This document shows, one piece after another, positions 1 through 64,000 of a stretch of DNA of 64,000 nucleotides. Position numbers and translations under genes: made by a program. How positions within the stretch are numbered: position 1 is the stretch's first letter; each line of letters starts with the position of its first letter. The notes beneath the pieces were generated by a model that worked only from the letters and a program-made list of their open reading frames with translations, made no database searches and had not been told where the DNA came from. The DNA comes from Rhodococcus pyridinivorans. GTDB taxonomy: Bacteria; Actinomycetota; Actinomycetes; Mycobacteriales; Mycobacteriaceae. The stretch spans positions 372,001 to 436,000 of the forward strand of contig NZ_FNRX01000002.1 of assembly GCF_900105195.1 (NCBI RefSeq), read 5' to 3'.

Positions 1-298
1 GGATGACGAGCCCGTCCCCCATCTCCTGCATCACCATCGAGGCGCCGCCGGACGACACCATCTCGTGCAGTTCCGTGGTGGCGGATGCAGGACTGGACGC
101 GCCGACGATGTGCACGTCACTGCTGCCGGTGTTCTCGATCTCGGCGAAGGCACCGGTCATCCCGGTGTCGGATGCCTTGACCCAGGCTTCGGACACGACG
201 ACGGCCTCGGCCGAGTCGGTGGTGCCGGTGTCGGAACCGCAGGCGGCGGCGAGCAGGGCCGTTGCGGCGATCGCAGTGCCGAACATGGTCTTCTTCAT
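1..298 (-). CDS. PCu(A)C-type copper chaperone lipoprotein, 3' end cut by window edge
   Basis: The frame runs leftward from an ATG at 298 preceded by a GGAGA ribosome-binding site and leaves the window at base 1, giving 99 residues. The N-terminus is a lipoprotein signal peptide (basic MKK start, Ala-rich core, lipobox LAAAC), so the product should be anchored outside the membrane. The body contains EAWVKAS, then TGAFAEIENTG, then LHEM, the start of the His/Met copper-binding set of the PCu(A)C (DUF461) family; the later His-x-Met lies beyond the edge. Family members bind periplasmic or extracellular Cu(I) and pass it to CuA sites of cytochrome oxidase or to resistance proteins. It lies 77 bases downstream of a co-directional membrane-protein gene with a His/Met loop, so a copper role for the pair is likely. 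Confidence 0.85.
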   Translation of the reverse strand, partial: MKKTMFGTAIAATALLAAACGSDTGTTDSAEAVVVSEAWVKASDTGMTGAFAEIENTGSSDVHIVGASSPASATTELHEMVSSGGASMVMQEMGDGLVI

Positions 299-375
299 GA
301 TTCTCCGTAAGTGTCGGTGCCTCTGCGGGCACACGGAACGAGCGGTCGCCGGCGGCGGCGACCGAGAAGGTTGAC

Positions 376-876
376 CTAGCGGAGAACAACGGGAGGTGCG
401 CGGCTGCCGGTTCCGCCGACGAGTAGTACGCCGGGACCGATATCGGGGCGGTGGATCGTCGGGACAGGTTCGGCGACGGCCACGGGCAGCGTGCGGTACG
501 TCTCGGGAACGATCCGGCGCAGCGCTGCGAGTGCTGCTTCGCAGCCCTTCTCGGCACCCCGTACCAATACTGCGGCGAGGAGGACGGCAACCGCGTGGGC
601 GGACATCATTCCGGATCCCGGTGTGTGCAGGTGACCGTCGTGGAGTCCCAGCACGAGGTGGCCGGCGACCTGCCCGAGGACGAGGACGAGCGGCACCGGA
701 AGCCTGGTTTCGCCGGTGAGGACTCCGACAGCGAAGGCAAGCCCGAGGAGGAACACCAGGGCGTCCTGGTGGGGAATCGCTCCGCCGGCGAAGGCGTGCG
801 CGGCGATGCTCAGTGCGGCCGAGATTCCGCTCACGAAGACCGCGCGCATGCGCATCACGGTGTTCACCTCGGCCAT
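376..876 (-). CDS. Small polytopic membrane protein with a His/Met loop, probable copper-associated
   Basis: A 166-residue protein whose first ~110 residues hold three to four hydrophobic segments (about residues 10-30, 38-55, 60-78 and 92-105). Between the last two is the loop GLHDGHLHTPGSGMMSAH, rich in His and Met and plausible as a metal-binding site. The C-terminus is Pro/Val-rich without clear domains. I do not recognise the family. The ATG at 876 lies 6 bases after a TATTCT hexamer (886-881, minus strand), the spacing of a leaderless transcript. The PCu(A)C lipoprotein gene follows 77 bases downstream on the same strand. A perfect inverted repeat lies just upstream at 905-923. A copper role is inferred from context and the loop only. 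Confidence 0.7.
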   Translation of the reverse strand: MAEVNTVMRMRAVFVSGISAALSIAAHAFAGGAIPHQDALVFLLGLAFAVGVLTGETRLPVPLVLVLGQVAGHLVLGLHDGHLHTPGSGMMSAHAVAVLLAAVLVRGAEKGCEAALAALRRIVPETYRTLPVAVAEPVPTIHRPDIGPGVLLVGGTGSRAPPVVLR

Positions 877-904
877 GAAGTCAGAATACTTCCCTCACCT
901 GCGA

Positions 905-923
905 TTACTACCCCATGTAGTAA
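905..923. promoter_or_regulatory. Perfect 7-bp inverted repeat, candidate operator in divergent promoter region
   Basis: TTACTAC, five-base spacer CCCAT, GTAGTAA: a perfect palindrome in the 142-base region between the leftward copper-type pair (start 876) and the rightward ABC permease (start 1019). It overlaps the expected -35 zone of the leftward TATTCT promoter. The TACTAC/GTAGTA half-sites resemble operators I recall for BlaI/CopY-family repressors, some of which respond to copper. No such regulator gene is visible in the window, so any cognate would act in trans. Confidence 0.5.
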
Positions 924-1018
924 CTATCACCGAATATAACGACAGAGCGTCGGTAAGATATCGACGTGCCGTCGAGAAGATTGGGCACATACCCGGTCCA
1001 GCCCACGAAGGACTCCAC

Positions 1019-2149
1019 ATGTTTCTTGCCATGCGCGAACTATGGTTCGCGCGCACCCGCTTCCTGTTGATGGGCGCCGTCGTCGCGCTCATCTCGATCC
1101 TCATGGTGATCCTGTCCGGTCTGTCGTCCGGTCTCGTCGTCGACGGCGTCTCCGCACTGCAGCGCACACCGGTGCAGGCATTCGCCTTCGCCGAAGGAAC
1201 CAAGGCCGACTCCGCATTCTCCCGATCCGTGGTCACGGAAGACCAGGCCGACACCTGGCGTGCCCGCCCGGACGTCGCTCGCGCCGAACTGTTCGGCAAC
1301 ACCATCGTCAACGCGAAAACCGAGAGCGGGGTCCCCGTGGACCTCACACTCTTCGGCATCCGGCCGGGCTCGTTCCTCGAACCCTCGGTCTCCGAGGGGG
1401 CACCGCTCGGTGGTGACACCGATGTCGTCCTCAGCGACAGCGCCCGCGCCACCGGCGTCGAACTCGGCGACACGATCGTCGTCGATCGTCTCGGTACCCG
1501 GTTGGACGTCGTCGGGTTCACCTCCGACAAGCGCACCTTCGGTCACGTCGACGTCGCCTACCTTCCCCTGAGCACCTGGCAGGAGATCCACGCCGGTGTC
1601 CGGCTCGGTGAACAGGTCCCTCCGAGCGCGTACACCGAAGCCAGTGTGGTCGCGATCGAGGGTGTGGACGGAGCACTGCCCGATCTCACCGCGGGTGACG
1701 CAGCAGCCGGTACGACAGCGAAGACCCTGGAGGAATCGTTCGATTCCTCCCCCGGCTACAGCGCCGAGATGATGACGATGTCGATGATCACCGCCTTCCT
1801 CTACGCGATCTCAGCCCTCGTCGTAGGAGCGTTCTTCACGATCTGGACCGTGCAGCGCAGCCGTGAGATCGCCGTCCTCCGCGCCATGGGCGCCTCCACC
1901 GGATTCCTCCTGCGCGACGCCCTCCTGCAGGCCGTGATCGTGCTCGTCGGCTCGGTCGCCTTCGGTGTGCTCGTCGGTCTCGGACTCGGGTCGGGCCTCG
2001 AGGGCAGCGGCATGCCTTTCGTCCTCGAATCCGGCCCCGTCGCTCGAGGTGCCGTTCTGCTCGTCGTCCTCGGCCTGCTCGGCGCCGCCCTCGCCGTGGT
2101 CCGCATCGTCCGTGTCGATCCGCTCGCTGCCCTGGGAGAGAACAGATGA
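1019..2149 (+). CDS. FtsX-family ABC transporter permease
   Basis: A 376-residue protein. I start it at the ATG at 1019 (AAGGA seven bases upstream), not at upstream in-frame codons that give non-membrane sequence. There is one N-terminal membrane segment (about residues 15-38), a long extracytoplasmic domain (about 40-255) of MacB-periplasmic type, then three membrane segments (about 260-285, 305-330, 345-365) with the FtsX signature region VQRSREIAVLRAMGAST. The tail VRIVRVDPLAALGENR is typical of MacB/LolC permeases. With the ATPase encoded next (ATGA overlap) it should form an exporter or lipoprotein/peptide-moving complex. The substrate cannot be read from sequence. A TetR gene closes the likely three-gene operon. 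Confidence 0.88.
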   Translation: MFLAMRELWFARTRFLLMGAVVALISILMVILSGLSSGLVVDGVSALQRTPVQAFAFAEGTKADSAFSRSVVTEDQADTWRARPDVARAELFGNTIVNAKTESGVPVDLTLFGIRPGSFLEPSVSEGAPLGGDTDVVLSDSARATGVELGDTIVVDRLGTRLDVVGFTSDKRTFGHVDVAYLPLSTWQEIHAGVRLGEQVPPSAYTEASVVAIEGVDGALPDLTAGDAAAGTTAKTLEESFDSSPGYSAEMMTMSMITAFLYAISALVVGAFFTIWTVQRSREIAVLRAMGASTGFLLRDALLQAVIVLVGSVAFGVLVGLGLGSGLEGSGMPFVLESGPVARGAVLLVVLGLLGAALAVVRIVRVDPLAALGENR

Positions 2150-2826
2150 CCGTCACCACCTCCACCGGCCTCGCACTGTCCGACGTCTGCCTGTCCTTCG
2201 GCGACGGCGACAGCACGGTCCACGCCCTCGATCACGTCGACCTGGGCGTCGAGCCGGGTGAACTGGTCGCCGTCGTCGGGCCGTCCGGTGCCGGCAAATC
2301 GAGTCTGCTGGCGGTCGCCGGTGGCCTCGGCCGACCCACTTCCGGCACCGTGAGTGTCGACGGTATCGAGGTGACCGCACTCGACCCGCGGGCGACCGCG
2401 AAGCTGCGCCGAGAGCGGGTCGGGTTCGTATTCCAGTCCGGCAATCTCCTCCCCGCCCTGACCGCACGCGATCAACTGCTCCTCGTCGAGAAGATCGCCG
2501 GACGCCCCGGACGGAACCCTGACGAGCTGCTCGCCTCGGTGGGTATGGAGCACCGCGCCCAGCGGCGACCCGGGCAGCTCTCGGGCGGTGAGCGTCAACG
2601 TGTCGGCATCGCGCGGGCCCTGATGGCCGAACCGTCGTTGTTGCTCGTCGACGAACCCACCGCCGCCCTCGATCGGAAACGCAGCCACGAGGTCGTCGAA
2701 CTGCTGGCACGGGAAACCCACACCAGTGGAGTGGCTACGATCATGGTCACCCACGACCACGAAATCCTGCGGCACTGCGACCGCGTGCTCGAAATGGTCG
2801 ACGGAAGACTTCGACCACACGACTGA
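2146..2826 (+). CDS. ABC transporter ATP-binding protein (MacB/LolD type)
   Basis: A 226-residue nucleotide-binding subunit. It has Walker A GPSGAGKS at residues 45-52, Q-loop VFQSGNLLPALT, signature LSGGERQRVGIARAL, Walker B LLLVDEPTAALD and H-loop VTHDHE. The VGFVFQSGNLLPALTARDQ stretch is typical of the LolD/MacB ATPases that partner FtsX-type permeases. Its ATG overlaps the permease stop (ATGA at 2146-2149), implying translational coupling and 1:1 expression. The TetR gene begins 31 bases downstream. Confidence 0.93.
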   Translation: MTVTTSTGLALSDVCLSFGDGDSTVHALDHVDLGVEPGELVAVVGPSGAGKSSLLAVAGGLGRPTSGTVSVDGIEVTALDPRATAKLRRERVGFVFQSGNLLPALTARDQLLLVEKIAGRPGRNPDELLASVGMEHRAQRRPGQLSGGERQRVGIARALMAEPSLLLVDEPTAALDRKRSHEVVELLARETHTSGVATIMVTHDHEILRHCDRVLEMVDGRLRPHD

Positions 2827-2857
2827 ACGGTCGACAGCCGAACGAGGAGGGCCGGCG

Positions 2858-3430
2858 GTGCCGAAGATTTCCGCAGCGACGGTCGCGGAGCACCGCGCAG
2901 CGCAGCGCCGCGCCCTCCTCGACGCGGCGCTCGAACTCCTCGCCGAGAAACCGGAACAGGCACCCTCGCTCGGCGACGTGGCGCGTCGTGCGGGTCTGGC
3001 CCGGTCGAGCGTCTACAACTACTTCGATTCGCGCGACGACCTGCTGCACGCGGTCGTCGTCGACATGTTCCCGCGCTGGAACACGCGCGTGGTCGAGGCG
3101 ATGGAGAAGGTGTCCGATCCGACGGAGCGGGTGCTGACGTACATCGACGTCAATCTGCAGCTGGTCGCCGAGGGAGAGCACGCGATCGTCGGTGCTCTCG
3201 CCGCTTTCACCCCTCAGGCGTTCAGTGACGAGAGCATGCACGCCATGCATCAGGACCTCGTCCTCCCCCTCGTCGAGTCGCTGCGGGTCCTCGGAGTCGC
3301 GGATCCCGAACTCGATGCCGAGCTCGTCACCGCGCTCGTGCACAAGGGAACGGAATTGATCGAATCCGGCCGCAAGCTCGACGAGGTGCGCTCCTCGATC
3401 CGCAGGGTTCTCACCACCGCGCTCTCCTGA
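2858..3430 (+). CDS. TetR-family transcriptional regulator
   Basis: A 190-residue protein from a GTG at 2858 with a perfect AGGAGG at 2845-2850. The N-terminal helix-turn-helix reads LGDVARRAGLARSSVYNYF around residues 40-58, followed by a divergent helical ligand-binding domain. Its position as third gene after the permease and ATPase, in the same direction, suggests it controls that exporter. I see no palindromic operator immediately upstream of it; the 905-923 repeat is the nearest candidate. The stop is followed directly by a parS site. Confidence 0.88.
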   Translation: MPKISAATVAEHRAAQRRALLDAALELLAEKPEQAPSLGDVARRAGLARSSVYNYFDSRDDLLHAVVVDMFPRWNTRVVEAMEKVSDPTERVLTYIDVNLQLVAEGEHAIVGALAAFTPQAFSDESMHAMHQDLVLPLVESLRVLGVADPELDAELVTALVHKGTELIESGRKLDEVRSSIRRVLTTALS

Positions 3431-3446
3431 TGTTTCACGTGAAACG
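3431..3446. promoter_or_regulatory. parS: parS centromere site (TGTTTCACGTGAAACG)
   Basis: A 15 of 16 match to the bacterial parS consensus TGTTTCACGTGAAACA. It starts at the base after the TetR stop codon. It lies far from parAB (about 25 kb) and on the other side of oriC from the main parS cluster, as seen in other actinobacteria with scattered origin-proximal sites. ParB should nucleate here. Confidence 0.93.
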
Positions 3447-3472
3447 GACCGTCGATCCGGGACCGTTCACGA

Positions 3473-3688
3473 TCACCTCGGGGTGACAAGCTCCCGGAGC
3501 GGGTCACCACCGTCGACGAACAGGCGCGCATCCGGCCGTGTCGCCGCCGCGATCCGCTCCAGAGCGACCCTGCCGGCTTCGGGTGCCGACCGTCGAGTGC
3601 ACCGACCCTGATCCAGCACACGTAGGTGCGGCTCCAGCGGCAGCGCGGCGACGATCTCGGCGAGTCGCGGAGAGAGGCGGGGCGTCAC
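3473..3688 (-). pseudogene. Remnant of a class I SAM-dependent methyltransferase
   Basis: The leftward frame begins GTG-ACG-CCC with a methyltransferase-like start (PRLAEIVAALPLEPHLRVL), but the glycine-rich SAM motif that should follow RVL is missing. The sequence jumps to a C-terminal-looking segment. That segment is readable first in another frame (IRVGALDGRHP) and then back in the original frame (EAGRVALERIAAATRP...LFVDGG). This is what an internal deletion of several dozen codons plus a nearby one-base deletion would give. The surviving 71 residues lack a SAM site, so the product should be inactive. The family assignment rests on remembered similarity. Confidence 0.7.
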
Positions 3689-3734
3689 CCTTCGAATGTG
3701 GAATGTGGGCAGACGGGCCGAGGCAGCAACAGAG

Positions 3735-3768
3735 AAAGGGCGCTTCCGAAAGATCGGAAGCGCCCTTT
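3735..3768 (-). terminator. Terminator hairpin downstream of the tRNA genes
   Basis: A perfect 14-bp inverted repeat, AAAGGGCGCTTCCG / CGGAAGCGCCCTTT, with a 6-base loop (3749-3754). It begins 19 bases past the 3' end of the leftward tRNA-Ala. It is placed to end transcripts of the tRNA-Ile/tRNA-Ala unit and to isolate them from the methyltransferase remnant. Confidence 0.8.
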
Positions 3769-3787
3769 ACCTGCATTCATGTGATTG

Positions 3788-3860
3788 TGGAGCCTAGGAG
3801 ATTCGAACTCCTGACATCTGCCTTGCAAAGGCAGCGCTCTACCAACTGAGCTAAGGCCCC
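3788..3860 (-). tRNA. alaT: tRNA-Ala (anticodon TGC)
   Basis: A 73-base cloverleaf. The acceptor stem GGGGCCT pairs with AGGCTCC, and the discriminator is A. The D arm has TAGCTCAGTTGGTAGAGCG, the anticodon loop reads TTTGCAA (TGC) and the T arm GTTCGAATC. No CCA is encoded. The leftward Ile/Ala tRNA pair next to gyrA, outside any rRNA operon, is the arrangement I recall from mycobacteria. Confidence 0.97.
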
Positions 3861-3870
3861 GTCCGCCGCG

Positions 3871-3972
3871 TCAGCGACTGGGAACCGCGTGCCATTCGTC
3901 TTCGCTCCGAAGCATGCGAGCGATTCCGAGAACGATCAGAATCCCGGTTCCCACGAGTGCGAGAACCCTCAT
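3871..3972 (-). CDS. 33-residue membrane microprotein between two tRNA genes (DLW-39-like)
   Basis: Between tRNA-Ile and tRNA-Ala a short leftward frame encodes MRVLALVGTGILIVLGIARM followed by LRSEDEWHAVPSR and a TGA. I choose the ATG at 3972 because AAAGGA lies about eight bases upstream. The in-frame ATG at 3981 (36 residues) touches the ribosome-binding site. The product is one membrane helix plus a short charged tail with an acidic-Trp motif (EDEW). This recalls the actinobacterial DLW-39 microproteins, about 39 residues long, encoded near gyrA and these tRNAs. The function is unknown to me. It must be co-transcribed with the tRNAs or released by their processing, as only ten bases separate it from tRNA-Ala. 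Confidence 0.65.
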   Translation of the reverse strand: MRVLALVGTGILIVLGIARMLRSEDEWHAVPSR

Positions 3973-3997
3973 TCCGATCATCCTTTCGGCACGGGAG

Positions 3998-4071
3998 TGG
4001 GCCTAGGAGGACTTGAACCTCCGACCTCTTCGTTATCAGCGAAGCGCTCTAACCGCCTGAGCTATAGGCCC
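3998..4071 (-). tRNA. ileT: tRNA-Ile (anticodon GAT)
   Basis: A 74-base cloverleaf. The acceptor GGGCCTA pairs with TAGGCCC, and the discriminator is A. The D arm has TAGCTCAGGCGGTTAGAGCG, the anticodon loop CTGATAA (GAT) and the T arm GGTTCAAGTCC. No CCA is encoded. It is upstream of tRNA-Ala on the same strand and 75 bases downstream of the DUF3566 gene stop. Confidence 0.97.
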
Positions 4072-4146
4072 TCGAACCGAGATGGAACACTACCCCACCG
4101 GGGTCGCCGGAAACAAATCGCCTCGGCGGGGCAGCGTTCCGGCAGG

Positions 4147-5409
4147 TCAATCCGGGTCGGCGAGGGTGGCCTGAACGCCGCCTACGAGATCGGTGCAGAG
4201 GTTGTAGATGAACGCACCGAGGGTCGCGAGAGCCGTCAGCAACACCGTGTTGGCGATGCCGATGATCGTCGCGTAGCCGAACACCTGGCCGGCCGAGACG
4301 AGCGCACCGCTACCGGCGTCGGAGACGATGTCGGTGAACGCACTGTTGAGGCGTTCCCATACCCCCATGCCGGCCAGCACGCCGTAGAGTAGGCCGACCG
4401 CGATCATCCACACGAAGAACAACGACACCGAGATCACCGACGAGATCTTCAGCATCGACCAGGGGTCGATACGGCGGATCTGCACGGTGGCCCGCAGCGG
4501 TCCGGCGGCGGGGATCGCCGTGGGCACCGCGGTGGTGGCGGGGGCGCTCACCTGCGGGGTCTCCCCCGTGCTCGACGAACCGGTCGACGGATGCTTCACT
4601 GCGGACAGATCCGGCAGGTCCTTGGCGAGATCCTTGCGTTCGATGTGCCGTGTCGGGCCGTCGATTACCGCGGACTTCGCCTTCGCTGCAGCGGCCCGGT
4701 CGCGCGTCCCGCGCGCGGCGTCTCCGCCCCCGGCCGGGCTAGCTCCTCCGGCGGCATTGGGAGCCGCTGTGCCGGTCACGACGGGACGCGTCGACGGCTC
4801 CGGGCCTCCGGCCGCAGAGCCCTTGGCCGAGGCCCCAGCGGGGCGCTGAGGCGCTCCACCCTGCTTGGACAGACCCTGACCCACACCCGGAACGTTCGTC
4901 TGCGGAGCGTTCTGCGGGGAGCCCGACTGCGCCGACGCCGCTCCCCGCTGCCAGGGAGGGGTCGGGCCGCCGGAGCGGGGCATCTGGGCGGTGCGTTGCT
5001 GACCTGTGGCCGGCTGATCGGCCGCAGCCGATCCATTCTTACCGTCCGCTGAGGCACCACCGGACTTCTGGGAGCCGCCCTGAGCAGGCGTGTCCTGCGC
5101 CGCCTTCGCCGTCGGCTCGGCGGCCTTCCGGCCTGCTGCCGGCTGCTGGTCGGCCGGACCCTGCACGGGTGCCGGGTCCGCTGCTCCCGCTGCGGGAGCG
5201 GACGAACCCTCCGCCGGTGCCCCAGGAGCCTGCGAAGGCTGGGCCGGTGACGACTGCAACGGCCGGTTCTCCGGCGCCGGTTTCTGCTCCGAGGCCGGGC
5301 CCTGCTGCGTGCCCTTGTTCTCGGGCTTCACCTCGTTCTCTGTACGGTCCTCCGGCTTCCGACCGGTTTGCCCGCGATCGGCCCCGTTCGGTCCCTGGGG
5401 AGTGCTCAC
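4147..5409 (-). CDS. DUF3566 membrane protein with a long disordered N-terminus
   Basis: A 420-residue protein. Residues 1-300 are low-complexity (Pro, Ala, Gln, Gly, Ser), with no predicted fold. The C-terminal ~115 residues form the DUF3566 domain, opening [20 protein letters not shown]. It has two hydrophobic segments (about 322-350 and 375-405), the second followed by [15 protein letters not shown]. The GTG start abuts the gyrA stop with no spare base (TAA-GTG), and its AAGGAG lies inside the last gyrA codons, so it is translated from the gyrA transcript. It corresponds in position to the small membrane protein after gyrA in mycobacteria. The function is not established; a link to the division or envelope machinery has been suggested from context. 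Confidence 0.88.
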
Positions 5410-7914
5410 TTACGACTCCTTAGCTCCGGCTGCGTCGGCTTCGTCCGGCTCGTCGGCGTTGCGCGCGATCGCGAGCAATGTATCGCCCTCGGCCAGGTTC
5501 ATGAGCCGCACGCCCTTGGTCTGACGGCCTGCCTTGCGCACCTGCTTCGCCGCAGTGCGGATGACACCGCCGCTCGAGGTGATGGCGTACAACTCGTCGT
5601 CGTCCTCGACGATGCGCGCCCCGACCAGGTTGCCACGCTTGCGGTCGTACTGGATGGTCAGAACACCCTTACCGCCGCGACCTTGGACCGGGTAGTCCTC
5701 CATCGGGGTGCGCTTGGCGTAACCACCCGAGGTAGCGACCAGCAGGTACGTGCCCTCCTTGACGACGTTGAGCGAGAGCAGCTTGTCCTCGCCGTTGAAC
5801 CGCATGCCCTGCACACCGGAGGTCGCGCGGCCCATCGGACGCAGCGCCTCGTCGGTGGCCGAGAAACGGATCGACTGGCCCTGCTGCGAGACGAGCAGCA
5901 GATCGTCCTCGGCGGAGCACAACACCGCGCCGACGAGCTCGTCGTCGCCGCGCAGGTTGATCGCGACGATGCCGCCCGAACGGTTTGAGTCGAAGTCCGA
6001 CAGGCGCGACTTCTTGACCAGGCCGTTGCGGGTCGCGAGCACCAGGTACGGCGCATCCTCGTAGGTTTTGAGGCGGATGACGCCCTGGATGCGCTCGTCG
6101 GGCTGGAAGGCCAGGAGGTTCGCGACGTGCTGACCACGCGCCGTGCGATTCGCCTCGGGCAGCTCGTACGCCTTCGCGCGGTAGACGCGGCCCTTCGTCG
6201 TGAAGAACAGCAGCCAGTCGTGCGTGGACGTCACGAAGAAGTGCTTGACGATGTCGTCCTGCTTGAGCTCGGCACCCTTGACGCCCTTGCCGCCGCGCTT
6301 CTGCGAGCGGTACAGGTCGGTGCGCGTGCGCTTGGCGTAACCGGTCTCGGTGATGGTGACGACGACGTCCTCACGTGCGATGAGGTCCTCGTCGTTGACA
6401 TCGCCGTCGGCCGCGACAAGCCGCGTGCGGCGCTCGTCGCCGTACTTGTCGACGATCTCCTTCAGCTCGTCGCGGACGATGGCGCGCTGCCGCTCCGGAC
6501 GGGCCAGGATGTCCTTGTAGTCCTCGATCTCGCGCTCGATCTCGGCGAGGTCGTCGACGATCTTCTGACGCTCGAGAGCAGCCAGGCGACGCAGCTGCAT
6601 CGCCAGGATGGCGTCGGCCTGGATCTCGTCGACCGTGAGCAGATCGATCAGGCCGGCGCGCGCGATGTCGACGGTCTGCGACGCGCGGATGAGCGCGATG
6701 ACCTCGTCGAGCGCGTCGAGGGCCTTGACCAGGCCGCGCAAAATGTGGGCGCGTTCCTCGGCCTTGCGCAGCAGGTACCGCGTACGCCGGACGATGACCT
6801 CGATCTGGTGGTTGACGTATAACCGGATCATCTGGTCGAGGCGCAGCGTGCGCGGCACCCCGTCGACGATCGACAGCATGTTGCAGCCGAAACTCGTCTG
6901 CAGCTGCGTGTGCTTGTAGAGGTTGTTGAGAACCACCTTGGCCACCGCGTCGCGGCGGACAGTGACGACGATGCGCATGCCCACGCGGTCGGACGACTCG
7001 TCGTGGATGTCGGAGATGCCCGCGATCTTGCCGTCGCGGACCTGTTCGGCGATCGACGTGATGAGGTTGTCCGGGTTGACCATGTACGGCAGCTCGGTGA
7101 TGACGATGCTGGTGCGGCCCTTGGAGTCCTCTTCGATCTCCACGACGCCGCGCATCTTCACCGATCCGCGACCGGTCGTGTAGGCATCGTGGATGCCCTG
7201 CGTGCCCGTGATCAGGCCGGCGGTCGGGAAGTCCGGTCCCTTGATCCGCTCCATGACCGCGGCGAGGGTGGTCTCCTCGTCGGCCTCGAAGTTGTCGAGC
7301 GCCCAGTAGATGGCCTCCGCAACCTCCCCGAGATTGTGCGGCGGGATGTTGGTGGCCATACCGACCGCGATACCGCCCGAACCGTTGATCAACAGGTTGG
7401 GGATACGGCTGGGGAGAACCGTCGGTTCCTGCGTGCGGCCGTCGTAGTTCGGCTGGAAATCGACCGTCTCGTGGTCGATCTCCCGCAGCATCTCCATCGC
7501 GAGCGGCGTGAGCCGGCACTCGGTGTACCGCATGGCGGCGGCGCCGTCGTTGCCGCGGGAACCGAAGTTGCCCTGGCCGTCGACGAGTGGATAGCGCATC
7601 GACCACGGCTGCGCCAGACGCACGAGCGTGTCGTAGATCGACGCGTCGCCGTGCGGGTGGTAGTTGCCCATGGTCTCGGCGACCGCGCGCGCCGACTTCA
7701 CGTACCCGCGGTCGGGGCGGAAGCCGTTGTCGAACATCGCATAGAGCACGCGACGGTGCACCGGTTTGAGACCGTCACGCACGTCGGGCAGAGCACGGCC
7801 CACGATCACGCTCATCGCATAATCGATGTAACTGCTCTGCATCTCCTGCTGGATGTCGACGGGCTCGATGCGGTCGTGCCCCGGCCCCTCCGGAGGCAAC
7901 GTGGTGTCGGTCAT
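5410..7914 (-). CDS. gyrA: DNA gyrase subunit A
   Basis: An 834-residue type IIA topoisomerase subunit, which cuts and rejoins DNA in the A2B2 gyrase. The catalytic tyrosine is Tyr130 in [11 protein letters not shown]. The winged-helix quinolone region [20 protein letters not shown] spans residues 83-102. The GyrA-box-like [10 protein letters not shown] begins the C-terminal beta-pinwheel that wraps DNA. Residue 91, equivalent to E. coli Ser83, is Ala, as in mycobacteria. There is no intein at Tyr130, a known insertion point in some mycobacterial GyrA. Unusually, gyrA is not beside gyrB: about 8 kb (MHYT genes plus a conservon) lies between them. Confidence 0.98.
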
Positions 7915-8062
7915 GAGCTCCTTCTTCTACTCGGCTCGCACGCCCGGCTCCGGCCTTCGGCCCGACGGACGTCTCGCAACCACACGAGTCTATAGGTGCA
8001 GGTCAGCCGATGCCGAGAAGGACAGGCACTTCACAGCCCGAGATCTGTCCGGAACCGAGTTC

Positions 8063-8896
8063 TCACATGTGGGATCCGGTGACCGGGTCGCGGTCCACCT
8101 GCCGTTCCGCCTCCGACGCCCACTGCCCGAGCCGGGCGTCGCGCACGGCGTCCTCCGGGTCGGAGGCGAGCAGCAGCGCGGTGATCGGCACGGCCAGGAC
8201 GATGATGCCGAGGACGAACGCAGGGAACAGCAGCGACATCACGGTCATGCCTTCGGGCGCGGGCATGCTCGGATCGAGGGTGACCCGCACGCCGGCCATG
8301 CCGGTGTAGTGCAGCGCCACGACCGCGCATCCCATGACGAAGGCCGCGACGACGCGGATCTCGAGACGACGCGTGCGGCGGGCCAGTGCGAGCGCGGCCG
8401 TGGAGGCGACGACACCGATGATCACCGAGGCGATCACGTACCCCGTCTCGTGTTCGATCGCGCCCCGGATGCGGATGGCGTACATGCCGCTGTAGTGCAT
8501 CATGCTGACGGCGGCGCCCATGAGCAGACCGCCGATGAGCAACCGCACCGATTCGGGAATGCGGTGCTTGCTGACGTCGTGCACGTCGGCGATCCGCAGA
8601 CCCACGAGGGTCGCGACGACGGCGAGCACGACAGAGAAGACCGTCGGTGCCAGTTCGTATCGGATGGTCGTACCCGGCACGGAGAAGCCCATCATGCCGA
8701 TGAAATGCATGAGCCAGATGTCCACGCCGCCGATGGACAACGATGCCATGAGGAGCCACCAGTTGCCGCTGCGCCGCGGCTCTTCGAGCGACCGCCGGAC
8801 ACAGGACAATCCGACGAAGGATCCCATCACAGCGGTGGCGTAGGAGAGGAGGAAAACCCATATCCCCATGGAGAAGTGGTGTACGTCGTGCGACAC
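8063..8896 (-). CDS. MHYT-domain seven-helix membrane protein (paralogue 1)
   Basis: A 277-residue integral membrane protein from a GTG start, with about seven hydrophobic helices. The three diagnostic MHYT motifs are intact: LMHFIGMMGF, MMHYSGMYAI and ALHYTGMAGV, plus the N-terminal HHFSMG. The family is thought to use these His/Met residues to bind copper and sense oxygen, CO or NO, but here no GGDEF/EAL or kinase domain is attached: the protein is a bare sensor or a redox/transport module. The C-terminal tail is short, charged and cytoplasmic. It is a clear paralogue of the next two genes, all leftward; 133 bases separate it from its neighbour. Confidence 0.9.
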   Translation of the reverse strand: MSHDVHHFSMGIWVFLLSYATAVMGSFVGLSCVRRSLEEPRRSGNWWLLMASLSIGGVDIWLMHFIGMMGFSVPGTTIRYELAPTVFSVVLAVVATLVGLRIADVHDVSKHRIPESVRLLIGGLLMGAAVSMMHYSGMYAIRIRGAIEHETGYVIASVIIGVVASTAALALARRTRRLEIRVVAAFVMGCAVVALHYTGMAGVRVTLDPSMPAPEGMTVMSLLFPAFVLGIIVLAVPITALLLASDPEDAVRDARLGQWASEAERQVDRDPVTGSHM

Positions 8897-9029
8897 GTGA
8901 GGTCCTCACAGCGGCGCGCTGTCACCACCGCGCTCGGAGGGCACGCGCCACGACCTACCCGATGCGGGCTGCACCCCGACTTTCCAGCAGCGTAAGCGAG
9001 CTTATCGCGCTGTGGGTGTTCACATCACA

Positions 9030-9869
9030 TCACCGTTTCACATGTCGTCCGTAAGGACGGGAGACCGTCTCGGGGCCGTCCCCACCGAGCCAGATCGCCA
9101 TCTCCCGCTCCTGCTCGAGGTCCTGTGTGCTCGCCGATGCCATCAGAGCTACGACCGGCACCGCGAGCAGCGCGACACCGATGATGAATCCAGGGAACAG
9201 CAGGGTCATGATGGTCATCCCCTCCGGATTCGGAGCGGACGGATCGACGGTCACCGCGATCCCGGCCATGCCCGTGTAGTGCAGTGCCACCACGGCGCAT
9301 CCCATGACGGCGGCGGCCGGGATCCGCACGGCCGGCCGTTCCGCGACCCGCGACAGCCACAACGCGACGATCGACGCGACGACACCGATCGCGACGGACG
9401 CCGCGACGTACGACCGTCCCTGCTCGAGTTCGCCCTGGATCCGCACCGCGGCCATGCCGCTGTAGTGCATGCCGGCGACCGCGAAGCCCATGATCACGCC
9501 GCCGACGAGAAGCCGGACATCCGACGGCAACCCACGGATCCACTGCACGTCGGTGTCGAGGATCCGCAATCCGACCAGCGTGGCCGTCACGGCGAGCGCG
9601 ACCGACAGCAACGTCAGTCCGAGGTCGTAACGGATCGCGGAACCGGGTACGTCGAAGCCCATCATCCCGATGAAGTGCATCAACCAGATTCCGACGCCCC
9701 CGATGGACAGGGCTGCCATGAGTGTCCATCGGGTCCGGGCGACCGACGTCCATGCGTTCGCAGCCTTGCGCGCGCAGGACAGACCGGCATAGCACCCCAC
9801 TGCGGACGTGATGTAGGCGAGTGCGAAAAGCCAACCGCCCATGGAAAAATGGTGAACCTCGTGCGACAT
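9030..9869 (-). CDS. MHYT-domain seven-helix membrane protein (paralogue 2)
   Basis: A 279-residue membrane protein. I use the ATG at 9869 (GGGGG-type ribosome-binding site, and an N-terminus matching paralogue 1: MSHEVHHFSMGGW), not an earlier in-frame start. All three MHYT motifs are present: LMHFIGMMGF, GMHYSGMAAV and ALHYTGMAGI. It aligns with paralogue 1 along its whole length, indicating tandem duplication. No signalling domain is fused. The 146-base gap upstream contains a palindrome (9986-10002), so it may have its own promoter. Confidence 0.9.
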   Translation of the reverse strand: MSHEVHHFSMGGWLFALAYITSAVGCYAGLSCARKAANAWTSVARTRWTLMAALSIGGVGIWLMHFIGMMGFDVPGSAIRYDLGLTLLSVALAVTATLVGLRILDTDVQWIRGLPSDVRLLVGGVIMGFAVAGMHYSGMAAVRIQGELEQGRSYVAASVAIGVVASIVALWLSRVAERPAVRIPAAAVMGCAVVALHYTGMAGIAVTVDPSAPNPEGMTIMTLLFPGFIIGVALLAVPVVALMASASTQDLEQEREMAIWLGGDGPETVSRPYGRHVKR

Positions 9870-9985
9870 GTTGCCCCCCAGGAAGCGGCACGCACGGCAC
9901 ATCGATCCGTGTCGTGCCGAGTAGACCGACAGCGACCCCCGACGCTGCACAGAAGACTACTCCACTTCCGGGTTTTCAACCAGAT

Positions 9986-10002
9986 ATGTTGACTTACAAC
10001 AT
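9986..10002. promoter_or_regulatory. Inverted repeat upstream of MHYT paralogue 2
   Basis: ATGTTG-ACTTA-CAACAT, a perfect 6-bp inverted repeat with a 5-base spacer. It lies in an AT-richer patch of the 146-base gap between paralogues 3 and 2 and is extended on the right by the overlapping palindrome AACATGTT (9998-10005). It is about 115 bases ahead of the paralogue 2 start. It may be a repressor or activator site; it lacks a T-tract on either side, so it is unlikely to be a terminator. Confidence 0.4.
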
Positions 10003-10015
10003 GTTCGGACGATAT

Positions 10016-10828
10016 TCAGAAGGTCCGACCGTCGACGGGATCTACCGGGCCGTCGGCCGCCCACCGCTCGGATTCCTCTTCCAGTTCCGCCGCAAGACGA
10101 TCCGGGGCCTGGAGCACCAGGACGATCGGAACGGCCAGCAGCAACAGGCCTACGACGAAGAGCGGGAAGAGAATGGAGAAGACCTCGATCCCACCGGAAA
10201 CCACCACGGCGGGGTCGATCTCCACACGGACCGACGCGGCGGCGAGGAAGTGCACCGCGATCACGGCGACGCCGGCCAACGCGCTGCTCAGCAGGCGCTT
10301 GGGCCACGTGTCCGCCGTCTTCACCTGGGCCAGGAAGCCCACGGCCGTCGCGATCGCCAGCCCCACCGCTGCGGCGACCCAGAGCGGATCGAAGGTCAGC
10401 GATCCCTGGATCCGCACCGCTGCGAGGACCGAGAACGGCGCGCCCGCAAGGCCGGCGCCCAGCACGAGAGCACCCGTGACCGTCCGGGCGAGGGTGGCGG
10501 GAGCGTTGTCCGGGATCGCGACGAGCAGCGCCACGTACACCGACACCAGCGCGACGAGCATCGAGAACACGATGGTGACGGTGTCGAACCGCACCACACT
10601 GTCCTCGACGTTGAAGCCCGCCATCGGAAGGAACATAGCGAGCCAGACACCGACGCCACCGCTCACCAGGGCAGCGAGAATCATCCAGTACGAACGCAAT
10701 CGGTCGCTGGAGGTGGTGCGGACCCGTCGAGCACCGGTGACCCCGATGAACACCCCGATCGCCGAGGTCAGATAGGCAAGGACCGTGACCCACGAGCCCA
10801 TCGTGAAGAGTTCGAGGCCCTCCCCCAT
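10016..10828 (-). CDS. Degenerate MHYT-like membrane protein (paralogue 3) coupled to the conservon
   Basis: A 270-residue, seven-helix protein that aligns with the two MHYT paralogues (N-terminal TMGSW, YLTSAIG, GGVGVWL, AAVRIQG, ILFPLFVVG) but has lost most signature residues. Motif 1 MHFIGM is MFLPM (His absent), motif 2 MHYSGM is PFSVL, and only motif 3 keeps a His (VHFLAA). The N-terminal HHF is ELF. Metal binding of the MHYT kind should therefore be abolished or changed. The ATG shares a base with the GTPase stop (TAATG at 10826-10830), so it is translated with the conservon and may be its membrane partner. No frameshifts are seen; this is an intact gene, not a pseudogene. Confidence 0.82.
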   Translation of the reverse strand: MGEGLELFTMGSWVTVLAYLTSAIGVFIGVTGARRVRTTSSDRLRSYWMILAALVSGGVGVWLAMFLPMAGFNVEDSVVRFDTVTIVFSMLVALVSVYVALLVAIPDNAPATLARTVTGALVLGAGLAGAPFSVLAAVRIQGSLTFDPLWVAAAVGLAIATAVGFLAQVKTADTWPKRLLSSALAGVAVIAVHFLAAASVRVEIDPAVVVSGGIEVFSILFPLFVVGLLLLAVPIVLVLQAPDRLAAELEEESERWAADGPVDPVDGRTF

Positions 10829-11415
10829 TACTGGGTCACCGGCTGGTGCAGCTTCCGCAGAGCGTATTCGGTGACGGTGACCAGGGCCTGCTTCGCCGAC
10901 TCACGTGCTCGCGCATCGATCGACACGATCGGCACATCCGCCGAGATCGCCATCGCCTGACGGATGTCCTCGAGCGGGTACCGGGGAGCATCGTCGAATT
11001 CGTTGATGGCGACGATGAACGGGAGATTGCGCGCCTCGAAGAAGTCGACGGCGGCGAAGCTCTCATCCAGGCGACGCGTATCGATCAGCACAATCGCCCC
11101 GATGGCGCCGCGGATCAGGTCGTCCCACATGAACCAGAAGCGGTGCTGTCCGGGCGTGCCGAACAGGTAGAGGACGAGGTCGTCGGCCAGACTGATACGA
11201 CCGAAGTCCATGGCGACCGTGGTGGTCGCCTTCTGCGGTGTCGCAGAGAGGTTGTCGACGCCGTCGCTGGCGTTCGTCACGAGCGCCTCGGTACGAAGCG
11301 GCACGATTTCCGACACCGTCCCGACCAGAGTCGTCTTACCGACGCCGAAGCCTCCGGCGATCACGATCTTGGTCGAGGTCACGCGCTTCGTGGCGTTAGA
11401 GTTCGCGAAGTCCAC
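10828..11415 (-). CDS. Conservon Ras-like GTPase (CvnD type)
   Basis: A 195-residue small GTP-binding protein of the actinobacterial conservon family (MglA/Ras-like). The P-loop is GGFGVGKTT at residues 21-29, the switch II region LFGTPGQHRFWFMWDDL, and the NKxD position reads INEFDD. I start it at the GTG at 11415 (AAAGGG seven bases upstream), overlapping the DUF742 gene by 20 bases. Conservons (sensor kinase A, roadblock B, DUF742 C, GTPase D) are known in Streptomyces as membrane-linked G-protein-like complexes. The cue sensed here is unknown. The MHYT-like gene follows by a TAATG overlap. Confidence 0.93.
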   Translation of the reverse strand: MDFANSNATKRVTSTKIVIAGGFGVGKTTLVGTVSEIVPLRTEALVTNASDGVDNLSATPQKATTTVAMDFGRISLADDLVLYLFGTPGQHRFWFMWDDLIRGAIGAIVLIDTRRLDESFAAVDFFEARNLPFIVAINEFDDAPRYPLEDIRQAMAISADVPIVSIDARARESAKQALVTVTEYALRKLHQPVTQ

Positions 11416-11770
11416 TGAGGACCCTTTCAATCAGCTCACGACGCTCCGCGTCGCTCGAATCGTCTTTCAGCGTGGCCAGGATCTGTACGTGTCCGGCTTC
11501 GACGAGATCGGCGACGAGCACGCGTGCCACGCCGATCGGCACCCCCACGCGCGCGGCGATCTCCGCGACGGAGGGTGATTCCTTGCACAGCTCCAGGATC
11601 GTGGCATTGATGTTGTCCAGATCCCGGGACCGATCGTCGGTTCCCGGAATGGCCTGGATGAGCGCCTCCAACGCCAGTTCGACCGCAGGACTCGTACGTC
11701 CCGAAGTCAGGGAGTAGGGCCGGACCAGACTGGGCTGATCCGGCACGGACTCCGGCTTCCGCGATTCCAT
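11396..11770 (-). CDS. Conservon DUF742 protein (CvnC type)
   Basis: A 124-residue protein. The N-terminal SLVRPYSLTSGRT is the conserved DUF742 opening, followed by a winged-helix-like region (SVAEIAARVGVPIGVARVLVADL). The ATG at 11770 has GAGG at good distance; a GTG two codons earlier is too close to it. It overlaps the GTPase gene and lies 13 bases after the roadblock gene. Its role is structural or DNA-binding-like within the conservon complex; the biochemical activity is not established. Confidence 0.9.
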   Translation of the reverse strand: MESRKPESVPDQPSLVRPYSLTSGRTSPAVELALEALIQAIPGTDDRSRDLDNINATILELCKESPSVAEIAARVGVPIGVARVLVADLVEAGHVQILATLKDDSSDAERRELIERVLSGLREL

Positions 11771-11783
11771 GGCCACCTCGACG

Positions 11784-12200
11784 TCAGGACCCTAGACCGA
11801 CCCGCGGGGTGGCTTCGACCGAAGCACCCACTCGATCGACCAAGAGCGCCATCTCGTAACCGACCTGTCCGATGTCGCACTCGGAGGCGGTCAGAGCCGC
11901 CAGGTGCGAGCCGTCGCCGACGCTCATCAGCAGCAAGTAGCCGTGCTGCATCTCCACGACGGACTGCAGCACACCCCCACCGTCGAACAGCTGCGACACA
12001 CCGTTGGACAGGCTGGCCAGACCCGAGGTCACCGCAGCGAGCTGCTCGGCACGATCCACCGGGAGGTGGGCGCTGGCGGCCATGAGCAGACCGTCGGCGG
12101 ACACGAGCACGGCATGCGAGACACCCGGGACTTCGCGCGCGAAGTTGGAAACCAACCAGTCCAATGGACGAGCTGCGTCGGATCCATGATCAATATTCAT
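11784..12200 (-). CDS. Conservon roadblock/LC7 protein (CvnB type)
   Basis: A 138-residue protein with the roadblock/LC7 fold: [20 protein letters not shown], then [11 protein letters not shown] and a mid region [16 protein letters not shown]. Roadblock proteins act as GTPase-activating or scaffolding partners of MglA-like GTPases, here the product at 10828-11415. Its ATG overlaps the stop of the sensor kinase gene (ATGA, 12197-12200), giving a tight A-B-C-D order. Confidence 0.94.
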
Positions 12201-15200
12201 CGAACTCCCTGTTCGTCGTTCTCGCGATTGCTGGAATTCGCCGAGGCGCGTCCGTTGCGGACACCCTGCTGATGGCGGCTCAAGTTGGCCCGGATGGCTT
12301 CCGGGTCTCGACGTCGAATGGTCCTCGGCAGCTCACCCGTTGCCGGTGCCCGAACAGCACCCGGCACCAGACGCTCGCCGGGAGCGCGCCGCGGAAGACC
12401 CGCGGTGGTGTGCTCCTCCACGGGGGACTCGGTAGCACGCTGTGCGGCTTCCCAACCCGCGTCCGCCGCGGAGCGCCACTCCCGCTTCCTGCGGTCCTCC
12501 GGAAGGCTCGTCGGGTCGACGAGCCAGTCCGACATCATCGTGGTGAAGATCGGGGTGTTCGCCGGCTGCGGACGGGCCGACGCGAGGTCGGACCGCGGCT
12601 GGAAGAACGATGCGGTCTTCGCCGAGTTGGTCCGGTAGCGATGGCGGGCCGCCTGCTGCGCGTCGCTGTGCGGCGAGACGGAGCCACCGTCGGCGATGCT
12701 CGGGCCGGAGACCGCTGCGGCCGAATCGGGTTCGGAAGCGTTGGTCGACGCAGCGGGCTGCTGCGGAAGCCCCGGCGTGCTGCCCGGCTGACGACGCGGC
12801 AGACCGGGCGTGCTTCCCGGACGACGCTGCGGGAAACCCGTCGAGGGTTCCTGCTGCCGACGGTCCGCATCCTGCTCGGGGGCGCGCTGTGCGTCCGGCG
12901 CGGGGGCGCGCTGGGGCAGGTCGGGACGGTTCGGTGTGTCCGGGCGACCTGCGGCGTCGCCACCTGCGAGCGGTCCCGCCGACGGCTGTTGCTGCGGCCG
13001 GTTCTGCGGAACGGACGGGGACGATCCGGAAGCCCGTCCCGGCAGGCCGGGAGTCGCGCCCGGCCGACGCTGCGGAAGACCGGGGGACGCGGGTCGCTGC
13101 TGCGGGGCGGGTGCACGATGCGCCGAACCCTGCTGGGGCTCACGGACCGGCAAGGACTGCGACTGCGACTGCTGGGAGTCCGTTGGCGACAGGCCCGGTG
13201 TGGCACCGGGACGACGCTGCGGAAGACCCGAAAGCCCTTCCCGGCGAGACCGATCGGCGTCGGGTCGTGGCCCGGCACCGTTGCGGCCGTCGAGCGGGTG
13301 ACCGTTGGTCTCGTCCGGCCCGCGACGAGGACCGCGCGGAGGCAGCGACGACGCGAAGGCTGCGGCGGCGTCCGGCTCGATCCGGCGCGGCTGCGGCGAC
13401 CGGGGTGGAGTCGGGAGACCAGGCGTCTCGCCCGGCTGACGCGTGGGCAGACCCGGAGTTCCACCCGGGCGACGCTGCGGAAGCCCCGACGGGCCGAACT
13501 CGCGGGATGCCGGCGGTGCCTGATTGTCGCGCTGCGGCTCGTCGCGTCGCTCGTCGTCGTAGGACGGCTCCGCATCCCATGCGGCGGAAGCGCTCTCGTC
13601 GACATCGGCGGCGTAACCGTTGTTCGCGTAGCCGTTGTCGTAGGCATCGTCGGACTCGTCCGCACGGACATCGTCGGCGGAGTCGAGCGACTGCGAGGAC
13701 GCGTACTCGTGCCGGTCGTCGGCCGCGGGCAGACCCTGCGGGGCGACGGGCGCCGAGAGCGCCTGCGGTGCCGAGTACTCCTCCGCTTCGATCTCGATGC
13801 GCGGCTGGGGACCGGTGTGCGACAACGCCAACGGGGAGACCAGCAGGACGTCCGGGATGTGGACGCTCGCGGTGATACCCGGGTTGCGTGCGGTGTCGAA
13901 GGTCGGGCGCAGGCGCACGGTGAGACCGTGCCGCTCGGCCAGTCGCGAGACCACGAACAGACCCATGTGGCGTGCGGTGTCGGGACCGACCTCGCCGCCC
14001 TTGGCGAGACGCTGGTTGATGGACTCGAGTTCGTCGGCCGGGATACCGATACCGCGGTCGGCGATCTCGACGAGCAGGCCACCGTCGACGGCTCGCGCGA
14101 AGCTGAAGGTGACGTTGCTGTCGGGCGGCGACGCGCGCAGCGAGTTGTCGACCAGCTCGGCGAGCAGATGCACGATGTCGGTCGCGACCGCGCCGCTGAG
14201 GGCACCGTCGGGAGTCGAACCGATCTGCACGCGCTGGTAGTCTTCGACCTCCGACATCGCGGCGCGCAGGATGTCGCCGAGCTGCACGGGCGCGGAGTGA
14301 CCGCGGCGCGTGCGGGTACCGGAGAGAATCAGCAGGTTGTCGCCGTTCCGGCGCATACGCGCGGCGAGGTGGTCGAGGCGGAACAGGCTCTCGAGTCGGG
14401 CCGGATCCTTCTCCTCGTACTCGAGTCGTTCGATGAGGCCGAGCTGCTGCTCGACGAGCGACTTGGAGCGACGTGCGAGTGTCTCGAACATGTCGCTGAT
14501 CTGCAGGCGGAGGTGTGCCTGCTCGCCGGCGAGACGCAGTGCCTGCCCGTGCATGTCGTCGACGGCGCGGGCGAGCTGACCGATCTCCTCGGTGGTGTGC
14601 ACCGGGACTCGGGTGAACTCGATATCCTCGATGTTGTCGCCGACCTTGATGCGGTCGATGGCCTCGGGCAGCTCCTGCCGCGCGACCTTCAGCGTGCCGT
14701 AACGCAGGCGGCGGATCGGGCCGACCAGTGAGCGGGACACGAGCAATGCGAGCACGAGGGCTGCGAGCAGGGCTGCGAGCACGATCGCGGTGTCGCGGAG
14801 AGCGGCCGAGCGGGTTTCCGCGGCGCGGTCCTGAATCGTGGTGCTGACCTGCGACGACGCCTCGTCGATGATGGTGCCGTAGATGTCGACACTCTTGAGC
14901 AGCGACGCGCGGATGTCGAGGATCGGGAGCGGACCGGAACCGGCCGCGTCGACCATGTCGGCACGTTCCTGGACGCCGGCCCGCAGTTCGGCGATCTGCT
15001 GATCGGCCATCAGGTAGGAGCGGGCGAGCAGGTCGAGCATCGCGAGCTCGGCGCCGGAGGCGGACACCAGCGCGGTGCCCGGCTGGGTCGGGTCGTCGAT
15101 CAGCTGGAGCAGACCGAGAACCTGACCGAAGAGGTAGCGCTGCGAGTACCACGCGTTGATCAGCTGGTCGCCGTAGCCGATGATCTCGCGATCGTCGACC

Positions 15201-15682
15201 TCGTCGAGGATGGCCTCGACGACACGGTTGAGGCTGTCGCGCACCTCGTTGGTGACGGCACCGATCTCCTCGATCGGCACCGGACCCGCCTGAATCTTCG
15301 TGTAGAGCGACTGGGCCGTGGCGGCGGTGCGGCTGAGGTCGGCGGTCACGGCGGGATCGAGCTCGGGGTTCTCCGTGATCGCGGCGATCGTGCCGAAAGC
15401 GTCACCGAGAGCCGCCATTTCCTCGGGGGTCGCCGTTCCGACCGCGGCATCCGCGGTGGCGGTGGCGAACGCCGTCGAGAAATCCACGATGTCCGGCACG
15501 GCTGCGACCTGATCGGCTGCGGACGAGAAGTGGACGGCGTTGCTGAGCTCGTTCTCGACCCGAAGACCACCGAGGACCATTGCCACAGTCACGGGGACAG
15601 CGAGAACGGCGGTGACCTTCCTGCGAAGACCCCACCCCTCGATGTTCCACCACCGCTGCTGGGGCGGCGACTTGTCACTCAT
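12197..15682 (-). CDS. Conservon sensor histidine kinase with NIT domain and repeat-rich tail (CvnA type)
   Basis: A 1161-residue protein. TM1 spans about residues 22-42, an extracytoplasmic nitrate/nitrite-sensor-like helical region about 50-290 and TM2 about 297-320. A HAMP-like linker follows, then a dimerisation helix with [14 protein letters not shown] near 430. The HATPase_c domain is at about 500-595 ([10 protein letters not shown]-box, [11 protein letters not shown]1 box, [11 protein letters not shown]). The remaining ~560 residues are disordered and carry repeated PQRRPGxTPGLP units. Kinase phosphorylation is not assured, since CvnA proteins often act as ATP-binding scaffolds. It starts at the ATG at 15682 and is the first gene of the conservon. 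A 349-base upstream gap should hold its promoter. Confidence 0.92.
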
Positions 15683-16031
15683 GGATCACAGCTCTCCTTC
15701 CACCCCGTCCGCGCCGGGCGACGAACACCAGTCGGCACTGCACTCCGTTGAGCGCGTTTTCGATCGAGTGCAGTCGAACGAGACGTTTCGGGTGAGGGCA
15801 CCATATCGGGACATACAGCGGATACGGAAGAGTGAGTTCTTCCCGTACCCCGCGCTGCCCCAGCCCCCTCGTCGGCAGCCACACGTACAGATGGCCGATA
15901 GAAGTGTACTCACGAGTAACGAAGAAGGCTAACGGCCCTGCCCACTTCCGGGCGCACGACATGCGAATCCCCGCCGTGATGTACGACACAGCGGGGATTC
16001 GCATGCAGTTCTCCGGCGCTGCCGGCCGTGA
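15683..16031. other. Intergenic region between gyrB and the conservon
   Basis: No credible gene: the open frames here lack family features and ribosome-binding sites. The region must contain the promoter of the conservon kinase and the 3' end signals of gyrB. The only clear element is the inverted repeat at 15960-16005. Confidence 0.6.
15960..16005 (-). terminator. Likely gyrB terminator hairpin
   Basis: A perfect 15-bp inverted repeat CATGCGAATCCCCGC / GCGGGGATTCGCATG with a 16-base loop, beginning 27 bases past the gyrB stop on the leftward strand. There is no T-tract, as is common for actinobacterial terminators. Confidence 0.65.
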
Positions 16032-18233
<2,202 letters not shown>

Positions 18234-18283
18234 CTACGCGCTCCGATTTTCGCCCCTCGTACGGGCCGGGAGCGAGCCCGGGA

Positions 18284-18856
18284 TCACCCGTAGGTGTCGC
18301 GCGGTCCGCGGCCGCGGATGTGGCGTTCGCCTTTCCGCCAGCTCGGAGCCGTCGGGCCGGTGATCCGCAGTTCCTTGACCACCCCGTGCCCCACGGCCGC
18401 GGCGATCTTGGCGAGAATCTGCGATTGCATCATCCGCAGCTGGGTCGCCCAGGCGGTCGACTCGGCCGAGACGTGCAGGATCCCGTCGCGCAGTGTGGTC
18501 GGCTGGGCATGGCTCGCGATGTCGTCGCCGACGACCCGCGCCCAGCTTCCCATGACGGTGCCCTCGGACACGTGCGCCGACCAGCCCCGCTGTTTGGACA
18601 GCGACTGCGCGAGCGAACCGAGGGTCTGGGGATCGCGGTCGTCCGGCCCGGGCCCCGACCAGCCACGACGTCGGCGTTTCGGGCGCAGCGGCCCGCGCGA
18701 CGCGCGTCCCTGGCCGACGGCCTTACCGCTCGCCTTGGCGGCAGCTCGAGCCTCCTCGAGCGCGCGGCGGGCCAGATCGATGCCCTTCGGCTCCGGCTCG
18801 TCCGCGCTGCGCGCCGGCCCGGCACCGCGTTCGGGACCTGCTTGTTCGTCGTTCAA
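18284..18856 (-). CDS. dciA: DUF721 protein, DciA-type replicative helicase loader
   Basis: A 190-residue protein with a basic, disordered N-terminal half (residues 1-85). The DUF721/DciA domain (about 88-175) includes [17 protein letters not shown] and [20 protein letters not shown]. DciA loads the replicative DnaB helicase in bacteria lacking DnaC/DnaI, which fits the position next to dnaA-dnaN-recF. I start it at the TTG at 18856, whose first bases overlap the recF stop (TTGA), giving translational coupling. This start codon is the least certain point. Confidence 0.88.
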
Positions 18857-20085
18857 CCGACCTCCCCGGTGAGCGGGTCCGTCTCCCGTTGCACCGATCC
18901 CAGCACAGAGATACGACCTTCTTCGGTGTCCTCGGCATGCACGGGGTATCGGGCGCCGTTCAGTTCGGCCGGCACGTCCTCCGGCACGGCCGCCGTGATC
19001 AGCACCTGTTCGGCCGTCGCGGCGACCTCGGCGAGGGCGGAGCGGCGCCGTCGGTCGAGTTCGGCGAAGACGTCGTCGAGCATGAGAACGGGATCGGTGC
19101 CGTCGGTGCGGAGCAGGGCGAATGCCCCGAGCCGCAGTGCGAGCGCGAACGACCACGATTCGCCGTGGCTCGCATAGCCTTTCGCGGGTTCGGCACCGAG
19201 CGTCAGGTCGAGATCGTCGCGGTGGGGTCCGACGAGGCAGACGCCGCGTTCGATCTCCTTCGACCGCACCTCCGCGAGGCGGTGGAGGAAGACGGTCTCG
19301 AGAAACTCTCGGTCGTCGGGCGCGGGCGTGCGGGCCGGGTCGGAGAACTCCGGCGGCAGCGCGTCGGCCAGGCTGCTGCGATAACGCAGGCTCGCCGGAC
19401 GCGACTCGGGTGCGATCGACCGGTACGCCTCGGACACGTGCGGGGCCAGTTCGTGCAGCAACGCGATGCGCGCGGCGAGCAGCTCGGCTCCGTGGGCCGC
19501 GAGATGACCGTCCCACACGTCGAGGGTCGCCAGAGCGCCCGCCCCGTCGCTCGAGCGACTCCCCCGCCGCAGTGCTCCCCCCGCGGTCTTGAGCAGGGCG
19601 GATCGCTGGCGCAGCACCTTGTCGTAGTCGGCCCGAACCCCGCTCATCCGCGGGAAACGCGTGCTGAGCAGTTCGTCGAGGAACCGCCGGCGATCACCCG
19701 GGTCGCCGCGCACGAGCGACAGATCCTCCGGGGCGAAGAGCACCGTGCGGAGGATGCCGAGGATCTCTCGAGGACGCCGGGCGGGCGACTGATTGATCCG
19801 CGCCCGGTTCTGCTTGGCCTCGTTGATCTCGATGTCGATACCGAGCTCACGACCGTTGTTGACGACCAGCGCCCCGGCGAACGCCCGCGACGTGCCGGCC
19901 CGCAGCAGCGGGCCGTCGGAGGACACCCGGTGCGACGACAGCGTCGACAGATATCCGAGGGCCTCGAGCAGATTGGTCTTCCCGTGTCCGTTGCGCCCGA
20001 CGAAGACCGTCGCCCCCGGAGTGAGGTCGACGGAAACCGTTCTCCACGAACGGAAGTCGCGCAGCGAGAAGGTGCGAACGTACAC
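18853..20085 (-). CDS. recF: DNA replication/repair protein RecF
   Basis: A 410-residue SMC-like ATPase that loads RecA at gaps with RecO and RecR. It opens [14 protein letters not shown] from a GTG at 20085. Walker A is [10 protein letters not shown] near residues 32-41. The C-terminal signature and Walker B regions read [17 protein letters not shown] and [13 protein letters not shown], and a D-loop follows. It lies 22 bases downstream of dnaN and overlaps dciA. The usual order is kept without the gnd gene that separates dnaN and recF in some mycobacteria. Confidence 0.97.
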
Positions 20086-20107
20086 GGGGGTCCAGTCTCG
20101 GGGCCGG

Positions 20108-21292
20108 TCAGCCCGGCAGGCGCACCGGCATCAGAAGATAGGTGTAATCGCTGTCCGGAGCGGCGAACGTACCCGAGGAATCCGGCACGGGCTCCTCGTC
20201 GAGCGCCGGCCGCAGCACGGCCGGACGACTCGAAGTGGTGAACCCGAACGAGACCTTGTCGGTGTGCAGCGACGTCAGACCGTCGAGCAGGTAGCCGGGG
20301 TTGAACGCGATGATCAGCGGCTCACCGAAGAACTCCGCGGGATGCGATTCCTCGGCGCGGCCGGCGTCGTCGCCACCGGCGGACAGCATCACGCTGCCCT
20401 CGGTGAACTCGAGTCGGACCTGCGCACCGCGCTCGGCGACCAGCGCGACACGCTTGATCGCGTCGACCAACGGTGCGATTTCGACGGTCGCCATCGCGGT
20501 GTGCTCGTTGGGGAGCAACTGGCGGAACTTGGGGAATTCGGCGTCGAGCAGGCGCGTGGTGGTGCGGCGACCTTCGGCGACGATGCCGAGCAGGCCCTCG
20601 GCGCCCACCGACGACCCGCTGCCGAGCGCGAGCTGGACCGGGGAGTTGGACGACCCGCCAACAGTTTTCGCGGCCTCGGAGAGGGTCTTTGCGGGCACGA
20701 GCACGGCCGAGCTGGTGGACTCCGCGGTGGGCATCCACTCGAGCTTGCGCACTGCGAGACGGAAACGGTCGGTGGCAGCGAGCACCATGTCGGTGCCCTC
20801 GATCTCGACTCGGATGCCCGTGAGCATGGGAAGCGTGTCGTCCTTGCCGGCGGCGACGGCGACCTGGCTGATGGCCTCGGCGAACAGATCGCCGGAGAGT
20901 GCACCGGTCTGCTGCGGGAGCGCGGGCAGCTGCGGGTAGTCCTCCACAGGCATGGTGGGGAGCGAGAACTTGGCGCTACCGCACGTGATGAGCACGCGGG
21001 TGCCGTCGAGCACGACATCCACAGGCTTGTGGGGCAACGCGCGGGTGATGTCGGCGAGCAGCTTGCCGGACACCAGCACCTGACCGGGGGTGATGACCTC
21101 GGCCGAGACGTGGACCTGCGCGGATACCTCGTAATCGAAGCCCGAGACCGTCAGCCCGCGTTCGTCCGCTCCGAGCAGGACACCGCCCAGGACGGGAACG
21201 GGGGGTCGCGACGGAAGGCTTCGGGCAACCCATGCAACGGAATCAGCGAAGTCCTCGCGAGGCACACGAAACTTCATACTTCCCAGCTCCAT
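20108..21292 (-). CDS. dnaN: DNA polymerase III sliding clamp (beta subunit)
   Basis: A 394-residue clamp of three similar domains. Typical stretches include [84 protein letters not shown] and the C-terminal [11 protein letters not shown] use the ATG at 21292 ([10 protein letters not shown]). The ATG at 21277 is an alternative that loses only five residues; upstream in-frame codons extend into the oriC region and are unlikely. The gene is the first on the left of oriC and heads the recF-dciA-gyrB run. Confidence 0.97.
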
Positions 21293-21794
21293 CGCCCGGT
21301 GGATCCCTTCGATCGTGGTCTCGACAAGTCTACGAAGTCTGTCACAGAACCCCGACACCGATGAGAGCGGAGCCGGGGGATGCGGGTCCACGTTATGCCT
21401 TCCCTCGCTGCTTGGAAAGCCGGGAGGCTCGAGGCGTGAGCCTCATTCGAGGGCCTGTGGACCGACGCTCTCCACACAGCTGTTTTGAAAGAAGATTTCT
21501 GAAGAGAACTCACAGAAGTAGTAATAGGGCCTGTGGAATCTGTGGACGAACGACCGTCTAGGCTGGTGGGGCAACGTTCTCGAGGGCGTCGAACTCGAGG
21601 ATGAACTCGAGGAGTTCTCGAGGATGAATGTGGATTCCTCGAGACTGTTCATTCTTTGTCCACCGTTCGTCCACAAAGATCCCACGTTCTGCACACCCTT
21701 GTACACAGGTGTGGGGACCGGAAATTTCTCGAGATACGGGACAGGGAGCGCCCTGTGGACGCTCCCTGTGGATGGAAACTCGAGGCTCGAGGAA
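21293..21794. other. oriC: Chromosomal replication origin oriC (dnaA-dnaN intergenic)
   Basis: A 502-base gene-free region holding many DnaA-box-like nonamers relative to TTGTCCACA/TTATCCACA. In forward orientation: TTGTCCACC 21656, TCGTCCACA 21667, TTGTACACA 21699, CTCTCCACA 21468. In reverse: TGTGGACCG 21456, TGTGGAATC 21532, TGTGGACGA 21541, TGTGGATTC 21629, TGTGGACGC 21754, TGTGGATGG 21767. None is a perfect box; low-affinity arrays are typical of actinobacterial origins. An AT-rich stretch at 21481-21528 is the best candidate for the unwinding element. CTCGAG occurs nine times between 21428 and 21791. Confidence 0.9.
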
Positions 21795-23540
21795 TCAGCG
21801 CTTGGACCGCTGTTTGATACGCGCGGTGAGCTCCTGCACCTGGTCGTAGACCTTGCGACGCTCGGTCATCTCCTTGCGAATCTTCTTGTCCGCGTACATG
21901 ACTGTGGTGTGGTCGCGACCGAAGGTCTGCCCGATCTTCGGCAGCGACAGGTCGGTGAGCTCGCGGCACAGATACATCGCGATCTGGCGGGCCTGCGCCA
22001 GCGGCCGTGCCTTTCCGGGCCCGCACAGGTCGTCTATCGACGTCCCGAAGTACTCCGCGGTCACAGCCATGATCGTGGCGGCATTGATCTCGAGAGCCGA
22101 GGAATCCGGCATCAGATCACGCAGCACGACCTCGGCGAGGGTGAGATCGAGCGGCTGCCTGTTGAGCGACGCGAAGGCCGTCACACGGATCAGGGCACCC
22201 TCGAGTTCGCGGATATTGCGTTCGATCCGGCTCGCGATCAGCTCGAGCACGTCGTGCGGCACGTTCAGGCCGTCCATGCGTGCTTTCTTCGACAGGATCG
22301 CGATGCGCGTCTCGAGTTCGGGAGGCTGGACGTCGGTGATCAGTCCCCACTCGAACCGGGTCCGCAGTCGTTCCTCGAGCGTCGCGAGCTGCTTGGGCGG
22401 CCGGTCGGACGAGACGACGATCTGCTTGTTGGCGTTGTGGAGGGTGTTGAAAGTGTGGAAGAACTCCTCCTGGATGCCTTCCTTGCCCTCGATGAACTGG
22501 ATGTCGTCGACGAGGAGGATGTCGGTCTCGCGGTAGCGCCGCTTGAACGCGACCTTGCGGTCGTCGCGGAGGCTGTTGATGAAGTCGTTGGTGAACTCCT
22601 CGGTGGAGACGTACTTCACCCGCATGCCCGGGAAGAGGCGCTGTGCATAGTGGCCGGCGGCGTGCAGCAGATGGGTCTTCCCCAGGCCCGAGGCGCCCCA
22701 GATGAACAGGGGGTTGTAGGCGCGCGCCGGTGCCTCGGCGATGGCCACCGCCGCGGCGTGCGCGAACCGGTTCGACGCACCGATCACGAAGGTGTCGAAG
22801 GTGTACTTCGCGTTGAGGCTGCTGCTGCCGATGGGCGGCGTCTCGGGCGGCGGGGGCTGGGTGAAATAGGACGGCCACGACTCGCGGACGGCGGTCATCG
22901 CCTCCCGGTCGTCGTCGACCTCCTCGAGTTCGCCGTGGTCGGCCTCGAGCATGTCGTGCTCGCGCGAGGAGATCAGGCGTCGCCGATAGGCCGCACCCTC
23001 ACCGGGAAGCATGCCGTCCCGGGTGAATCCCCCGTCCATCGCCCCGACGCCGTCCCTGGCCACAGCCCCGTCCCGCGCGCCGGCGACATCCCGGGGCATC
23101 GGAGGGTCGCGACGCAGATCACGGCTGCGGGGCTCTGCCGTGCGCGGGTCACGGCTGCGGGGCTCTGCCGTGCGCGGATTCACAGGCTGTGCATCTTCCG
23201 GCAGACCCTCGAGGGGCAGCGTGTCGCGGGGTTCGGCGTAGGGATCCTCGGCGGGGTCGTCCATGCGTTCCCGCGGTTCGACACGCACACCGAGACCCTC
23301 GACCCGGTGACCGAGGTGCCGGTTGAGGGTGCGGAGGATGGGTTCGCGCAGATCGCGTTCGATCGATTGCTGGGCGAGGGTGGACGGCACCGAGAGCAGC
23401 GCGAATCCCTGTGCGAGCGTGATCGGTTTTACCAGCGCGAGCCATGCCTTCTGGCTCTTCGTCAGCATTCCGTCGTCGATGGTCAGCTCGGATACGACGT
23501 CCGTCCACACATCGGCCAGCGCGTTCGGCTCGTCGCTCAC
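21795..23540 (-). CDS. dnaA: Chromosomal replication initiator DnaA
   Basis: A 581-residue AAA+ initiator starting at the GTG at 23540 ([12 protein letters not shown]), after an AGGGAGG ribosome-binding site. Domain I is about residues 1-90. Domain II is a long acidic/basic linker (about 90-240) with a 10-residue tandem repeat. Domain III has Walker [12 protein letters not shown], Walker B LLVDDIQF and sensor and arginine-finger regions ([18 protein letters not shown]). Domain IV ends with the DNA-binding signature [10 protein letters not shown]. It flanks oriC and has DnaA boxes in its own promoter region, so autoregulation is likely. Confidence 0.98.
23119..23177 (-). repeat. 30-bp tandem duplication inside dnaA
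   Basis: Two copies of a 30-base unit (23119-23148 and 23149-23177, identical over 29 bases), encoding two [10 protein letters not shown] decapeptides in the domain II linker. It is in frame and so tolerated; the low-complexity linker is known to vary in length. Confidence 0.9.
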
Positions 23541-24127
23541 GCAGCTTCCCTCCCTTTGGTCACCGGTTTTCCACACGATTATCCACAGGTGTGGACAACC
23601 GGGGGAATCACCCGGTGGATGTGTGGATGGGAGGTGTGTATTCGCTCGGCGGGGCTCGTGGGCCCGGGCGGTCTGCGAGGATCAGTGTGACACACGGTGC
23701 GACGCGGTCCGACTCCGTGTTCGGTGAACGCGCCCGGAGAAGCTGCGCGACGACGCCCGAAGAGGCGCGGGGCAGCAGGCCGTCACCGGCCGGCACATCG
23801 TCGTCGAACGGAGCGAGACGCGGGACTGCACAGGTAGTCGCGATGCGCCGTCGAAGACATGGCCCAAAGCGTACCCGAGCTGTGCTCCGGATCACATATC
23901 TTCTCGGCGAGTAGTTTTCGCCGAACAGGTCCGGCGTGTCGCGTTGATCGGCGCTGTTCGTCGCGGTTTGATTTCGCGCCCGCGTCCGAGTAGCCTCGAA
24001 CAGTCACTCATACCGAGGTGACGGGTTCGTCCGGCTCGAGTCGAGCAATACGAATCCTGCGAATTCACGTACACGTTGGACGACGGTGCTTGCCGCGCCG
24101 TCGCAGAATTATCGAGGAGTGTCGACC
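23541..24127. other. dnaA-rpmH divergent intergenic region
   Basis: 587 bases with no supportable gene. It should hold the leftward dnaA promoter and the rightward rpmH promoter. The dnaA-proximal 90 bases carry DnaA boxes; the rest shows no long repeat. A short inverted pair TCGGCGA/TCGCCGA lies near 23903-23924. Confidence 0.6.
23567..23630. promoter_or_regulatory. DnaA boxes upstream of dnaA
   Basis: A cluster with two consensus boxes: TTATCCACA at 23579-23587 and, in opposite orientation, TGTGGACAA (TTGTCCACA reversed) at 23590-23598. Flanking near-matches are TTTTCCACA at 23567 and TGTGGATGG at 23622. They start 27 bases from the dnaA GTG, so bound DnaA should influence dnaA transcription. 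They are stronger than any box in the dnaA-dnaN gap. Confidence 0.85.
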
Positions 24128-24271
24128 GTGGCCAAGGGCAAGCGGACGTTCCAGCCGAACAACCGACGCCGCGCGCGCGTTCACGGCTTCCGTCTCCGGA
24201 TGCGCACCCGTGCGGGTCGCGCGATCGTTTCGGCGCGTCGCCGTAAGGGCCGCGCTTCTCTCACCGCCTGA
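24128..24271 (+). CDS. rpmH: 50S ribosomal protein L34
   Basis: A 47-residue basic protein, [20 protein letters not shown], ending [11 protein letters not shown]. This is complete L34. The GTG start at 24128 follows GAGGAG. It is the first rightward gene from the origin and leads into rnpA 20 bases later, the near-universal order. Confidence 0.98.
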
Positions 24272-24291
24272 TTCCCTAACGGGAGCTCGGG

Positions 24292-24687
24292 GTGCTACCT
24301 GAGCCGTATCGACTGCGGCGCCACTCGGATTTCTCGGATACCGTCCGCCGAGGGCGTCGTCAGGGGCGGCGGGATCTGGTCGTTCACGTTCTCGAACGCG
24401 ATCGCACCGAGTCCTTGGTGAGTGTCGGCGGTCCGCGTTTCGGACTGGTCGTGAGCAAGGCTGTCGGGCCGGCGGTGATTCGACATCGAGTCGCACGCCG
24501 GCTTCGTCATATCTGTGCAGGTCTCGTCGAGGCTCTGCCCTCCGAGACCGACATCGTGCTGCGCGCACTACCCGGCGCTGCCATCGCGGATTCCCGTGAG
24601 CTCGACAAGCAGGTGCGGTCGGGTCTCACCCGCCTCGGACTGCTCGACGCCGGTGCTTCCGCCTCGCATGGGAGTGCTCGCGCATGA
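24292..24687 (+). CDS. rnpA: Ribonuclease P protein component
   Basis: A 131-residue basic protein from a GTG at 24292. It carries the RNase P protein signature around residues 45-75 (FGLVVSKAVGPAVIRHRVARRLRH). It binds the catalytic RNA in tRNA 5' maturation. Its end overlaps yidD by ATGA (24684-24687). Confidence 0.97.
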   Translation: MLPEPYRLRRHSDFSDTVRRGRRQGRRDLVVHVLERDRTESLVSVGGPRFGLVVSKAVGPAVIRHRVARRLRHICAGLVEALPSETDIVLRALPGAAIADSRELDKQVRSGLTRLGLLDAGASASHGSARA

Positions 24688-24974
24688 CCGAGCCCGAGCG
24701 GAGGTCGTGGTGGCGGTCCCTGCGGTCCGCCCCGGCCCGGGCATTGATCTTCTGTATCGAGCTCTATCGCACCTATGTGTCGCCCACACGGATGCCGACC
24801 TGTCGATTCACCCCGACTTGTAGCGAGTACGCCGTGGAGGCGCTGCGCACGCGGGGTGTCGTCGTCGGTGCGGTCCTGGCATCGGTGAGACTGCTCAAGT
24901 GTGGCCCCTGGCACCCTGGTGGGTGGGATCCGGTACCCGAACGGAAACATCGGTCGTCCCCAGTGGGTACCTGA
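24684..24974 (+). CDS. yidD: Membrane protein insertion efficiency factor YidD
   Basis: A 96-residue protein with the family pattern ALIFCIELYRTYVSP, RFTPTCSEYAVEAL and LLKCGPWHPGGWDPVP, including the conserved cysteines and amphipathic helix. It assists YidC-mediated membrane insertion, in keeping with its place between rnpA and yidC. Confidence 0.96.
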   Translation: MTEPERRSWWRSLRSAPARALIFCIELYRTYVSPTRMPTCRFTPTCSEYAVEALRTRGVVVGAVLASVRLLKCGPWHPGGWDPVPERKHRSSPVGT

Positions 24975-25043
24975 CCGGAGCCGAGACCCGAGACCGACGC
25001 CTCTTCGTGGCGATCATGGACGACCAGAGGAGTACATAGAGCC

Positions 25044-26138
25044 GTGCTCGACTTCATCTACTATCCCGTGTCCTGGATCCTCTGGGTCTGGCACAAAGTC
25101 TTCGCCGCGATCCCGTTCCTAGGACCGGACAGCGGTTGGACCTGGGCGCTGTCGGTGGTGTTCCTCGTGTTCACCCTGCGCGCGATTCTCTACAAGCCTT
25201 TCGTCAAGCAGGTTCGCACGACCCGCCAGATGCAGGAGCTGCAGCCGCAGATCAAGGCACTTCAGAAGAAGTACGCCAAGGACCGGCAGCGCCAGGCACT
25301 CGAGATGCAGAAGCTCCAGAAGGAGCACGGCTTCAATCCGTTGATGGGCTGTCTGCCCGTTCTGCTGCAGGTCCCGGTCTTCATCGGCTTGTTCCACGTG
25401 CTGCGCTCGTTCAACCGCACGGGTACCGGCTTCGGCCAGCTCGGGCTGACTCCGGAGGAGAACGCGCAGATCGGCAACTATGCGTTCAGCCCGGATGACG
25501 TCCAGTCGTTCCTGAGCGCCCGCCTGTTCGGTGCTCCGATTTCGTCGTGGATCACGCAGCCGATGGCGTCGCTCGAGGCGTTCGAGCCTTTCGGCGGCAT
25601 TCCGACGCGCTGGCAAATTGCCGCCGTCGCGGTGCCGCTCATGATCGTCGCCGGCGTCGCCACGCACTTCAACGCTCGTGCCTCGGTCTCCCGCCAGAGC
25701 GCGCAGGCCGCCGCGAACCCGCAGGCCGCGATCATGAACAAGCTGGCCCTGTACGTCTTCCCACTCGGTGTGCTCGTCGGTGGTCCGTTCCTGCCGATCG
25801 CCGTCATCATCTACTGGGTCAGCAACAACATCTGGACCTACGGACAGCAGCACCTCGTCTTCCGCCGTATCGACAAGGAGGAAGAGGAGAAGAAGGCTGC
25901 GGCTCTGGCCCGCCGGAACGAGAACGCACCGAAGCCGGGTGCTCGCCCCGACAAGTCCAAGAAGAAGGGCTCGGCCGCAGCGTCCGACGCCGTCGATGCC
26001 ACGGTCGACGAGACCGGCGAGGTGTCGCTGCAGAAGGACGCCGCGGCCGGCGACGGCTCCCCTGCGGCTTCGAAGTCCGGTGCGTCCGCTCCCAAGCCGG
26101 GTAGCCGACCCAAGAACTCCAAGCGCAAGCGGCGCTGA
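25044..26138 (+). CDS. yidC: Membrane protein insertase YidC
   Basis: A 364-residue insertase of the Gram-positive (no periplasmic domain) type. It has an N-terminal helix ([18 protein letters not shown]), the five-helix core with [17 protein letters not shown] in the cytoplasmic hairpin, [20 protein letters not shown], and a late segment [19 protein letters not shown]. The C-terminal ~85 residues are basic, Lys/Ala/Ser-rich and ribosome-binding-like, ending [10 protein letters not shown]. The GTG start at 25044 follows GAGGAG. jag follows after 22 bases. Confidence 0.97.
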
Positions 26139-26160
26139 CCGAAGTAGAAGAGAGCTGAAT

Positions 26161-26706
26161 ATGGCCAGTGACCTGGACAAGGTGGAAGAGGACCTCGCGG
26201 TGGCACCCGAGGAGCGCGACACTGCGGCGGACGCCGATCTCGATGACGACTACCTCATCGAAGAAGGCGAGATCGCCGGCGACTACCTGGAGCAGTTGCT
26301 CGACGTTCTCGATTTCGACGGTGACATCGACCTCGACGTCGAGGGCGACCGCGCGGTCGTGAGCATCGACGGCGGTAAGGATCTGACCAAGCTGGTGGGT
26401 CGCAACGGTGAGGTTCTCGACGCTCTGCAGGAGCTCACCCGTCTCGCCGTGCAGCAGGCGACCGGCGAGCGCAGCAAGCTCATGCTCGACATCGCCGGGT
26501 GGCGTGCAGGCAAGCGTGCCGAGCTCTCATCGCTCGGCGCGTCGGCCGCGAAGCGCGTGCTCGAGACCAGCAAGCGCGAAGAGCTCGAGCCGATGACGCC
26601 GTTCGAGCGCAAGATCGTGCACGACGCCGTCGCGAAGATCGACGGTGTGTCCAGCGAGAGCGAGGGTGCGGAACCGCACCGCCGTGTGGTGATCGTCAAG
26701 GATTGA
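26161..26706 (+). CDS. jag: Jag/KhpB RNA-binding protein (KH and R3H)
   Basis: A 181-residue protein. The acidic N-terminus (residues 1-40) is followed by a KH-like domain (VEGDRAVVSIDGGKDLTKLVGRNGEVLDALQ region) and the R3H domain, whose signature reads RKIVHDAVAKIDGVSSESEG with PHRRVVIVKD at the end. KhpB/Jag binds RNA with KhpA and affects division and cell-wall growth. Translation begins at the ATG at 26161. A terminator follows. Confidence 0.95.
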   Translation: MASDLDKVEEDLAVAPEERDTAADADLDDDYLIEEGEIAGDYLEQLLDVLDFDGDIDLDVEGDRAVVSIDGGKDLTKLVGRNGEVLDALQELTRLAVQQATGERSKLMLDIAGWRAGKRAELSSLGASAAKRVLETSKREELEPMTPFERKIVHDAVAKIDGVSSESEGAEPHRRVVIVKD

Positions 26707-26721
26707 GTCGGCCGTGCCGAC

Positions 26722-26757
26722 CGAAGAGGGACTCTGCGTCGTCAGGGTCCCTCTTCG
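26722..26757 (+). terminator. Rho-independent-like terminator after jag
   Basis: A perfect 11-bp inverted repeat CGAAGAGGGAC / GTCCCTCTTCG with a 14-base loop, then CCTTTTCG. It closes the rpmH-rnpA-yidD-yidC-jag unit 16 bases after the jag stop. Confidence 0.8.
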
Positions 26758-26816
26758 CCTTTTCGTAACTGATGCTGTGGGTCCCGATGTTGTTTCGGGT
26801 GAGCCGACAGGAAAGG

Positions 26817-27497
26817 ATGTTTCACGTGGAACAGCACGAGGCGGAACTGTCGGCGGTCGCGCAGCGGGTCTTCGGGGATCGGACCGAACTTGCCGAGCGG
26901 TACCACCATTCGTTGTCGACGGCAGGTGTCGAGCGGGGGCTCATCGGGCCGCGTGAGGTGCCGCGCCTGTGGGAACGACACATTCTCAACTGCGCCGTGG
27001 TGGGCGAACTCATCCAGGAGGGTGAGACAGTCGTCGACGTGGGCAGCGGTGCCGGTCTGCCGGGTGTTCCTCTCGCACTTGCCCGTCCCGACCTCCAGGT
27101 CACGCTCGTCGAGCCGCTTCTGCGCCGCACCGTCTATCTGGCGGAGTTCGTCGAATCCCACGGAATCGAGAACATTCTCGTGGTCCGTGGCCGTGCTGAG
27201 CAGCCGAGCGTCCTCCAGGAGGCGGGCGGCGCAGACGTCGTGACTTCCCGTGCCGTCGCACCTCTCGCCAAGCTCGCCAAGTGGTCGCTCCCCCTCGTCC
27301 ACGAGGGAGGCCGGATGCTGGCGTTGAAGGGTTCGTCCGCTCGAGAAGAGATCGACCGCGATCACGACGAACTCGCTCGCCTCGGTGCCGGCAATCTCGA
27401 GGTGCTCGAGTGCGGAGGCAATCTCCTTCCGACACCCACGATCGTCGTGAAGGCCGAGCGGATTCCGCGGCCGGCGCGGCGTCGCAAGAAGCGCTGA
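26817..27497 (+). CDS. rsmG: 16S rRNA (guanine527-N7)-methyltransferase RsmG
   Basis: A 226-residue SAM methyltransferase (GidB). The SAM site is [20 protein letters not shown], followed by [18 protein letters not shown] and [19 protein letters not shown]. It modifies G527 in 16S rRNA; loss gives low-level streptomycin resistance in relatives. The ATG at 26817 overlaps a parS site: residues MFHVEQ are encoded by it. The C-terminus is basic (RRRKKR). A hairpin follows 30 bases after the stop. Confidence 0.96.
26818..26833. promoter_or_regulatory. parS: parS site embedded in the rsmG start (TGTTTCACGTGGAACA)
   Basis: It differs from the palindromic consensus at one position (GTGGAAC for GTGAAAC). 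It covers codons 1-6 of rsmG, so the N-terminal residues MFHVEQ are dictated by the ParB site. Confidence 0.88.
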
Positions 27498-27526
27498 GCG
27501 AATCGCCTGGCGCGACGATCGCCCCG

Positions 27527-27560
27527 ACACCCTCCCTCCCCTACCGGGTCGGGAGGGTGT
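27527..27560 (+). terminator. rsmG terminator
   Basis: A perfect 10-bp inverted repeat ACACCCTCCC / GGGAGGGTGT, loop of 14, then TGCCGTTTCC, beginning 30 bases past the rsmG stop. Confidence 0.75.
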
Positions 27561-27830
27561 TGCCGTTTCCGAGACATTCTTTCCGACTCGAGGAATCTAC
27601 TCGAGTACATTACCGGTGCAAAACGGTTGTTTCGGACGTTGTCATACCAGACCCGATCACCCCATGACGTTTCGTCACTGTGATGTTTCAGATTCCCTGA
27701 AATGTGTTTATCAAACGAATTATCTTCCTGTGCACTACGATTGAAACTCACTAATGTGAATAGTATTGCGAACCAGAGCATTTCAGTCTGGGTGTTCGCG
27801 GTTCTCGGGCCCACTCGTGTGGGTCGGGAT

Positions 27831-27846
27831 TGTTTCACGTGAAACC
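27831..27846. promoter_or_regulatory. parS: parS site (TGTTTCACGTGAAACC)
   Basis: 15 of 16 consensus match; first of three tightly clustered sites in the rsmG-parA gap. Confidence 0.93.
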
Positions 27847-27865
27847 ACCGAGCCGCTCCTCCGCC

Positions 27866-27881
27866 TGTTTCACGTGAAACA
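27866..27881. promoter_or_regulatory. parS: parS site, perfect palindrome (TGTTTCACGTGAAACA)
   Basis: Exact match to the 16-bp consensus; centre 35 bases from the previous site. Confidence 0.97.
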
Positions 27882-27892
27882 ACTCCGCTCCC

Positions 27893-27908
27893 CGTTTCAC
27901 GTGAAACG
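27893..27908. promoter_or_regulatory. parS: parS site (CGTTTCACGTGAAACG)
   Basis: A self-complementary variant: both outer bases are changed while keeping the palindrome. The 14-bp core GTTTCACGTGAAAC is perfect. Centre 27 bases from the consensus site. Confidence 0.93.
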
Positions 27909-28120
27909 TCACCCGGCCATGTCGCCGACGGAACCTAGAATGCGGATGGGATACTGAACCAACTGAGAATGCGTGCGCGTGGTCGGAAGGCCGGGGACAG
28001 CTCCGGGCCCGGGACTCGCATTCTCCCTTCGGCGCCTCGACCCGGTCTTCGAAGTCGCGACCGGGAAGCGACGAGGATGTAGCGTGCGAACCGAGCGGAT
28101 CTACGTGTAAGGAGTGTTCT

Positions 28121-29092
28121 ATGACGGGTGGATCTGAATCCGCTGTTTCACGTGAAACCGGAGGCGCCGAGGACGACTTCTCCCCCGTACCCTTCGACGG
28201 TTTCTCCACCGTCGACACCCCGATCGGCGCGGCTGCTCATCGCGCCACCCAGGTCCTGCATCCGAGCGATGCCAACGCACTGCCTAAGCCGCGCGAGCGT
28301 CGCGTCTTCACGATCGCCAATCAGAAGGGCGGGGTCGGTAAGACCACCACGGCGGTGAACATCGCCTCCGCGCTCGCCGTGCAAGGATTGTCGGTCCTCG
28401 TGGTCGACCTCGATCCGCAGGGCAACGCGAGCACCGCCCTGGGCGTGCCGCACTATTCCGGTGTGCCCTCGAGCTACGAGATCCTCCTCGGCGAGATCAA
28501 TGCCGCCGAGGCCGTGCAGCAGAGCCCGCACAACGAACGCCTCTTCTGTATCCCCGCCACGATCGATCTCGCCGGTGCCGAGATCGAACTCGTCTCGATG
28601 GTCGCGCGCGAGAACCGCCTCCGGAACGCCCTCACCAAGGAGGCGCTAGGCGACCGCGAGTTCGACTACGTGATCATCGACTGCCCGCCGTCGCTCGGTC
28701 TGCTCACGGTCAACGCGCTCGTCGCGGCGAAGGAAGTTCTCATACCCATCCAATGCGAGTACTACGCACTCGAAGGTGTCGGGCAGCTCCTGCGCAACAT
28801 CGAGCTCGTCCAGTCGCACCTCAACCCCGAACTGCACGTCTCCACCGTCCTCCTGACGATGTACGACGGTCGCACCAAGCTGGCCGATCAGGTCGCCGCA
28901 GAGGTGCGTGCGCACTTCGGCAGCGCGGTGCTGCGTTCGGTCATTCCCCGCAGCGTGAAGGTTTCCGAAGCTCCCGGTTACGGGATGACCGTTCTCGACT
29001 ACGATCCTGGATCGCGCGGCGCGATGAGCTACCTCGACGCCGGGCGCGAGTTGGCGGCACGCGGGGTACACGAGAATCAGGGGAACGGATGA
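28121..29092 (+). CDS. parA: Chromosome partitioning ATPase ParA
   Basis: A 323-residue ParA. An N-terminal extension of ~60 residues precedes the ATPase core. The deviant Walker A is KGGVGKTT at residues 69-76. Later motifs are [26 protein letters not shown], and the C-terminal [19 protein letters not shown] typical of chromosomal ParA. It moves ParB-parS complexes to the poles. The ATG at 28121 follows AAGGAG. A parS site lies inside codons 8-13 (VSRET). It overlaps parB by ATGA. Confidence 0.97.
28144..28159. promoter_or_regulatory. parS: parS site inside the parA coding sequence (TGTTTCACGTGAAACC)
   Basis: 15 of 16 consensus match, 23 bases into parA, encoding residues AVSRET. ParB bound here could also damp parAB expression. 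Confidence 0.92.
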
Positions 29093-30321
29093 GCGCGACA
29101 CGTAAAGGCGGGCTCGGTCGAGGTCTGGCAGCGCTCATCCCCACCGGTCCCCCGGTGGATGCAGAGCAGAAGCCGACGGCCGCCCCGAGTTCCACTGCCG
29201 CCGCCCCCACGGCCACCGCTCCCACCGATACCGCTGCTCCGGCCGTTCCTGCGCCGGCCAAGTCCGCACCGGCCGCGGGTGAACCGTCGAAGCCTGCTTC
29301 GGGCGGACAGTCCAAGTCGGCTGCGTCGCGTCGCCCCGGCTCGTCGGTCCTGAACCTCCCGTCCTCGGGTCTGGGTATGGCAGCCGCCGATCTCATCATC
29401 GGCGACGGCAGAACGCCGGCGTCCGCGTCCCCGGCGGAGCCTGTCGAGGACGACGCGGCACGGGCGTCCGGAGCGGCATCCGAAAGCGAACCCCTCCCCT
29501 CCCCCACCGGAGCGGTGTACCTCGAGATCCCGATCGACCGGATCGAGCCCAACCCGAAGCAGCCGCGGCAGGTCTTCGACGAGGAAGCGCTCGCCGAGCT
29601 CGTCCACTCCGTCCGCGAGTTCGGGCTCATGCAGCCGGTCGTGGTCCGCCGCCTCGAAGGCGACCGATTCCAGCTCGTGATGGGTGAGCGTCGCTGGCGT
29701 GCCGTCCAGGAGGCAGGCCTCGGCACGATCCCCGCGATCGTCCGCGACACCGAGGACGAATCGCTGTTGCGCGACGCGCTGCTCGAGAACATCCACCGGG
29801 TGCAGCTCAACCCCCTCGAAGAGGCCGCGGCCTATCAGCAGTTGCTCGAGGAGTTCGAGGTCACCCACGAGGAACTCGCGAGTCGGCTCGGACGGTCGCG
29901 GCCGGTCATCACGAACATGATCCGGCTGCTCAAATTGCCGGTCGCGGTGCAACGACGCGTGGCGGCCGGAGTGCTGTCGGCCGGGCACGCGCGTGCCTTG
30001 TTGGCGCTCGAGGCCGGTGCCGACGCTCAGGAGGCACTCGCCGCACGCATCGTCGCCGAGGGCCTGTCCGTGCGGGCGACGGAAGAAGCCGTCGTGCTCG
30101 CCAACCGCAACGACACCCCCGACGCTCCGCAGCAGAAGCGTCGGAAGCCCATCCAGATGCCGGGGCTGCAGGACGTCGCGGAGCGTCTGTCGAACTCCTT
30201 CGACACGCGCGTGACCGTGAGCCTCGGCAAGCGCAAGGGCAAGATCGTGGTGGAGTTCGGTTCGGTCGACGACCTCGAACGCATCGTGAAGATGATGGAG
30301 TCTCAGACCGACCTTTCTTGA
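29089..30321 (+). CDS. parB: Chromosome partitioning protein ParB
   Basis: A 410-residue CTPase clamp. It opens [18 protein letters not shown], the ParA-activating N-terminal box. A Pro/Ala-rich linker covers residues ~20-140. The ParB/Srx domain has [20 protein letters not shown] and the CTP-binding GERRWRA and [14 protein letters not shown]. The HTH reads [23 protein letters not shown]. The C-terminal dimerisation segment ends [14 protein letters not shown]. It starts at the ATG at 29089, overlapping parA. The linker is longer than usual. Confidence 0.97.
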
Positions 30322-30379
30322 CTCCTCGTCGGAGCAAGACAACAGTCTGTAGACGAAAGACGTGGAGGCGAGCTATCCC

Positions 30380-31069
30380 GTGTCGACCCGAGTATCACCG
30401 CTCACGTTGAGTGGGATCGAGCAGTTGCCTGCTCATGCGCGACGGTGCGTTTTCTGGGAGCTGGATCCCACCTCATCGCCCGACGTTCAGCAATTCGCCG
30501 ACCCCGAATTCGAGAAGGAAGCATGGCTGTCCATGGTCCTTCTCGAATGGGGGTCGTGCGGCCAGATCGCGACGATCGGCGACAAGGCCGCCGGGTGCGC
30601 GCTCTACGCTCCGCCGGGCATGGTTCCCCGCGCGCAGGCCTTCCCTACCGCGCCCGTCAGCGCCGACGCGATCCTGCTGACATCCATGCGGACCGAACCG
30701 CACGCGGACGAGCCGGATGTCGGAGCCGACCTCATCCGCGGTGTCGTCGCCGATCTCGTCCGTCGTAACGTCCGTGCCATCGAGGCCTTCGGGATCCGAC
30801 GTACCGCCGACGTAGAAGCGAGCGATGTGCCGCACGCGACGGCCGCACTCGGGTGCTCCGACACGGAGTGCATGATCGACGCAGACTTCCTCGAGGACAT
30901 GGGCTTCGAGGTCGTCGCCCCGCACTACCGCTACCCGCGGCTGCGTCTCGAGCTCGACCGCGACCACGAGTGGAAGTTCGCCGTGGAGGCCGCCCTCGAT
31001 CGGCTCCTCGAGGAGTCCTCTCTCACCGTCGCGGATCTGACCGCAGGTTCGGCCGTCGGCGCTCACTGA
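30380..31069 (+). CDS. GNAT-like conserved protein downstream of parB
   Basis: A 229-residue protein, start GTG at 30380 (VSTRVSPLTLSG) with GGAGG upstream; a GTG at 30362 would add six residues. The core EFEKEAWLSMVLLEWGSCGQIA, then LLTSMRTEPHADEPDVGADLIRGVVADLVRRN, resembles an acetyltransferase fold with an atypical acetyl-CoA loop. The gene occupies the place of the conserved gene between parB and cwlM in mycobacteria. Substrate unknown. It ends at a strong bidirectional terminator facing cwlM. Confidence 0.8.
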   Translation: MSTRVSPLTLSGIEQLPAHARRCVFWELDPTSSPDVQQFADPEFEKEAWLSMVLLEWGSCGQIATIGDKAAGCALYAPPGMVPRAQAFPTAPVSADAILLTSMRTEPHADEPDVGADLIRGVVADLVRRNVRAIEAFGIRRTADVEASDVPHATAALGCSDTECMIDADFLEDMGFEVVAPHYRYPRLRLELDRDHEWKFAVEAALDRLLEESSLTVADLTAGSAVGAH

Positions 31070-31089
31070 CGTACACCGGACACCGACGA

Positions 31090-31128
31090 AAAAGGACCGC
31101 CCCGCAGACTCTGCGAGGCGGTCCTTTT
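31090..31128. terminator. Bidirectional terminator between convergent genes
   Basis: AAAAGGACCGCC / GGCGGTCCTTTT, a perfect 12-bp stem extended inward by CGCAG/CTGCG, with A-tract and T-tract flanks. It serves the rightward GNAT-like gene and the leftward trxB-trxA-cwlM unit. Confidence 0.9.
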
Positions 31129-31144
31129 CTCGTCTACGGGCCTG

Positions 31145-32323
31145 CTAGCGACTGTCGGAGATGGACAACTCTTCGGCAAGCAACTCGGCGAAGGTGTACG
31201 TGCCGGTCGGCTGGTCGTCCTGGCCGAGCAGGTACAGCCGCTTCACCGCGATGAGGATCGCCTCGGCGATGATGTCGCGGCTGCGCGGATCGGCGAGCAG
31301 CGCGGCGTCCTGCTCGTTGGTGAGGTAACCGAGATCGATCTGCACCGTCGGCATGTTCGTCAGGCGCAGCAGATCCCAGGTGCGGCCGTGGCTGCGGCAG
31401 TCCTGCAGGCTCGTGCGGGCGACGATCTCGCGCTGGATGTAACCGGAGAGCACCTGTCCGATCATCGACTCGGACCCGTGCGAGTTGCCGTAGTGGAAGC
31501 TCGCGATGCCGTTCGCGGCGGGGCTGTGGCTCGCGTCGCACCGCAGCGAGATCATGAGGTCGGCACCGAACGCGTTGGACGTGCCCGCGCGTTCGACGTC
31601 GGTCGGATTCACGTGGTACGGCCGCGACAGGAAGGTCTCCATGCCCGTCGCCGCCATCCGGCCCTCGAGCCGACGCGCGAGATCCCACAGGATGTCGGCC
31701 TCGGAGATCGGGCCGTGAGGGCTCGGCACGATGATGCCGTGGGTGTTACCGCCGAGACCCGGGTCGATGACGATGCGCTTGCCGCTGAGCTGCGGACCGG
31801 AGCGGCGCACGATCTCCTCCTCGGAGATCGCGTGGGGTGACCCGCCCGACACGCGCGTGCCGAGCAGTTCGAGCGAGCGCAGTGTCTCGGCACCGCAGAT
31901 GCCGTCGGAGGCGAGTCCGATCTCGCGCTGAAAGGAGCACAGACCTTCGTGGGTCTTCGGCCCGAAGTAGCCGTCCACGCGGTCGACGTAGAAGCCGAGA
32001 TCCTGCAGACGGGTCTGCAGGGCCGCGACATCGTCGCCGTAAAGCGGAGCGGAGAGCTGATACATCAGGGTGCGCGCACCGAGCTTGTACGACGCTTCCT
32101 TCAAGGAACGGTAGGTCGCGGGGCCTACGGTCCCGTCGACGAGCAGACCGCGCTGCTGCTGGAACGCGCGCACGGCTCCGTCGAGTTCACGATCGAAGGG
32201 GACGTCCGATCCCATCCAGTCGCCCGACTCCTCGGGCTCGTTGTGCAGGAAGCCCAGGCCGGCCAAGGTGCTCCGGATCTCGGCGACCGCCGGACCGTGG
32301 TCGCCGTGACGAAGAGGGCGCAT
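31145..32323 (-). CDS. cwlM: CwlM-type peptidoglycan regulator (pseudo-amidase)
   Basis: A 392-residue protein with two N-terminal peptidoglycan-binding domains (about 1-75 and 85-150) and a C-terminal amidase_3 fold (about 185-375). Key residues of active amidases are altered: IDPGHGG reads IDPGLGG, SIHAN reads SLRCD, and the last glutamate is Asp (QIDLGYLTN). This matches mycobacterial CwlM, shown to be a cytoplasmic, PknB-phosphorylated activator of MurA rather than a hydrolase. The ATG at 32323 follows GGAAAGG. It is last in the leftward trxB-trxA-cwlM unit, 135 bases after trxA. Confidence 0.92.
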   Translation of the reverse strand: MRPLRHGDHGPAVAEIRSTLAGLGFLHNEPEESGDWMGSDVPFDRELDGAVRAFQQQRGLLVDGTVGPATYRSLKEASYKLGARTLMYQLSAPLYGDDVAALQTRLQDLGFYVDRVDGYFGPKTHEGLCSFQREIGLASDGICGAETLRSLELLGTRVSGGSPHAISEEEIVRRSGPQLSGKRIVIDPGLGGNTHGIIVPSPHGPISEADILWDLARRLEGRMAATGMETFLSRPYHVNPTDVERAGTSNAFGADLMISLRCDASHSPAANGIASFHYGNSHGSESMIGQVLSGYIQREIVARTSLQDCRSHGRTWDLLRLTNMPTVQIDLGYLTNEQDAALLADPRSRDIIAEAILIAVKRLYLLGQDDQPTGTYTFAELLAEELSISDSR

Positions 32324-32458
32324 GTATCGGGCCTTTCCGTGCTGACAGGATCGGTGCCCGGCGTGAGGGCTGGGCAGCATCGAACGGGAGTGGGATGAAG
32401 GATGTGCCCGTGAAGACGGGCTCACGGGCACATCCGAGAGGTTGATCCTGGGACGGTA

Positions 32459-32788
32459 CTACAGGACGTCCGCGAGATCCCGAAGCAACGCCGCCTTGCC
32501 CTTGGCCCCCACGATCGTCTTCGTCGGCTTGCCACCGGAGAAGAGGATCATCGTGGGAATCGACATGACCTGGTAGTCGCGTGCGGCCGACGGATTGGCG
32601 TCGATGTCGAGCTTGGCGACGGTCAGCTTGTCGCCGTGTTCGGCCGCGATCTCCTCGAGAACCGGAGCGACCATCTTGCACGGACCGCACCAAGTGGCCC
32701 AGAAGTCGACGAGGACGGGCTTCTCGGACTGCAGTACGTCCTCGACGAACGACGAGTCGGTGATGGTGACGGTGTTCTTGTCGGCCAC
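32459..32788 (-). CDS. trxA: Thioredoxin
   Basis: A 109-residue thioredoxin with the active site WCGPC at residues 33-37, the cis-proline loop SIPTMILF and the usual FWATWCGPCKM context. Start GTG at 32788 (VADKNTVTITD), 46 bases after trxB. It is reduced by the neighbouring TrxB and supplies cytoplasmic disulfide reduction. Confidence 0.97.
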   Translation of the reverse strand: MADKNTVTITDSSFVEDVLQSEKPVLVDFWATWCGPCKMVAPVLEEIAAEHGDKLTVAKLDIDANPSAARDYQVMSIPTMILFSGGKPTKTIVGAKGKAALLRDLADVL

Positions 32789-32834
32789 GGATGTCTCCTG
32801 AATCTCGGGGTGGAATGTGGAACGGGGTGGTGGA

Positions 32835-33800
32835 TCAGGCCTCGGCGAGTGTCGGCGCCTCGACCTCGCGGTTCGCGACGAGCCACCGCTCCGCGTCGAT
32901 GGACGCCGAGCATCCGGTGCCGGCGGCGGTGATCGCCTGGCGGTAGGTGTGGTCGACGAGGTCGCCCGCGGCGAAGACACCCGGCACGGAGGTCGCGGTG
33001 GACGGCGCCGAGACCTTCACGTAGCCCTCGTCGTCGAGGTCGACCTGACCCTTGACGAGCGAGCTGCGCGGGTCGTGGCCGACGGCGACGAACAAGCCGG
33101 TGACCGGCAGGTCGCTGCGCTCGCCGGTGACGGTGTCCTCGAGGACGAGGTTGGTGACGCTGTTCTCGCCCTGCACCTCGGCGACCTTCGCGTTGGTGAC
33201 GAAGCGGATCTTCTCGTTGGCGCGGGCGCGCTCGAGCATGATCTTCGAGGCGCGGAACTCCTCGCGGCGGTGAATGAGGGTGACGCTGCGCGCGAAGCGC
33301 GTCAGGAAGGTCGCCTCCTCCATCGCGGAGTCGCCACCGCCGACGACGGCGATGTCCTGGTCGCGGAAGAAGAAGCCGTCGCAGGTCGCGCAGGCGGAAA
33401 CGCCGCGGCCGAGCAGCTGCGACTCCCCGGGCACACCGAGGTAACGCGGCTCGGCGCCCATCGCGAGGATGACGGCGTGGCTGCGGTAGGTCTCGCCATT
33501 GGCGACGACCGTCTTGACCGGGCCCGTGAGGTCCATCTCGTCGACGTCCTCGGTGCGCAGATCGGCGCCGAAACGCAGTGCCTGCTCACGCATCTGGTCC
33601 ATGAGCTCCGGGCCCATGATCCCGTCCTTGAAGCCCGGGAAGTTCTCGACCTCGGTGGTGGTCATGAGCTCGCCACCGAACTGCGTTCCCTCGAAGACGA
33701 GCGGGGTGAGTTCGGCGCGGGCCGCGTAGATGGCGGCGGTGTATCCGGCCGGTCCCGAACCGACGATGATGAGGTCGTGAATCGTGGGCGAGGTCGTCAT
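32835..33800 (-). CDS. trxB: Thioredoxin-disulfide reductase
   Basis: A 321-residue FAD/NADPH enzyme. It has the FAD-binding GSGPAGY at residues 14-20, redox pair CATC at 137-140, NADPH site GGGDSA at 154-159, and the C-terminal FAD motif [23 protein letters not shown] region. It starts at the ATG at 33800; longer in-frame extensions lack support. In mycobacteria the anti-sigma/sigM genes come next, but here an oxidoreductase and TetR pair intervenes. Confidence 0.97.
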
Positions 33801-34000
33801 GCGGCGGAGCCTTCCGGTTGGGTGAACGGGGGCGCGAGGACTGCGGGCGATCCGGCCGGAACCGGACGGCAGCCTACAGATACTGTCAACACCAGGGTAA
33901 ACGGTGTTGTTCCCCTTCCGCCGTGCGTCCCGCCACAGACGCCCTGTACGGACCGGCCGGTCGCCCGACCGGCCCGCCCTCGATGCGAACCGGTACGGTC

Positions 34001-35200
34001 TCAGGCCGCGCCGGGCACGTCCCGCAGCGTCTCGCGGATCACGCAACGCGTGCCCGTATAGATGGTCGGCATGCACTTGTTGCAGTGGATACACAGACCT
34101 TCGTGTGCCGTCTTCTCCTCGAACTTGCGGACGAGATACGGATCACGCAGCAGCGCGCGGCCCATGGCGACGAACTCGAAGCCTTCGTCGAGCGCCGTCT
34201 CGATAGTGTCGAGCCGGTTGATGCCGCCGAGCAGGATCAGCGGGATCTTCAGTTCCTCGCGGAACTGCCGGGCCATGGGCAGGAAGAATGCCTCCTCGAA
34301 CGGGAGCTTCGGGAAGATCTTCGGCCCGTAGACCTTCAGTCCCCAGCCGACGACCTTCGGCTGCGACGCCTGGAACTCCTTCATGGGGACGTCGCCGCGG
34401 AAGAAGTACATCCCGTTCAACAGCGAGCTCCCGCCGGTGAGCTGCATGGCATGGATGGTGCCGTCGGACTCGATGAGCTTGGCCATGGGCAGGGACTCGT
34501 CGAGCCACAGACCCTGGGGCACGCCGTCGGTCATGTTGAACTTCGCGATGACGGCCACCCCCTCCCCCACCGCCGTGCGGACGGCCTCGAGCACGCGACG
34601 CGGGAAGGCGGTACGGCCCTCGATGCTGCCGCCGTACTTGTCGGAGCGCTTGTTGAGATTCGGGCTCATGAAGGAGCTGAGCAGGTAGTTGTGCCCGAGG
34701 TGGACCTCGACGGCGTCGAATCCGGCCTCGACGGCGAAGCGCGCGGCGCGTGCGTAGTCCTCGACCACCCGATCGAGCTGCTCGAGTGTCGCGCCGCGGA
34801 CGAGCCCCATGGCGGGGGCGCTGATGCGCGTGGACGGCGCGAGCGTCTTCATCTTGTTGGAGATCTGGTTGGCGACGAGTCCGGCGTGGCCGATCTGCGC
34901 GGAGGCCAGACCCCCGGCGGCGTGCACGGCGTCGGTGAGCCGGGTCAGGCCGGGGACGGAGTCGGCGTCGAGCACGAGGGTGTCGCGGTGGACGCGGCCG
35001 TCGTGGGAGACCGAGCAGTAGGCGACGGTCGTGAGGGCGGTGCCGCCGCGGGCGACCTCGGCGTGGAATTCGACGAGTTCGTCGCTGACGGCTCCTCGAG
35101 GCATGACCCCTTCGAAGGTTGCCGCCTTGACGATGCGGTTGCGGAGGGTGAGCGGCCCGAGTCGGGCCGGTTCGAACACGGTGGGTCGCGGCGAAGACAT
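34001..35200 (-). CDS. Old-yellow-enzyme-family NADH:flavin oxidoreductase
   Basis: A 399-residue FMN TIM-barrel protein. It has [22 protein letters not shown], the substrate-binding [14 protein letters not shown] (His/Asn pair), [17 protein letters not shown], and [15 protein letters not shown] with [11 protein letters not shown] for FMN phosphate binding. The C-terminus has CIHCNKCMP and a later Cys, like the start of the 2,4-dienoyl-CoA-reductase-type iron-sulfur region, but the protein ends there. It probably reduces an activated alkene or enone; substrate unknown. It is divergent from a TetR gene, a likely local regulator. Confidence 0.87.
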
Positions 35201-35305
35201 GCCCCTACTTTCGATGCCAGTGGTATCGTAATTGCGCTTCGACTATAACGCTCGTCACACTCCGCGCCAGATCGATTCCCACTCGGTCCCGACATCACGG
35301 ATCCC

Positions 35306-35857
35306 ATGCCCAGCACCGCTCCGGGGCGCCCCCGCGACCCCCGAATAGACAACGACGTCCTCACCGCCACCCGCGAGATGCTCCGCTCCCACGGCTGGGA
35401 CGGGCTGAGCCTGCGGGCGGTCGCCGCCCGCGCCGGCGTCGGCCGCGCCGCACTCACGCGTCGGTGGCCGACCAAGGCCCACCTGGTGCTCGACGCACTG
35501 CTCGGTTCCGCACCCGATCTGACGCCCTACGACGGCATCGATCGCAAGGGCTGGATCGAATGGGTGGTCACCGGGAGCATCGAATTGTTCTCCCGGCCGG
35601 AGGTCCGCGCTGCGCTCCCGGGGCTTCTCGCGGCACTGCGGGACCACGACGACCTCCGCAACACGCTCTGGCGCACGTTCAGCGGCCCCAGCACCGCCCT
35701 GTTCGCCGACGGCGACGGCTCGGACGTCGAGATCGACGCCAAGGCCGTGCTCGTGATGGCAGCGGGGTCGGCGTTGTTCGCCGGCCTCATCGCCGCGGAG
35801 GACGACACACCCGCGCTGCGCGCGCGGATCCTGGAACTGTTGTCGACCGTGGCGTAG
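35306..35857 (+). CDS. TetR-family transcriptional regulator
   Basis: A 183-residue regulator with N-terminal HTH LSLRAVAARAGVGRAALTRRWPTKAHLV around residues 35-62 and a helical effector domain containing WIEWVVTGSIELFSRPEVR. It starts at the ATG at 35306 and diverges from the flavin oxidoreductase (105-base gap), so control of that gene is likely. I see no strong palindrome in the gap. Confidence 0.87.
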   Translation: MPSTAPGRPRDPRIDNDVLTATREMLRSHGWDGLSLRAVAARAGVGRAALTRRWPTKAHLVLDALLGSAPDLTPYDGIDRKGWIEWVVTGSIELFSRPEVRAALPGLLAALRDHDDLRNTLWRTFSGPSTALFADGDGSDVEIDAKAVLVMAAGSALFAGLIAAEDDTPALRARILELLSTVA

Positions 35858-35888
35858 CGCCGGACCCGAGCGCCGGACCCGAGCGCCG
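35856..35888. repeat. Short 13-bp tandem repeat between convergent genes
   Basis: AGCGCCGGACCCG occurs twice in tandem (35856-35868, 35869-35881) with a partial third copy AGCGCCG to 35888. It lies between the convergent TetR and anti-sigma genes. Confidence 0.85.
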
Positions 35889-35893
35889 AAAGG

Positions 35894-36616
35894 TCAGCCG
35901 ATCGTCTTGCGGACCAATATCGCGGGATCATCTGCGTCGCAGTCGGTTCCGACCACCAGAGCGGTAAGCGCCGGTGCGTCCGGTCCGCTCAACAGGACGA
36001 GGACGGCATCGTCGCCGGCGTACCGCACCGCGCGTGAACCGATCGGTGACCGGCCTTCGAAACCGTTCGCGTCCAAGCATTCTCGGAGACGATCGGCTCC
36101 ACCGAGGAGACCGGGATCAGTGTCGCCGATCATCGCCCGCAGGGTGGAGGGTTCGAACAGGGCCTCGTCTTCCGCTGCCGCGACGGGAACACCGGTCGGG
36201 TCGTCGCTACCGAAAGCCGTTTCGCGCACGACCACCACGAGCAACACCGCCACTGCAGCCGCGACCGCGGCACCGGCCACCGCCCACCGGCGACGCCGTG
36301 CGATGCGGGACGGTGCGGACCGGACATCGGACCGGTCGTCGGATCGATCCTCCGCGAGCGCGGCACCGATACGCGCGGCGATCTCGGGCGGAATCGATTC
36401 CTTCGGTGGAGCGCCGCGCAGGGCCGACAACCGCGCCTGCGTCGCGTCGAGTCGCGCCAGATACACGACGGCCCCGGGATCGCGGCGCACGCGCGGCCAC
36501 AACCGGGCGGCGAGCTCCTCGTCGAGCACCCCGGCATGCAGATCGGCGAGCAACTCCGCGGAGTACGGCGGGCGCATCTCGGCGGAGTTCGACGGACGCA
36601 TCTCGTCCTCGTTCAT
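35894..36616 (-). CDS. Membrane anti-sigma factor for the adjacent SigM
   Basis: A 240-residue protein. The cytoplasmic N-terminal ~110 residues begin MNEDEMRPSNSAEMRPPYSAELLADLHAGVLDEELAARLWP-like sequence, then RDPGAVVYLARLDATQARL. One membrane helix (AVAGAAVAAAVAVLLVVVV, about 130-148) is followed by an extracytoplasmic domain (about 150-240). Start ATG at 36616 with GGAGGAG. It lacks the zinc HxxxCxxC motif. Position directly downstream of sigM in the same direction (54-base gap) matches RsmA of mycobacteria. Confidence 0.85.
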   Translation of the reverse strand: MNEDEMRPSNSAEMRPPYSAELLADLHAGVLDEELAARLWPRVRRDPGAVVYLARLDATQARLSALRGAPPKESIPPEIAARIGAALAEDRSDDRSDVRSAPSRIARRRRWAVAGAAVAAAVAVLLVVVVRETAFGSDDPTGVPVAAAEDEALFEPSTLRAMIGDTDPGLLGGADRLRECLDANGFEGRSPIGSRAVRYAGDDAVLVLLSGPDAPALTALVVGTDCDADDPAILVRKTIG

Positions 36617-36670
36617 GCGCGACTCTCCTCCGCGGTTCGGCATCCCTCACCAGAGTAAGACGGAGGAGGA

Positions 36671-37315
36671 TCACGATCGGTTCCCCTCGGAGCGAAGGTC
36701 GTCGAGAAGAACTGCGAGCCGGCTCCGCGCGCGGGCACAGCGGCTCTTGACCGTTCCCTCCGGAACACCGAGACGTTGCGCCGCCTCCCGGACGGAGAAA
36801 CCTTCCACATCCACCGCGACGACGGCTGCCCGCTGGTCGGGTGGCAGTGCGAACAGGGCGGATTCGATGTCGAGTGCGATCTCGGTGTCGTGGATGGGAT
36901 CGCGCGGGGTACGCAGGTCGTGCGAATCGTCCTCGAACAGTGGGACGGTCACGCGGACACGATTGCGGCGGATGCGATCGAGGCACGCGTTGACGACGAT
37001 CGAATGCAACCAGCTGCGGACCGCGGCGTCCTCCCGGAAACCCGAAGCCCTCCGGTGCGCCGAGAGCAGTGCCTCCTGCAGCGCGTCGGCCGCGTCCTCG
37101 TTCGAGTAACTCGTCCGCCGCGCGACCTGCCACAGATGGTCGTGATGTCGTGCCAGCAAGGCGGAGAAGGCATGCCGATCGCCTGCGATGTGTGCTGCGA
37201 GCAGCTCGGCATCCGACACTGCTCCATCGGACGCCACCCCGTCCGACACGCTTCCGCCGTCGTCGACACCCCCGTCGGGCACGGCGATTTTTGCGATCCC
37301 CCCGAAAATTCGCAC
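36671..37315 (-). CDS. sigM: ECF-family RNA polymerase sigma factor SigM
   Basis: A 214-residue ECF sigma factor. Region 2 has ELLAAHIAGDRHAFSALLARHHDHLW and SWLHSIVVNACLDRIRR. Region 4 has LPPDQRAAVVAVDVEGFSVREAAQRLGVPEGTVKSRCARARSRL. The first ~34 residues are Gly/Asp/Ser-rich and the true start is uncertain: GTG at 37315 is used, but a later GTG near VSDGVASD is possible. It lies 46 bases after murJ and is followed by its anti-sigma gene. Confidence 0.93.
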   Translation of the reverse strand: MRIFGGIAKIAVPDGGVDDGGSVSDGVASDGAVSDAELLAAHIAGDRHAFSALLARHHDHLWQVARRTSYSNEDAADALQEALLSAHRRASGFREDAAVRSWLHSIVVNACLDRIRRNRVRVTVPLFEDDSHDLRTPRDPIHDTEIALDIESALFALPPDQRAAVVAVDVEGFSVREAAQRLGVPEGTVKSRCARARSRLAVLLDDLRSEGNRS

Positions 37316-37361
37316 GCGCGGATGGTAGCCGATCCGGACGATTCCGCCCGGCTGTCCGCGG

Positions 37362-40300
37362 TCAGCGTGCGGCTTCGAATTCCACTTCGGAGAGGGAACT
37401 CTTGTTGCTTCCGCCGCTCGAGCTCAGATCGGTGATCCACACCAGCACGTGCGAAGTCTGGCCGTCCGCCTCGACCGGGATCGTGGTCTCACCGGAAGCC
37501 AGTGTGCCCGAACCGATCACCTGCGTCTGATCGAGCGACGTCGACTCGGACGGTGCGCTGCGCACCTCGACGACCGTGCCCGGCGTGTCGGTGGTGACCT
37601 TCACAGCGGACAGTTCCGACGCGTCGGCGAGCGTGAACAGAAGTCCGACACCGTTCTTCAGCGACGGGAACGGATCGAAGTAGGCATCGGTGTTCCACGA
37701 GGTGGACGGATCACCGTCGATCGCCTGCGACGCGGTGGCGGGCGAATCGGGTGTGCCCTGAGGCGAGAACACCGACACGGAGGTCGCGGAGACCGGAGCG
37801 CTCGCCGCCGGTCGCGGCGGCGCGGCCTCGACCTGCTCGTCGCCCGCCCCCTCCTCGGCGGGTGCCTCGGCAGTGGGAGTCAGACCGAACTCCTGACTCG
37901 TCAGCGGAGCATCGTTGGCATCGCCGGCGAGCAGGTTCGCGATCCACCATCCGATGAGCGCGAGCAACAGCACCGTCGTGGCACCGAGCGCGGCCAGGGC
38001 GATGAGCATCCGCTGCGAATGTTTCTTCTTCTGTTCCAGCGCTTCGGGATCCGCGAGTGCATGCGTCTCCGCGGCGGCAGCGCGCTGCCCGATCCGCAGT
38101 GCCGGGATCATCTCGGTCTTCTGATCGACGACCGACGCCTGGTCGAGGATGTGCTGCACGGTCGCGGCGGTCCGGATACCGCCGTCCTCGGACAGGGCAC
38201 GCACCGCGACCGCCGAGATCTCGAACGGCACATCGGGACGCAGGACGCGCGGCTCCACCGGCACACCGTCCTTGCGGTCGGGCTCCGGCATTCCGCCGAC
38301 GGTGGCACCGCTGTGGTGCGGGACGGGAACGCCGCCCGGAGCCGATGGCTCACCGAGCGGCCACCGTCCGGTGATGAGTCCGTACAGGCTCGCGCCGAGA
38401 CCGCGCACGTCGGACATCGCGTCGGAATCGGAGAAGGTCGCGGGGAAGGCCAGCACGGCGTCACCCGCCACGCTGATGCGGATGCGATCCGGGTGGTCGA
38501 TCGACAGCGCGCTGCCCGCACGGTGCGACGCCTCGGCGGCGGCCGCGAGCGCGCGGATCGCGCGTGCCGCACCGATCGGCGACGGCTCGGTGGTGGACAT
38601 CTCCTTCAGCGACCGGCCGGGAGTCCACTCCGAGATGACGATGCCGCCCGAGCTGCCGCGCACCACGTCGAGGACGCGGGCGAGTCCGGGCGAATTGATA
38701 CGACCGAGGCGCAGGGTGCGCGAGAGCACGGCCTGCGGCGAGTCGGGGCCGGTGCCGTCGGCCGCGCGCTGTTCCGCGTCGACGAAGGTCAGCGCGACCT
38801 CGCGATCGAGCTTGACGTCGAGTGCCTGCCAGAAACGCAGACCGCGCGCGCCTCCGTGCGGGGCGAGCAGACGGTAGCGACCACCGGCGACCGAGGCACC
38901 GGCGATGAGATCGGGGCCGCGCATCGGACGGCGCGGCTGGGAGGCCGGGCCCGCGACACGCACCGGCGGGAGCTGCGGGGATCCGACGGGGATGACACCC
39001 GTGTCGAGGTTCGGATCGCGCGGCGGGCGCTTGCCGTCCTTGTCGGCAGACTTCTGCCGTGCGGCGGCATCGATGGTGGACTTGCCGGCAGCGTGGTCGT
39101 CGCTCACCCTCACTCCTTCGTTGTCGACTCGTCCACTTCCGGTGTGCAGACGCGGGTCGCCGCTGGGGGCCGCGAAGAACCGTGGTCGACGGCTCCCGGA
39201 CCGTACCTGCTGCTGATCAGGGTACGGGAGTTGTCCGTGCGCATTGCTGCGACCGGGCACGTCCCTGATGGCGGGCATGACCTCTGTGATGGCGTCATAA
39301 GGTCCGACGCCGTACTCGCCGTAGTCGATACGCGGCAGGATGACGGTTTTCTCGGCATCCGATTCGGCGTAGCGCGGACGCGGGACGGGGGCGGGAGCCG
39401 GTGCCTCGTCGGAGGTGGTTCCGGTCTCGGGTTCGGAGGGGGCCTCCTCGACCGGGGCGGTGCCGCGCAGTGCCGCGACCTTCCGTCGCACGGCCGCTTC
39501 GATCGCGAGGATCTCGGGCACCTTGAGCAGGTACATCCCGACCAGCGCGACGAGCACCATGAGCACACCGTTGAGCCCGACCCGCACGAGCGAGCCGATG
39601 CCCCCGAAGCGGTCGGCAAGGACGTCGAGTTGCAGGAGACGGTCGGTGACGAGCACGACAATCGCCGCGGCGAGCGACGCGAGCACGACGTGCCAGACGG
39701 TGCGTCCGACGTTTGCCATCTGCAGGTCGCCGAGTGTGCGGTGCAGCAGATAGCCGCCGATGAACGCTCCGACGGTGAACGCGACGCCCGTGGCCGCGCC
39801 GAGGAGCAGCACCACCTGCTCGCCGTTCGCCGCGACGACGGGCGCCAGCGCGGACAGGCCGATCTTGACGGCGGTGATGCCGAGGATGATCCAGGTGGGG
39901 GTCCAGGCCTGTTCCCTGGCATAGAACACGCGCAGGTGGATGAGCACCAGCGCGTACGGGATGAGCGTGAACGCCGACCAGCTCACCGCCTGGCCGAGGC
40001 GTTCGGCGTTGCTGCCGCCGAAGTTGCCGTAGCCGTACAGCGCGGCGCCGACCTGCGAACCCGCGATCGTCAGGAAGGTGACGATCGGGATGAGCGAGAT
40101 CATGGTGAGGCGGGTCGCGACGGACAGGTCGTCGACGACGGCCGGGGTGTCGTCCGCGGCGGCGTTGCGACTCAGGCGCGGCATGATCGCGGTGAGCACG
40201 GTGACCCCGAGGACGCCGTAGGGCAGCTGCAGCAGCAGCCACGCGTTGTTGTAGATCGCGGGACCTGCCTCGTCGGCGCCTGACGACACACGCGTGGCGA

Positions 40301-41180
40301 AGACCATCCCGGCCTGGCTGATCAGCACGTACAGCACGATCGCGGCGGCCATGCCACCGAACTGCCGGAGCCGGTCGTCGAGACCCCACAACGGCCTGAG
40401 ATTGATGCCTTCGCGGCGCAGCGCGGGTACCAGGCACATCGCCTGCGTGATGACGCCGAGCAGCACGCCGATGCCGAGGACGAGCAGTTTCGGATCGCTC
40501 ATCCGCACCGGATCGAGCGTGATCTCGCCCGGCATCAGGTAGTAGATCACCAGCACGGTGAGCACCACGAGGTTGTTGCACACCGGGGCCCAGGCGCCCG
40601 GCTTGAACACCTGCCGGGTGTTGAGGATGCCCGTGAACAGGCCCGACAACCCGTAGAACATGATCGCGGGCAGGAGCAGGTACGACAGCGCTGTGGTCAG
40701 CGACGTCGAGACCTTGCCGGACTCGTCGAGGAAGACGTGGGTGGTCAGGACCGGGGCTGCGGCCACCGCGAGAACGGTCGCCGTGCCGAGCAGCACCAGC
40801 GCCGCGGTGAACAGTCGCCGGACGAAGGCCTCACCGCCGTCGGGGTCCTCCCGCTCGGCCCGCACCAGCACCGGCACGACGATCGAGGTCAGGACGGCGC
40901 CGAGCACCAGCTCGGAGATCATGTTGGGGATCTGGTGCGCCACGGTGAAGGACGACGCGACGCTCGCACCGAGCAGGGTCAGGATGAGCAGCTGCTTGAG
41001 GAAGCCGGTGATGCGGCTGACCAGGGTCGCCACGGCGATGGAGCCGGTCGCCGCGAGCAGGCTCTGCGGCCTGCGGCGACCCGCACCGGCACCCGTGACG
41101 TCCGGTGAGGCGGTGGGAGAGTCCGACGGTCCCGGGTTCGGGTGTGTCTCCACGTCGTCCCGTGTGGAGTTCCCGGTCAT
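37362..41180 (-). CDS. murJ: MurJ lipid II flippase fused to a pseudokinase and extracellular domain
   Basis: A 1272-residue protein with three modules. Residues ~40-570 are the 14-helix MurJ/MviN core (SLLAATGSIAVATLVSRITGF), which flips lipid II. Residues ~765-1010 resemble a protein kinase domain, but the ATP-binding lysine region reads REVALTFVDAEQ and no HRD or DFG is seen, so it is a pseudokinase. A membrane helix (~1057-1083) leads to an extracellular discoidin/jelly-roll-like domain (~1130-1272; TASQAIDGDPSTSWNTDAYF). This is the mycobacterial arrangement in which the phosphorylated pseudokinase binds FhaA to regulate peptidoglycan synthesis. It overlaps the DUF6049 gene by ATGA. Confidence 0.95.
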   Translation of the reverse strand: MTGNSTRDDVETHPNPGPSDSPTASPDVTGAGAGRRRPQSLLAATGSIAVATLVSRITGFLKQLLILTLLGASVASSFTVAHQIPNMISELVLGAVLTSIVVPVLVRAEREDPDGGEAFVRRLFTAALVLLGTATVLAVAAAPVLTTHVFLDESGKVSTSLTTALSYLLLPAIMFYGLSGLFTGILNTRQVFKPGAWAPVCNNLVVLTVLVIYYLMPGEITLDPVRMSDPKLLVLGIGVLLGVITQAMCLVPALRREGINLRPLWGLDDRLRQFGGMAAAIVLYVLISQAGMVFATRVSSGADEAGPAIYNNAWLLLQLPYGVLGVTVLTAIMPRLSRNAAADDTPAVVDDLSVATRLTMISLIPIVTFLTIAGSQVGAALYGYGNFGGSNAERLGQAVSWSAFTLIPYALVLIHLRVFYAREQAWTPTWIILGITAVKIGLSALAPVVAANGEQVVLLLGAATGVAFTVGAFIGGYLLHRTLGDLQMANVGRTVWHVVLASLAAAIVVLVTDRLLQLDVLADRFGGIGSLVRVGLNGVLMVLVALVGMYLLKVPEILAIEAAVRRKVAALRGTAPVEEAPSEPETGTTSDEAPAPAPVPRPRYAESDAEKTVILPRIDYGEYGVGPYDAITEVMPAIRDVPGRSNAHGQLPYPDQQQVRSGSRRPRFFAAPSGDPRLHTGSGRVDNEGVRVSDDHAAGKSTIDAAARQKSADKDGKRPPRDPNLDTGVIPVGSPQLPPVRVAGPASQPRRPMRGPDLIAGASVAGGRYRLLAPHGGARGLRFWQALDVKLDREVALTFVDAEQRAADGTGPDSPQAVLSRTLRLGRINSPGLARVLDVVRGSSGGIVISEWTPGRSLKEMSTTEPSPIGAARAIRALAAAAEASHRAGSALSIDHPDRIRISVAGDAVLAFPATFSDSDAMSDVRGLGASLYGLITGRWPLGEPSAPGGVPVPHHSGATVGGMPEPDRKDGVPVEPRVLRPDVPFEISAVAVRALSEDGGIRTAATVQHILDQASVVDQKTEMIPALRIGQRAAAAETHALADPEALEQKKKHSQRMLIALAALGATTVLLLALIGWWIANLLAGDANDAPLTSQEFGLTPTAEAPAEEGAGDEQVEAAPPRPAASAPVSATSVSVFSPQGTPDSPATASQAIDGDPSTSWNTDAYFDPFPSLKNGVGLLFTLADASELSAVKVTTDTPGTVVEVRSAPSESTSLDQTQVIGSGTLASGETTIPVEADGQTSHVLVWITDLSSSGGSNKSSLSEVEFEAAR

Positions 41181-43660
41181 TTCTCATACCCTTCGTCGGC
41201 TGGATCCGGCTCTCCCCGGAACCGGTGCAGAAGTCGCCTGCCCGCCAGGAACAGCAGGAGGGCTCCCGCACATCCCGTGACGACGGCGAGGATCTGGCCG
41301 TACGCATTGGAACGTACCGTCACCGTCGTCGAGCTGCCGAGAGGCAGGCCGGAGTCGGTGGTGAGTGCGAACTCCAACCGGAGGTTCCGCGAGTCGCTGA
41401 TCTGAGCCGGCACCGTGAGGGTGCGGCTGCCGCGCGGCGGGAGCTGGGTCGGCCCGATATCGGTGATGTCCACCGTGTCGGGCGCGTCCACCTGCAGCCG
41501 CACGGTGATGCCCACGGGCAGGTCGTTGCGCGCGGTGAGCAGCAGCGGACTCTGTTCGGACGTCAGGGTGTACACACCGCCGGTCGAGATGACCGTCACG
41601 GCGTCGTAGATGTCGTCGACGGCCTCCCGCACCTCGGAGGCGCGGTGCTCGCCGGTCGCGTAGGCACCGTCGGCGTCGGCACCGCGACGACCGGCCAGGC
41701 TCATCGCGCGCAGCAGGTCCTCGCGCAGCGGGGCGGTGAACTGCTGCGGGGTGAGCTGGGCCTGCGGGTCCTCGACCAGCGCCGTCTGGATCGCGTCGAG
41801 GCGGCCGATCTGTTCCTCGGCCTCGGACACGACCGCCGCGGAGGCGCCGTCGGTGATCGCCTGCTCGGGATAGACCAGCATCGAGGCCGTCGGGTCGTTC
41901 GCGGTGTTCGCGGCCGCGTCGACGAGCGCGGCGAGCGGTCGCGGCGTGGTCAGGCCCGAGCGGACGAGCGTGGAGAGCATCGACAGCACGGAGGCGGCGT
42001 CGTCGGGCGATGCCGACCAGTTCTGCGGCGGCGCGAACAGCACCGATCGGCCTGCGGCCGGCAGTGCCGCCCCGGTGACCTCGCTGACCGTCGGCACCAT
42101 GGCCGGCCAGGCCAGCGCGCCGAGGGCGTCCTGCAGGCGGGCCGTCGAGGAATCGCGGGAGAGGTCGTAGCGCGCCGAGGAGGGGACGAAGGACGGCGTC
42201 TGCGGGTCGGTGCCCATCCCGGCCAGTGCCGCGGACGCGGACGAGTCGAACAGGGCGGCGGTGAGGCCGGAGACACCGGAGATCCGGAAGCCGTTGCCGC
42301 CCGGTGCGGTGGACGGCGTCGACGACGTGCCCGCGAGCAGGGCGCGTCCGCCCTCGAGGGCGTTGTCGGACACCAGAGCGGTCACCGGGCCGTCGGCGGC
42401 GAGCATCGATCCGGTCTTCTCGGTGAGTACGCCGGAGTCGGGCCACATCACGCCCGGAGTGGAGGTGACGCCGAGGATGGAGTCGACGATGGCCGCCGGT
42501 GATTCGAGCGCGGAGTCGGTCAGGGACGAGTCGGCGAGGTCGCCGAGCGCGGTCAGGTCGACCTGTGCGAACGGAACGGCCATCGTGCAGGTCGTCGCCG
42601 CGAGGGCACGCAACCGCTCGAGCCAGGCGACCGCGGCATCCGTGCCCGAGCCCGGACGCGCATCGCCGGTCGGTTCGTTCGGATCCTCGACGACGAGATA
42701 ATCGCGTGTCATGTTCGCGACGGTCACGAGCAGGTCCGGGTCCACGGCCAGGCACAGTCCCTCGAGGACGCGGGGTTCGGTGCGGGCGGTGTCCTCGACG
42801 GCGCGCAGCAGACCGTCGAGCCTCCCGCCCTCGGTGAGCGAGGCCGCGAGGTCGTCGTCGACCAGGCGTACCGGCTCGGTGCCGGAACCGGCCACGCCGG
42901 CGGCGAGCCTCGGCCGATCGGCCAGTGGCCACAGCATCGTGACCGCGGCGGGGCGGGACACGTCGGGCGGTACGGCGGGGAACGCCTTCTCCTCGCGGTC
43001 GAGCCGGCCGTCGTCGGACGAGCGGGTCGTGCCCCGCGACCCGCCGTTCCCGGTTTCGGTCTCCTCGGTGACCTCGTCGCTCGCGGGAACCGCGAGCACG
43101 GGCAGCAGGAAGCGTGCGTCGTCGAGCCGGGCCGCCCCGCCGTATTCGGGGACCCCGTTGACGTTCACCAGCAGCGGGTAGACGCCGGGAGTGTCGATGT
43201 CGAGCGACGGCACGAGATCGGAGCGCAGCGGCAGTTCGAGTTCGAAGTCGGCACGTTCGCCCTGCCCCAGCCGGTCGGCGACCTCCTCGAACTCACCGAC
43301 CGTGTCGAATCCGGCCTGGTCGAGGGACAGCGAGGTGCGCAGCGCTGCGGAGTCGGAGACCACCGGTGCGCGCTGCAGCCGCACCCAGACGTCCTCGACG
43401 TCCCGGTCGCCGATGTTCGCCACCGTGCCGCGGACCGTGACGACGGACTCGCTCGTGAGAGTCACCGTCTGCGGCGTCACCTCGTCGATACTCAACTCGA
43501 GGAAGCGCGGCTCGTCGGGGTCGGTCTGGGCTGCGGCCGGATTCGCCGAGGCCGTCGGGAGAAGAGTCGTCGGCAGAAGAGGCGTCACGCCTGCCGTTGT
43601 GAGGACGAGTACGAGCACGGCGAGCACCGCGGCGCCCGCCCGGGACACCACCACCGTCAT
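41177..43660 (-). CDS. DUF6049 secreted/membrane-anchored protein
   Basis: An 827-residue protein. An N-terminal signal segment (about 8-40) precedes a long extracytoplasmic region with beta-rich stretches ([25 protein letters not shown] near 60 and a similar [24 protein letters not shown] region near 720). A C-terminal membrane helix (about 785-810) and a short basic tail end it. The ATG at 43660 overlaps mutT4 and its end overlaps murJ. Conserved at this locus in mycobacteria. The role is unknown; cell-wall function is inferred from coupling to murJ. Confidence 0.87.
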
Positions 43661-44262
43661 CCGCGTGGGGCCCCCGGTTCGTCGGCATCGGGGAGTCGCG
43701 TGTGGTCCATCTCGGCGATGAGCTGATCGGCGATGTCGGCGAGCTTGCGTTCGTCGGCGTACGCCAGGCGGGTCCGCAGTTCGCGCAGCGGCACCCACGC
43801 CACCTCGGTGACCTCGACGTCCGCGTCGGAGAGTTCTCCGCCGAGATAACGCAGCAGATAGTGGTGCACGGTCTTGTGGACCCGGCGGCCCTCGGTGACG
43901 AACCAGTAATCGATGCTGCCCAGCTCGGCGAGCACCGAACTGCGCACGCCGGTCTCCTCGCGGACCTCGCGCATCGCGGTTTCCTCGGCGGTCTCACCCT
44001 GCTCGATGTGGCCCTTCGGCAACGACCACAGCAGGCGTCCCCGCCGGTCGGTGCGGCCGATCAGGGCTGCGCAGAGTTTCTCGGGCGGACCACCGAGTCC
44101 GTCGACCACCAGACCTCCCGCGGAAGTCTCGCGGACGGTCCGCATGCGAGGTCCGGGCGAAGCGGACGATCCGGGCGAAGCACCGTGTGCGGTCTTCTTT
44201 GCGCCCGCGCCACGCCGCCGCGAGCTGCGGCGGTTACGGTTGGCACGTTCGGCGGGCGACAC
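43657..44262 (-). CDS. mutT4: NUDIX hydrolase, MutT4 type
   Basis: A 201-residue NUDIX protein. A basic, disordered N-terminus (~1-40) precedes [16 protein letters not shown]. The Nudix box is [22 protein letters not shown]. The context [11 protein letters not shown] and [24 protein letters not shown] matches mycobacterial MutT4. Likely hydrolyses oxidised or dinucleoside phosphates. GTG start at 44262 is tentative. It is divergent from pcnA and heads the murJ-sigM unit. Confidence 0.9.
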
Positions 44263-44337
44263 CTCATAGATAGTAGATGGACCGACGTCGGTCCCGGCTC
44301 AACCACACGAACGCGCTGCTCGGTAAGGTGCAAAGAC

Positions 44338-45792
44338 GTGAACTCCCCCACCGCAGACACCGACCGTCGTACCCGGCTGCTCGCCGGAGCCGAGGCCACT
44401 CTGCGCGATCTGTCCGACATCCTCGCCCCGCTGGGGGCGCGATTCGCCGAAGCCGGACACGAGCTGTATCTCGTCGGGGGCAGCGTGCGCGACGCGGTGC
44501 TCGGTCGCCTCGGCACCGACCTCGACTTCACCACCGATGCGCGTCCGGAGGTCGTGCAGGAGCTGCTGCGCGGATTCGTCGACCACCAGTGGGACACGGG
44601 TATCGACTTCGGGACCATCAGTGCGGTGAAGGGACTCGAGCAACTCGAGATCACCACCTTCCGCAGCGACGCCTACGACCGTGTCACGCGTCACCCCATC
44701 GTGAAGTACGGCACGAGTCTCGAGGACGATCTCGTGCGCCGCGACTTCACCGTCAACGCGATGGCCGTGCGGATCGGACCGGACGGTGCGGGTGAGTTCG
44801 TCGACCCGCTCGGCGGCATGGACTCCCTGCTCGCCGGCGTGCTCGACACCCCGGCGAAGCCCGAGGACTCCTTCCACGACGATCCGCTGCGCATGCTGCG
44901 CGCGGCGCGGTTCGTCTCCCAGCTCGGCTTCGCCCTCACCGAGCGCGTGCACACCGCGATCGTCTCGATGGCCGACGAGATCCTGCGGATCAGCGCCGAG
45001 CGGGTGCAGGCCGAGCTCGACAAGCTGATCCTCGGCGACTATCCGATCGAGGGCATCGACACGATGGTCGAGACCGGTCTGGCGCAGCGGGTGATCCCCG
45101 AGATCCCCGCGATGAAGCTCGAGATCGACGAGCACCACCAGCACAAGGACGTGTACTGGCACTCGCTGACCGTCCTGAAGCAGGCCATCGACCTCGAGGA
45201 CGGCGATCCCGATCTCGTCCTGCGGTGGGCCGCGCTGCTGCACGACATCGGCAAGCCCGACACCAAACGCAACGAGCCGCAGGGCGGCGTCAGCTTCCAC
45301 CACCACGAGGTGGTCGGAGCGAAGCTCGTGCGCAAGCGCATGCGCGCCCTCAAGTACTCGAAGCAGATGATCGAGGACGTCAGCCGTCTGGTCTTCCTGC
45401 ACCTGCGCTTCCACGGCTACGGCAGAGGACAGTGGACGGATTCGGCCGTGCGCCGTTACGTGCACGACGCCGGGCCGCTGCTGCCGAAGCTCCACAAGCT
45501 GGTGCGCGCCGATTGCACGACCCGCAACAAGCGTCGGGCCGCCGCGCTGCAGGCCACCTACGACGGTCTCGAGGAACGGATCGAGCGCATCGCCGCCGAG
45601 GAGGATCTCGCCAAGGTCCGGCCCGACCTCGACGGCAACGCGATCATGGAACTGCTGGGTATCTCCGCAGGTCCGACGGTCGGCAAGGCGTGGAACTTCC
45701 TCAAGGAACTGCGGCTCGACCGCGGCCCGCTCGAGCGCGACGAGGCCGAGGCCGCGCTGCTCGAGTGGTGGGCACAGCAGCAGGAGGCCTGA
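44338..45792 (+). CDS. pcnA: CCA tRNA nucleotidyltransferase
   Basis: A 484-residue enzyme that builds or repairs the 3' CCA of tRNAs, needed here since the window's two tRNA genes lack CCA. The nucleotidyltransferase site is LVGGSVRDAVLGRLGTDLDF, followed by RRDFTVNAMAV and the RNA-binding SFHDDPLRMLRAARF. A C-terminal HD domain has LLHDIGKP and HHHEVVGAKL. The GTG at 44338 follows an AAGG. The order mutT4-pcnA divergent is conserved in Corynebacteriales. Confidence 0.96.
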   Translation: MNSPTADTDRRTRLLAGAEATLRDLSDILAPLGARFAEAGHELYLVGGSVRDAVLGRLGTDLDFTTDARPEVVQELLRGFVDHQWDTGIDFGTISAVKGLEQLEITTFRSDAYDRVTRHPIVKYGTSLEDDLVRRDFTVNAMAVRIGPDGAGEFVDPLGGMDSLLAGVLDTPAKPEDSFHDDPLRMLRAARFVSQLGFALTERVHTAIVSMADEILRISAERVQAELDKLILGDYPIEGIDTMVETGLAQRVIPEIPAMKLEIDEHHQHKDVYWHSLTVLKQAIDLEDGDPDLVLRWAALLHDIGKPDTKRNEPQGGVSFHHHEVVGAKLVRKRMRALKYSKQMIEDVSRLVFLHLRFHGYGRGQWTDSAVRRYVHDAGPLLPKLHKLVRADCTTRNKRRAAALQATYDGLEERIERIAAEEDLAKVRPDLDGNAIMELLGISAGPTVGKAWNFLKELRLDRGPLERDEAEAALLEWWAQQQEA

Positions 45793-45818
45793 CTCCGAAC
45801 GTCTGATCTCACATCGTC

Positions 45819-45856
45819 GTGACGGCGGCGTGAGCCAGATGTCACCGCGTGCTCAC
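45819..45856 (+). promoter_or_regulatory. Candidate GlnR-type box upstream of the nitrate reductase
   Basis: Four pentamers spaced by exactly six bases: GTGAC 45819, GTGAG 45830, GTCAC 45841, CTCAC 45852. GlnR sites follow gTnAC-n6-GaAAC-n6-gTnAC-n6-GaAAC; here the two a-sites match and the two b-sites are weak. It lies 78 bases ahead of the nitrate reductase ATG, a classic GlnR target. Confidence 0.45.
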
Positions 45857-45933
45857 CGCGGGTGACGCCACCGCAACACCGCTTCTCCAGCATGGACACC
45901 GGCGTAGTCGAGACGGTGTCGAGGAGTTGCGGG

Positions 45934-48900
45934 ATGCAGGACGAGATCACCACGGTGAAATCCACCTGCTCCTACTGCGGTGTGGGATGCGGGATGCTCC
46001 TCGACGTCGCCGTCGACCCGGAGACGGGTGACCGACGCGTGGTGAGGGCATACGGAGACAAGGATCACCCGACCAACAGGGGTCGGTTGTGCACGAAGGG
46101 CGCGACCAGCGCGGAGATGCTCGCGGCCGGGGGCCGGCTCGATACGGCGTGGATGCGTTCCGAGCGGGCGGCCGAGGTCGCCCCGCTCCCCTTCGACGAT
46201 GCGATCGCCGAGACCGCGCGGCGCCTGAACGATATCGTCTCGGCCCACGGCTCCGACGCGGTGGCTCTCTACGTCTCGGGACAGATGTCGCTCGAGGCCC
46301 AGTATCTCGCGACGAAGCTCGCGAAGGGATACCTGCGCACCTCGCACATGGAATCGAACTCGAGACTGTGCATGGCCGGCGCCGCGACCGGGTACAAGCA
46401 GTCGCTCGGATCCGACGGCCCGCCCGGCTCGTACGAGGACTTCGACCGCGCCGACGTCTTCTTCGTGTCGGGTTCCAATATGGCCGACTGCCATCCCATT
46501 CTGTTCCTGCGCATGATGGATCGGGTCAAGGCGGGAGCGCGACTGATCGTCGTCGATCCGCGGCGCAGCGCGACCGCCGACAAGGCCGACCTGTTTCTGC
46601 AGATCGCGCCGGGCACCGACCTGGCGCTTCTCAACGGTCTGCTGCACCTGATCGTCGAGAACGGACACGTCGACCGCGACTTCGTCGAGAAGCACACCGA
46701 CGGCTGGGACGCGATGGAGTCCTTCCTCGCCGACTACCCACCGCACGTCGTCGCCGAAGTCACCGGTCTGGCCGAGGCCGACATCCGCACCGCGGCGCAG
46801 TGGATCGGCGAGGCCGGGGAGTGGATGAGTTGCTGGACGATGGGTTTGAACCAGAGCACCCACGGCACGTGGAACACCAACGCGATCTGCAATCTGCACC
46901 TCGCGACCGGGGCGATCTCCCGCACCGGCAGCGGGCCGTTCTCCCTCACCGGTCAGCCCAACGCGATGGGCGGCCGCGAGATGGGATACATGGGACCGGG
47001 TCTGCCCGGTCAGCGCAGTGTCCTCTCCGACGACGACCGCGCGTTCGTCGAAGATCGCTGGTCGCTGCCGCGCGGCACGCTGCGCACCGAGGGCGGCGCC
47101 GGCACCGTCGACATGTTCGAGCGCATGGCCGCCGGAGAGATCAAGGCGTGCTGGATCATCTGCACCAATCCCGTAGCGTCGATCGCGAATCGGAGCACCG
47201 TTCTCGAGGCACTCGGGAAGGCCGAGCTGGTGATCGTGCAGGACGTCTATCGCGAGACCGAAACTGCTTCGTACGCAGACGTTCTCCTACCCGCAGCTCT
47301 GTGGGCCGAATCCGAGTATGTCACCGTCGGATCCGACCGCACCGTCAATCTTCTACAGCAGGCCGTCGAACCCGTCGGTGAGTCGCTGCCCGACTGGGAG
47401 ATCATCGCGCGGGTCGCTCAGGAAATGGGTTTCGGCGACGCCTTCGACTATTCGAGTGCCGAGGAAATCTTCGAGGAGATCACCGGATTCGCGAATCCGC
47501 AGACCGGCTACGACCTGCGCGGCATGACCTACGACCGACTGCGGGAAGGGCCCGTGCAATGGCCGTGCCCGCCGGAGTCGGCCGCGACACGGCACCCCGT
47601 CCGCTATCTCAACGACGGGACGAGCCGGACCCCGGTGGTGCGCGAGGACGGTTCCCGTCCGCGACTGGCGTTCGCGACCCCCGACGGCCGCGCTCGTTTC
47701 TTCCCTCGCCCGCACATGCCCGCCGCGGAAATGCCGGACGACGACCACCCCTTCGTCCTGAACACCGGACGCGTCCCGCACCAGTGGCACACCCTCACCA
47801 AGACCGGGAAGGTCGAGAAGCTCACCAAACTGAATCCCGGACCGTTCGTCGAGATCAATCCCGATGATGCACAGCGACTGTCGATCGTCGACGGCGACCG
47901 GGTCGAGATCGCATCGCGGCGCGGCCGGGCCGTGCTGCCGGCCGTCGTCACCGACCGGGTGCTGCCCGGGAACTGTTTCGCGCCCTTCCACTGGAACGAC
48001 CTCTTCGGCGACGATCTCGCCATCAACGCCGTGACGAACGACGCCGTCGACCCGGCATCCCTGCAGCCCGAGTTCAAGGTCTGCGCCGTGTCGGTGGAGA
48101 AGGTCGCGGGTGCGGTCGAACCGGTGCTCGAGAGCGGTTCGGTGCTCGACCGTCTCGAGTCTGCGCTGGGACTCGGGACGATTCCCGCACCCACCTTCGA
48201 CGACGCCGAACGAGGTTATCTCGCAGGTCTTCTCGCCGGACTCAGGACGGCGGAGATCACTGCCGCGCCGACCCTTCCGCCGACCGCGCCGTTCCCGGCC
48301 GACAAGCGGGTATGGGTCGACGGACTGCTCGCCGGGATGTACGCGCACTCGGCCCCGGTTCCCGACGCGACGCCCACCGAGGCGGTGCCGGACGGGCCGG
48401 TTGTCGTGGTGGCCTGGGCGTCGCAGACGGGCAACGCCGAATCCTTCGCGGCGAATTGCGCACAACGGCTCCGCGATGCCGGTCGGGCCGTGCGGCTGAG
48501 GGGGCTGAACGAACTCGACGTCGCCGCGCTGGCCGACATCGACGACCTCGTGGTCGTCACGAGCACCTTTGGCGACGGCGACCCACCCGACAACGGCGGG
48601 TCGTTCTGGCGGTCGCTCGCGGCGGACACCGCGCCCGAACTGAGCGGAACGCGTTATTCAGTAATGGCTTTCGGCGATTCGAGCTACGACGATTTCTGCG
48701 GCTTCGGGCGCCGTGTCGATGACCGTCTGAGCGCTCTCGGCGCGACCCGCCTGGCCGAGCGCGTCGACTGCGAACCCGGAGAGGACGAGCGCGCGCAGAA
48801 CTGGCTCGACGCCCTCGTACAGCTGCTGGGAGGCTCGACGACCCCGGTCGCATCGGCTGCTCCCGCGGCCCCTGCCTATACCCGCAACTCGCCGCTCGTC

Positions 48901-49989
48901 ACCCGGATCACCCGCAACATTGCACTGAGCGGTGCGGGTTCGGCGAAGGACGTGCGTCAGTTCGGATTCGAGATCTTCGATCCAGCATTCGAATACGAGG
49001 CCGGCGACGCACTCGGGGTGATGCCGACGAACGGCCCGGAGGCCGTCGACGAATGGCTGCAGGTCACCGCCCTCGACCCGGAGACCGCCGTCGAACTCGG
49101 CGACCGTCCTACCGTGCCGCTGCGCGAGGCCGCGACCCGTCACCTCGACATCACCCGGGTGACACCGGAACTGCTCCGGTTCGTGCAGAAGCAGAGCGGC
49201 AGTGCCGAACTCGCGAAACTGCTGCGACCGGGCAACAAGATCGAGCTGCAGCAGTGGCTGTACGGGCGGCAGGCGATGGACGTCATCGCCGAGTACCCGT
49301 TCAAGGCGCCCTGGGACGAATGGAAGGACCTCCTCGGCCGTCTGCGTCCGCGCCTGTACTCGATCTCGTCGAGCCCGAAGACGAACCCGCGCGAGGTACA
49401 ACTGACGGTGTCGGTGGTGCGCTACGAATTCGAGGGTCGATCCCGGGCGGGCGTGTGCTCGTCGTTCCTCGCGGATCACAGCAAGGGTGTGGACATCCCG
49501 ATCTTCGTGCAGCGCAACGAGCACTTCCGGCCACCGGCACCCGAGACCGACATGATCATGGTCGGTCCCGGTACGGGCATCGCACCGTTCCGCGGTTTCC
49601 TCCACGACCGTCGCGAGGCCGGGCACACGGGCCGCAACTGGTTGTTCTTCGGCGACCAGCGATCCGAGGCCGACTATCTCTACCGCGACGAGATCGAGTC
49701 GATGCACGCCGACGGTTTCCTCACCGAGCTGGGACTGGCCTTCTCCCGCGACCAGCGGCAGAAGATCTACGTGCAGGACCGGATGCGCGAGCATGGCGCG
49801 CAGGTGTGGAAGTGGCTGCAGAACGGTGCCCACTTCTACGTGTGCGGCGACGCCGGACGTATGGCGAAGGATGTCGACGCGGCCCTGCGCGAGGTGGTGC
49901 AGGCGCACGGACGGCTCGACCGGGACGCCGCCGCGGCGTACGTCGAGCAGATGGCCGCCGACAAGCGGTACGTCCGCGATGTCTACTGA
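45934..49989 (+). CDS. Assimilatory nitrate reductase fused to a CysJ-like flavoprotein reductase
   Basis: A 1351-residue single-chain enzyme. Residues ~1-800 are a NarB/NasC molybdoprotein: 4Fe-4S ligands Cys12, Cys15, Cys19 and Cys53, the Mo-ligand candidate Cys146 in SNSRLCMAGA, and a C-terminal molybdopterin domain (LNTGRVPHQWHTLTKTG). From ~823 a flavodoxin FMN domain (WASQTGNAES, STFGDGDPPDN), then a cytochrome-P450-reductase/CysJ-type FAD domain (PRLYSISSSP) and an NADPH domain (VGPGTGIAPFRGFLHDR, ending RYVRDVY). This should pass electrons from NADPH to nitrate without a separate NasB. ATG at 45934 with GAGGAG; a GlnR-like box is upstream. modABC lies immediately downstream. Confidence 0.94.
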   Translation: MQDEITTVKSTCSYCGVGCGMLLDVAVDPETGDRRVVRAYGDKDHPTNRGRLCTKGATSAEMLAAGGRLDTAWMRSERAAEVAPLPFDDAIAETARRLNDIVSAHGSDAVALYVSGQMSLEAQYLATKLAKGYLRTSHMESNSRLCMAGAATGYKQSLGSDGPPGSYEDFDRADVFFVSGSNMADCHPILFLRMMDRVKAGARLIVVDPRRSATADKADLFLQIAPGTDLALLNGLLHLIVENGHVDRDFVEKHTDGWDAMESFLADYPPHVVAEVTGLAEADIRTAAQWIGEAGEWMSCWTMGLNQSTHGTWNTNAICNLHLATGAISRTGSGPFSLTGQPNAMGGREMGYMGPGLPGQRSVLSDDDRAFVEDRWSLPRGTLRTEGGAGTVDMFERMAAGEIKACWIICTNPVASIANRSTVLEALGKAELVIVQDVYRETETASYADVLLPAALWAESEYVTVGSDRTVNLLQQAVEPVGESLPDWEIIARVAQEMGFGDAFDYSSAEEIFEEITGFANPQTGYDLRGMTYDRLREGPVQWPCPPESAATRHPVRYLNDGTSRTPVVREDGSRPRLAFATPDGRARFFPRPHMPAAEMPDDDHPFVLNTGRVPHQWHTLTKTGKVEKLTKLNPGPFVEINPDDAQRLSIVDGDRVEIASRRGRAVLPAVVTDRVLPGNCFAPFHWNDLFGDDLAINAVTNDAVDPASLQPEFKVCAVSVEKVAGAVEPVLESGSVLDRLESALGLGTIPAPTFDDAERGYLAGLLAGLRTAEITAAPTLPPTAPFPADKRVWVDGLLAGMYAHSAPVPDATPTEAVPDGPVVVVAWASQTGNAESFAANCAQRLRDAGRAVRLRGLNELDVAALADIDDLVVVTSTFGDGDPPDNGGSFWRSLAADTAPELSGTRYSVMAFGDSSYDDFCGFGRRVDDRLSALGATRLAERVDCEPGEDERAQNWLDALVQLLGGSTTPVASAAPAAPAYTRNSPLVTRITRNIALSGAGSAKDVRQFGFEIFDPAFEYEAGDALGVMPTNGPEAVDEWLQVTALDPETAVELGDRPTVPLREAATRHLDITRVTPELLRFVQKQSGSAELAKLLRPGNKIELQQWLYGRQAMDVIAEYPFKAPWDEWKDLLGRLRPRLYSISSSPKTNPREVQLTVSVVRYEFEGRSRAGVCSSFLADHSKGVDIPIFVQRNEHFRPPAPETDMIMVGPGTGIAPFRGFLHDRREAGHTGRNWLFFGDQRSEADYLYRDEIESMHADGFLTELGLAFSRDQRQKIYVQDRMREHGAQVWKWLQNGAHFYVCGDAGRMAKDVDAALREVVQAHGRLDRDAAAAYVEQMAADKRYVRDVY

Positions 49990-49994
49990 TCTGT

Positions 49995-50053
49995 TTGTCG
50001 GTCCGCAGATGCGGGTATAACGTAGGGTTCATGACGCATCTGCGGAGATACCC
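49995..50053 (+). promoter_or_regulatory. Inverted repeat around a putative promoter of the TOBE-modABC unit
   Basis: A perfect 11-bp inverted repeat CCGCAGATGCG (50003-50013) / CGCATCTGCGG (50035-50045) encloses TATAAC (50016-50021), a plausible -10, with TTGTCG (49995-50000) as a weak -35. A second pair GGGTAT (50013-50018) / ATACCC (50048-50053) nests with it. The right arm abuts the ribosome-binding site of the HTH-TOBE gene, so a bound repressor could block transcription and translation. Alternatively the stem terminates the nitrate reductase transcript. Confidence 0.55.
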
Positions 50054-50458
50054 GTGACCTCCCTCCGGATCCGCGACGCCGCGTCGTTGCTGGGGGTCAG
50101 CGACGACACGGTCCGTCGCTGGATCGACCAGGGGCTGCTGCGCGCCGGCAAGGATTCCGCCGGACGCAAGACAGTCGACGGTCGCGAGCTGGCGGAGTTC
50201 GCCCGCGCTCAGGCCGATGCCGGTCCCGATCCGCTCGGGGTGGGCAGCTCCGCTCGCAATCGCTTCGTCGGGCTGGTTACGCGCGTCGTCTCCGACACCG
50301 TCATGTCGCAGGTGGAGATGCAGTGCGGTCCGCACCGCATCGTCTCGCTCATGAGCACCGAGGCCGTGAACGAACTCGGTCTCGAGCCGGGCAGCATCGG
50401 GGTGGCCGTCGTCAAGGCGACCACTGTCATCGTCGAGACACCCGGAGGGGACGGATGA
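50054..50458 (+). CDS. HTH-TOBE molybdate-responsive regulator
   Basis: A 134-residue protein. The N-terminal MerR/excisionase-type HTH is LRIRDAASLLGVSDDTVRRWIDQG (residues 4-27). The C-terminal TOBE/Mop domain (about 68-130) is RNRFVGLVTRVVSDTVMSQVEMQCGPHRIVSLMSTEAV-like, which binds molybdate or molybdopterin. The combination fits a compact ModE-like regulator. GTG at 50054. It is the first gene before modA, with an ATGA overlap, and has an inverted repeat over its promoter, so autoregulation by molybdate is likely. Confidence 0.87.
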   Translation: MTSLRIRDAASLLGVSDDTVRRWIDQGLLRAGKDSAGRKTVDGRELAEFARAQADAGPDPLGVGSSARNRFVGLVTRVVSDTVMSQVEMQCGPHRIVSLMSTEAVNELGLEPGSIGVAVVKATTVIVETPGGDG

Positions 50459-51207
50459 GGCGCCGGGCGCTCGCCGCGTTCGCTGCCGGTCTCACCGCTG
50501 CGGCACTGACGTCGTGCGGCACCGGCGGTGGCTCGGATGTCCTCACCGTTTATGCGGCGGCCTCGCTCCGGGCGCCGTTCACCGAGATCGCCGAACGATT
50601 CGAGGAGGCGAACCCCGGAGTGTCGGTGGAATTCTCGTTCGCCGGCTCGTCCGATCTCGAGACCCAACTCGAGCAGGGGGCACCCGCCGACGTCTTCGCC
50701 TCCGCCGACACCCGGACGATGGACGCCGCCGTCGCGGCCGGGCTCGTTGCCGGTGAGCCGATCCCGTTCGCGACCAACATGCTCACGATCGTCACCGAAC
50801 CGGGGAACCCGAAGAACGTCACCTCGTTCGACGATCTCACCGGCGACGGTCTCTCGGTGGTCGTGTGTGCGCCCCAAGTGCCGTGCGGGGCGGCGACCGA
50901 GCGACTCGAGGAGACCGGCGGTGTCGAGCTCGCGCCGGTGTCGGAGGAGTCGTCGGTGACCGACGTGCTCGGCAAGGTCACTTCCGGTCAGGCCGACGCC
51001 GGTCTGGTCTACGTCACGGACGCGAGGGGGGCCGGCGAGAAGGTCACCGTTGTCCCCGTCCCGGAAGCTGCGGAGATCGTCAACATCTATCCCGTTGCAC
51101 CACTTTCGAATTCCCGAAATCCCGGTCGCGCCGACGCCTTCGTGCGCTTCGTCACCGGCACGGGCGGTCGTGCCGTCCTGGCCGACGCAGGATTCGGTGC
51201 ACCGTGA
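50455..51207 (+). CDS. modA: Molybdate ABC transporter substrate-binding lipoprotein
   Basis: A 250-residue lipoprotein with lipobox ALTSC near residue 20. The ModA pattern is present: [47 protein letters not shown], and [10 protein letters not shown] in the oxyanion pocket region, with [10 protein letters not shown] near the end. It delivers molybdate (or tungstate) to ModB. ATG at 50455 overlaps the regulator stop. Confidence 0.95.
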
Positions 51208-51989
51208 CCGCGACGGGACTGCCCCGGTGGTTGTTCGTTCCCGCGGCACTCGGGTTGCTGTTCGTCGTCGTGCCCCTGGTGTCGATGCTGCTCACCGTGG
51301 ACTGGACGACCTTCCCCGCGCTGGTGACATCCCCGGCGTCCCTCGACGCGCTCGTCCTGAGCCTGCGCACCTCCGCGGCCGCCACGATCCTGTGCATCCT
51401 GCTCGGCGTGCCTCTCGCAATGGTGCTGGCGCGCAGTAGCTTCCGGTGGATATCGGTGATCCGCGGGTTCGTCCTGCTGCCGCTCGTGCTGCCCCCGGTC
51501 GTGGGCGGTATCGCCCTGCTCTACACCTTCGGTCGTCGCGGACTGATCGGTGAGCACCTCGATGCGCTCGGGATCCACATCGCCTTCACCACCACCGCGG
51601 TCGTGCTCGCGCAGACCTTCGTCGCACTGCCCTTCCTCGTCACGAGTCTCGAAGGTGCGCTGCGCAGTGCGGGTTCACGCTACGAGGACGTCGCGGCCAC
51701 ACTCGGTGCGCGTCCCACGACGGTCTTCCGGCGCATCACCCTGCCCCTCGTGCTGCCCGGCCTGGTCTCCGGTTCGGTACTCGCATTCGCCCGCGCACTG
51801 GGCGAATTCGGCGCGACCCTCACCTTCGCCGGCAGCCTCCAGGGTGTGACGCGCACGCTGCCGCTCGAGATCTATCTGCAGCGGGAAACCGATCCCGATG
51901 CCGCCGTCGCGCTGTCGCTCGTGTTGATCCTGGTGGCCGTCGTGATCGTCGTGGCCGTGTACTCGCGGCGGAAGGACCGCCCGCTGTGA
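51204..51989 (+). CDS. modB: Molybdate ABC transporter permease
   Basis: A 261-residue permease with five to six helices and the EAA loop [49 protein letters not shown] and [17 protein letters not shown] are ModB hallmarks. GTG at 51204 overlaps modA (GTGA) and the stop overlaps modC. Confidence 0.95.
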
Positions 51990-53047
51990 GCCTGACGGTG
52001 CGGGCCCGGGTCGCCGCACGCGATGTCGACGTCGACCTCGAGGTCGCGCAGGGTGAGATCGTCGCGGTGCTCGGCCCCAACGGAGCCGGCAAGTCGACGC
52101 TGCTGGGAGTGGTCTCCGGTCTGCTGCGTCCCGATGCGGGTCGCGTGGAACTCGACGGTCGCGTCCTCACCGATACCGCGACCGGCGTCGCCGTCGCTCC
52201 GCACGACCGGTCGGTGGTGCTGCTCGCCCAGCAGGCGCTGCTCTTCCCGCACCTGACGGTCGCGGACAACGTCGAGTTCGCACCGCGCAGTGCGGGTGCG
52301 GGTCGGCGTGAGGCCCGTGTGCGCGCCGAGAGGTGGCTGCAGGAGGTCGATGCCGCAGCACTCGCCGATCGTCGTCCGCACGAGTTATCGGGGGGGCAGG
52401 CGCAACGGGTCGCACTCGCACGTGCCCTCGCGGCCGAACCGCACCTGCTGTTGCTCGACGAGCCGATGGCCGCGCTCGACGTCACCGCGACACCGGTGTT
52501 GCGGTCGTTGCTGCGACGCGTCCTGCGCGACAGTGGACGCACGGGCCTGCTCGTCACCCACGACCCGCTCGACGTGCTCGCCCTCGCCGATCGGGTGATC
52601 GTGATCGAGGCCGGGCGGGTCGTCGAGGACGGGCCGGTACGCCGGGTGCTGACGCGACCGCGCAGTGCCTTCGCCGCCCGCATCGCGGGGAGCAATCTCG
52701 TCACCGGCATCGTGCGAGCTGAGGCGCTGGAATCCGCGGACGGTCTCGTCCACGGCCGCGTCCACGACGACTGCGTCCCGGGTACGGCCGCCGTCGCCGT
52801 CTTCGCGCCGTCGGCGGTCGCCGTCTACACCGAGGCCCCGCACGGGAGCCCGCGCAACGCCCTGAGGGTGAGGATCGCGGAACTCGAGGCGCAGGGTTCG
52901 TCGGTGCTCGTGCGATCGGATACGGGTATCGCCGCGGAGATCACGACGGCGGCACTCGCCGACCTCGACGTCCATCCGGGCGACTCCGTATGGTTCGTCG
53001 TCAAGGCCACGGAGGTGGGGATCCATCCGGCCGCGCTGAGCGCGTGA
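51986..53047 (+). CDS. modC: Molybdate ABC transporter ATP-binding protein
   Basis: A 353-residue ATPase: Walker [11 protein letters not shown]-loop [14 protein letters not shown], signature [15 protein letters not shown], Walker [13 protein letters not shown] and H-loop LLVTHD. The C-terminal ~100 residues form a TOBE domain ([20 protein letters not shown] and [13 protein letters not shown]), typical of ModC. GTG at 51986. It ends three bases before the convergent MFS gene stop. Confidence 0.95.
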
Positions 53048-53050
53048 TCG

Positions 53051-54349
53051 CTACTGCCGCGTGCGGCGCACGACGAACACGGCGACGAGCCCGATCAGGT
53101 AGACGACCCCACCTGCGACGGCCAGCTCGGGTGTGCGCCCGTCGGGGTCGATGACGAAGGCCGCCACGACGATCGCGCCGAGGAAGGCGATGTTGAAGAC
53201 GGTGTCCTGCAGCGCGAAGACCTGACCTCGGCGCGCGTCGTCGATATCGATCTGCATCGCGGCGTCGCCGGTGAGTTTGATGGTCTGACCGGCGAGGCCG
53301 AGCAGGAAGGCCGCGACGAGCAACGGTCCGGCCGACACGGTGGTGACGAACGCGAACTGCACGATCGCGGCGGCGATCAACCCGACTGTGACGGTGCGCG
53401 GCCGGCCCAGCCGCGGGATCAGGATCGGTGCGAGCACCGCTGCGAGGAGCATGCCGGTGCCGGTGCAGGCGACCGCGACACCGAATCCGGAGAATCCCGC
53501 GAGCAGGTCGGAGCCATTCTCCTCGGCACGCAGGACGAGCACCATGATGAGCGTGTCGATGCCGAACACGATGCGGTGCGCGCCGATTCCGAGCATCGCG
53601 ATCGTCACGCCAGGAGCTTCGAGGACGGCCCCTGCACCGGTCCGCAGACCTGACAGGACGGTGGGGATCACGGCCCGGGGACGTATTCCCTCGGGGCCGA
53701 GGGCATTCGCGGCGAATCCCGCTGCGGCGACCGCACCGACGAGCGAACCGCTCACTCCGAGGAGGACGGCCGTCCCGGAGCCAGTGTCGCCCGCGCCCAA
53801 GAATCCTATGGTCGCGACCGCCGTGGCGGCCCCGACCGCCGAGACACCCGAACCGACCGTTGCCAGAACGGAATTGACCGGGACGAGCCACGACTGGGCG
53901 ACCACGTGTGGGAGCGAGGCCGAGACGCCCGCCAGGACGAATCTGCTCACACCGATGGCGGCGAGCGCGAGCAGCATGAGTGGGGTCTGCGGTCCCCCGA
54001 GGAGCAACACGGCCGCCGCTGCCGCGATGAACACTCCGCGGAGCAGGTTGGCCCAGACGAGGACGAGGCGCCGGTCCCACCGGTCGAGCAGGGCGCCGGC
54101 GAACGGACCGATCACCGAGTACGGCAACAGCAGCACCGCGAAGCCTGCCGCGATCGTCACCGGGTCGGTGTGACGTTCGGGGTTGAACAGGATCGCCCCG
54201 CCGAGTGCGGCCTGGAACAGTCCGTCACCGAACTGGCTCGCGAACCGCACTCCGGTCAGTCGTACGAGACCAGGCGAGTTCCGCAGGGCGGTTGCGGTCG
54301 ATCGCCACGCCCGCTGCCTGGACTGCTGCCCGGAGTCTCGCACAAGCAC
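53051..54349 (-). CDS. MFS transporter
   Basis: A 432-residue transporter with ~12 hydrophobic helices. It has the motif A-like LLDRWDRRLVLVWANLLRG after helix 2, and a mirrored LGRPRTVTVGLIAAA in the second half. GTG at 54349 sits four bases after the previous gene's stop; a GTG at 54343 is an alternative. Drug or metabolite efflux is possible, substrate unknown. In mycobacteria an MFS gene also precedes the yqgE gene, so this may be its counterpart. It is co-directional with the dehydratase-like gene upstream. Confidence 0.85.
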   Translation of the reverse strand: MLVRDSGQQSRQRAWRSTATALRNSPGLVRLTGVRFASQFGDGLFQAALGGAILFNPERHTDPVTIAAGFAVLLLPYSVIGPFAGALLDRWDRRLVLVWANLLRGVFIAAAAAVLLLGGPQTPLMLLALAAIGVSRFVLAGVSASLPHVVAQSWLVPVNSVLATVGSGVSAVGAATAVATIGFLGAGDTGSGTAVLLGVSGSLVGAVAAAGFAANALGPEGIRPRAVIPTVLSGLRTGAGAVLEAPGVTIAMLGIGAHRIVFGIDTLIMVLVLRAEENGSDLLAGFSGFGVAVACTGTGMLLAAVLAPILIPRLGRPRTVTVGLIAAAIVQFAFVTTVSAGPLLVAAFLLGLAGQTIKLTGDAAMQIDIDDARRGQVFALQDTVFNIAFLGAIVVAAFVIDPDGRTPELAVAGGVVYLIGLVAVFVVRRTRQ

Positions 54350-54353
54350 GACA

Positions 54354-55301
54354 CTATCGGCTCCGCCACCATTCGACGGTGCGGGCGGCCGCCTCGTCGA
54401 GCGGGGTGGGCGACAGGCCGAGTACCTGTTCGGTGCGGGTCGAGTCCATGACGAACGGGGCATCGAACTGGTAGAGCATCTCGGCGAGTTCCTTCATGTC
54501 CCGGTTCACGTGGCCGCCGGCCCGCACCAGCCAGGACGGGATCGTCCCCACCGCGGGCGCGGGCACGCCGGCCGTCCGCGTGAAGGCGGTGGCGATCTCG
54601 CGCTGTGCCACGGCCGGTCCGGTGGGTGCGTGGATCACGGTGTTCCACACGGTCGGCTCCCCCGCTGCCGCGATCATCGCCGCGGCCAGGTCGGGAACGT
54701 AGGTGAACGAATGCGGGACGTCGGCCGAGCCGAGCACCCGCACCTTCTTCCCGGCGAGCACGGTGGGCACCATGCGTGCGCCGGCCATCGCGTTCAGTAC
54801 CCGCGGACCGAAGAAGTCCGACGCGACCACGCTCACCGTCGGTGCGCGATGCGCTGCCCGGGCGGCGAGGAGCTGCCGTCGGACACCGCGCTTGCCGGTG
54901 TCGGCCTCGCGGGGCGAGTCCTCGGTCATGACCCGGTCGGGTTCGCTGTACGAGTAGAGGCTCTCGGGGAAGACGACGACCGTCTTCTCCGACAGGTTCG
55001 CGGCGGCGTCGAGAACGACCCGCTCGGCGACGGGGAGTTCGCGTGCCCACACGTCGGCGCGGTAGGCCGACCCGTGGACGCACATGTACACCGCGTCGGC
55101 AACAAGTCCGTCTTCGTCGACGAGTGCTGCGGCCGCGGCCTCGGGATCCGTGACGTCGACACGCAGGCGTTCGATGCCCGCGCCTTCCGGTCCACTGCCC
55201 GATCGGGTGAGAACGCGCACGCGATGTCCTTGTGCGGCAATCTGTTCGGCGACGGTCCAGCCGACGGGTCCGGCTCCTGCGACCACCTGGAGATGCGACA
55301 T
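54354..55301 (-). CDS. NAD(P)-binding epimerase/dehydratase-like protein
   Basis: A 315-residue Rossmann protein of the atypical/extended SDR group: VVAGAGPVGWTVAEQIAAQGHRVRVLTRSG at the N-terminus (GAGPVGW binds NAD(P)), VVFPESLYSY in place of the usual YxxxK, and VASDFFGPRVL. The catalytic Tyr-Lys pair is unclear. ATG at 55301. Divergent from a TetR gene across a gap with palindromes, and overlap-close to the MFS gene downstream (4 bases), so the two may be regulated together. Confidence 0.82.
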   Translation of the reverse strand: MSHLQVVAGAGPVGWTVAEQIAAQGHRVRVLTRSGSGPEGAGIERLRVDVTDPEAAAAALVDEDGLVADAVYMCVHGSAYRADVWARELPVAERVVLDAAANLSEKTVVVFPESLYSYSEPDRVMTEDSPREADTGKRGVRRQLLAARAAHRAPTVSVVASDFFGPRVLNAMAGARMVPTVLAGKKVRVLGSADVPHSFTYVPDLAAAMIAAAGEPTVWNTVIHAPTGPAVAQREIATAFTRTAGVPAPAVGTIPSWLVRAGGHVNRDMKELAEMLYQFDAPFVMDSTRTEQVLGLSPTPLDEAAARTVEWWRSR

Positions 55302-55324
55302 GATTCCTCGCTTCGGAAAAGTGT

Positions 55325-55408
55325 GAGCACTGCTCTCTGATGCCGTCGACGATCCTCCGTGCAGCCGTGCTTGTCAAGAGCAGTGCTCTCATTTGTTGAC
55401 GGTGCTCT
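55325..55408. promoter_or_regulatory. Palindromic operator sites between divergent SDR and TetR genes
   Basis: Two palindromes of one kind: GAGCA-C-TGCTC at 55325-55335 and AGAGCA-G-TGCTCT at 55377-55389, with a further half-site TGCTCT at 55403-55408. They lie in the 130-base gap between the starts at 55301 and 55432. This is the pattern of a TetR dimer site controlling both directions. Confidence 0.7.
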
Positions 55409-55431
55409 CTATTCGACGGCAGAATGGTCCG

Positions 55432-56136
55432 GTGACGACACCACGGGCGCGCGCACGCGCACAGACGATGGCCGACATCCTCCGGATCGGCCGCGAGCAT
55501 CTCGGCACCCACGGAGCGGCGGCGCTGTCGCTGCGTGCCGTCGCCCGAGACCTGGGCGTCGTCTCCTCCGCCGTCTACCGCTACGTCTCGAGCCGCGACG
55601 AGCTGCTCACCCTGCTCGTCGTCGACGCCTACGACGAACTCGGCGACAGTGTCGACCGTGCCGTCGACGCAGTCGACCCCTCCGATCACCGCGAACGGTT
55701 TCTCACCCTCGGCCGGGCGGTGCGCTCGTGGGCGCTGGCCGAACCGGCCCGCTACGGGTTGCTGTTCGGCAGTCCGGTGCCCGGTTACGCTGCCCCGGCC
55801 GAGCGCACCACCGCACCCGGTATCCGCGTGGTCCTGCGACTGGCCCGGATCGTGGACGAGGCCCACGCCGCGGGTGTATTGGACGACACGGCCGCTGCCC
55901 CACCTCCGGAGAGCCTGGGGGAACCGCTGGGCCGGATCCGGGACGAGTTCTCCCTCACGGCCCCGGATTCCGTACTGGCACGCGGTCTCTGGGTGTGGCC
56001 GTCGTTGTTCGGGTCCGTGAGCTTCGAGGTCTTCGGGCAGTACGGCCCCGACACTTTTCCGGACCGCGAGGTCCTGTTCGAACATCATCTCGCCCTGTTG
56101 GCACAGACCGTCGGGTTCCACCCCACGCGCCGGTGA
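55432..56136 (+). CDS. TetR-family transcriptional regulator
   Basis: A 234-residue regulator: HTH LSLRAVARDLGVVSSAVYRYVSSRDELLTLLV (about residues 34-65), and a C-terminal TetR_C-type domain with WALAEPARYGLLFGSPVPGY, common in actinobacterial regulators. GTG at 55432. It is divergent from the SDR/MFS pair and has matching palindromes upstream, so it most likely represses that pair and itself. yqgE follows 13 bases later on the same strand. Confidence 0.9.
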   Translation: MTTPRARARAQTMADILRIGREHLGTHGAAALSLRAVARDLGVVSSAVYRYVSSRDELLTLLVVDAYDELGDSVDRAVDAVDPSDHRERFLTLGRAVRSWALAEPARYGLLFGSPVPGYAAPAERTTAPGIRVVLRLARIVDEAHAAGVLDDTAAAPPPESLGEPLGRIRDEFSLTAPDSVLARGLWVWPSLFGSVSFEVFGQYGPDTFPDREVLFEHHLALLAQTVGFHPTRR

Positions 56137-56149
56137 CGGCGGTGACAGA

Positions 56150-56767
56150 ATGGCTGACGTGGCGCAGCATCAGGACGAACCCGAGGACCGCACCGCACCC
56201 TCGACACCCAGGGTGCGGGCCGGCAGCCTGCTCGTCTCCGCCACCGATCTCACCGAGCCGACCTTCCGCCGCACCGTCGTCTACATCATCGAGCACACCG
56301 ATGCCGGCAGCTTCGGTGTCGTCCTGAACCGCATCAGCGACACCTCCGTCGACGCCATGCTGCCGCAATGGTCGTGGCTCGCCGCCGAACCGAAGACCCT
56401 GTTCGTAGGCGGTCCCGTCCACCGCAGTTCGGCGCTGTGCCTCGGCACGCTGCGGGTGGGGGCCGACATCACCGACGTCCCCGGCATCCGCCACGTCGAC
56501 GGCCGAGTGGTGATGATCGACCTCGATGTCGACCCCGGGCACATCGCCCACTACGTCGAGGGTGTGCGGATCTTCGCGGGATACGCGGGGTGGAGCGCAG
56601 GTCAGCTCGACGGCGAACTACGCAACGACGACTGGATGGTGGTCTCGGCACTGCCCACCGATGTGCTCGCCCCCGCGCACCTCGACGTGTGGGCGAGGGT
56701 GCTGCGCCGGCAGCCGCTGCCGATGGCGTTGCTCGCGACGCACCCCATCGAGGTCGAGCGCAACTGA
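56150..56767 (+). CDS. YqgE/AlgH family protein (UPF0301)
   Basis: A 205-residue protein of the YqgE/AlgH family: GSLLVSATDLTEPTFRRTVVYIIEH, GSFGVVLNRISDTSV, FVGGPVHRSSALCLG, and GYAGWSAGQLDGELRNDDWMVV. The fold is known; the function is not settled. It is conserved near leuS in mycobacteria. ATG at 56150. Confidence 0.95.
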   Translation: MADVAQHQDEPEDRTAPSTPRVRAGSLLVSATDLTEPTFRRTVVYIIEHTDAGSFGVVLNRISDTSVDAMLPQWSWLAAEPKTLFVGGPVHRSSALCLGTLRVGADITDVPGIRHVDGRVVMIDLDVDPGHIAHYVEGVRIFAGYAGWSAGQLDGELRNDDWMVVSALPTDVLAPAHLDVWARVLRRQPLPMALLATHPIEVERN

Positions 56768-56792
56768 GCCCCCCTCGGGCGACCGGGACCGG

Positions 56793-57746
56793 TCAGCGGG
56801 CGTCGGCGAGAGTGTTGAGCGCGCCGGCCATCTCCTCGGCCCTCGTTGCGGTCACGGTGAATTCGTGTCCCGAGGCCGTGGTCACCACGACGGCAGGCCC
56901 GGTGCGCGTGACCAGGCCGTACCGCTTGCCGCCCTCGGCCCGCAGGCCCCAGCCGCCCCAGTCCTGGAACGGGCGGGTCTCGGTGACCTTCGCCCCGACG
57001 ATCTCGTCGAGGTCGTATCCGAGCGCGTCGGTGGCCAGATTCGACACCCGGATCCCGTCCGCGTCGACCACCACGGTGTAGCGGAGCAGACCCAGCACGA
57101 GCAGAGCGACGGGCGCGATCAAACCCAGCGGCCACCAGCTCTGCGTCGCACCGCACACGACGAGCGCGGGGATCAGGACGAGCAGCGACAGTCCCGCCGT
57201 CGTGCCCACACCGGTGCCCACCTGCTCGACGATCGGCAGTTCGGCACGACCGCGCGGCAGCGCCGGATCCGGAGCGGCGGTCGCCGCCTTCCGCTCCCGA
57301 CCGTCGCGCAGGAGCCGTCCCCCGAACCAGCCCACCGCGATACCCACCCACATGCCGAGCACCGCCGGCCAGCCCTCCAACGCGGCCTGCGTGGCGTCGG
57401 TCGTGTCGAGCTGCCCCGCGAGACCGGCCAGGAACAGTGCGGTGATCGTGCCGGTGACCCCGAGACCGATCGCGAGCATGTAGCGACGCATGAGCAGTTG
57501 CGCCTGCGCGATCGCGGCGATCGCGCAGCACCCTCCCCCGACGAGCACGATCAGCAGGGCGGCGGTCCACGCCGAGGTCATCGGTGACCCGAACGAATCG
57601 GGTGTCGTGCCCGACCAGTGCGTGGCGATCTCCTCGGGCAATCGTGGGATCCACGAGCGGGTGAGCACGAGTACGGCCACGGCACACAGCAACGGAACGG
57701 CCAGTCCGAGCAGCGCACCGACGGGGTCGACCTGACGCGTCGTCAT
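56793..57746 (-). CDS. Membrane protein with DUF1648-like and PH-like regions
   Basis: A 317-residue membrane protein. It opens MTTRQVDPVGALLGLAVPLL with helix 1. The segment RLPEEIATHWSGTTPDSFGSP is the DUF1648 pattern. There are four to five further helices to about residue 230. The cytoplasmic C-terminus (YTVVVDADGIRVSNLATDALGYDLDEIVGAKV) is PH/bPH-like. Start ATG at 57746; earlier frame extension lies over the LuxR gene and is rejected. No role is established. Confidence 0.8.
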   Translation of the reverse strand: MTTRQVDPVGALLGLAVPLLCAVAVLVLTRSWIPRLPEEIATHWSGTTPDSFGSPMTSAWTAALLIVLVGGGCCAIAAIAQAQLLMRRYMLAIGLGVTGTITALFLAGLAGQLDTTDATQAALEGWPAVLGMWVGIAVGWFGGRLLRDGRERKAATAAPDPALPRGRAELPIVEQVGTGVGTTAGLSLLVLIPALVVCGATQSWWPLGLIAPVALLVLGLLRYTVVVDADGIRVSNLATDALGYDLDEIVGAKVTETRPFQDWGGWGLRAEGGKRYGLVTRTGPAVVVTTASGHEFTVTATRAEEMAGALNTLADAR

Positions 57747-57751
57747 GGGGG

Positions 57752-58912
57752 TCAGCCTAGGGTACGGGCCTCCACCGGCGCCGTCCTCGTTCCGCTCTCG
57801 TCGAACCATCCGTCGGGTCGCAGGTCGCCACCGAACCGGGGCATGTACTCGGTACACGCGAGTCGCGAGACGAGGCTGCGCCGGCTGTTCACACCGGTCT
57901 TGGTGAAGATGTTCTTCAGGTGGTCCTGCACGGTGTACGGGCTGATGAACAACCGACTCGCGATCTCGTTGCGAGACCGTCCGGCGAGCACTTCGACGAG
58001 TACCTCCGATTCGCGTGGCGTCAGACCGTAGGCGGCGGTGACCAGGGCGACGACCTCGGGCAGGCGTGCCCGCTCGAAGGTCATGACGACGCGGCCGGTC
58101 TCGTCGAAGATCGCGGCGCGCAGTACGAGCCATTCGCCGTCGAGGGTGCGGACACGCACATCCGCGGGCACGGGTCGTGTTCTACGGACCTGACGGGCGA
58201 TCACATGCGCCGGTCCGGGGCGCCCCCGAGCGGGACTCTCCCAGCCGAGGCGTTCGAAGAAGATCATCGCTGCGGCAGTGACGGAATCGAATTCGTCGTC
58301 CGCCCCGATTACCACCACGGCCGGACCCGAGCATTCGCAGGCGGTGCCCTCGACGACCGTGTTCCGTGTTCGTGCGGATGCGTGCCGGATCAACGTGGTG
58401 CGGAATCCGTTCGCGATGTCGTCGAGAACGTCGTCGAGCATCGTGAGTTCGGCGTCGGAGAAACCTCGGCCCGACGCGCGGAGCAGATCACCGACACCCC
58501 AGCACCGACGGTCTCCGTCCCGGAAGACCAGCTGCACTTCGTGTCTCATGCCCAGATGCGACACGAGTTCGAGATACCGCCTGTTGCCGTATCCCGGTCC
58601 GCGGCCGGAGGGTTCTTCGATCCGCCGCACTCCGGACCGGTGCTGCATGAGCGCGTAGAGGCTGTCCGGATCGAGGTCCGGACCGTACTCGAACTCGATC
58701 GACAATCGGAGTACCTCGGCTGGGTCGTCGAGGCCGCGGGTGGTGAAGCCGGTGGGAACCCCGACGGCCGGGTCCACGGGTGCGACACAACCACCGTCGT
58801 ACGGAATGAAAGCGCCGAGCACATCCATCACGAACTCGCGAAACTGCGCCCCGTCCGCAGCCGCGGATGCTGCGTCGTGGATGCCTGCCCTCAACCGCTG
58901 TGCAGAGCGCAT
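57752..58912 (-). CDS. LuxR-family transcriptional regulator with GAF-like N-terminus
   Basis: A 386-residue protein. The N-terminal ~170 residues may be a GAF-like sensor (FVMDVLGAFIPYDGGCVAPVDP). The C-terminal HTH is YGLTPRESEVLVEVLAGRSRNEIASRLFISPYTVQDHLKNIF (about 290-340), a standard LuxR helix-turn-helix. ATG at 58912 is preferred, with a GTG at 58951 as alternative. It diverges from the hemerythrin gene across ~100 bases and may control it. Confidence 0.87.
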   Translation of the reverse strand: MRSAQRLRAGIHDAASAAADGAQFREFVMDVLGAFIPYDGGCVAPVDPAVGVPTGFTTRGLDDPAEVLRLSIEFEYGPDLDPDSLYALMQHRSGVRRIEEPSGRGPGYGNRRYLELVSHLGMRHEVQLVFRDGDRRCWGVGDLLRASGRGFSDAELTMLDDVLDDIANGFRTTLIRHASARTRNTVVEGTACECSGPAVVVIGADDEFDSVTAAAMIFFERLGWESPARGRPGPAHVIARQVRRTRPVPADVRVRTLDGEWLVLRAAIFDETGRVVMTFERARLPEVVALVTAAYGLTPRESEVLVEVLAGRSRNEIASRLFISPYTVQDHLKNIFTKTGVNSRRSLVSRLACTEYMPRFGGDLRPDGWFDESGTRTAPVEARTLG

Positions 58913-59013
58913 ATCCCGAAGTATCCCCCTCGAATGTGGGATTGAGAACACCTCACGCGGCGACGAGGCTCCATGGACACGGGGACATTCATACGGAAGT
59001 CGAGGTACCCGCC

Positions 59014-59667
59014 ATGACCACCACTCACGCCACGCCGTTGTCCGCCGAGGATCTGGAGGTCGTGCATCTGATCCACTCCGCTCTACGCCGGGACACCGAA
59101 CGTCTCGCCGACTTCGCGCAGAAGTGGCGGACCGCCGATCCCGGCACGCACGATGCGCTGCTCCTCGGCTGGCACGGATTCAGCACCGAACTGCACACGC
59201 ACCACTCCGTCGAGGACGTCTACGTCTGGCCGTTCATGCGGCCACGCCTCGCACACGATGCGGGGGCGATGGAGGTGCTCGATGCGATGGAGGCCGAACA
59301 TTCCGTGATCGACCCGGCGTTGGCGGAGATCGAGGCTGTGCTCGACGACCGGGAGACGGCGACCGAGCGGCTCGGCGGTCTGCTCGACGGTCTCGTCACG
59401 TCGCTGGGTGCTCACCTCGCGCACGAGGAACGGGACGCCTTCCCGCTGATCGAACAATCCATCACCAAGGAGGAATGGCACGACATCTCGATGCGGGCGT
59501 TCGCGCAACTGGACAAGCGCGAGGTCTCCGAAATGCTGCCCTACCTCTTCGATGGAGCACCGAAGGACCGCGTGGCCGTCGTGCTGAAGAGTCTCCCGGT
59601 ACCGGTGCGGGTGCTCAACCGGTTCTGGTGGACACCGCGCTACGCACGGGAGCGCCGCTGGGCGTGA
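59014..59667 (+). CDS. Hemerythrin-domain protein
   Basis: A 217-residue protein. The hemerythrin HHE pattern is visible: IHSALRRD, WHGFSTELHTHHSVEDVYVWP, EAEHSVIDPALAEIE and GAHLAHEERDAFPLIE, giving the His and Glu ligands of a diiron site. It likely binds O2, NO or iron, or detoxifies. The C-terminal ~75 residues contain SMRAFAQLDKREVSEMLPYLF, common in actinobacterial hemerythrin proteins. ATG at 59014; divergent from a LuxR gene. Confidence 0.9.
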   Translation: MTTTHATPLSAEDLEVVHLIHSALRRDTERLADFAQKWRTADPGTHDALLLGWHGFSTELHTHHSVEDVYVWPFMRPRLAHDAGAMEVLDAMEAEHSVIDPALAEIEAVLDDRETATERLGGLLDGLVTSLGAHLAHEERDAFPLIEQSITKEEWHDISMRAFAQLDKREVSEMLPYLFDGAPKDRVAVVLKSLPVPVRVLNRFWWTPRYARERRWA

Positions 59668-59688
59668 GGACTGCCGGTGGGAGGACCG

Positions 59689-60093
59689 TCAGGCGGTCGG
59701 CTCGCACGCCCCGCGCAGGCTGCACGCCCCGCACGAGGTACCGCAGCCGGCTGTCTCCTCCGGCTTCGTCGCCGCAGCGACCCGCGCTGCGACGGATCCG
59801 CCGGCTCCGGCGGTGATCAGGGCGGCCACCACGGTGACGACGACTGCGATGATCCCGGCGACGGTGGGCAGCGTCAGCGACGCGACACCACCGAGGGCGA
59901 GGAGCACCGCGGACCCGAGCATGCTGGGTGCGGCAACCTTGTTGGCCAGGGCGAACGCCTCGTCGTCACGCAGCGCGTCGGGGGTGCGCACACCGGCCCA
60001 GCGGTTGCGCGGGAGCTTGCCGGTCAGTGCCGCGACACCCACCGCGCCGACGACGAGAGCGAGCACGAAGAGCAGGACAGCGACGATGAGCAC
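59689..60093 (-). CDS. SdpI-like membrane protein with Cys-rich C-terminus
   Basis: A 134-residue protein. Helix 1 is at residues 1-22, then the SdpI-family loop GKLPRNRWAGVRTPDALRDDEAFALANK. Two further helices (about 58-75 and 78-100) are followed by a tail ending CGTSCGACSLRGACEPTA, with four Cys that could bind metal or form disulfides. The SdpI family confers immunity to a toxin in Bacillus, but the actinobacterial role is unknown. GTG at 60093, divergent from leuS by 96 bases. Confidence 0.78.
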   Translation of the reverse strand: MLIVAVLLFVLALVVGAVGVAALTGKLPRNRWAGVRTPDALRDDEAFALANKVAAPSMLGSAVLLALGGVASLTLPTVAGIIAVVVTVVAALITAGAGGSVAARVAAATKPEETAGCGTSCGACSLRGACEPTA

Positions 60094-60189
60094 CCGACCA
60101 GGATACGCGGCCGGTGGTGCCACCGGTCTGCGCGGGTGCGGGCACGTTCTACCCTGGTGGGAGCACTCACACGCCCGGCCGAGTAGATA

Positions 60190-63057
60190 GTGATCACCGT
60201 GACCCGTCCCGAACAGACCTCCCAGCACGAACCCGGCAGCACTCCGCAGCATCGGTACACCGCCGAGCTCGCGGGGCGGATCGAGCAGCGCTGGCAGGAG
60301 CTCTGGCGCGAGCGCGGCACCTTCCACGCCCCCAATCCGGTGGGCGATCTCGCCGGCGAGGTGCCCTCCGACAAGCTGTTCGTGCAGGACATGTTCCCGT
60401 ACCCCTCGGGCTCGGGCCTGCACGTGGGGCACCCGCTCGGGTACATCGCCACCGACGTGTATGCGCGCTTCAACCGCATGCAGGGCCGCAACGTGCTGCA
60501 CACCCTCGGCTACGACGCCTTCGGTCTGCCGGCCGAGCAGTACGCCGTGCAGACGGGCACGCACCCGCGCACGACCACCGAGGCCAACATCGGGAACATG
60601 AAGCGGCAGCTCTCCCGGCTCGGTCTCGGGCACGACGAGCGTCGCTCGGTCGCGACGACCGACGTCGACTTCTACCGCTGGACGCAGTGGATCTTCCTGA
60701 CGATCTACAACGCCTGGTACGACCGCGAGGCCGGCCGGGCGCGTCGCATCTCCGAACTCGAGGCCGAATTCGCCGACGGCACGCGTCGTCTCGAGGACGG
60801 ACGCGACTGGGCGTCGCTGTCGGAGGGTGAGCGCGCCGACGTCATCGACTCGTACCGCTTGGTCTACCGGTCGGATTCGCTCGTCAACTGGTGCCCGGGT
60901 CTGGGCACGGTGCTCGCCAACGAGGAGGTCACGGCCGACGGCCGCTCCGAGCGCGGCAACTTCCCGGTCTTCCGGAAGAACCTGCGCCAGTGGATGATGC
61001 GGATCACCGCCTACTCCGACCGCCTGATCGACGATCTCGAGCATCTGGACTGGACCGACAAGGTCAAGTCCATGCAGCGCAACTGGATCGGGCGCTCGCA
61101 CGGCGCCCAGGTGAAGTTCGCCGTCGCCGACCACGATTCGGCGATCGAGGTGTTCACCACCCGGCCCGACACCCTGTTCGGTGCCAGCTACGTGACCCTC
61201 GCTCCCGAGCACGAACTCGTCGACCGGATCGTCGCCGCGTCCTGGCCCGAGGGCGTCGACCAGCGCTGGACCGGTGGCGCCGCCGATCCGGCTGCCGCGG
61301 TCGCGGCCTACCGCGCGTCGATCGCCGCGAAGTCCGATCTCGAGCGGCAGGAGTCGAAGGAGAAGACCGGTGTCTTCCTCGGCGCCTACGCCGTGAACCC
61401 GGTCAACGGCGAGCGACTGCCGATCTTCATCGCCGACTACGTCCTCACCGGCTACGGTACCGGCGCGATCATGGCCGTTCCCGGCCACGACCAGCGCGAC
61501 TGGGAGTTCGCGACCGCCTTCGGTCTGCCCATCCGCGAGGTCATCTCCGGCGGCGACGTCACCGCCGAGGCGTACACCGGCGACGGTGTGCTGGTGAACT
61601 CCGGCCTGCTCGACGGTCTCGACGTCGCCGAGGCGAAGAAGACGATCGTCGCGAAGCTCGAGGCGGACGGCGCCGGACGCGGCACCATCCAGTACAAGCT
61701 GCGCGACTGGCTGTTCGCGCGGCAGCGGTACTGGGGCGAGCCCTTCCCGATCGTCTACGACGAGCAGGGACGCGCCCATGCTCTGCCCGAATCCGCTCTG
61801 CCCGTGGAACTTCCCGAGGTGGAGGATTACGCGCCGGTCTCCTTCGATCCGGACGACGCCGATTCCGAACCGTCCCCGCCGCTCGCGAAGGCGGTGGATT
61901 GGATGAACGTCGAGCTCGATCTCGGCGACGGCCTGAAGCGCTACACGCGCGACACCAACGTGATGCCGCAGTGGGCCGGCAGCTCGTGGTACCAGCTGCG
62001 CTACATCGACCCCACCAACTCGGAAGCCTTCTGTGACAAGGAGAACGAGGCGTACTGGACCGGCCCGCGGCCGGAACTGCACGGCCCGAACGACCCGGGT
62101 GGCGTCGATCTCTACGTCGGCGGTGTCGAGCACGCGGTGCTGCACCTGCTGTACGCGCGGTTCTGGCACAAGGTGCTCTTCGACCTCGGGTACGTCACCT
62201 CCTCGGAGCCGTACCGTCGCCTGTTCAACCAGGGTTACATCCAGGCCTACGCCTACACCGACTCGCGCGGCGTGTATGTGCCGGCCGAGGAGGTCGTCGA
62301 GCGCGACGGCACGTTCTACTGGACCGGCCCGGACGGTGAGCAGGAGGTCGCTCGCGAGTACGGGAAGATGGGCAAGTCGCTCAAGAACTCCGTCAGCCCC
62401 GACCAGATCTTCGACGAGTACGGCGCCGACACCCTGCGCGTCTACGAGATGTCGATGGGCCCGCTCGACCAGTCGCGTCCGTGGGCGACCAAGGACGTCG
62501 TCGGCGCGCACCGCTTCCTGCAGCGCGTGTGGCGTCTCGTCGTCGAGGAGGAGGGTGGCGCGCTGCGCGTCACCGACGACACCCCCGGCGACGACACGCT
62601 GCGGGCGCTCAACAAGACGGTCGCGGGTGTGTCGGACGACTTCACCCACCTGCGCGACAACACGGCGATCGCCAAGCTCATCGAGTACACGAACCACCTG
62701 ACGAAGCAGTACCCGTCGGGTGCGCCGCGCGGCGCCGTCGAACCGCTCGTGCTCATGCTCGGCCCGGTCGCCCCGCACCTCGCCGAGGAGATGTGGTCGC
62801 GTCTCGGACACACCGAATCGCTTGCGCACGGCCCGTTCCCGGTCGCCGACGAGAAGTGGCTCGTCGAGGACAGCGTCGAGTACCCGATCCAGGTCAACGG
62901 CAAGGTGCGCAGCCGCATCACCGTCCCGGCCGACGCCGCACCCCACGCGATCGAGGCCGCCGCGCTCGTGGACGAGAAGATCGCCGACCTGCTCGGCGGT
63001 GCCGCACCGCGCAAGGTGATCGTGGTTCCCGGCAAGATGGTCAATGTCGTGAAGTAG
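60190..63057 (+). CDS. leuS: Leucyl-tRNA synthetase
   Basis: A 955-residue class I synthetase. The HIGH-type motif lies in [19 protein letters not shown], the CP1 editing domain has [13 protein letters not shown] and [17 protein letters not shown], and the KMSKS loop reads KMGKSLKNS near residue 726. The C-terminus binds tRNA ([18 protein letters not shown]). GTG at 60190; a GTG at 60199 is an alternative. A strong terminator follows. Confidence 0.97.
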
Positions 63058-63073
63058 CAACCGCTTACGACGG

Positions 63074-63110
63074 ACGAGACCCCGGTGCACAGGATGCACC
63101 GGGGTCTCGT
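63074..63110. terminator. Bidirectional terminator downstream of leuS
   Basis: A perfect 16-bp inverted repeat ACGAGACCCCGGTGCA / TGCACCGGGGTCTCGT with a five-base loop, between the convergent leuS and coiled-coil genes. Confidence 0.85.
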
Positions 63111-63125
63111 CGACTACAACCGGGA

Positions 63126-63785
63126 TCAGGGGTGCTTGTGTTCGATCTTCTCGAACTCGGCGACCTCGCCCGCATCGTGCGCGCGCTCCTCCGCTTCCTT
63201 CGCCTCGAGTTGCTTGGCGACGGCATCCTTGAGGGAGACCTTGGCGGGCTCGGCGGCCTCCTGCTCGGCCTTGCGGATGCGCTCCTCGTCCTTCTTCTTC
63301 GCGGTCTCGGCGGCCTGGCGCTTCGCGGCGGCCTCCTGGTCGGCCTTCGCGGTCTCGGCGGCCTTCTTCTGCTCGGCCTCCTTCTCCGCCTGCTTCGCGC
63401 GTTCCTGCGCACGCTCCCGGGCCTGCTCGACTTCGTTCTCGCGGTCGCGTCGCGCGGCTTCCTGCTGGGCAGCGGCACGTTCACGCGTTCGACGGAGTTC
63501 GGCGTCTGCCGCGCGCTTCTCGGCTGCGGCCTGCGCGTCGAGTTTCTCCGCGCGCTTCACCGCCTCGGCGCGTTCGGTGGCGAGCGCCCCGCGGGTGGCG
63601 ATCTCCTGGTCGTCGAGCACGCTGCCGACGATGCCGTCCAGCATGCCCAGCCCCCGCTCGTACATCAGGCGCGGCGGGGCGTCGGTGGGCAGGAACCGCA
63701 ACTGCTGCTCGATCAATCCCAGCGGGAAGCGGGCGATCTTGTACTGCAGTCGCAGAACGCTCTTGGGCAGAGTGGCGAGGTTCAT
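63126..63785 (-). CDS. Charged coiled-coil protein, IF2-like repeat composition
   Basis: A 219-residue protein. The first ~75 residues are a globular or amphipathic region (LPKSVLRLQYKIARFPLGLIEQQLRFLP). Residues ~75-205 are almost wholly Ala/Glu/Lys/Arg/Gln, typical of a long coiled coil. Start ATG at 63785. No enzymatic motif is seen. The opening recalls a family near leuS in Rhodococcus and relatives, but I cannot name it. A similar partial gene lies upstream on the same strand. Confidence 0.8.
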   Translation of the reverse strand: MNLATLPKSVLRLQYKIARFPLGLIEQQLRFLPTDAPPRLMYERGLGMLDGIVGSVLDDQEIATRGALATERAEAVKRAEKLDAQAAAEKRAADAELRRTRERAAAQQEAARRDRENEVEQARERAQERAKQAEKEAEQKKAAETAKADQEAAAKRQAAETAKKKDEERIRKAEQEAAEPAKVSLKDAVAKQLEAKEAEERAHDAGEVAEFEKIEHKHP

Positions 63786-63844
63786 GGGCGCATCTCCAAC
63801 TTCGATGGGGGTACAGCTCCGGTAGGGAATGTCGGTGGTGTTCG

Positions 63845-64000
63845 TCAGCGATCCGGCTCGTCGGTCAGCGTGCGTTCGAGGGCTTCGGCCTTGCGGCGTT
63901 CTTCTTCGGCCTGGAGGCGTGCACGTTCGGCGTCGTGGGAGGCTCGTCGGTGGTCCTCGTCGGCGGCCGCGACCTCTGCGGCGGCATCCGTGACCTGCTC
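63845..64000 (-). CDS. Coiled-coil protein, 5' end beyond the window
   Basis: A leftward frame open to the window edge, 51 codons plus a TGA at 63845-63847. The visible C-terminus is Ala/Glu/Arg-rich (ERARLQAEEERRKAEALERT), resembling the neighbouring coiled-coil protein, so the two may be paralogues or partners. The stop lies 59 bases ahead of the next gene's start. Confidence 0.65.
   Translation of the reverse strand, partial: EQVTDAAAEVAAADEDHRRASHDAERARLQAEEERRKAEALERTLTDEPDR

Follow-up and report, generated by a model that had tools for sequence, protein, structure and literature searches.

The conservon locus and its fifth gene

Within the 64-kb window of Rhodococcus pyridinivorans, by which we mean the whole stretch of DNA that was analysed, the minus strand carries, in this order, dnaA, dnaN, recF, one further ORF, gyrB, cvnA, cvnB, cvnC, cvnD, the genes MHYT3, MHYT2 and MHYT1, and gyrA (Table 1). 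All four core genes of a conservon are present and in order, as judged from the ORFs and Pfam, and a protein search located a fourth MHYT gene elsewhere in the same genome. A scan of positions 7700-12500 returned neither a terminator nor a minus-strand promoter match, a type of scan that is not informative in an actinobacterium of high GC content. Towards its C-terminus, CvnA (12197-15682) has a long part with several GLPxRxPGxTPGLP-like repeats, recognised by eye, which recall the LPxR motif described in conservon kinases (PMC4316618).

Table 1. Features of the conservon-MHYT locus, in coordinates of the window.
Feature	Position	Strand	Basis
MHYT3, eroded MHYT-family seven-TM protein, 270 aa, ATG start, directly 3' of cvnD	10016..10828	-	ORF, Pfam, alignment, AlphaFold2 model
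TAATG, overlap of cvnD stop and MHYT3 start	10826..10830	-	sequence; -1 overlap in 14/14 Rhodococcus
MHYT3 eroded motif 1, WLAMFLPMAGF, residues 62-72	10613..10645	-	alignment; coordinates computed from ORF
MHYT3 eroded motif 2, GAPFSVLAA, residues 129-137	10418..10444	-	alignment; coordinates computed from ORF
MHYT3 partly eroded motif 3, AVHFLAAAS, residues 191-199, His193 kept	10232..10258	-	alignment; coordinates from ORF
MHYT3 juxtamembrane tail APDRLAAELEEESERWAA, residues 241-258, PDR conserved in coupled copies	10055..10108	-	alignments, model (helix 244-258); coordinates computed from ORF
cvnD, Ras-like (MglA-type) GTPase	10828..11430	-	ORF, PF03029 106 bits (ATP_bind_1/GTPase match)
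cvnC (DUF742), overlaps cvnD	11396..11776	-	ORF, Pfam
cvnB (Roadblock/LC7)	11784..12200	-	ORF, Pfam
cvnA, HAMP + HATPase histidine-kinase-like protein, 1161 aa, two TM segments 257 residues apart	12197..15682	-	ORF, Pfam, hydropathy
MHYT2, intact MHYT protein, motifs kept, no PDR tail	9030..9869	-	ORF, Pfam, alignment
MHYT1, intact MHYT protein, motifs kept, no PDR tail	8063..8896	-	ORF, Pfam, alignment
gyrA, first gene past the MHYT genes (context)	5410..7914	-	ORF context
gyrB, upstream of cvnA (context); listed TTG start probably too far upstream	16032..18224	-	ORF context

MHYT domains act as sensors in the membrane; CoxC detects CO by means of copper, and MucR no longer responds to nitrate once a His in motif 2 is replaced by Ala (PMC11347149). 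The only Pfam family that MHYT3 matches at E ≤ 1 is PF03707, at 36.1 bits with a cut-off of 21 (MHYT2 reaches 113.5 and MHYT1 125.9 bits), and none of the pentapeptide repeat, GAF and cytochrome P450 domains was found in it at that threshold. In an alignment of the three copies, where MHYT3 is 33-34% identical to its neighbours, the N-terminal VHHFSMG reads LELFTMG, losing both His and retaining Met10. Motif 1 changes from WLMHFIGMMGF to WLAMFLPMAGF, with Met replaced by Ala, His by Met, and Met69 retained. Motif 2 changes from GMHYSGM to GAPFSVL, replacing Met, His, Tyr and the distal Met alike, while in motif 3 (ALHYTGM to AVHFLAA) His193 stays and the distal Met is gone. The preliminary description had reported loss of His and Met in motifs 1 and 2 and at the N-terminus, which the alignment confirms, with Met10 and Met69 kept; the missing distal Met of motif 3 was absent from it. 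The MHYT family is recognised by three motifs with conserved Met, His and Tyr near the outer face, a set that MHYT3 does not carry. Since motifs 1 and 2 are lost and motif 3 keeps only its His, MHYT3 is, judging from its sequence, an MHYT homologue by descent and not a canonical MHYT sensor.

The AlphaFold2 model of MHYT3, built from 51 sequences (mean pLDDT 90.3, pTM 0.84), consists of seven long helices followed by a C-terminal helix, in line with the earlier statement that the helices are kept, and hydropathy roughly agrees with seven TM helices. The C-terminal helix (244-258, pLDDT about 71-86) starts at the Arg of an APDR sequence. A sequence search of the PDB with MHYT3 gave 0 matches, and a PDB fold search gave no significant match.

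At the junction with cvnD, the stop codon of cvnD (10830-10828) and the ATG of MHYT3 (10828-10826) share one nucleotide in an exact TAATG, as had been described before. This -1 overlap is kept in all 14 Rhodococcus MHYT3 copies, the own genome included (TAATG in 8, TGATG in 2, TAGTG in 4), and thus persists while the stop (TAA, TGA, TAG) and start (ATG, GTG) codons vary, which argues that it is more than chance. GGTGA, read from the sequence 8-12 nt upstream of the ATG, is a candidate ribosome site, and together with the overlap makes translational coupling of MHYT3 to cvnD likely.

MHYT genes recur behind cvnD

A protein search with MHYT3 in 201 genomes of the family yielded at least 122 matches in 58 genomes, and a CvnD search in the same draw gave 113 matches in 86 genomes at E ≤ 1e-70. 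We call an MHYT match coupled when it lies within 600 bp downstream of cvnD on the same strand. By coordinates, 54 of the 113 cvnD matches have a coupled MHYT gene, to which tblastn of the flanks adds 2 at contig ends, so that 56 coupled copies stand beside 66 others. Eight genera show coupling, namely Rhodococcus (g1; 15 of 15 cvnD matches), g24 (13/15), g6 (5/5), g23 (14/33), g16 (3/6), g22 (2/8), g26 (1/1) and g31 (1/2); by coordinates, no coupled MHYT was found at the cvnD matches of g10 (7), g29 (14), g20 (3), or g11, g15, g27 and g28 (1 each). One of the 15 Rhodococcus cases, G146, lacks MHYT3 and instead has an intact MHYT gene 311-335 nt past cvnD; this match (L153 7194-8315) carries a TAG near its C-terminal end. 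The idea that the arrangement is unique to the Rhodococcus pyridinivorans genome was rejected, as coupled MHYT genes recur in family genomes. The proposal that MHYT3 is a de facto fifth conservon gene gains from this recurrence (56 of the 122 MHYT matches), and the survey of conservons that had been suggested as a check finds many genomes that link the two, where the claim would have suffered had no other genome done so.

Outside the family the picture differs. In a phylum draw of 396 genomes, MHYT matches occurred in 22 genomes (42 matches, 30 with fetched loci, 24 of these outside the family). When the 24 fetched outside loci were compared with the proteins of the window, no cvnB, cvnC or cvnD was found within 1.5 kb, 7 further outside matches being excluded from this count. 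The MHYT-conservon linkage is therefore so far seen in the Rhodococcus family only. Three loci of the phylum draw (L088, L089, L090) contain a weak CvnA-like match. A deep protein search returned 16 proteins from 7998 scored candidates, and the four named ones are from Rhodococcus.

Several loci depart from the common layout. L041 (1000-2300, G078) is a conservon without cvnD in which an intact MHYT gene follows cvnC, and in L047 (1678-2900, G056), which is without cvnC and cvnD, an intact MHYT gene follows cvnB, the slot position being kept in both. In L216 (2879-3664, G185) an intact MHYT gene lies directly upstream of cvnA and not downstream of cvnD. The ORF downstream of cvnD in L221 (G026) may represent yet another kind of fifth gene: it is unrelated, encodes ~256 aa (MQERTFRKQRAG...) and possibly shares a -1 stop/start overlap with cvnD. 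In g29, a genus that looks mycobacterial, the slot after cvnD holds an MfpA-like product, recognised by eye.

Loss of the ligand motifs among coupled copies

Over all 122 matches, at least one motif His is lost in 34 of the 56 coupled copies and in none of the 66 others; all three are kept in 22/56 and 66/66, respectively. Within g23 the division is complete, with 14 of 14 coupled copies eroded and 30 of 30 others intact. A Fisher test of motif loss against coupling gives 1e-15, a value that ignores relatedness. The correlation that had been predicted is hence strong in counts, and an independent-pairs test on the tree had too few pairs to reach significance. Coupling can do without motif loss: intact MHYT genes are found behind cvnD too, and the notion that coupling requires erosion was rejected on the 22 coupled copies that keep all three His.

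Relatedness was addressed with a maximum-likelihood tree of 128 rows, six of them from outside the family, from which the motif columns were left out; this is a quick tree with SH-aLRT support only and with open forks. All coupled copies fall with Rhodococcus MHYT1 and MHYT2 into one clade (93 rows, SH-aLRT 100). Rhodococcus MHYT3 makes up a type I coupled group (support 89) together with g22, g26 and part of g24, in which 20 of the 25 rows are eroded, while the other Rhodococcus copies and the coupled G146 copy form a group of 33 rows, none eroded (support 97). In the type II group (35 rows, support 88), the coupled copies from g31, g16, g6 and the remainder of g24 are intact, as are five further members without a cvnD in front of them; nested within it, the 14 g23 copies form a clade (support 99) in which every copy is eroded. 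Branches among the coupled copies are long.

If His, once lost, is not regained, the best tree requires 6 losses of the motif-1 His, 8 of the motif-2 His and 5 of the motif-3 His. Loss of any motif His takes 8 events, all on coupled branches. Since coupled branches make up 48% of the tree length, eight of eight at equal rates would have a probability of 0.003, a rough value given the open forks. Plain Fitch parsimony instead finds one early loss and five His regains; we prefer the no-regain count as we judge regain of His unlikely, which is our own choice.

Erosion also goes along with a closer junction, start codons of relatives being inferred. Counting ATG and GTG starts, 21 of the 34 eroded coupled copies overlap cvnD against 2 of the 22 with all three motif His, and the remaining copies with three His have their first start 11-48 nt past cvnD, or 311 nt in G146. 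Among the 14 coupled copies of g23, 9 have an in-frame start that lies 8 nt ahead of where the cvnD stop ends, and these are exactly the ones without any motif His. Overlap is not required, as eroded copies in g24, g22 and g26 do without it.

Selection on MHYT3

Had MHYT3 been under relaxed selection, the earlier interpretation would have been weakened. Its median pairwise dN/dS among seven close Rhodococcus genomes is 0.19, mildly above the intact copies (0.135 for MHYT1, and 0.135 for MHYT2 in six genomes), and MHYT3 is thus under purifying selection. The conservon proteins are far tighter in the same set (CvnD 0.004, CvnC 0.04, CvnB 0).

We also estimated dN/dS face by face, with a codon bootstrap, in six genomes, leaving out the most distant, G068. 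For the outer half this gave 0.222 (0.132-0.344) in MHYT3, 0.077 (0.041-0.123) in MHYT2 and 0.120 (0.064-0.189) in MHYT1, and for the inner half 0.166, 0.182 and 0.139, respectively. The outer face of MHYT3 is looser than that of MHYT2, the intervals being apart, but not clearly looser than that of MHYT1, where they overlap. The ratios of outer to inner dN are 0.86 for MHYT3, 0.80 for MHYT1 and 0.37 for MHYT2. A first run on seven genomes including G068 gave inner and outer values of 0.206 and 0.250 for MHYT3, 0.183 and 0.140 for MHYT1, and, in six genomes, 0.182 and 0.077 for MHYT2. Because the outer interval overlaps that of MHYT1 and the ratio of 0.86 resembles 0.80, a shift of constraint to the inner face of MHYT3 is not established at close range.

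The somewhat faster evolution of MHYT3 (0.19 against 0.135), the long branches among coupled copies and the lack of MHYT3 in Rhodococcus G146 would suit a decaying passenger, that is, a cvnD-proximal copy that is losing its function after duplication and is stuck in the operon. Such a copy would hardly keep a dN/dS far below 1, a confident seven-TM model, and both the overlap and the PDR tail in 14 of 14 Rhodococcus MHYT3 genes. Moreover, in nine genomes (G023, G025, G049, G095, G108, G134, G174, G175, G195) an eroded coupled copy is retained as the only MHYT among the matches listed. We therefore regard decay as very unlikely.

A conserved tail past TM7 and a conserved core

Scanning the whole tail past TM7, we found the sequence PDR (APDR in MHYT3) in 40 of the 56 coupled copies and in 1 of the 66 others; this single non-coupled copy, from G078, follows cvnC in the conservon without cvnD. 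In Rhodococcus, PDR is kept in all 14 MHYT3 copies and absent from all 32 copies that are not behind cvnD. Coupled copies without PDR are those of g6 (0/5), g26, g31, 4 of the 15 in g24, and G146, and four g23 copies have PER. From the topology of the MHYT motifs (PMC11347149) we infer that the tail faces the cytoplasm, and its retention fits a cytoplasmic contact, as far as sequence can tell.

Conservation by region was compared between type I coupled copies and the other Rhodococcus copies, near-duplicates removed, with 19 rows each, bearing in mind that values of the latter set are lowered since it mixes paralogues. More conserved in the coupled set are inner loop 1 (0.53 vs 0.39), TM7 (0.76 vs 0.71) and the C-tail (0.70 vs 0.43), whereas inner loops 2 and 3 are about equal (0.41 vs 0.38 and 0.49 vs 0.50). 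Less conserved are the motif halves of TM2, TM4 and TM6 (0.66, 0.50 and 0.50 vs 0.93, 0.83 and 0.86) and TM5 (0.45 vs 0.70). The previously proposed label of a decommissioned sensor thus fits the metal site, but not the protein, of which core residues and tail stay conserved.

The main rival to the explanation that we favour below starts from this core. It takes MHYT3 for a retuned sensor, whose membrane core would sense another ligand, the lipid state or the membrane potential and report to CvnA or CvnD, loss of the copper ligands being a change in specificity. Residues G11, W13, W48, W62, G71, R80, G146 and G217 (MHYT2 numbering) are at 0.88-1.0 in the coupled groups, and all of these up to G146, together with several states newly fixed in Rhodococcus MHYT3 (Ile86, Ala100 and Phe198 in the same numbering) and the dN/dS of 0.19, speak for it. 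So does the proposal that proteins of this slot are sensory inputs or modulators (PMC13343842). Column 65, that of the former motif-1 His, is at odds with it, as the commonest residue reaches only 0.31-0.38 in three eroded groups; with no single conserved replacement, it looks like a vacated and not a new site. In addition, a segment of 257 residues is already present between the TM helices of this CvnA. We consider retuning a serious, if lesser, possibility.

Rhodococcus MHYT1 and MHYT2 show the reverse of MHYT3, with the sensor site kept and the tail lost. This reciprocal distribution of tail and ligands, and the presence of at least one MHYT1/MHYT2-type gene after MHYT3 in 13 of 14 Rhodococcus genomes, would be expected if MHYT3 were the pseudo-receptor half of a heterodimer that pairs with the intact sensors and links them to the conservon. 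The nine genomes named above, where the eroded coupled copy is the only MHYT among the matches listed, make this quite unlikely, as does G176 (L147), which has no MHYT gene between MHYT3 and gyrA, though one elsewhere. On the same grounds, obligate pairing with an intact copy was rejected.

CvnA and the gyrase neighbourhood

Between the first two predicted TM segments of CvnA lie 257 residues in the window and 247-274 in each of 20 MHYT-coupled loci sampled from other genera. At 20 sampled loci without MHYT the spacing is 251-272 in 18, the other two (L211, L216) having one more predicted segment within the interval. Pfam scored no NIT domain in the CvnA of the window. That MHYT replaces a missing CvnA sensor was rejected, as coupled CvnA proteins retain the segment.

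On a tree of concatenated CvnB, CvnC and CvnD from 47 loci, again quick and with SH-aLRT only, one branch (95) separates 31 'type I' rows, and it also divides the two MHYT groups, type I falling among these rows and type II outside them. MHYT presence changes 7 times on this tree, 6 of which are forced by well-supported branches. Distances of MHYT correlate with those of CvnB, CvnC and CvnD at 0.31, 0.40 and 0.30 (26 loci), modest values that share species history.

In Rhodococcus, gyrA follows in all 14 of the larger loci, and gyrB lies upstream in all 7 that reach that far. Of the type I rows outside Rhodococcus, 13/24 sit between gyrB and gyrA and 11/24 have no gyr gene nearby; the former comprise five g24 and two g22 loci with MHYT, and three g22 and three g10 loci without. 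MHYT may hence be present or absent at the same gyrB-gyrA place (window 5410-18224; loci L196-L202, L204-L209). At L143 (5337-9119, G196), about 1.3 kb interrupts the gyrA match, the pattern that an intein would leave. In M. smegmatis, mfpA is co-transcribed with its conservon (PMC8007378), its product being a pentapeptide-repeat DNA mimic that acts on gyrase (PMC8007378, PMC13015309, PMC4316618) and binds GTP-bound MfpB (Tao 2013, cited in PMC4316618). As a mycobacterial conservon thus acts on gyrase through MfpA, a functional conservon-gyrase link is a candidate worth testing here.

Discussion

We propose, as a reading that we hold to be probable though far from assured, that MHYT3 is a fifth, membrane-embedded subunit of the conservon, whose metal site decayed while its tail was kept, and which now acts as a metal-free platform or regulator. 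Its ancestor, going by the tree, would have been an intact MHYT sensor in the slot after cvnD. In the intact coupled copies of other genera a copper or gas signal could still enter through the MHYT site, whereas in the Rhodococcus MHYT3 lineage and in seven other no-regain events this site would have decayed, the tail being kept in most copies. The seven-TM bundle would adjoin CvnA and contact the cytosolic part of the system from its cytoplasmic face, chiefly through the PDR tail helix past TM7. Given the gene overlap and the precedent of MfpA, CvnD is the likeliest contact of the tail, and might be held or gated at the membrane, as the earlier suggestion of a membrane dock for the GTPase would have it. 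Synteny, loss of the motifs, retention of the tail and purifying selection are shown by the data, whereas CvnD binding, the direction of signalling and the loss of metal binding belong to the proposed mechanism. The conservons L041 and L047, which keep MHYT without cvnD, argue against a purely CvnD-directed role, and with L216, where MHYT lies upstream of cvnA, they make a contact with CvnA or CvnB a live alternative, at least for intact copies.

Conservon complexes were reportedly likened to G-protein-coupled systems by Komatsu in 2006 (cited in PMC4316618 and PMC13015309). Taken further, coupled MHYT proteins might work as bacterial receptors of seven helices with a Ras-like GTPase as their direct target, where the helix past TM7 would contact CvnD and control its nucleotide state or its release from the membrane. 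The ancestral copper or gas input would then have been discarded several times for another or a constitutive one, with the GTPase contact kept, and the result would be a seven-TM/G-protein pair independent of eukaryotic receptors. We put this forward as speculative and rather unlikely. The comparison with eukaryotic receptors is an analogy only: MHYT3 shares with them seven helices and a short helix past TM7, and its gene is coupled to that of a Ras-like GTPase.

The slot itself is known. In the Streptomyces AGPS a fifth gene after cvnD encodes CvnE (a P450) or CvnF (a GAF protein) (PMC13343842, PMC8510531), and CvnF8 enters into a complex with CvnA8, whose ATPase activity and autophosphorylation it stimulates (PMC13343842). 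MHYT3 likewise lies directly past cvnD in a cvnABCD operon, recurs across genomes, is lineage-restricted and is a proposed modulator. It differs in being a seven-helix membrane protein, found in the Rhodococcus family, and in its CvnA, which keeps a segment of ~257 residues between the TM helices, where CvnE and CvnF overwhelmingly accompany a CvnA without sensor domain, according to PMC13343842. MfpA, too, is encoded by a fifth gene right past that of the GTPase, whose GTP form it binds, but it is a gyrase-acting DNA mimic, whereas MHYT3 is an integral membrane protein without pentapeptide repeats. With the sensors CoxC (CO, copper; PMC11347149), MucR and NbdA, MHYT3 shares a homologous seven-TM domain, with PF03707 above cut-off; in contrast to these it stands alone without an output domain, has eroded ligand motifs and is genetically tied to a GTPase. 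No report that joins MHYT with a conservon was found in the openly licensed PMC literature, a search that does not extend to the supplementary neighbourhood tables of PMC4316618 and PMC13343842. In our reading, the MHYT3 class is a new accessory type in a known fifth-gene slot, that of CvnE, CvnF and MfpA, and does not amount to a system of a new kind. The MHYT class falls outside the annotation rule by which accessories of conservons go with a CvnA that has no sensor.

The routes by which conservons receive and pass on signals are still to be established, and a membrane subunit tied to the GTPase gene offers a direct handle on them, with a candidate partner, a tail motif that can be mutated, and natural variants with and without the metal site. 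Among the genomes examined, a domain proposed to sense gases has given up its ligand site only where it is coupled. This amounts to a replicated natural experiment, and the pattern of motif loss may tell apart the sensory and the output halves of the MHYT domain.
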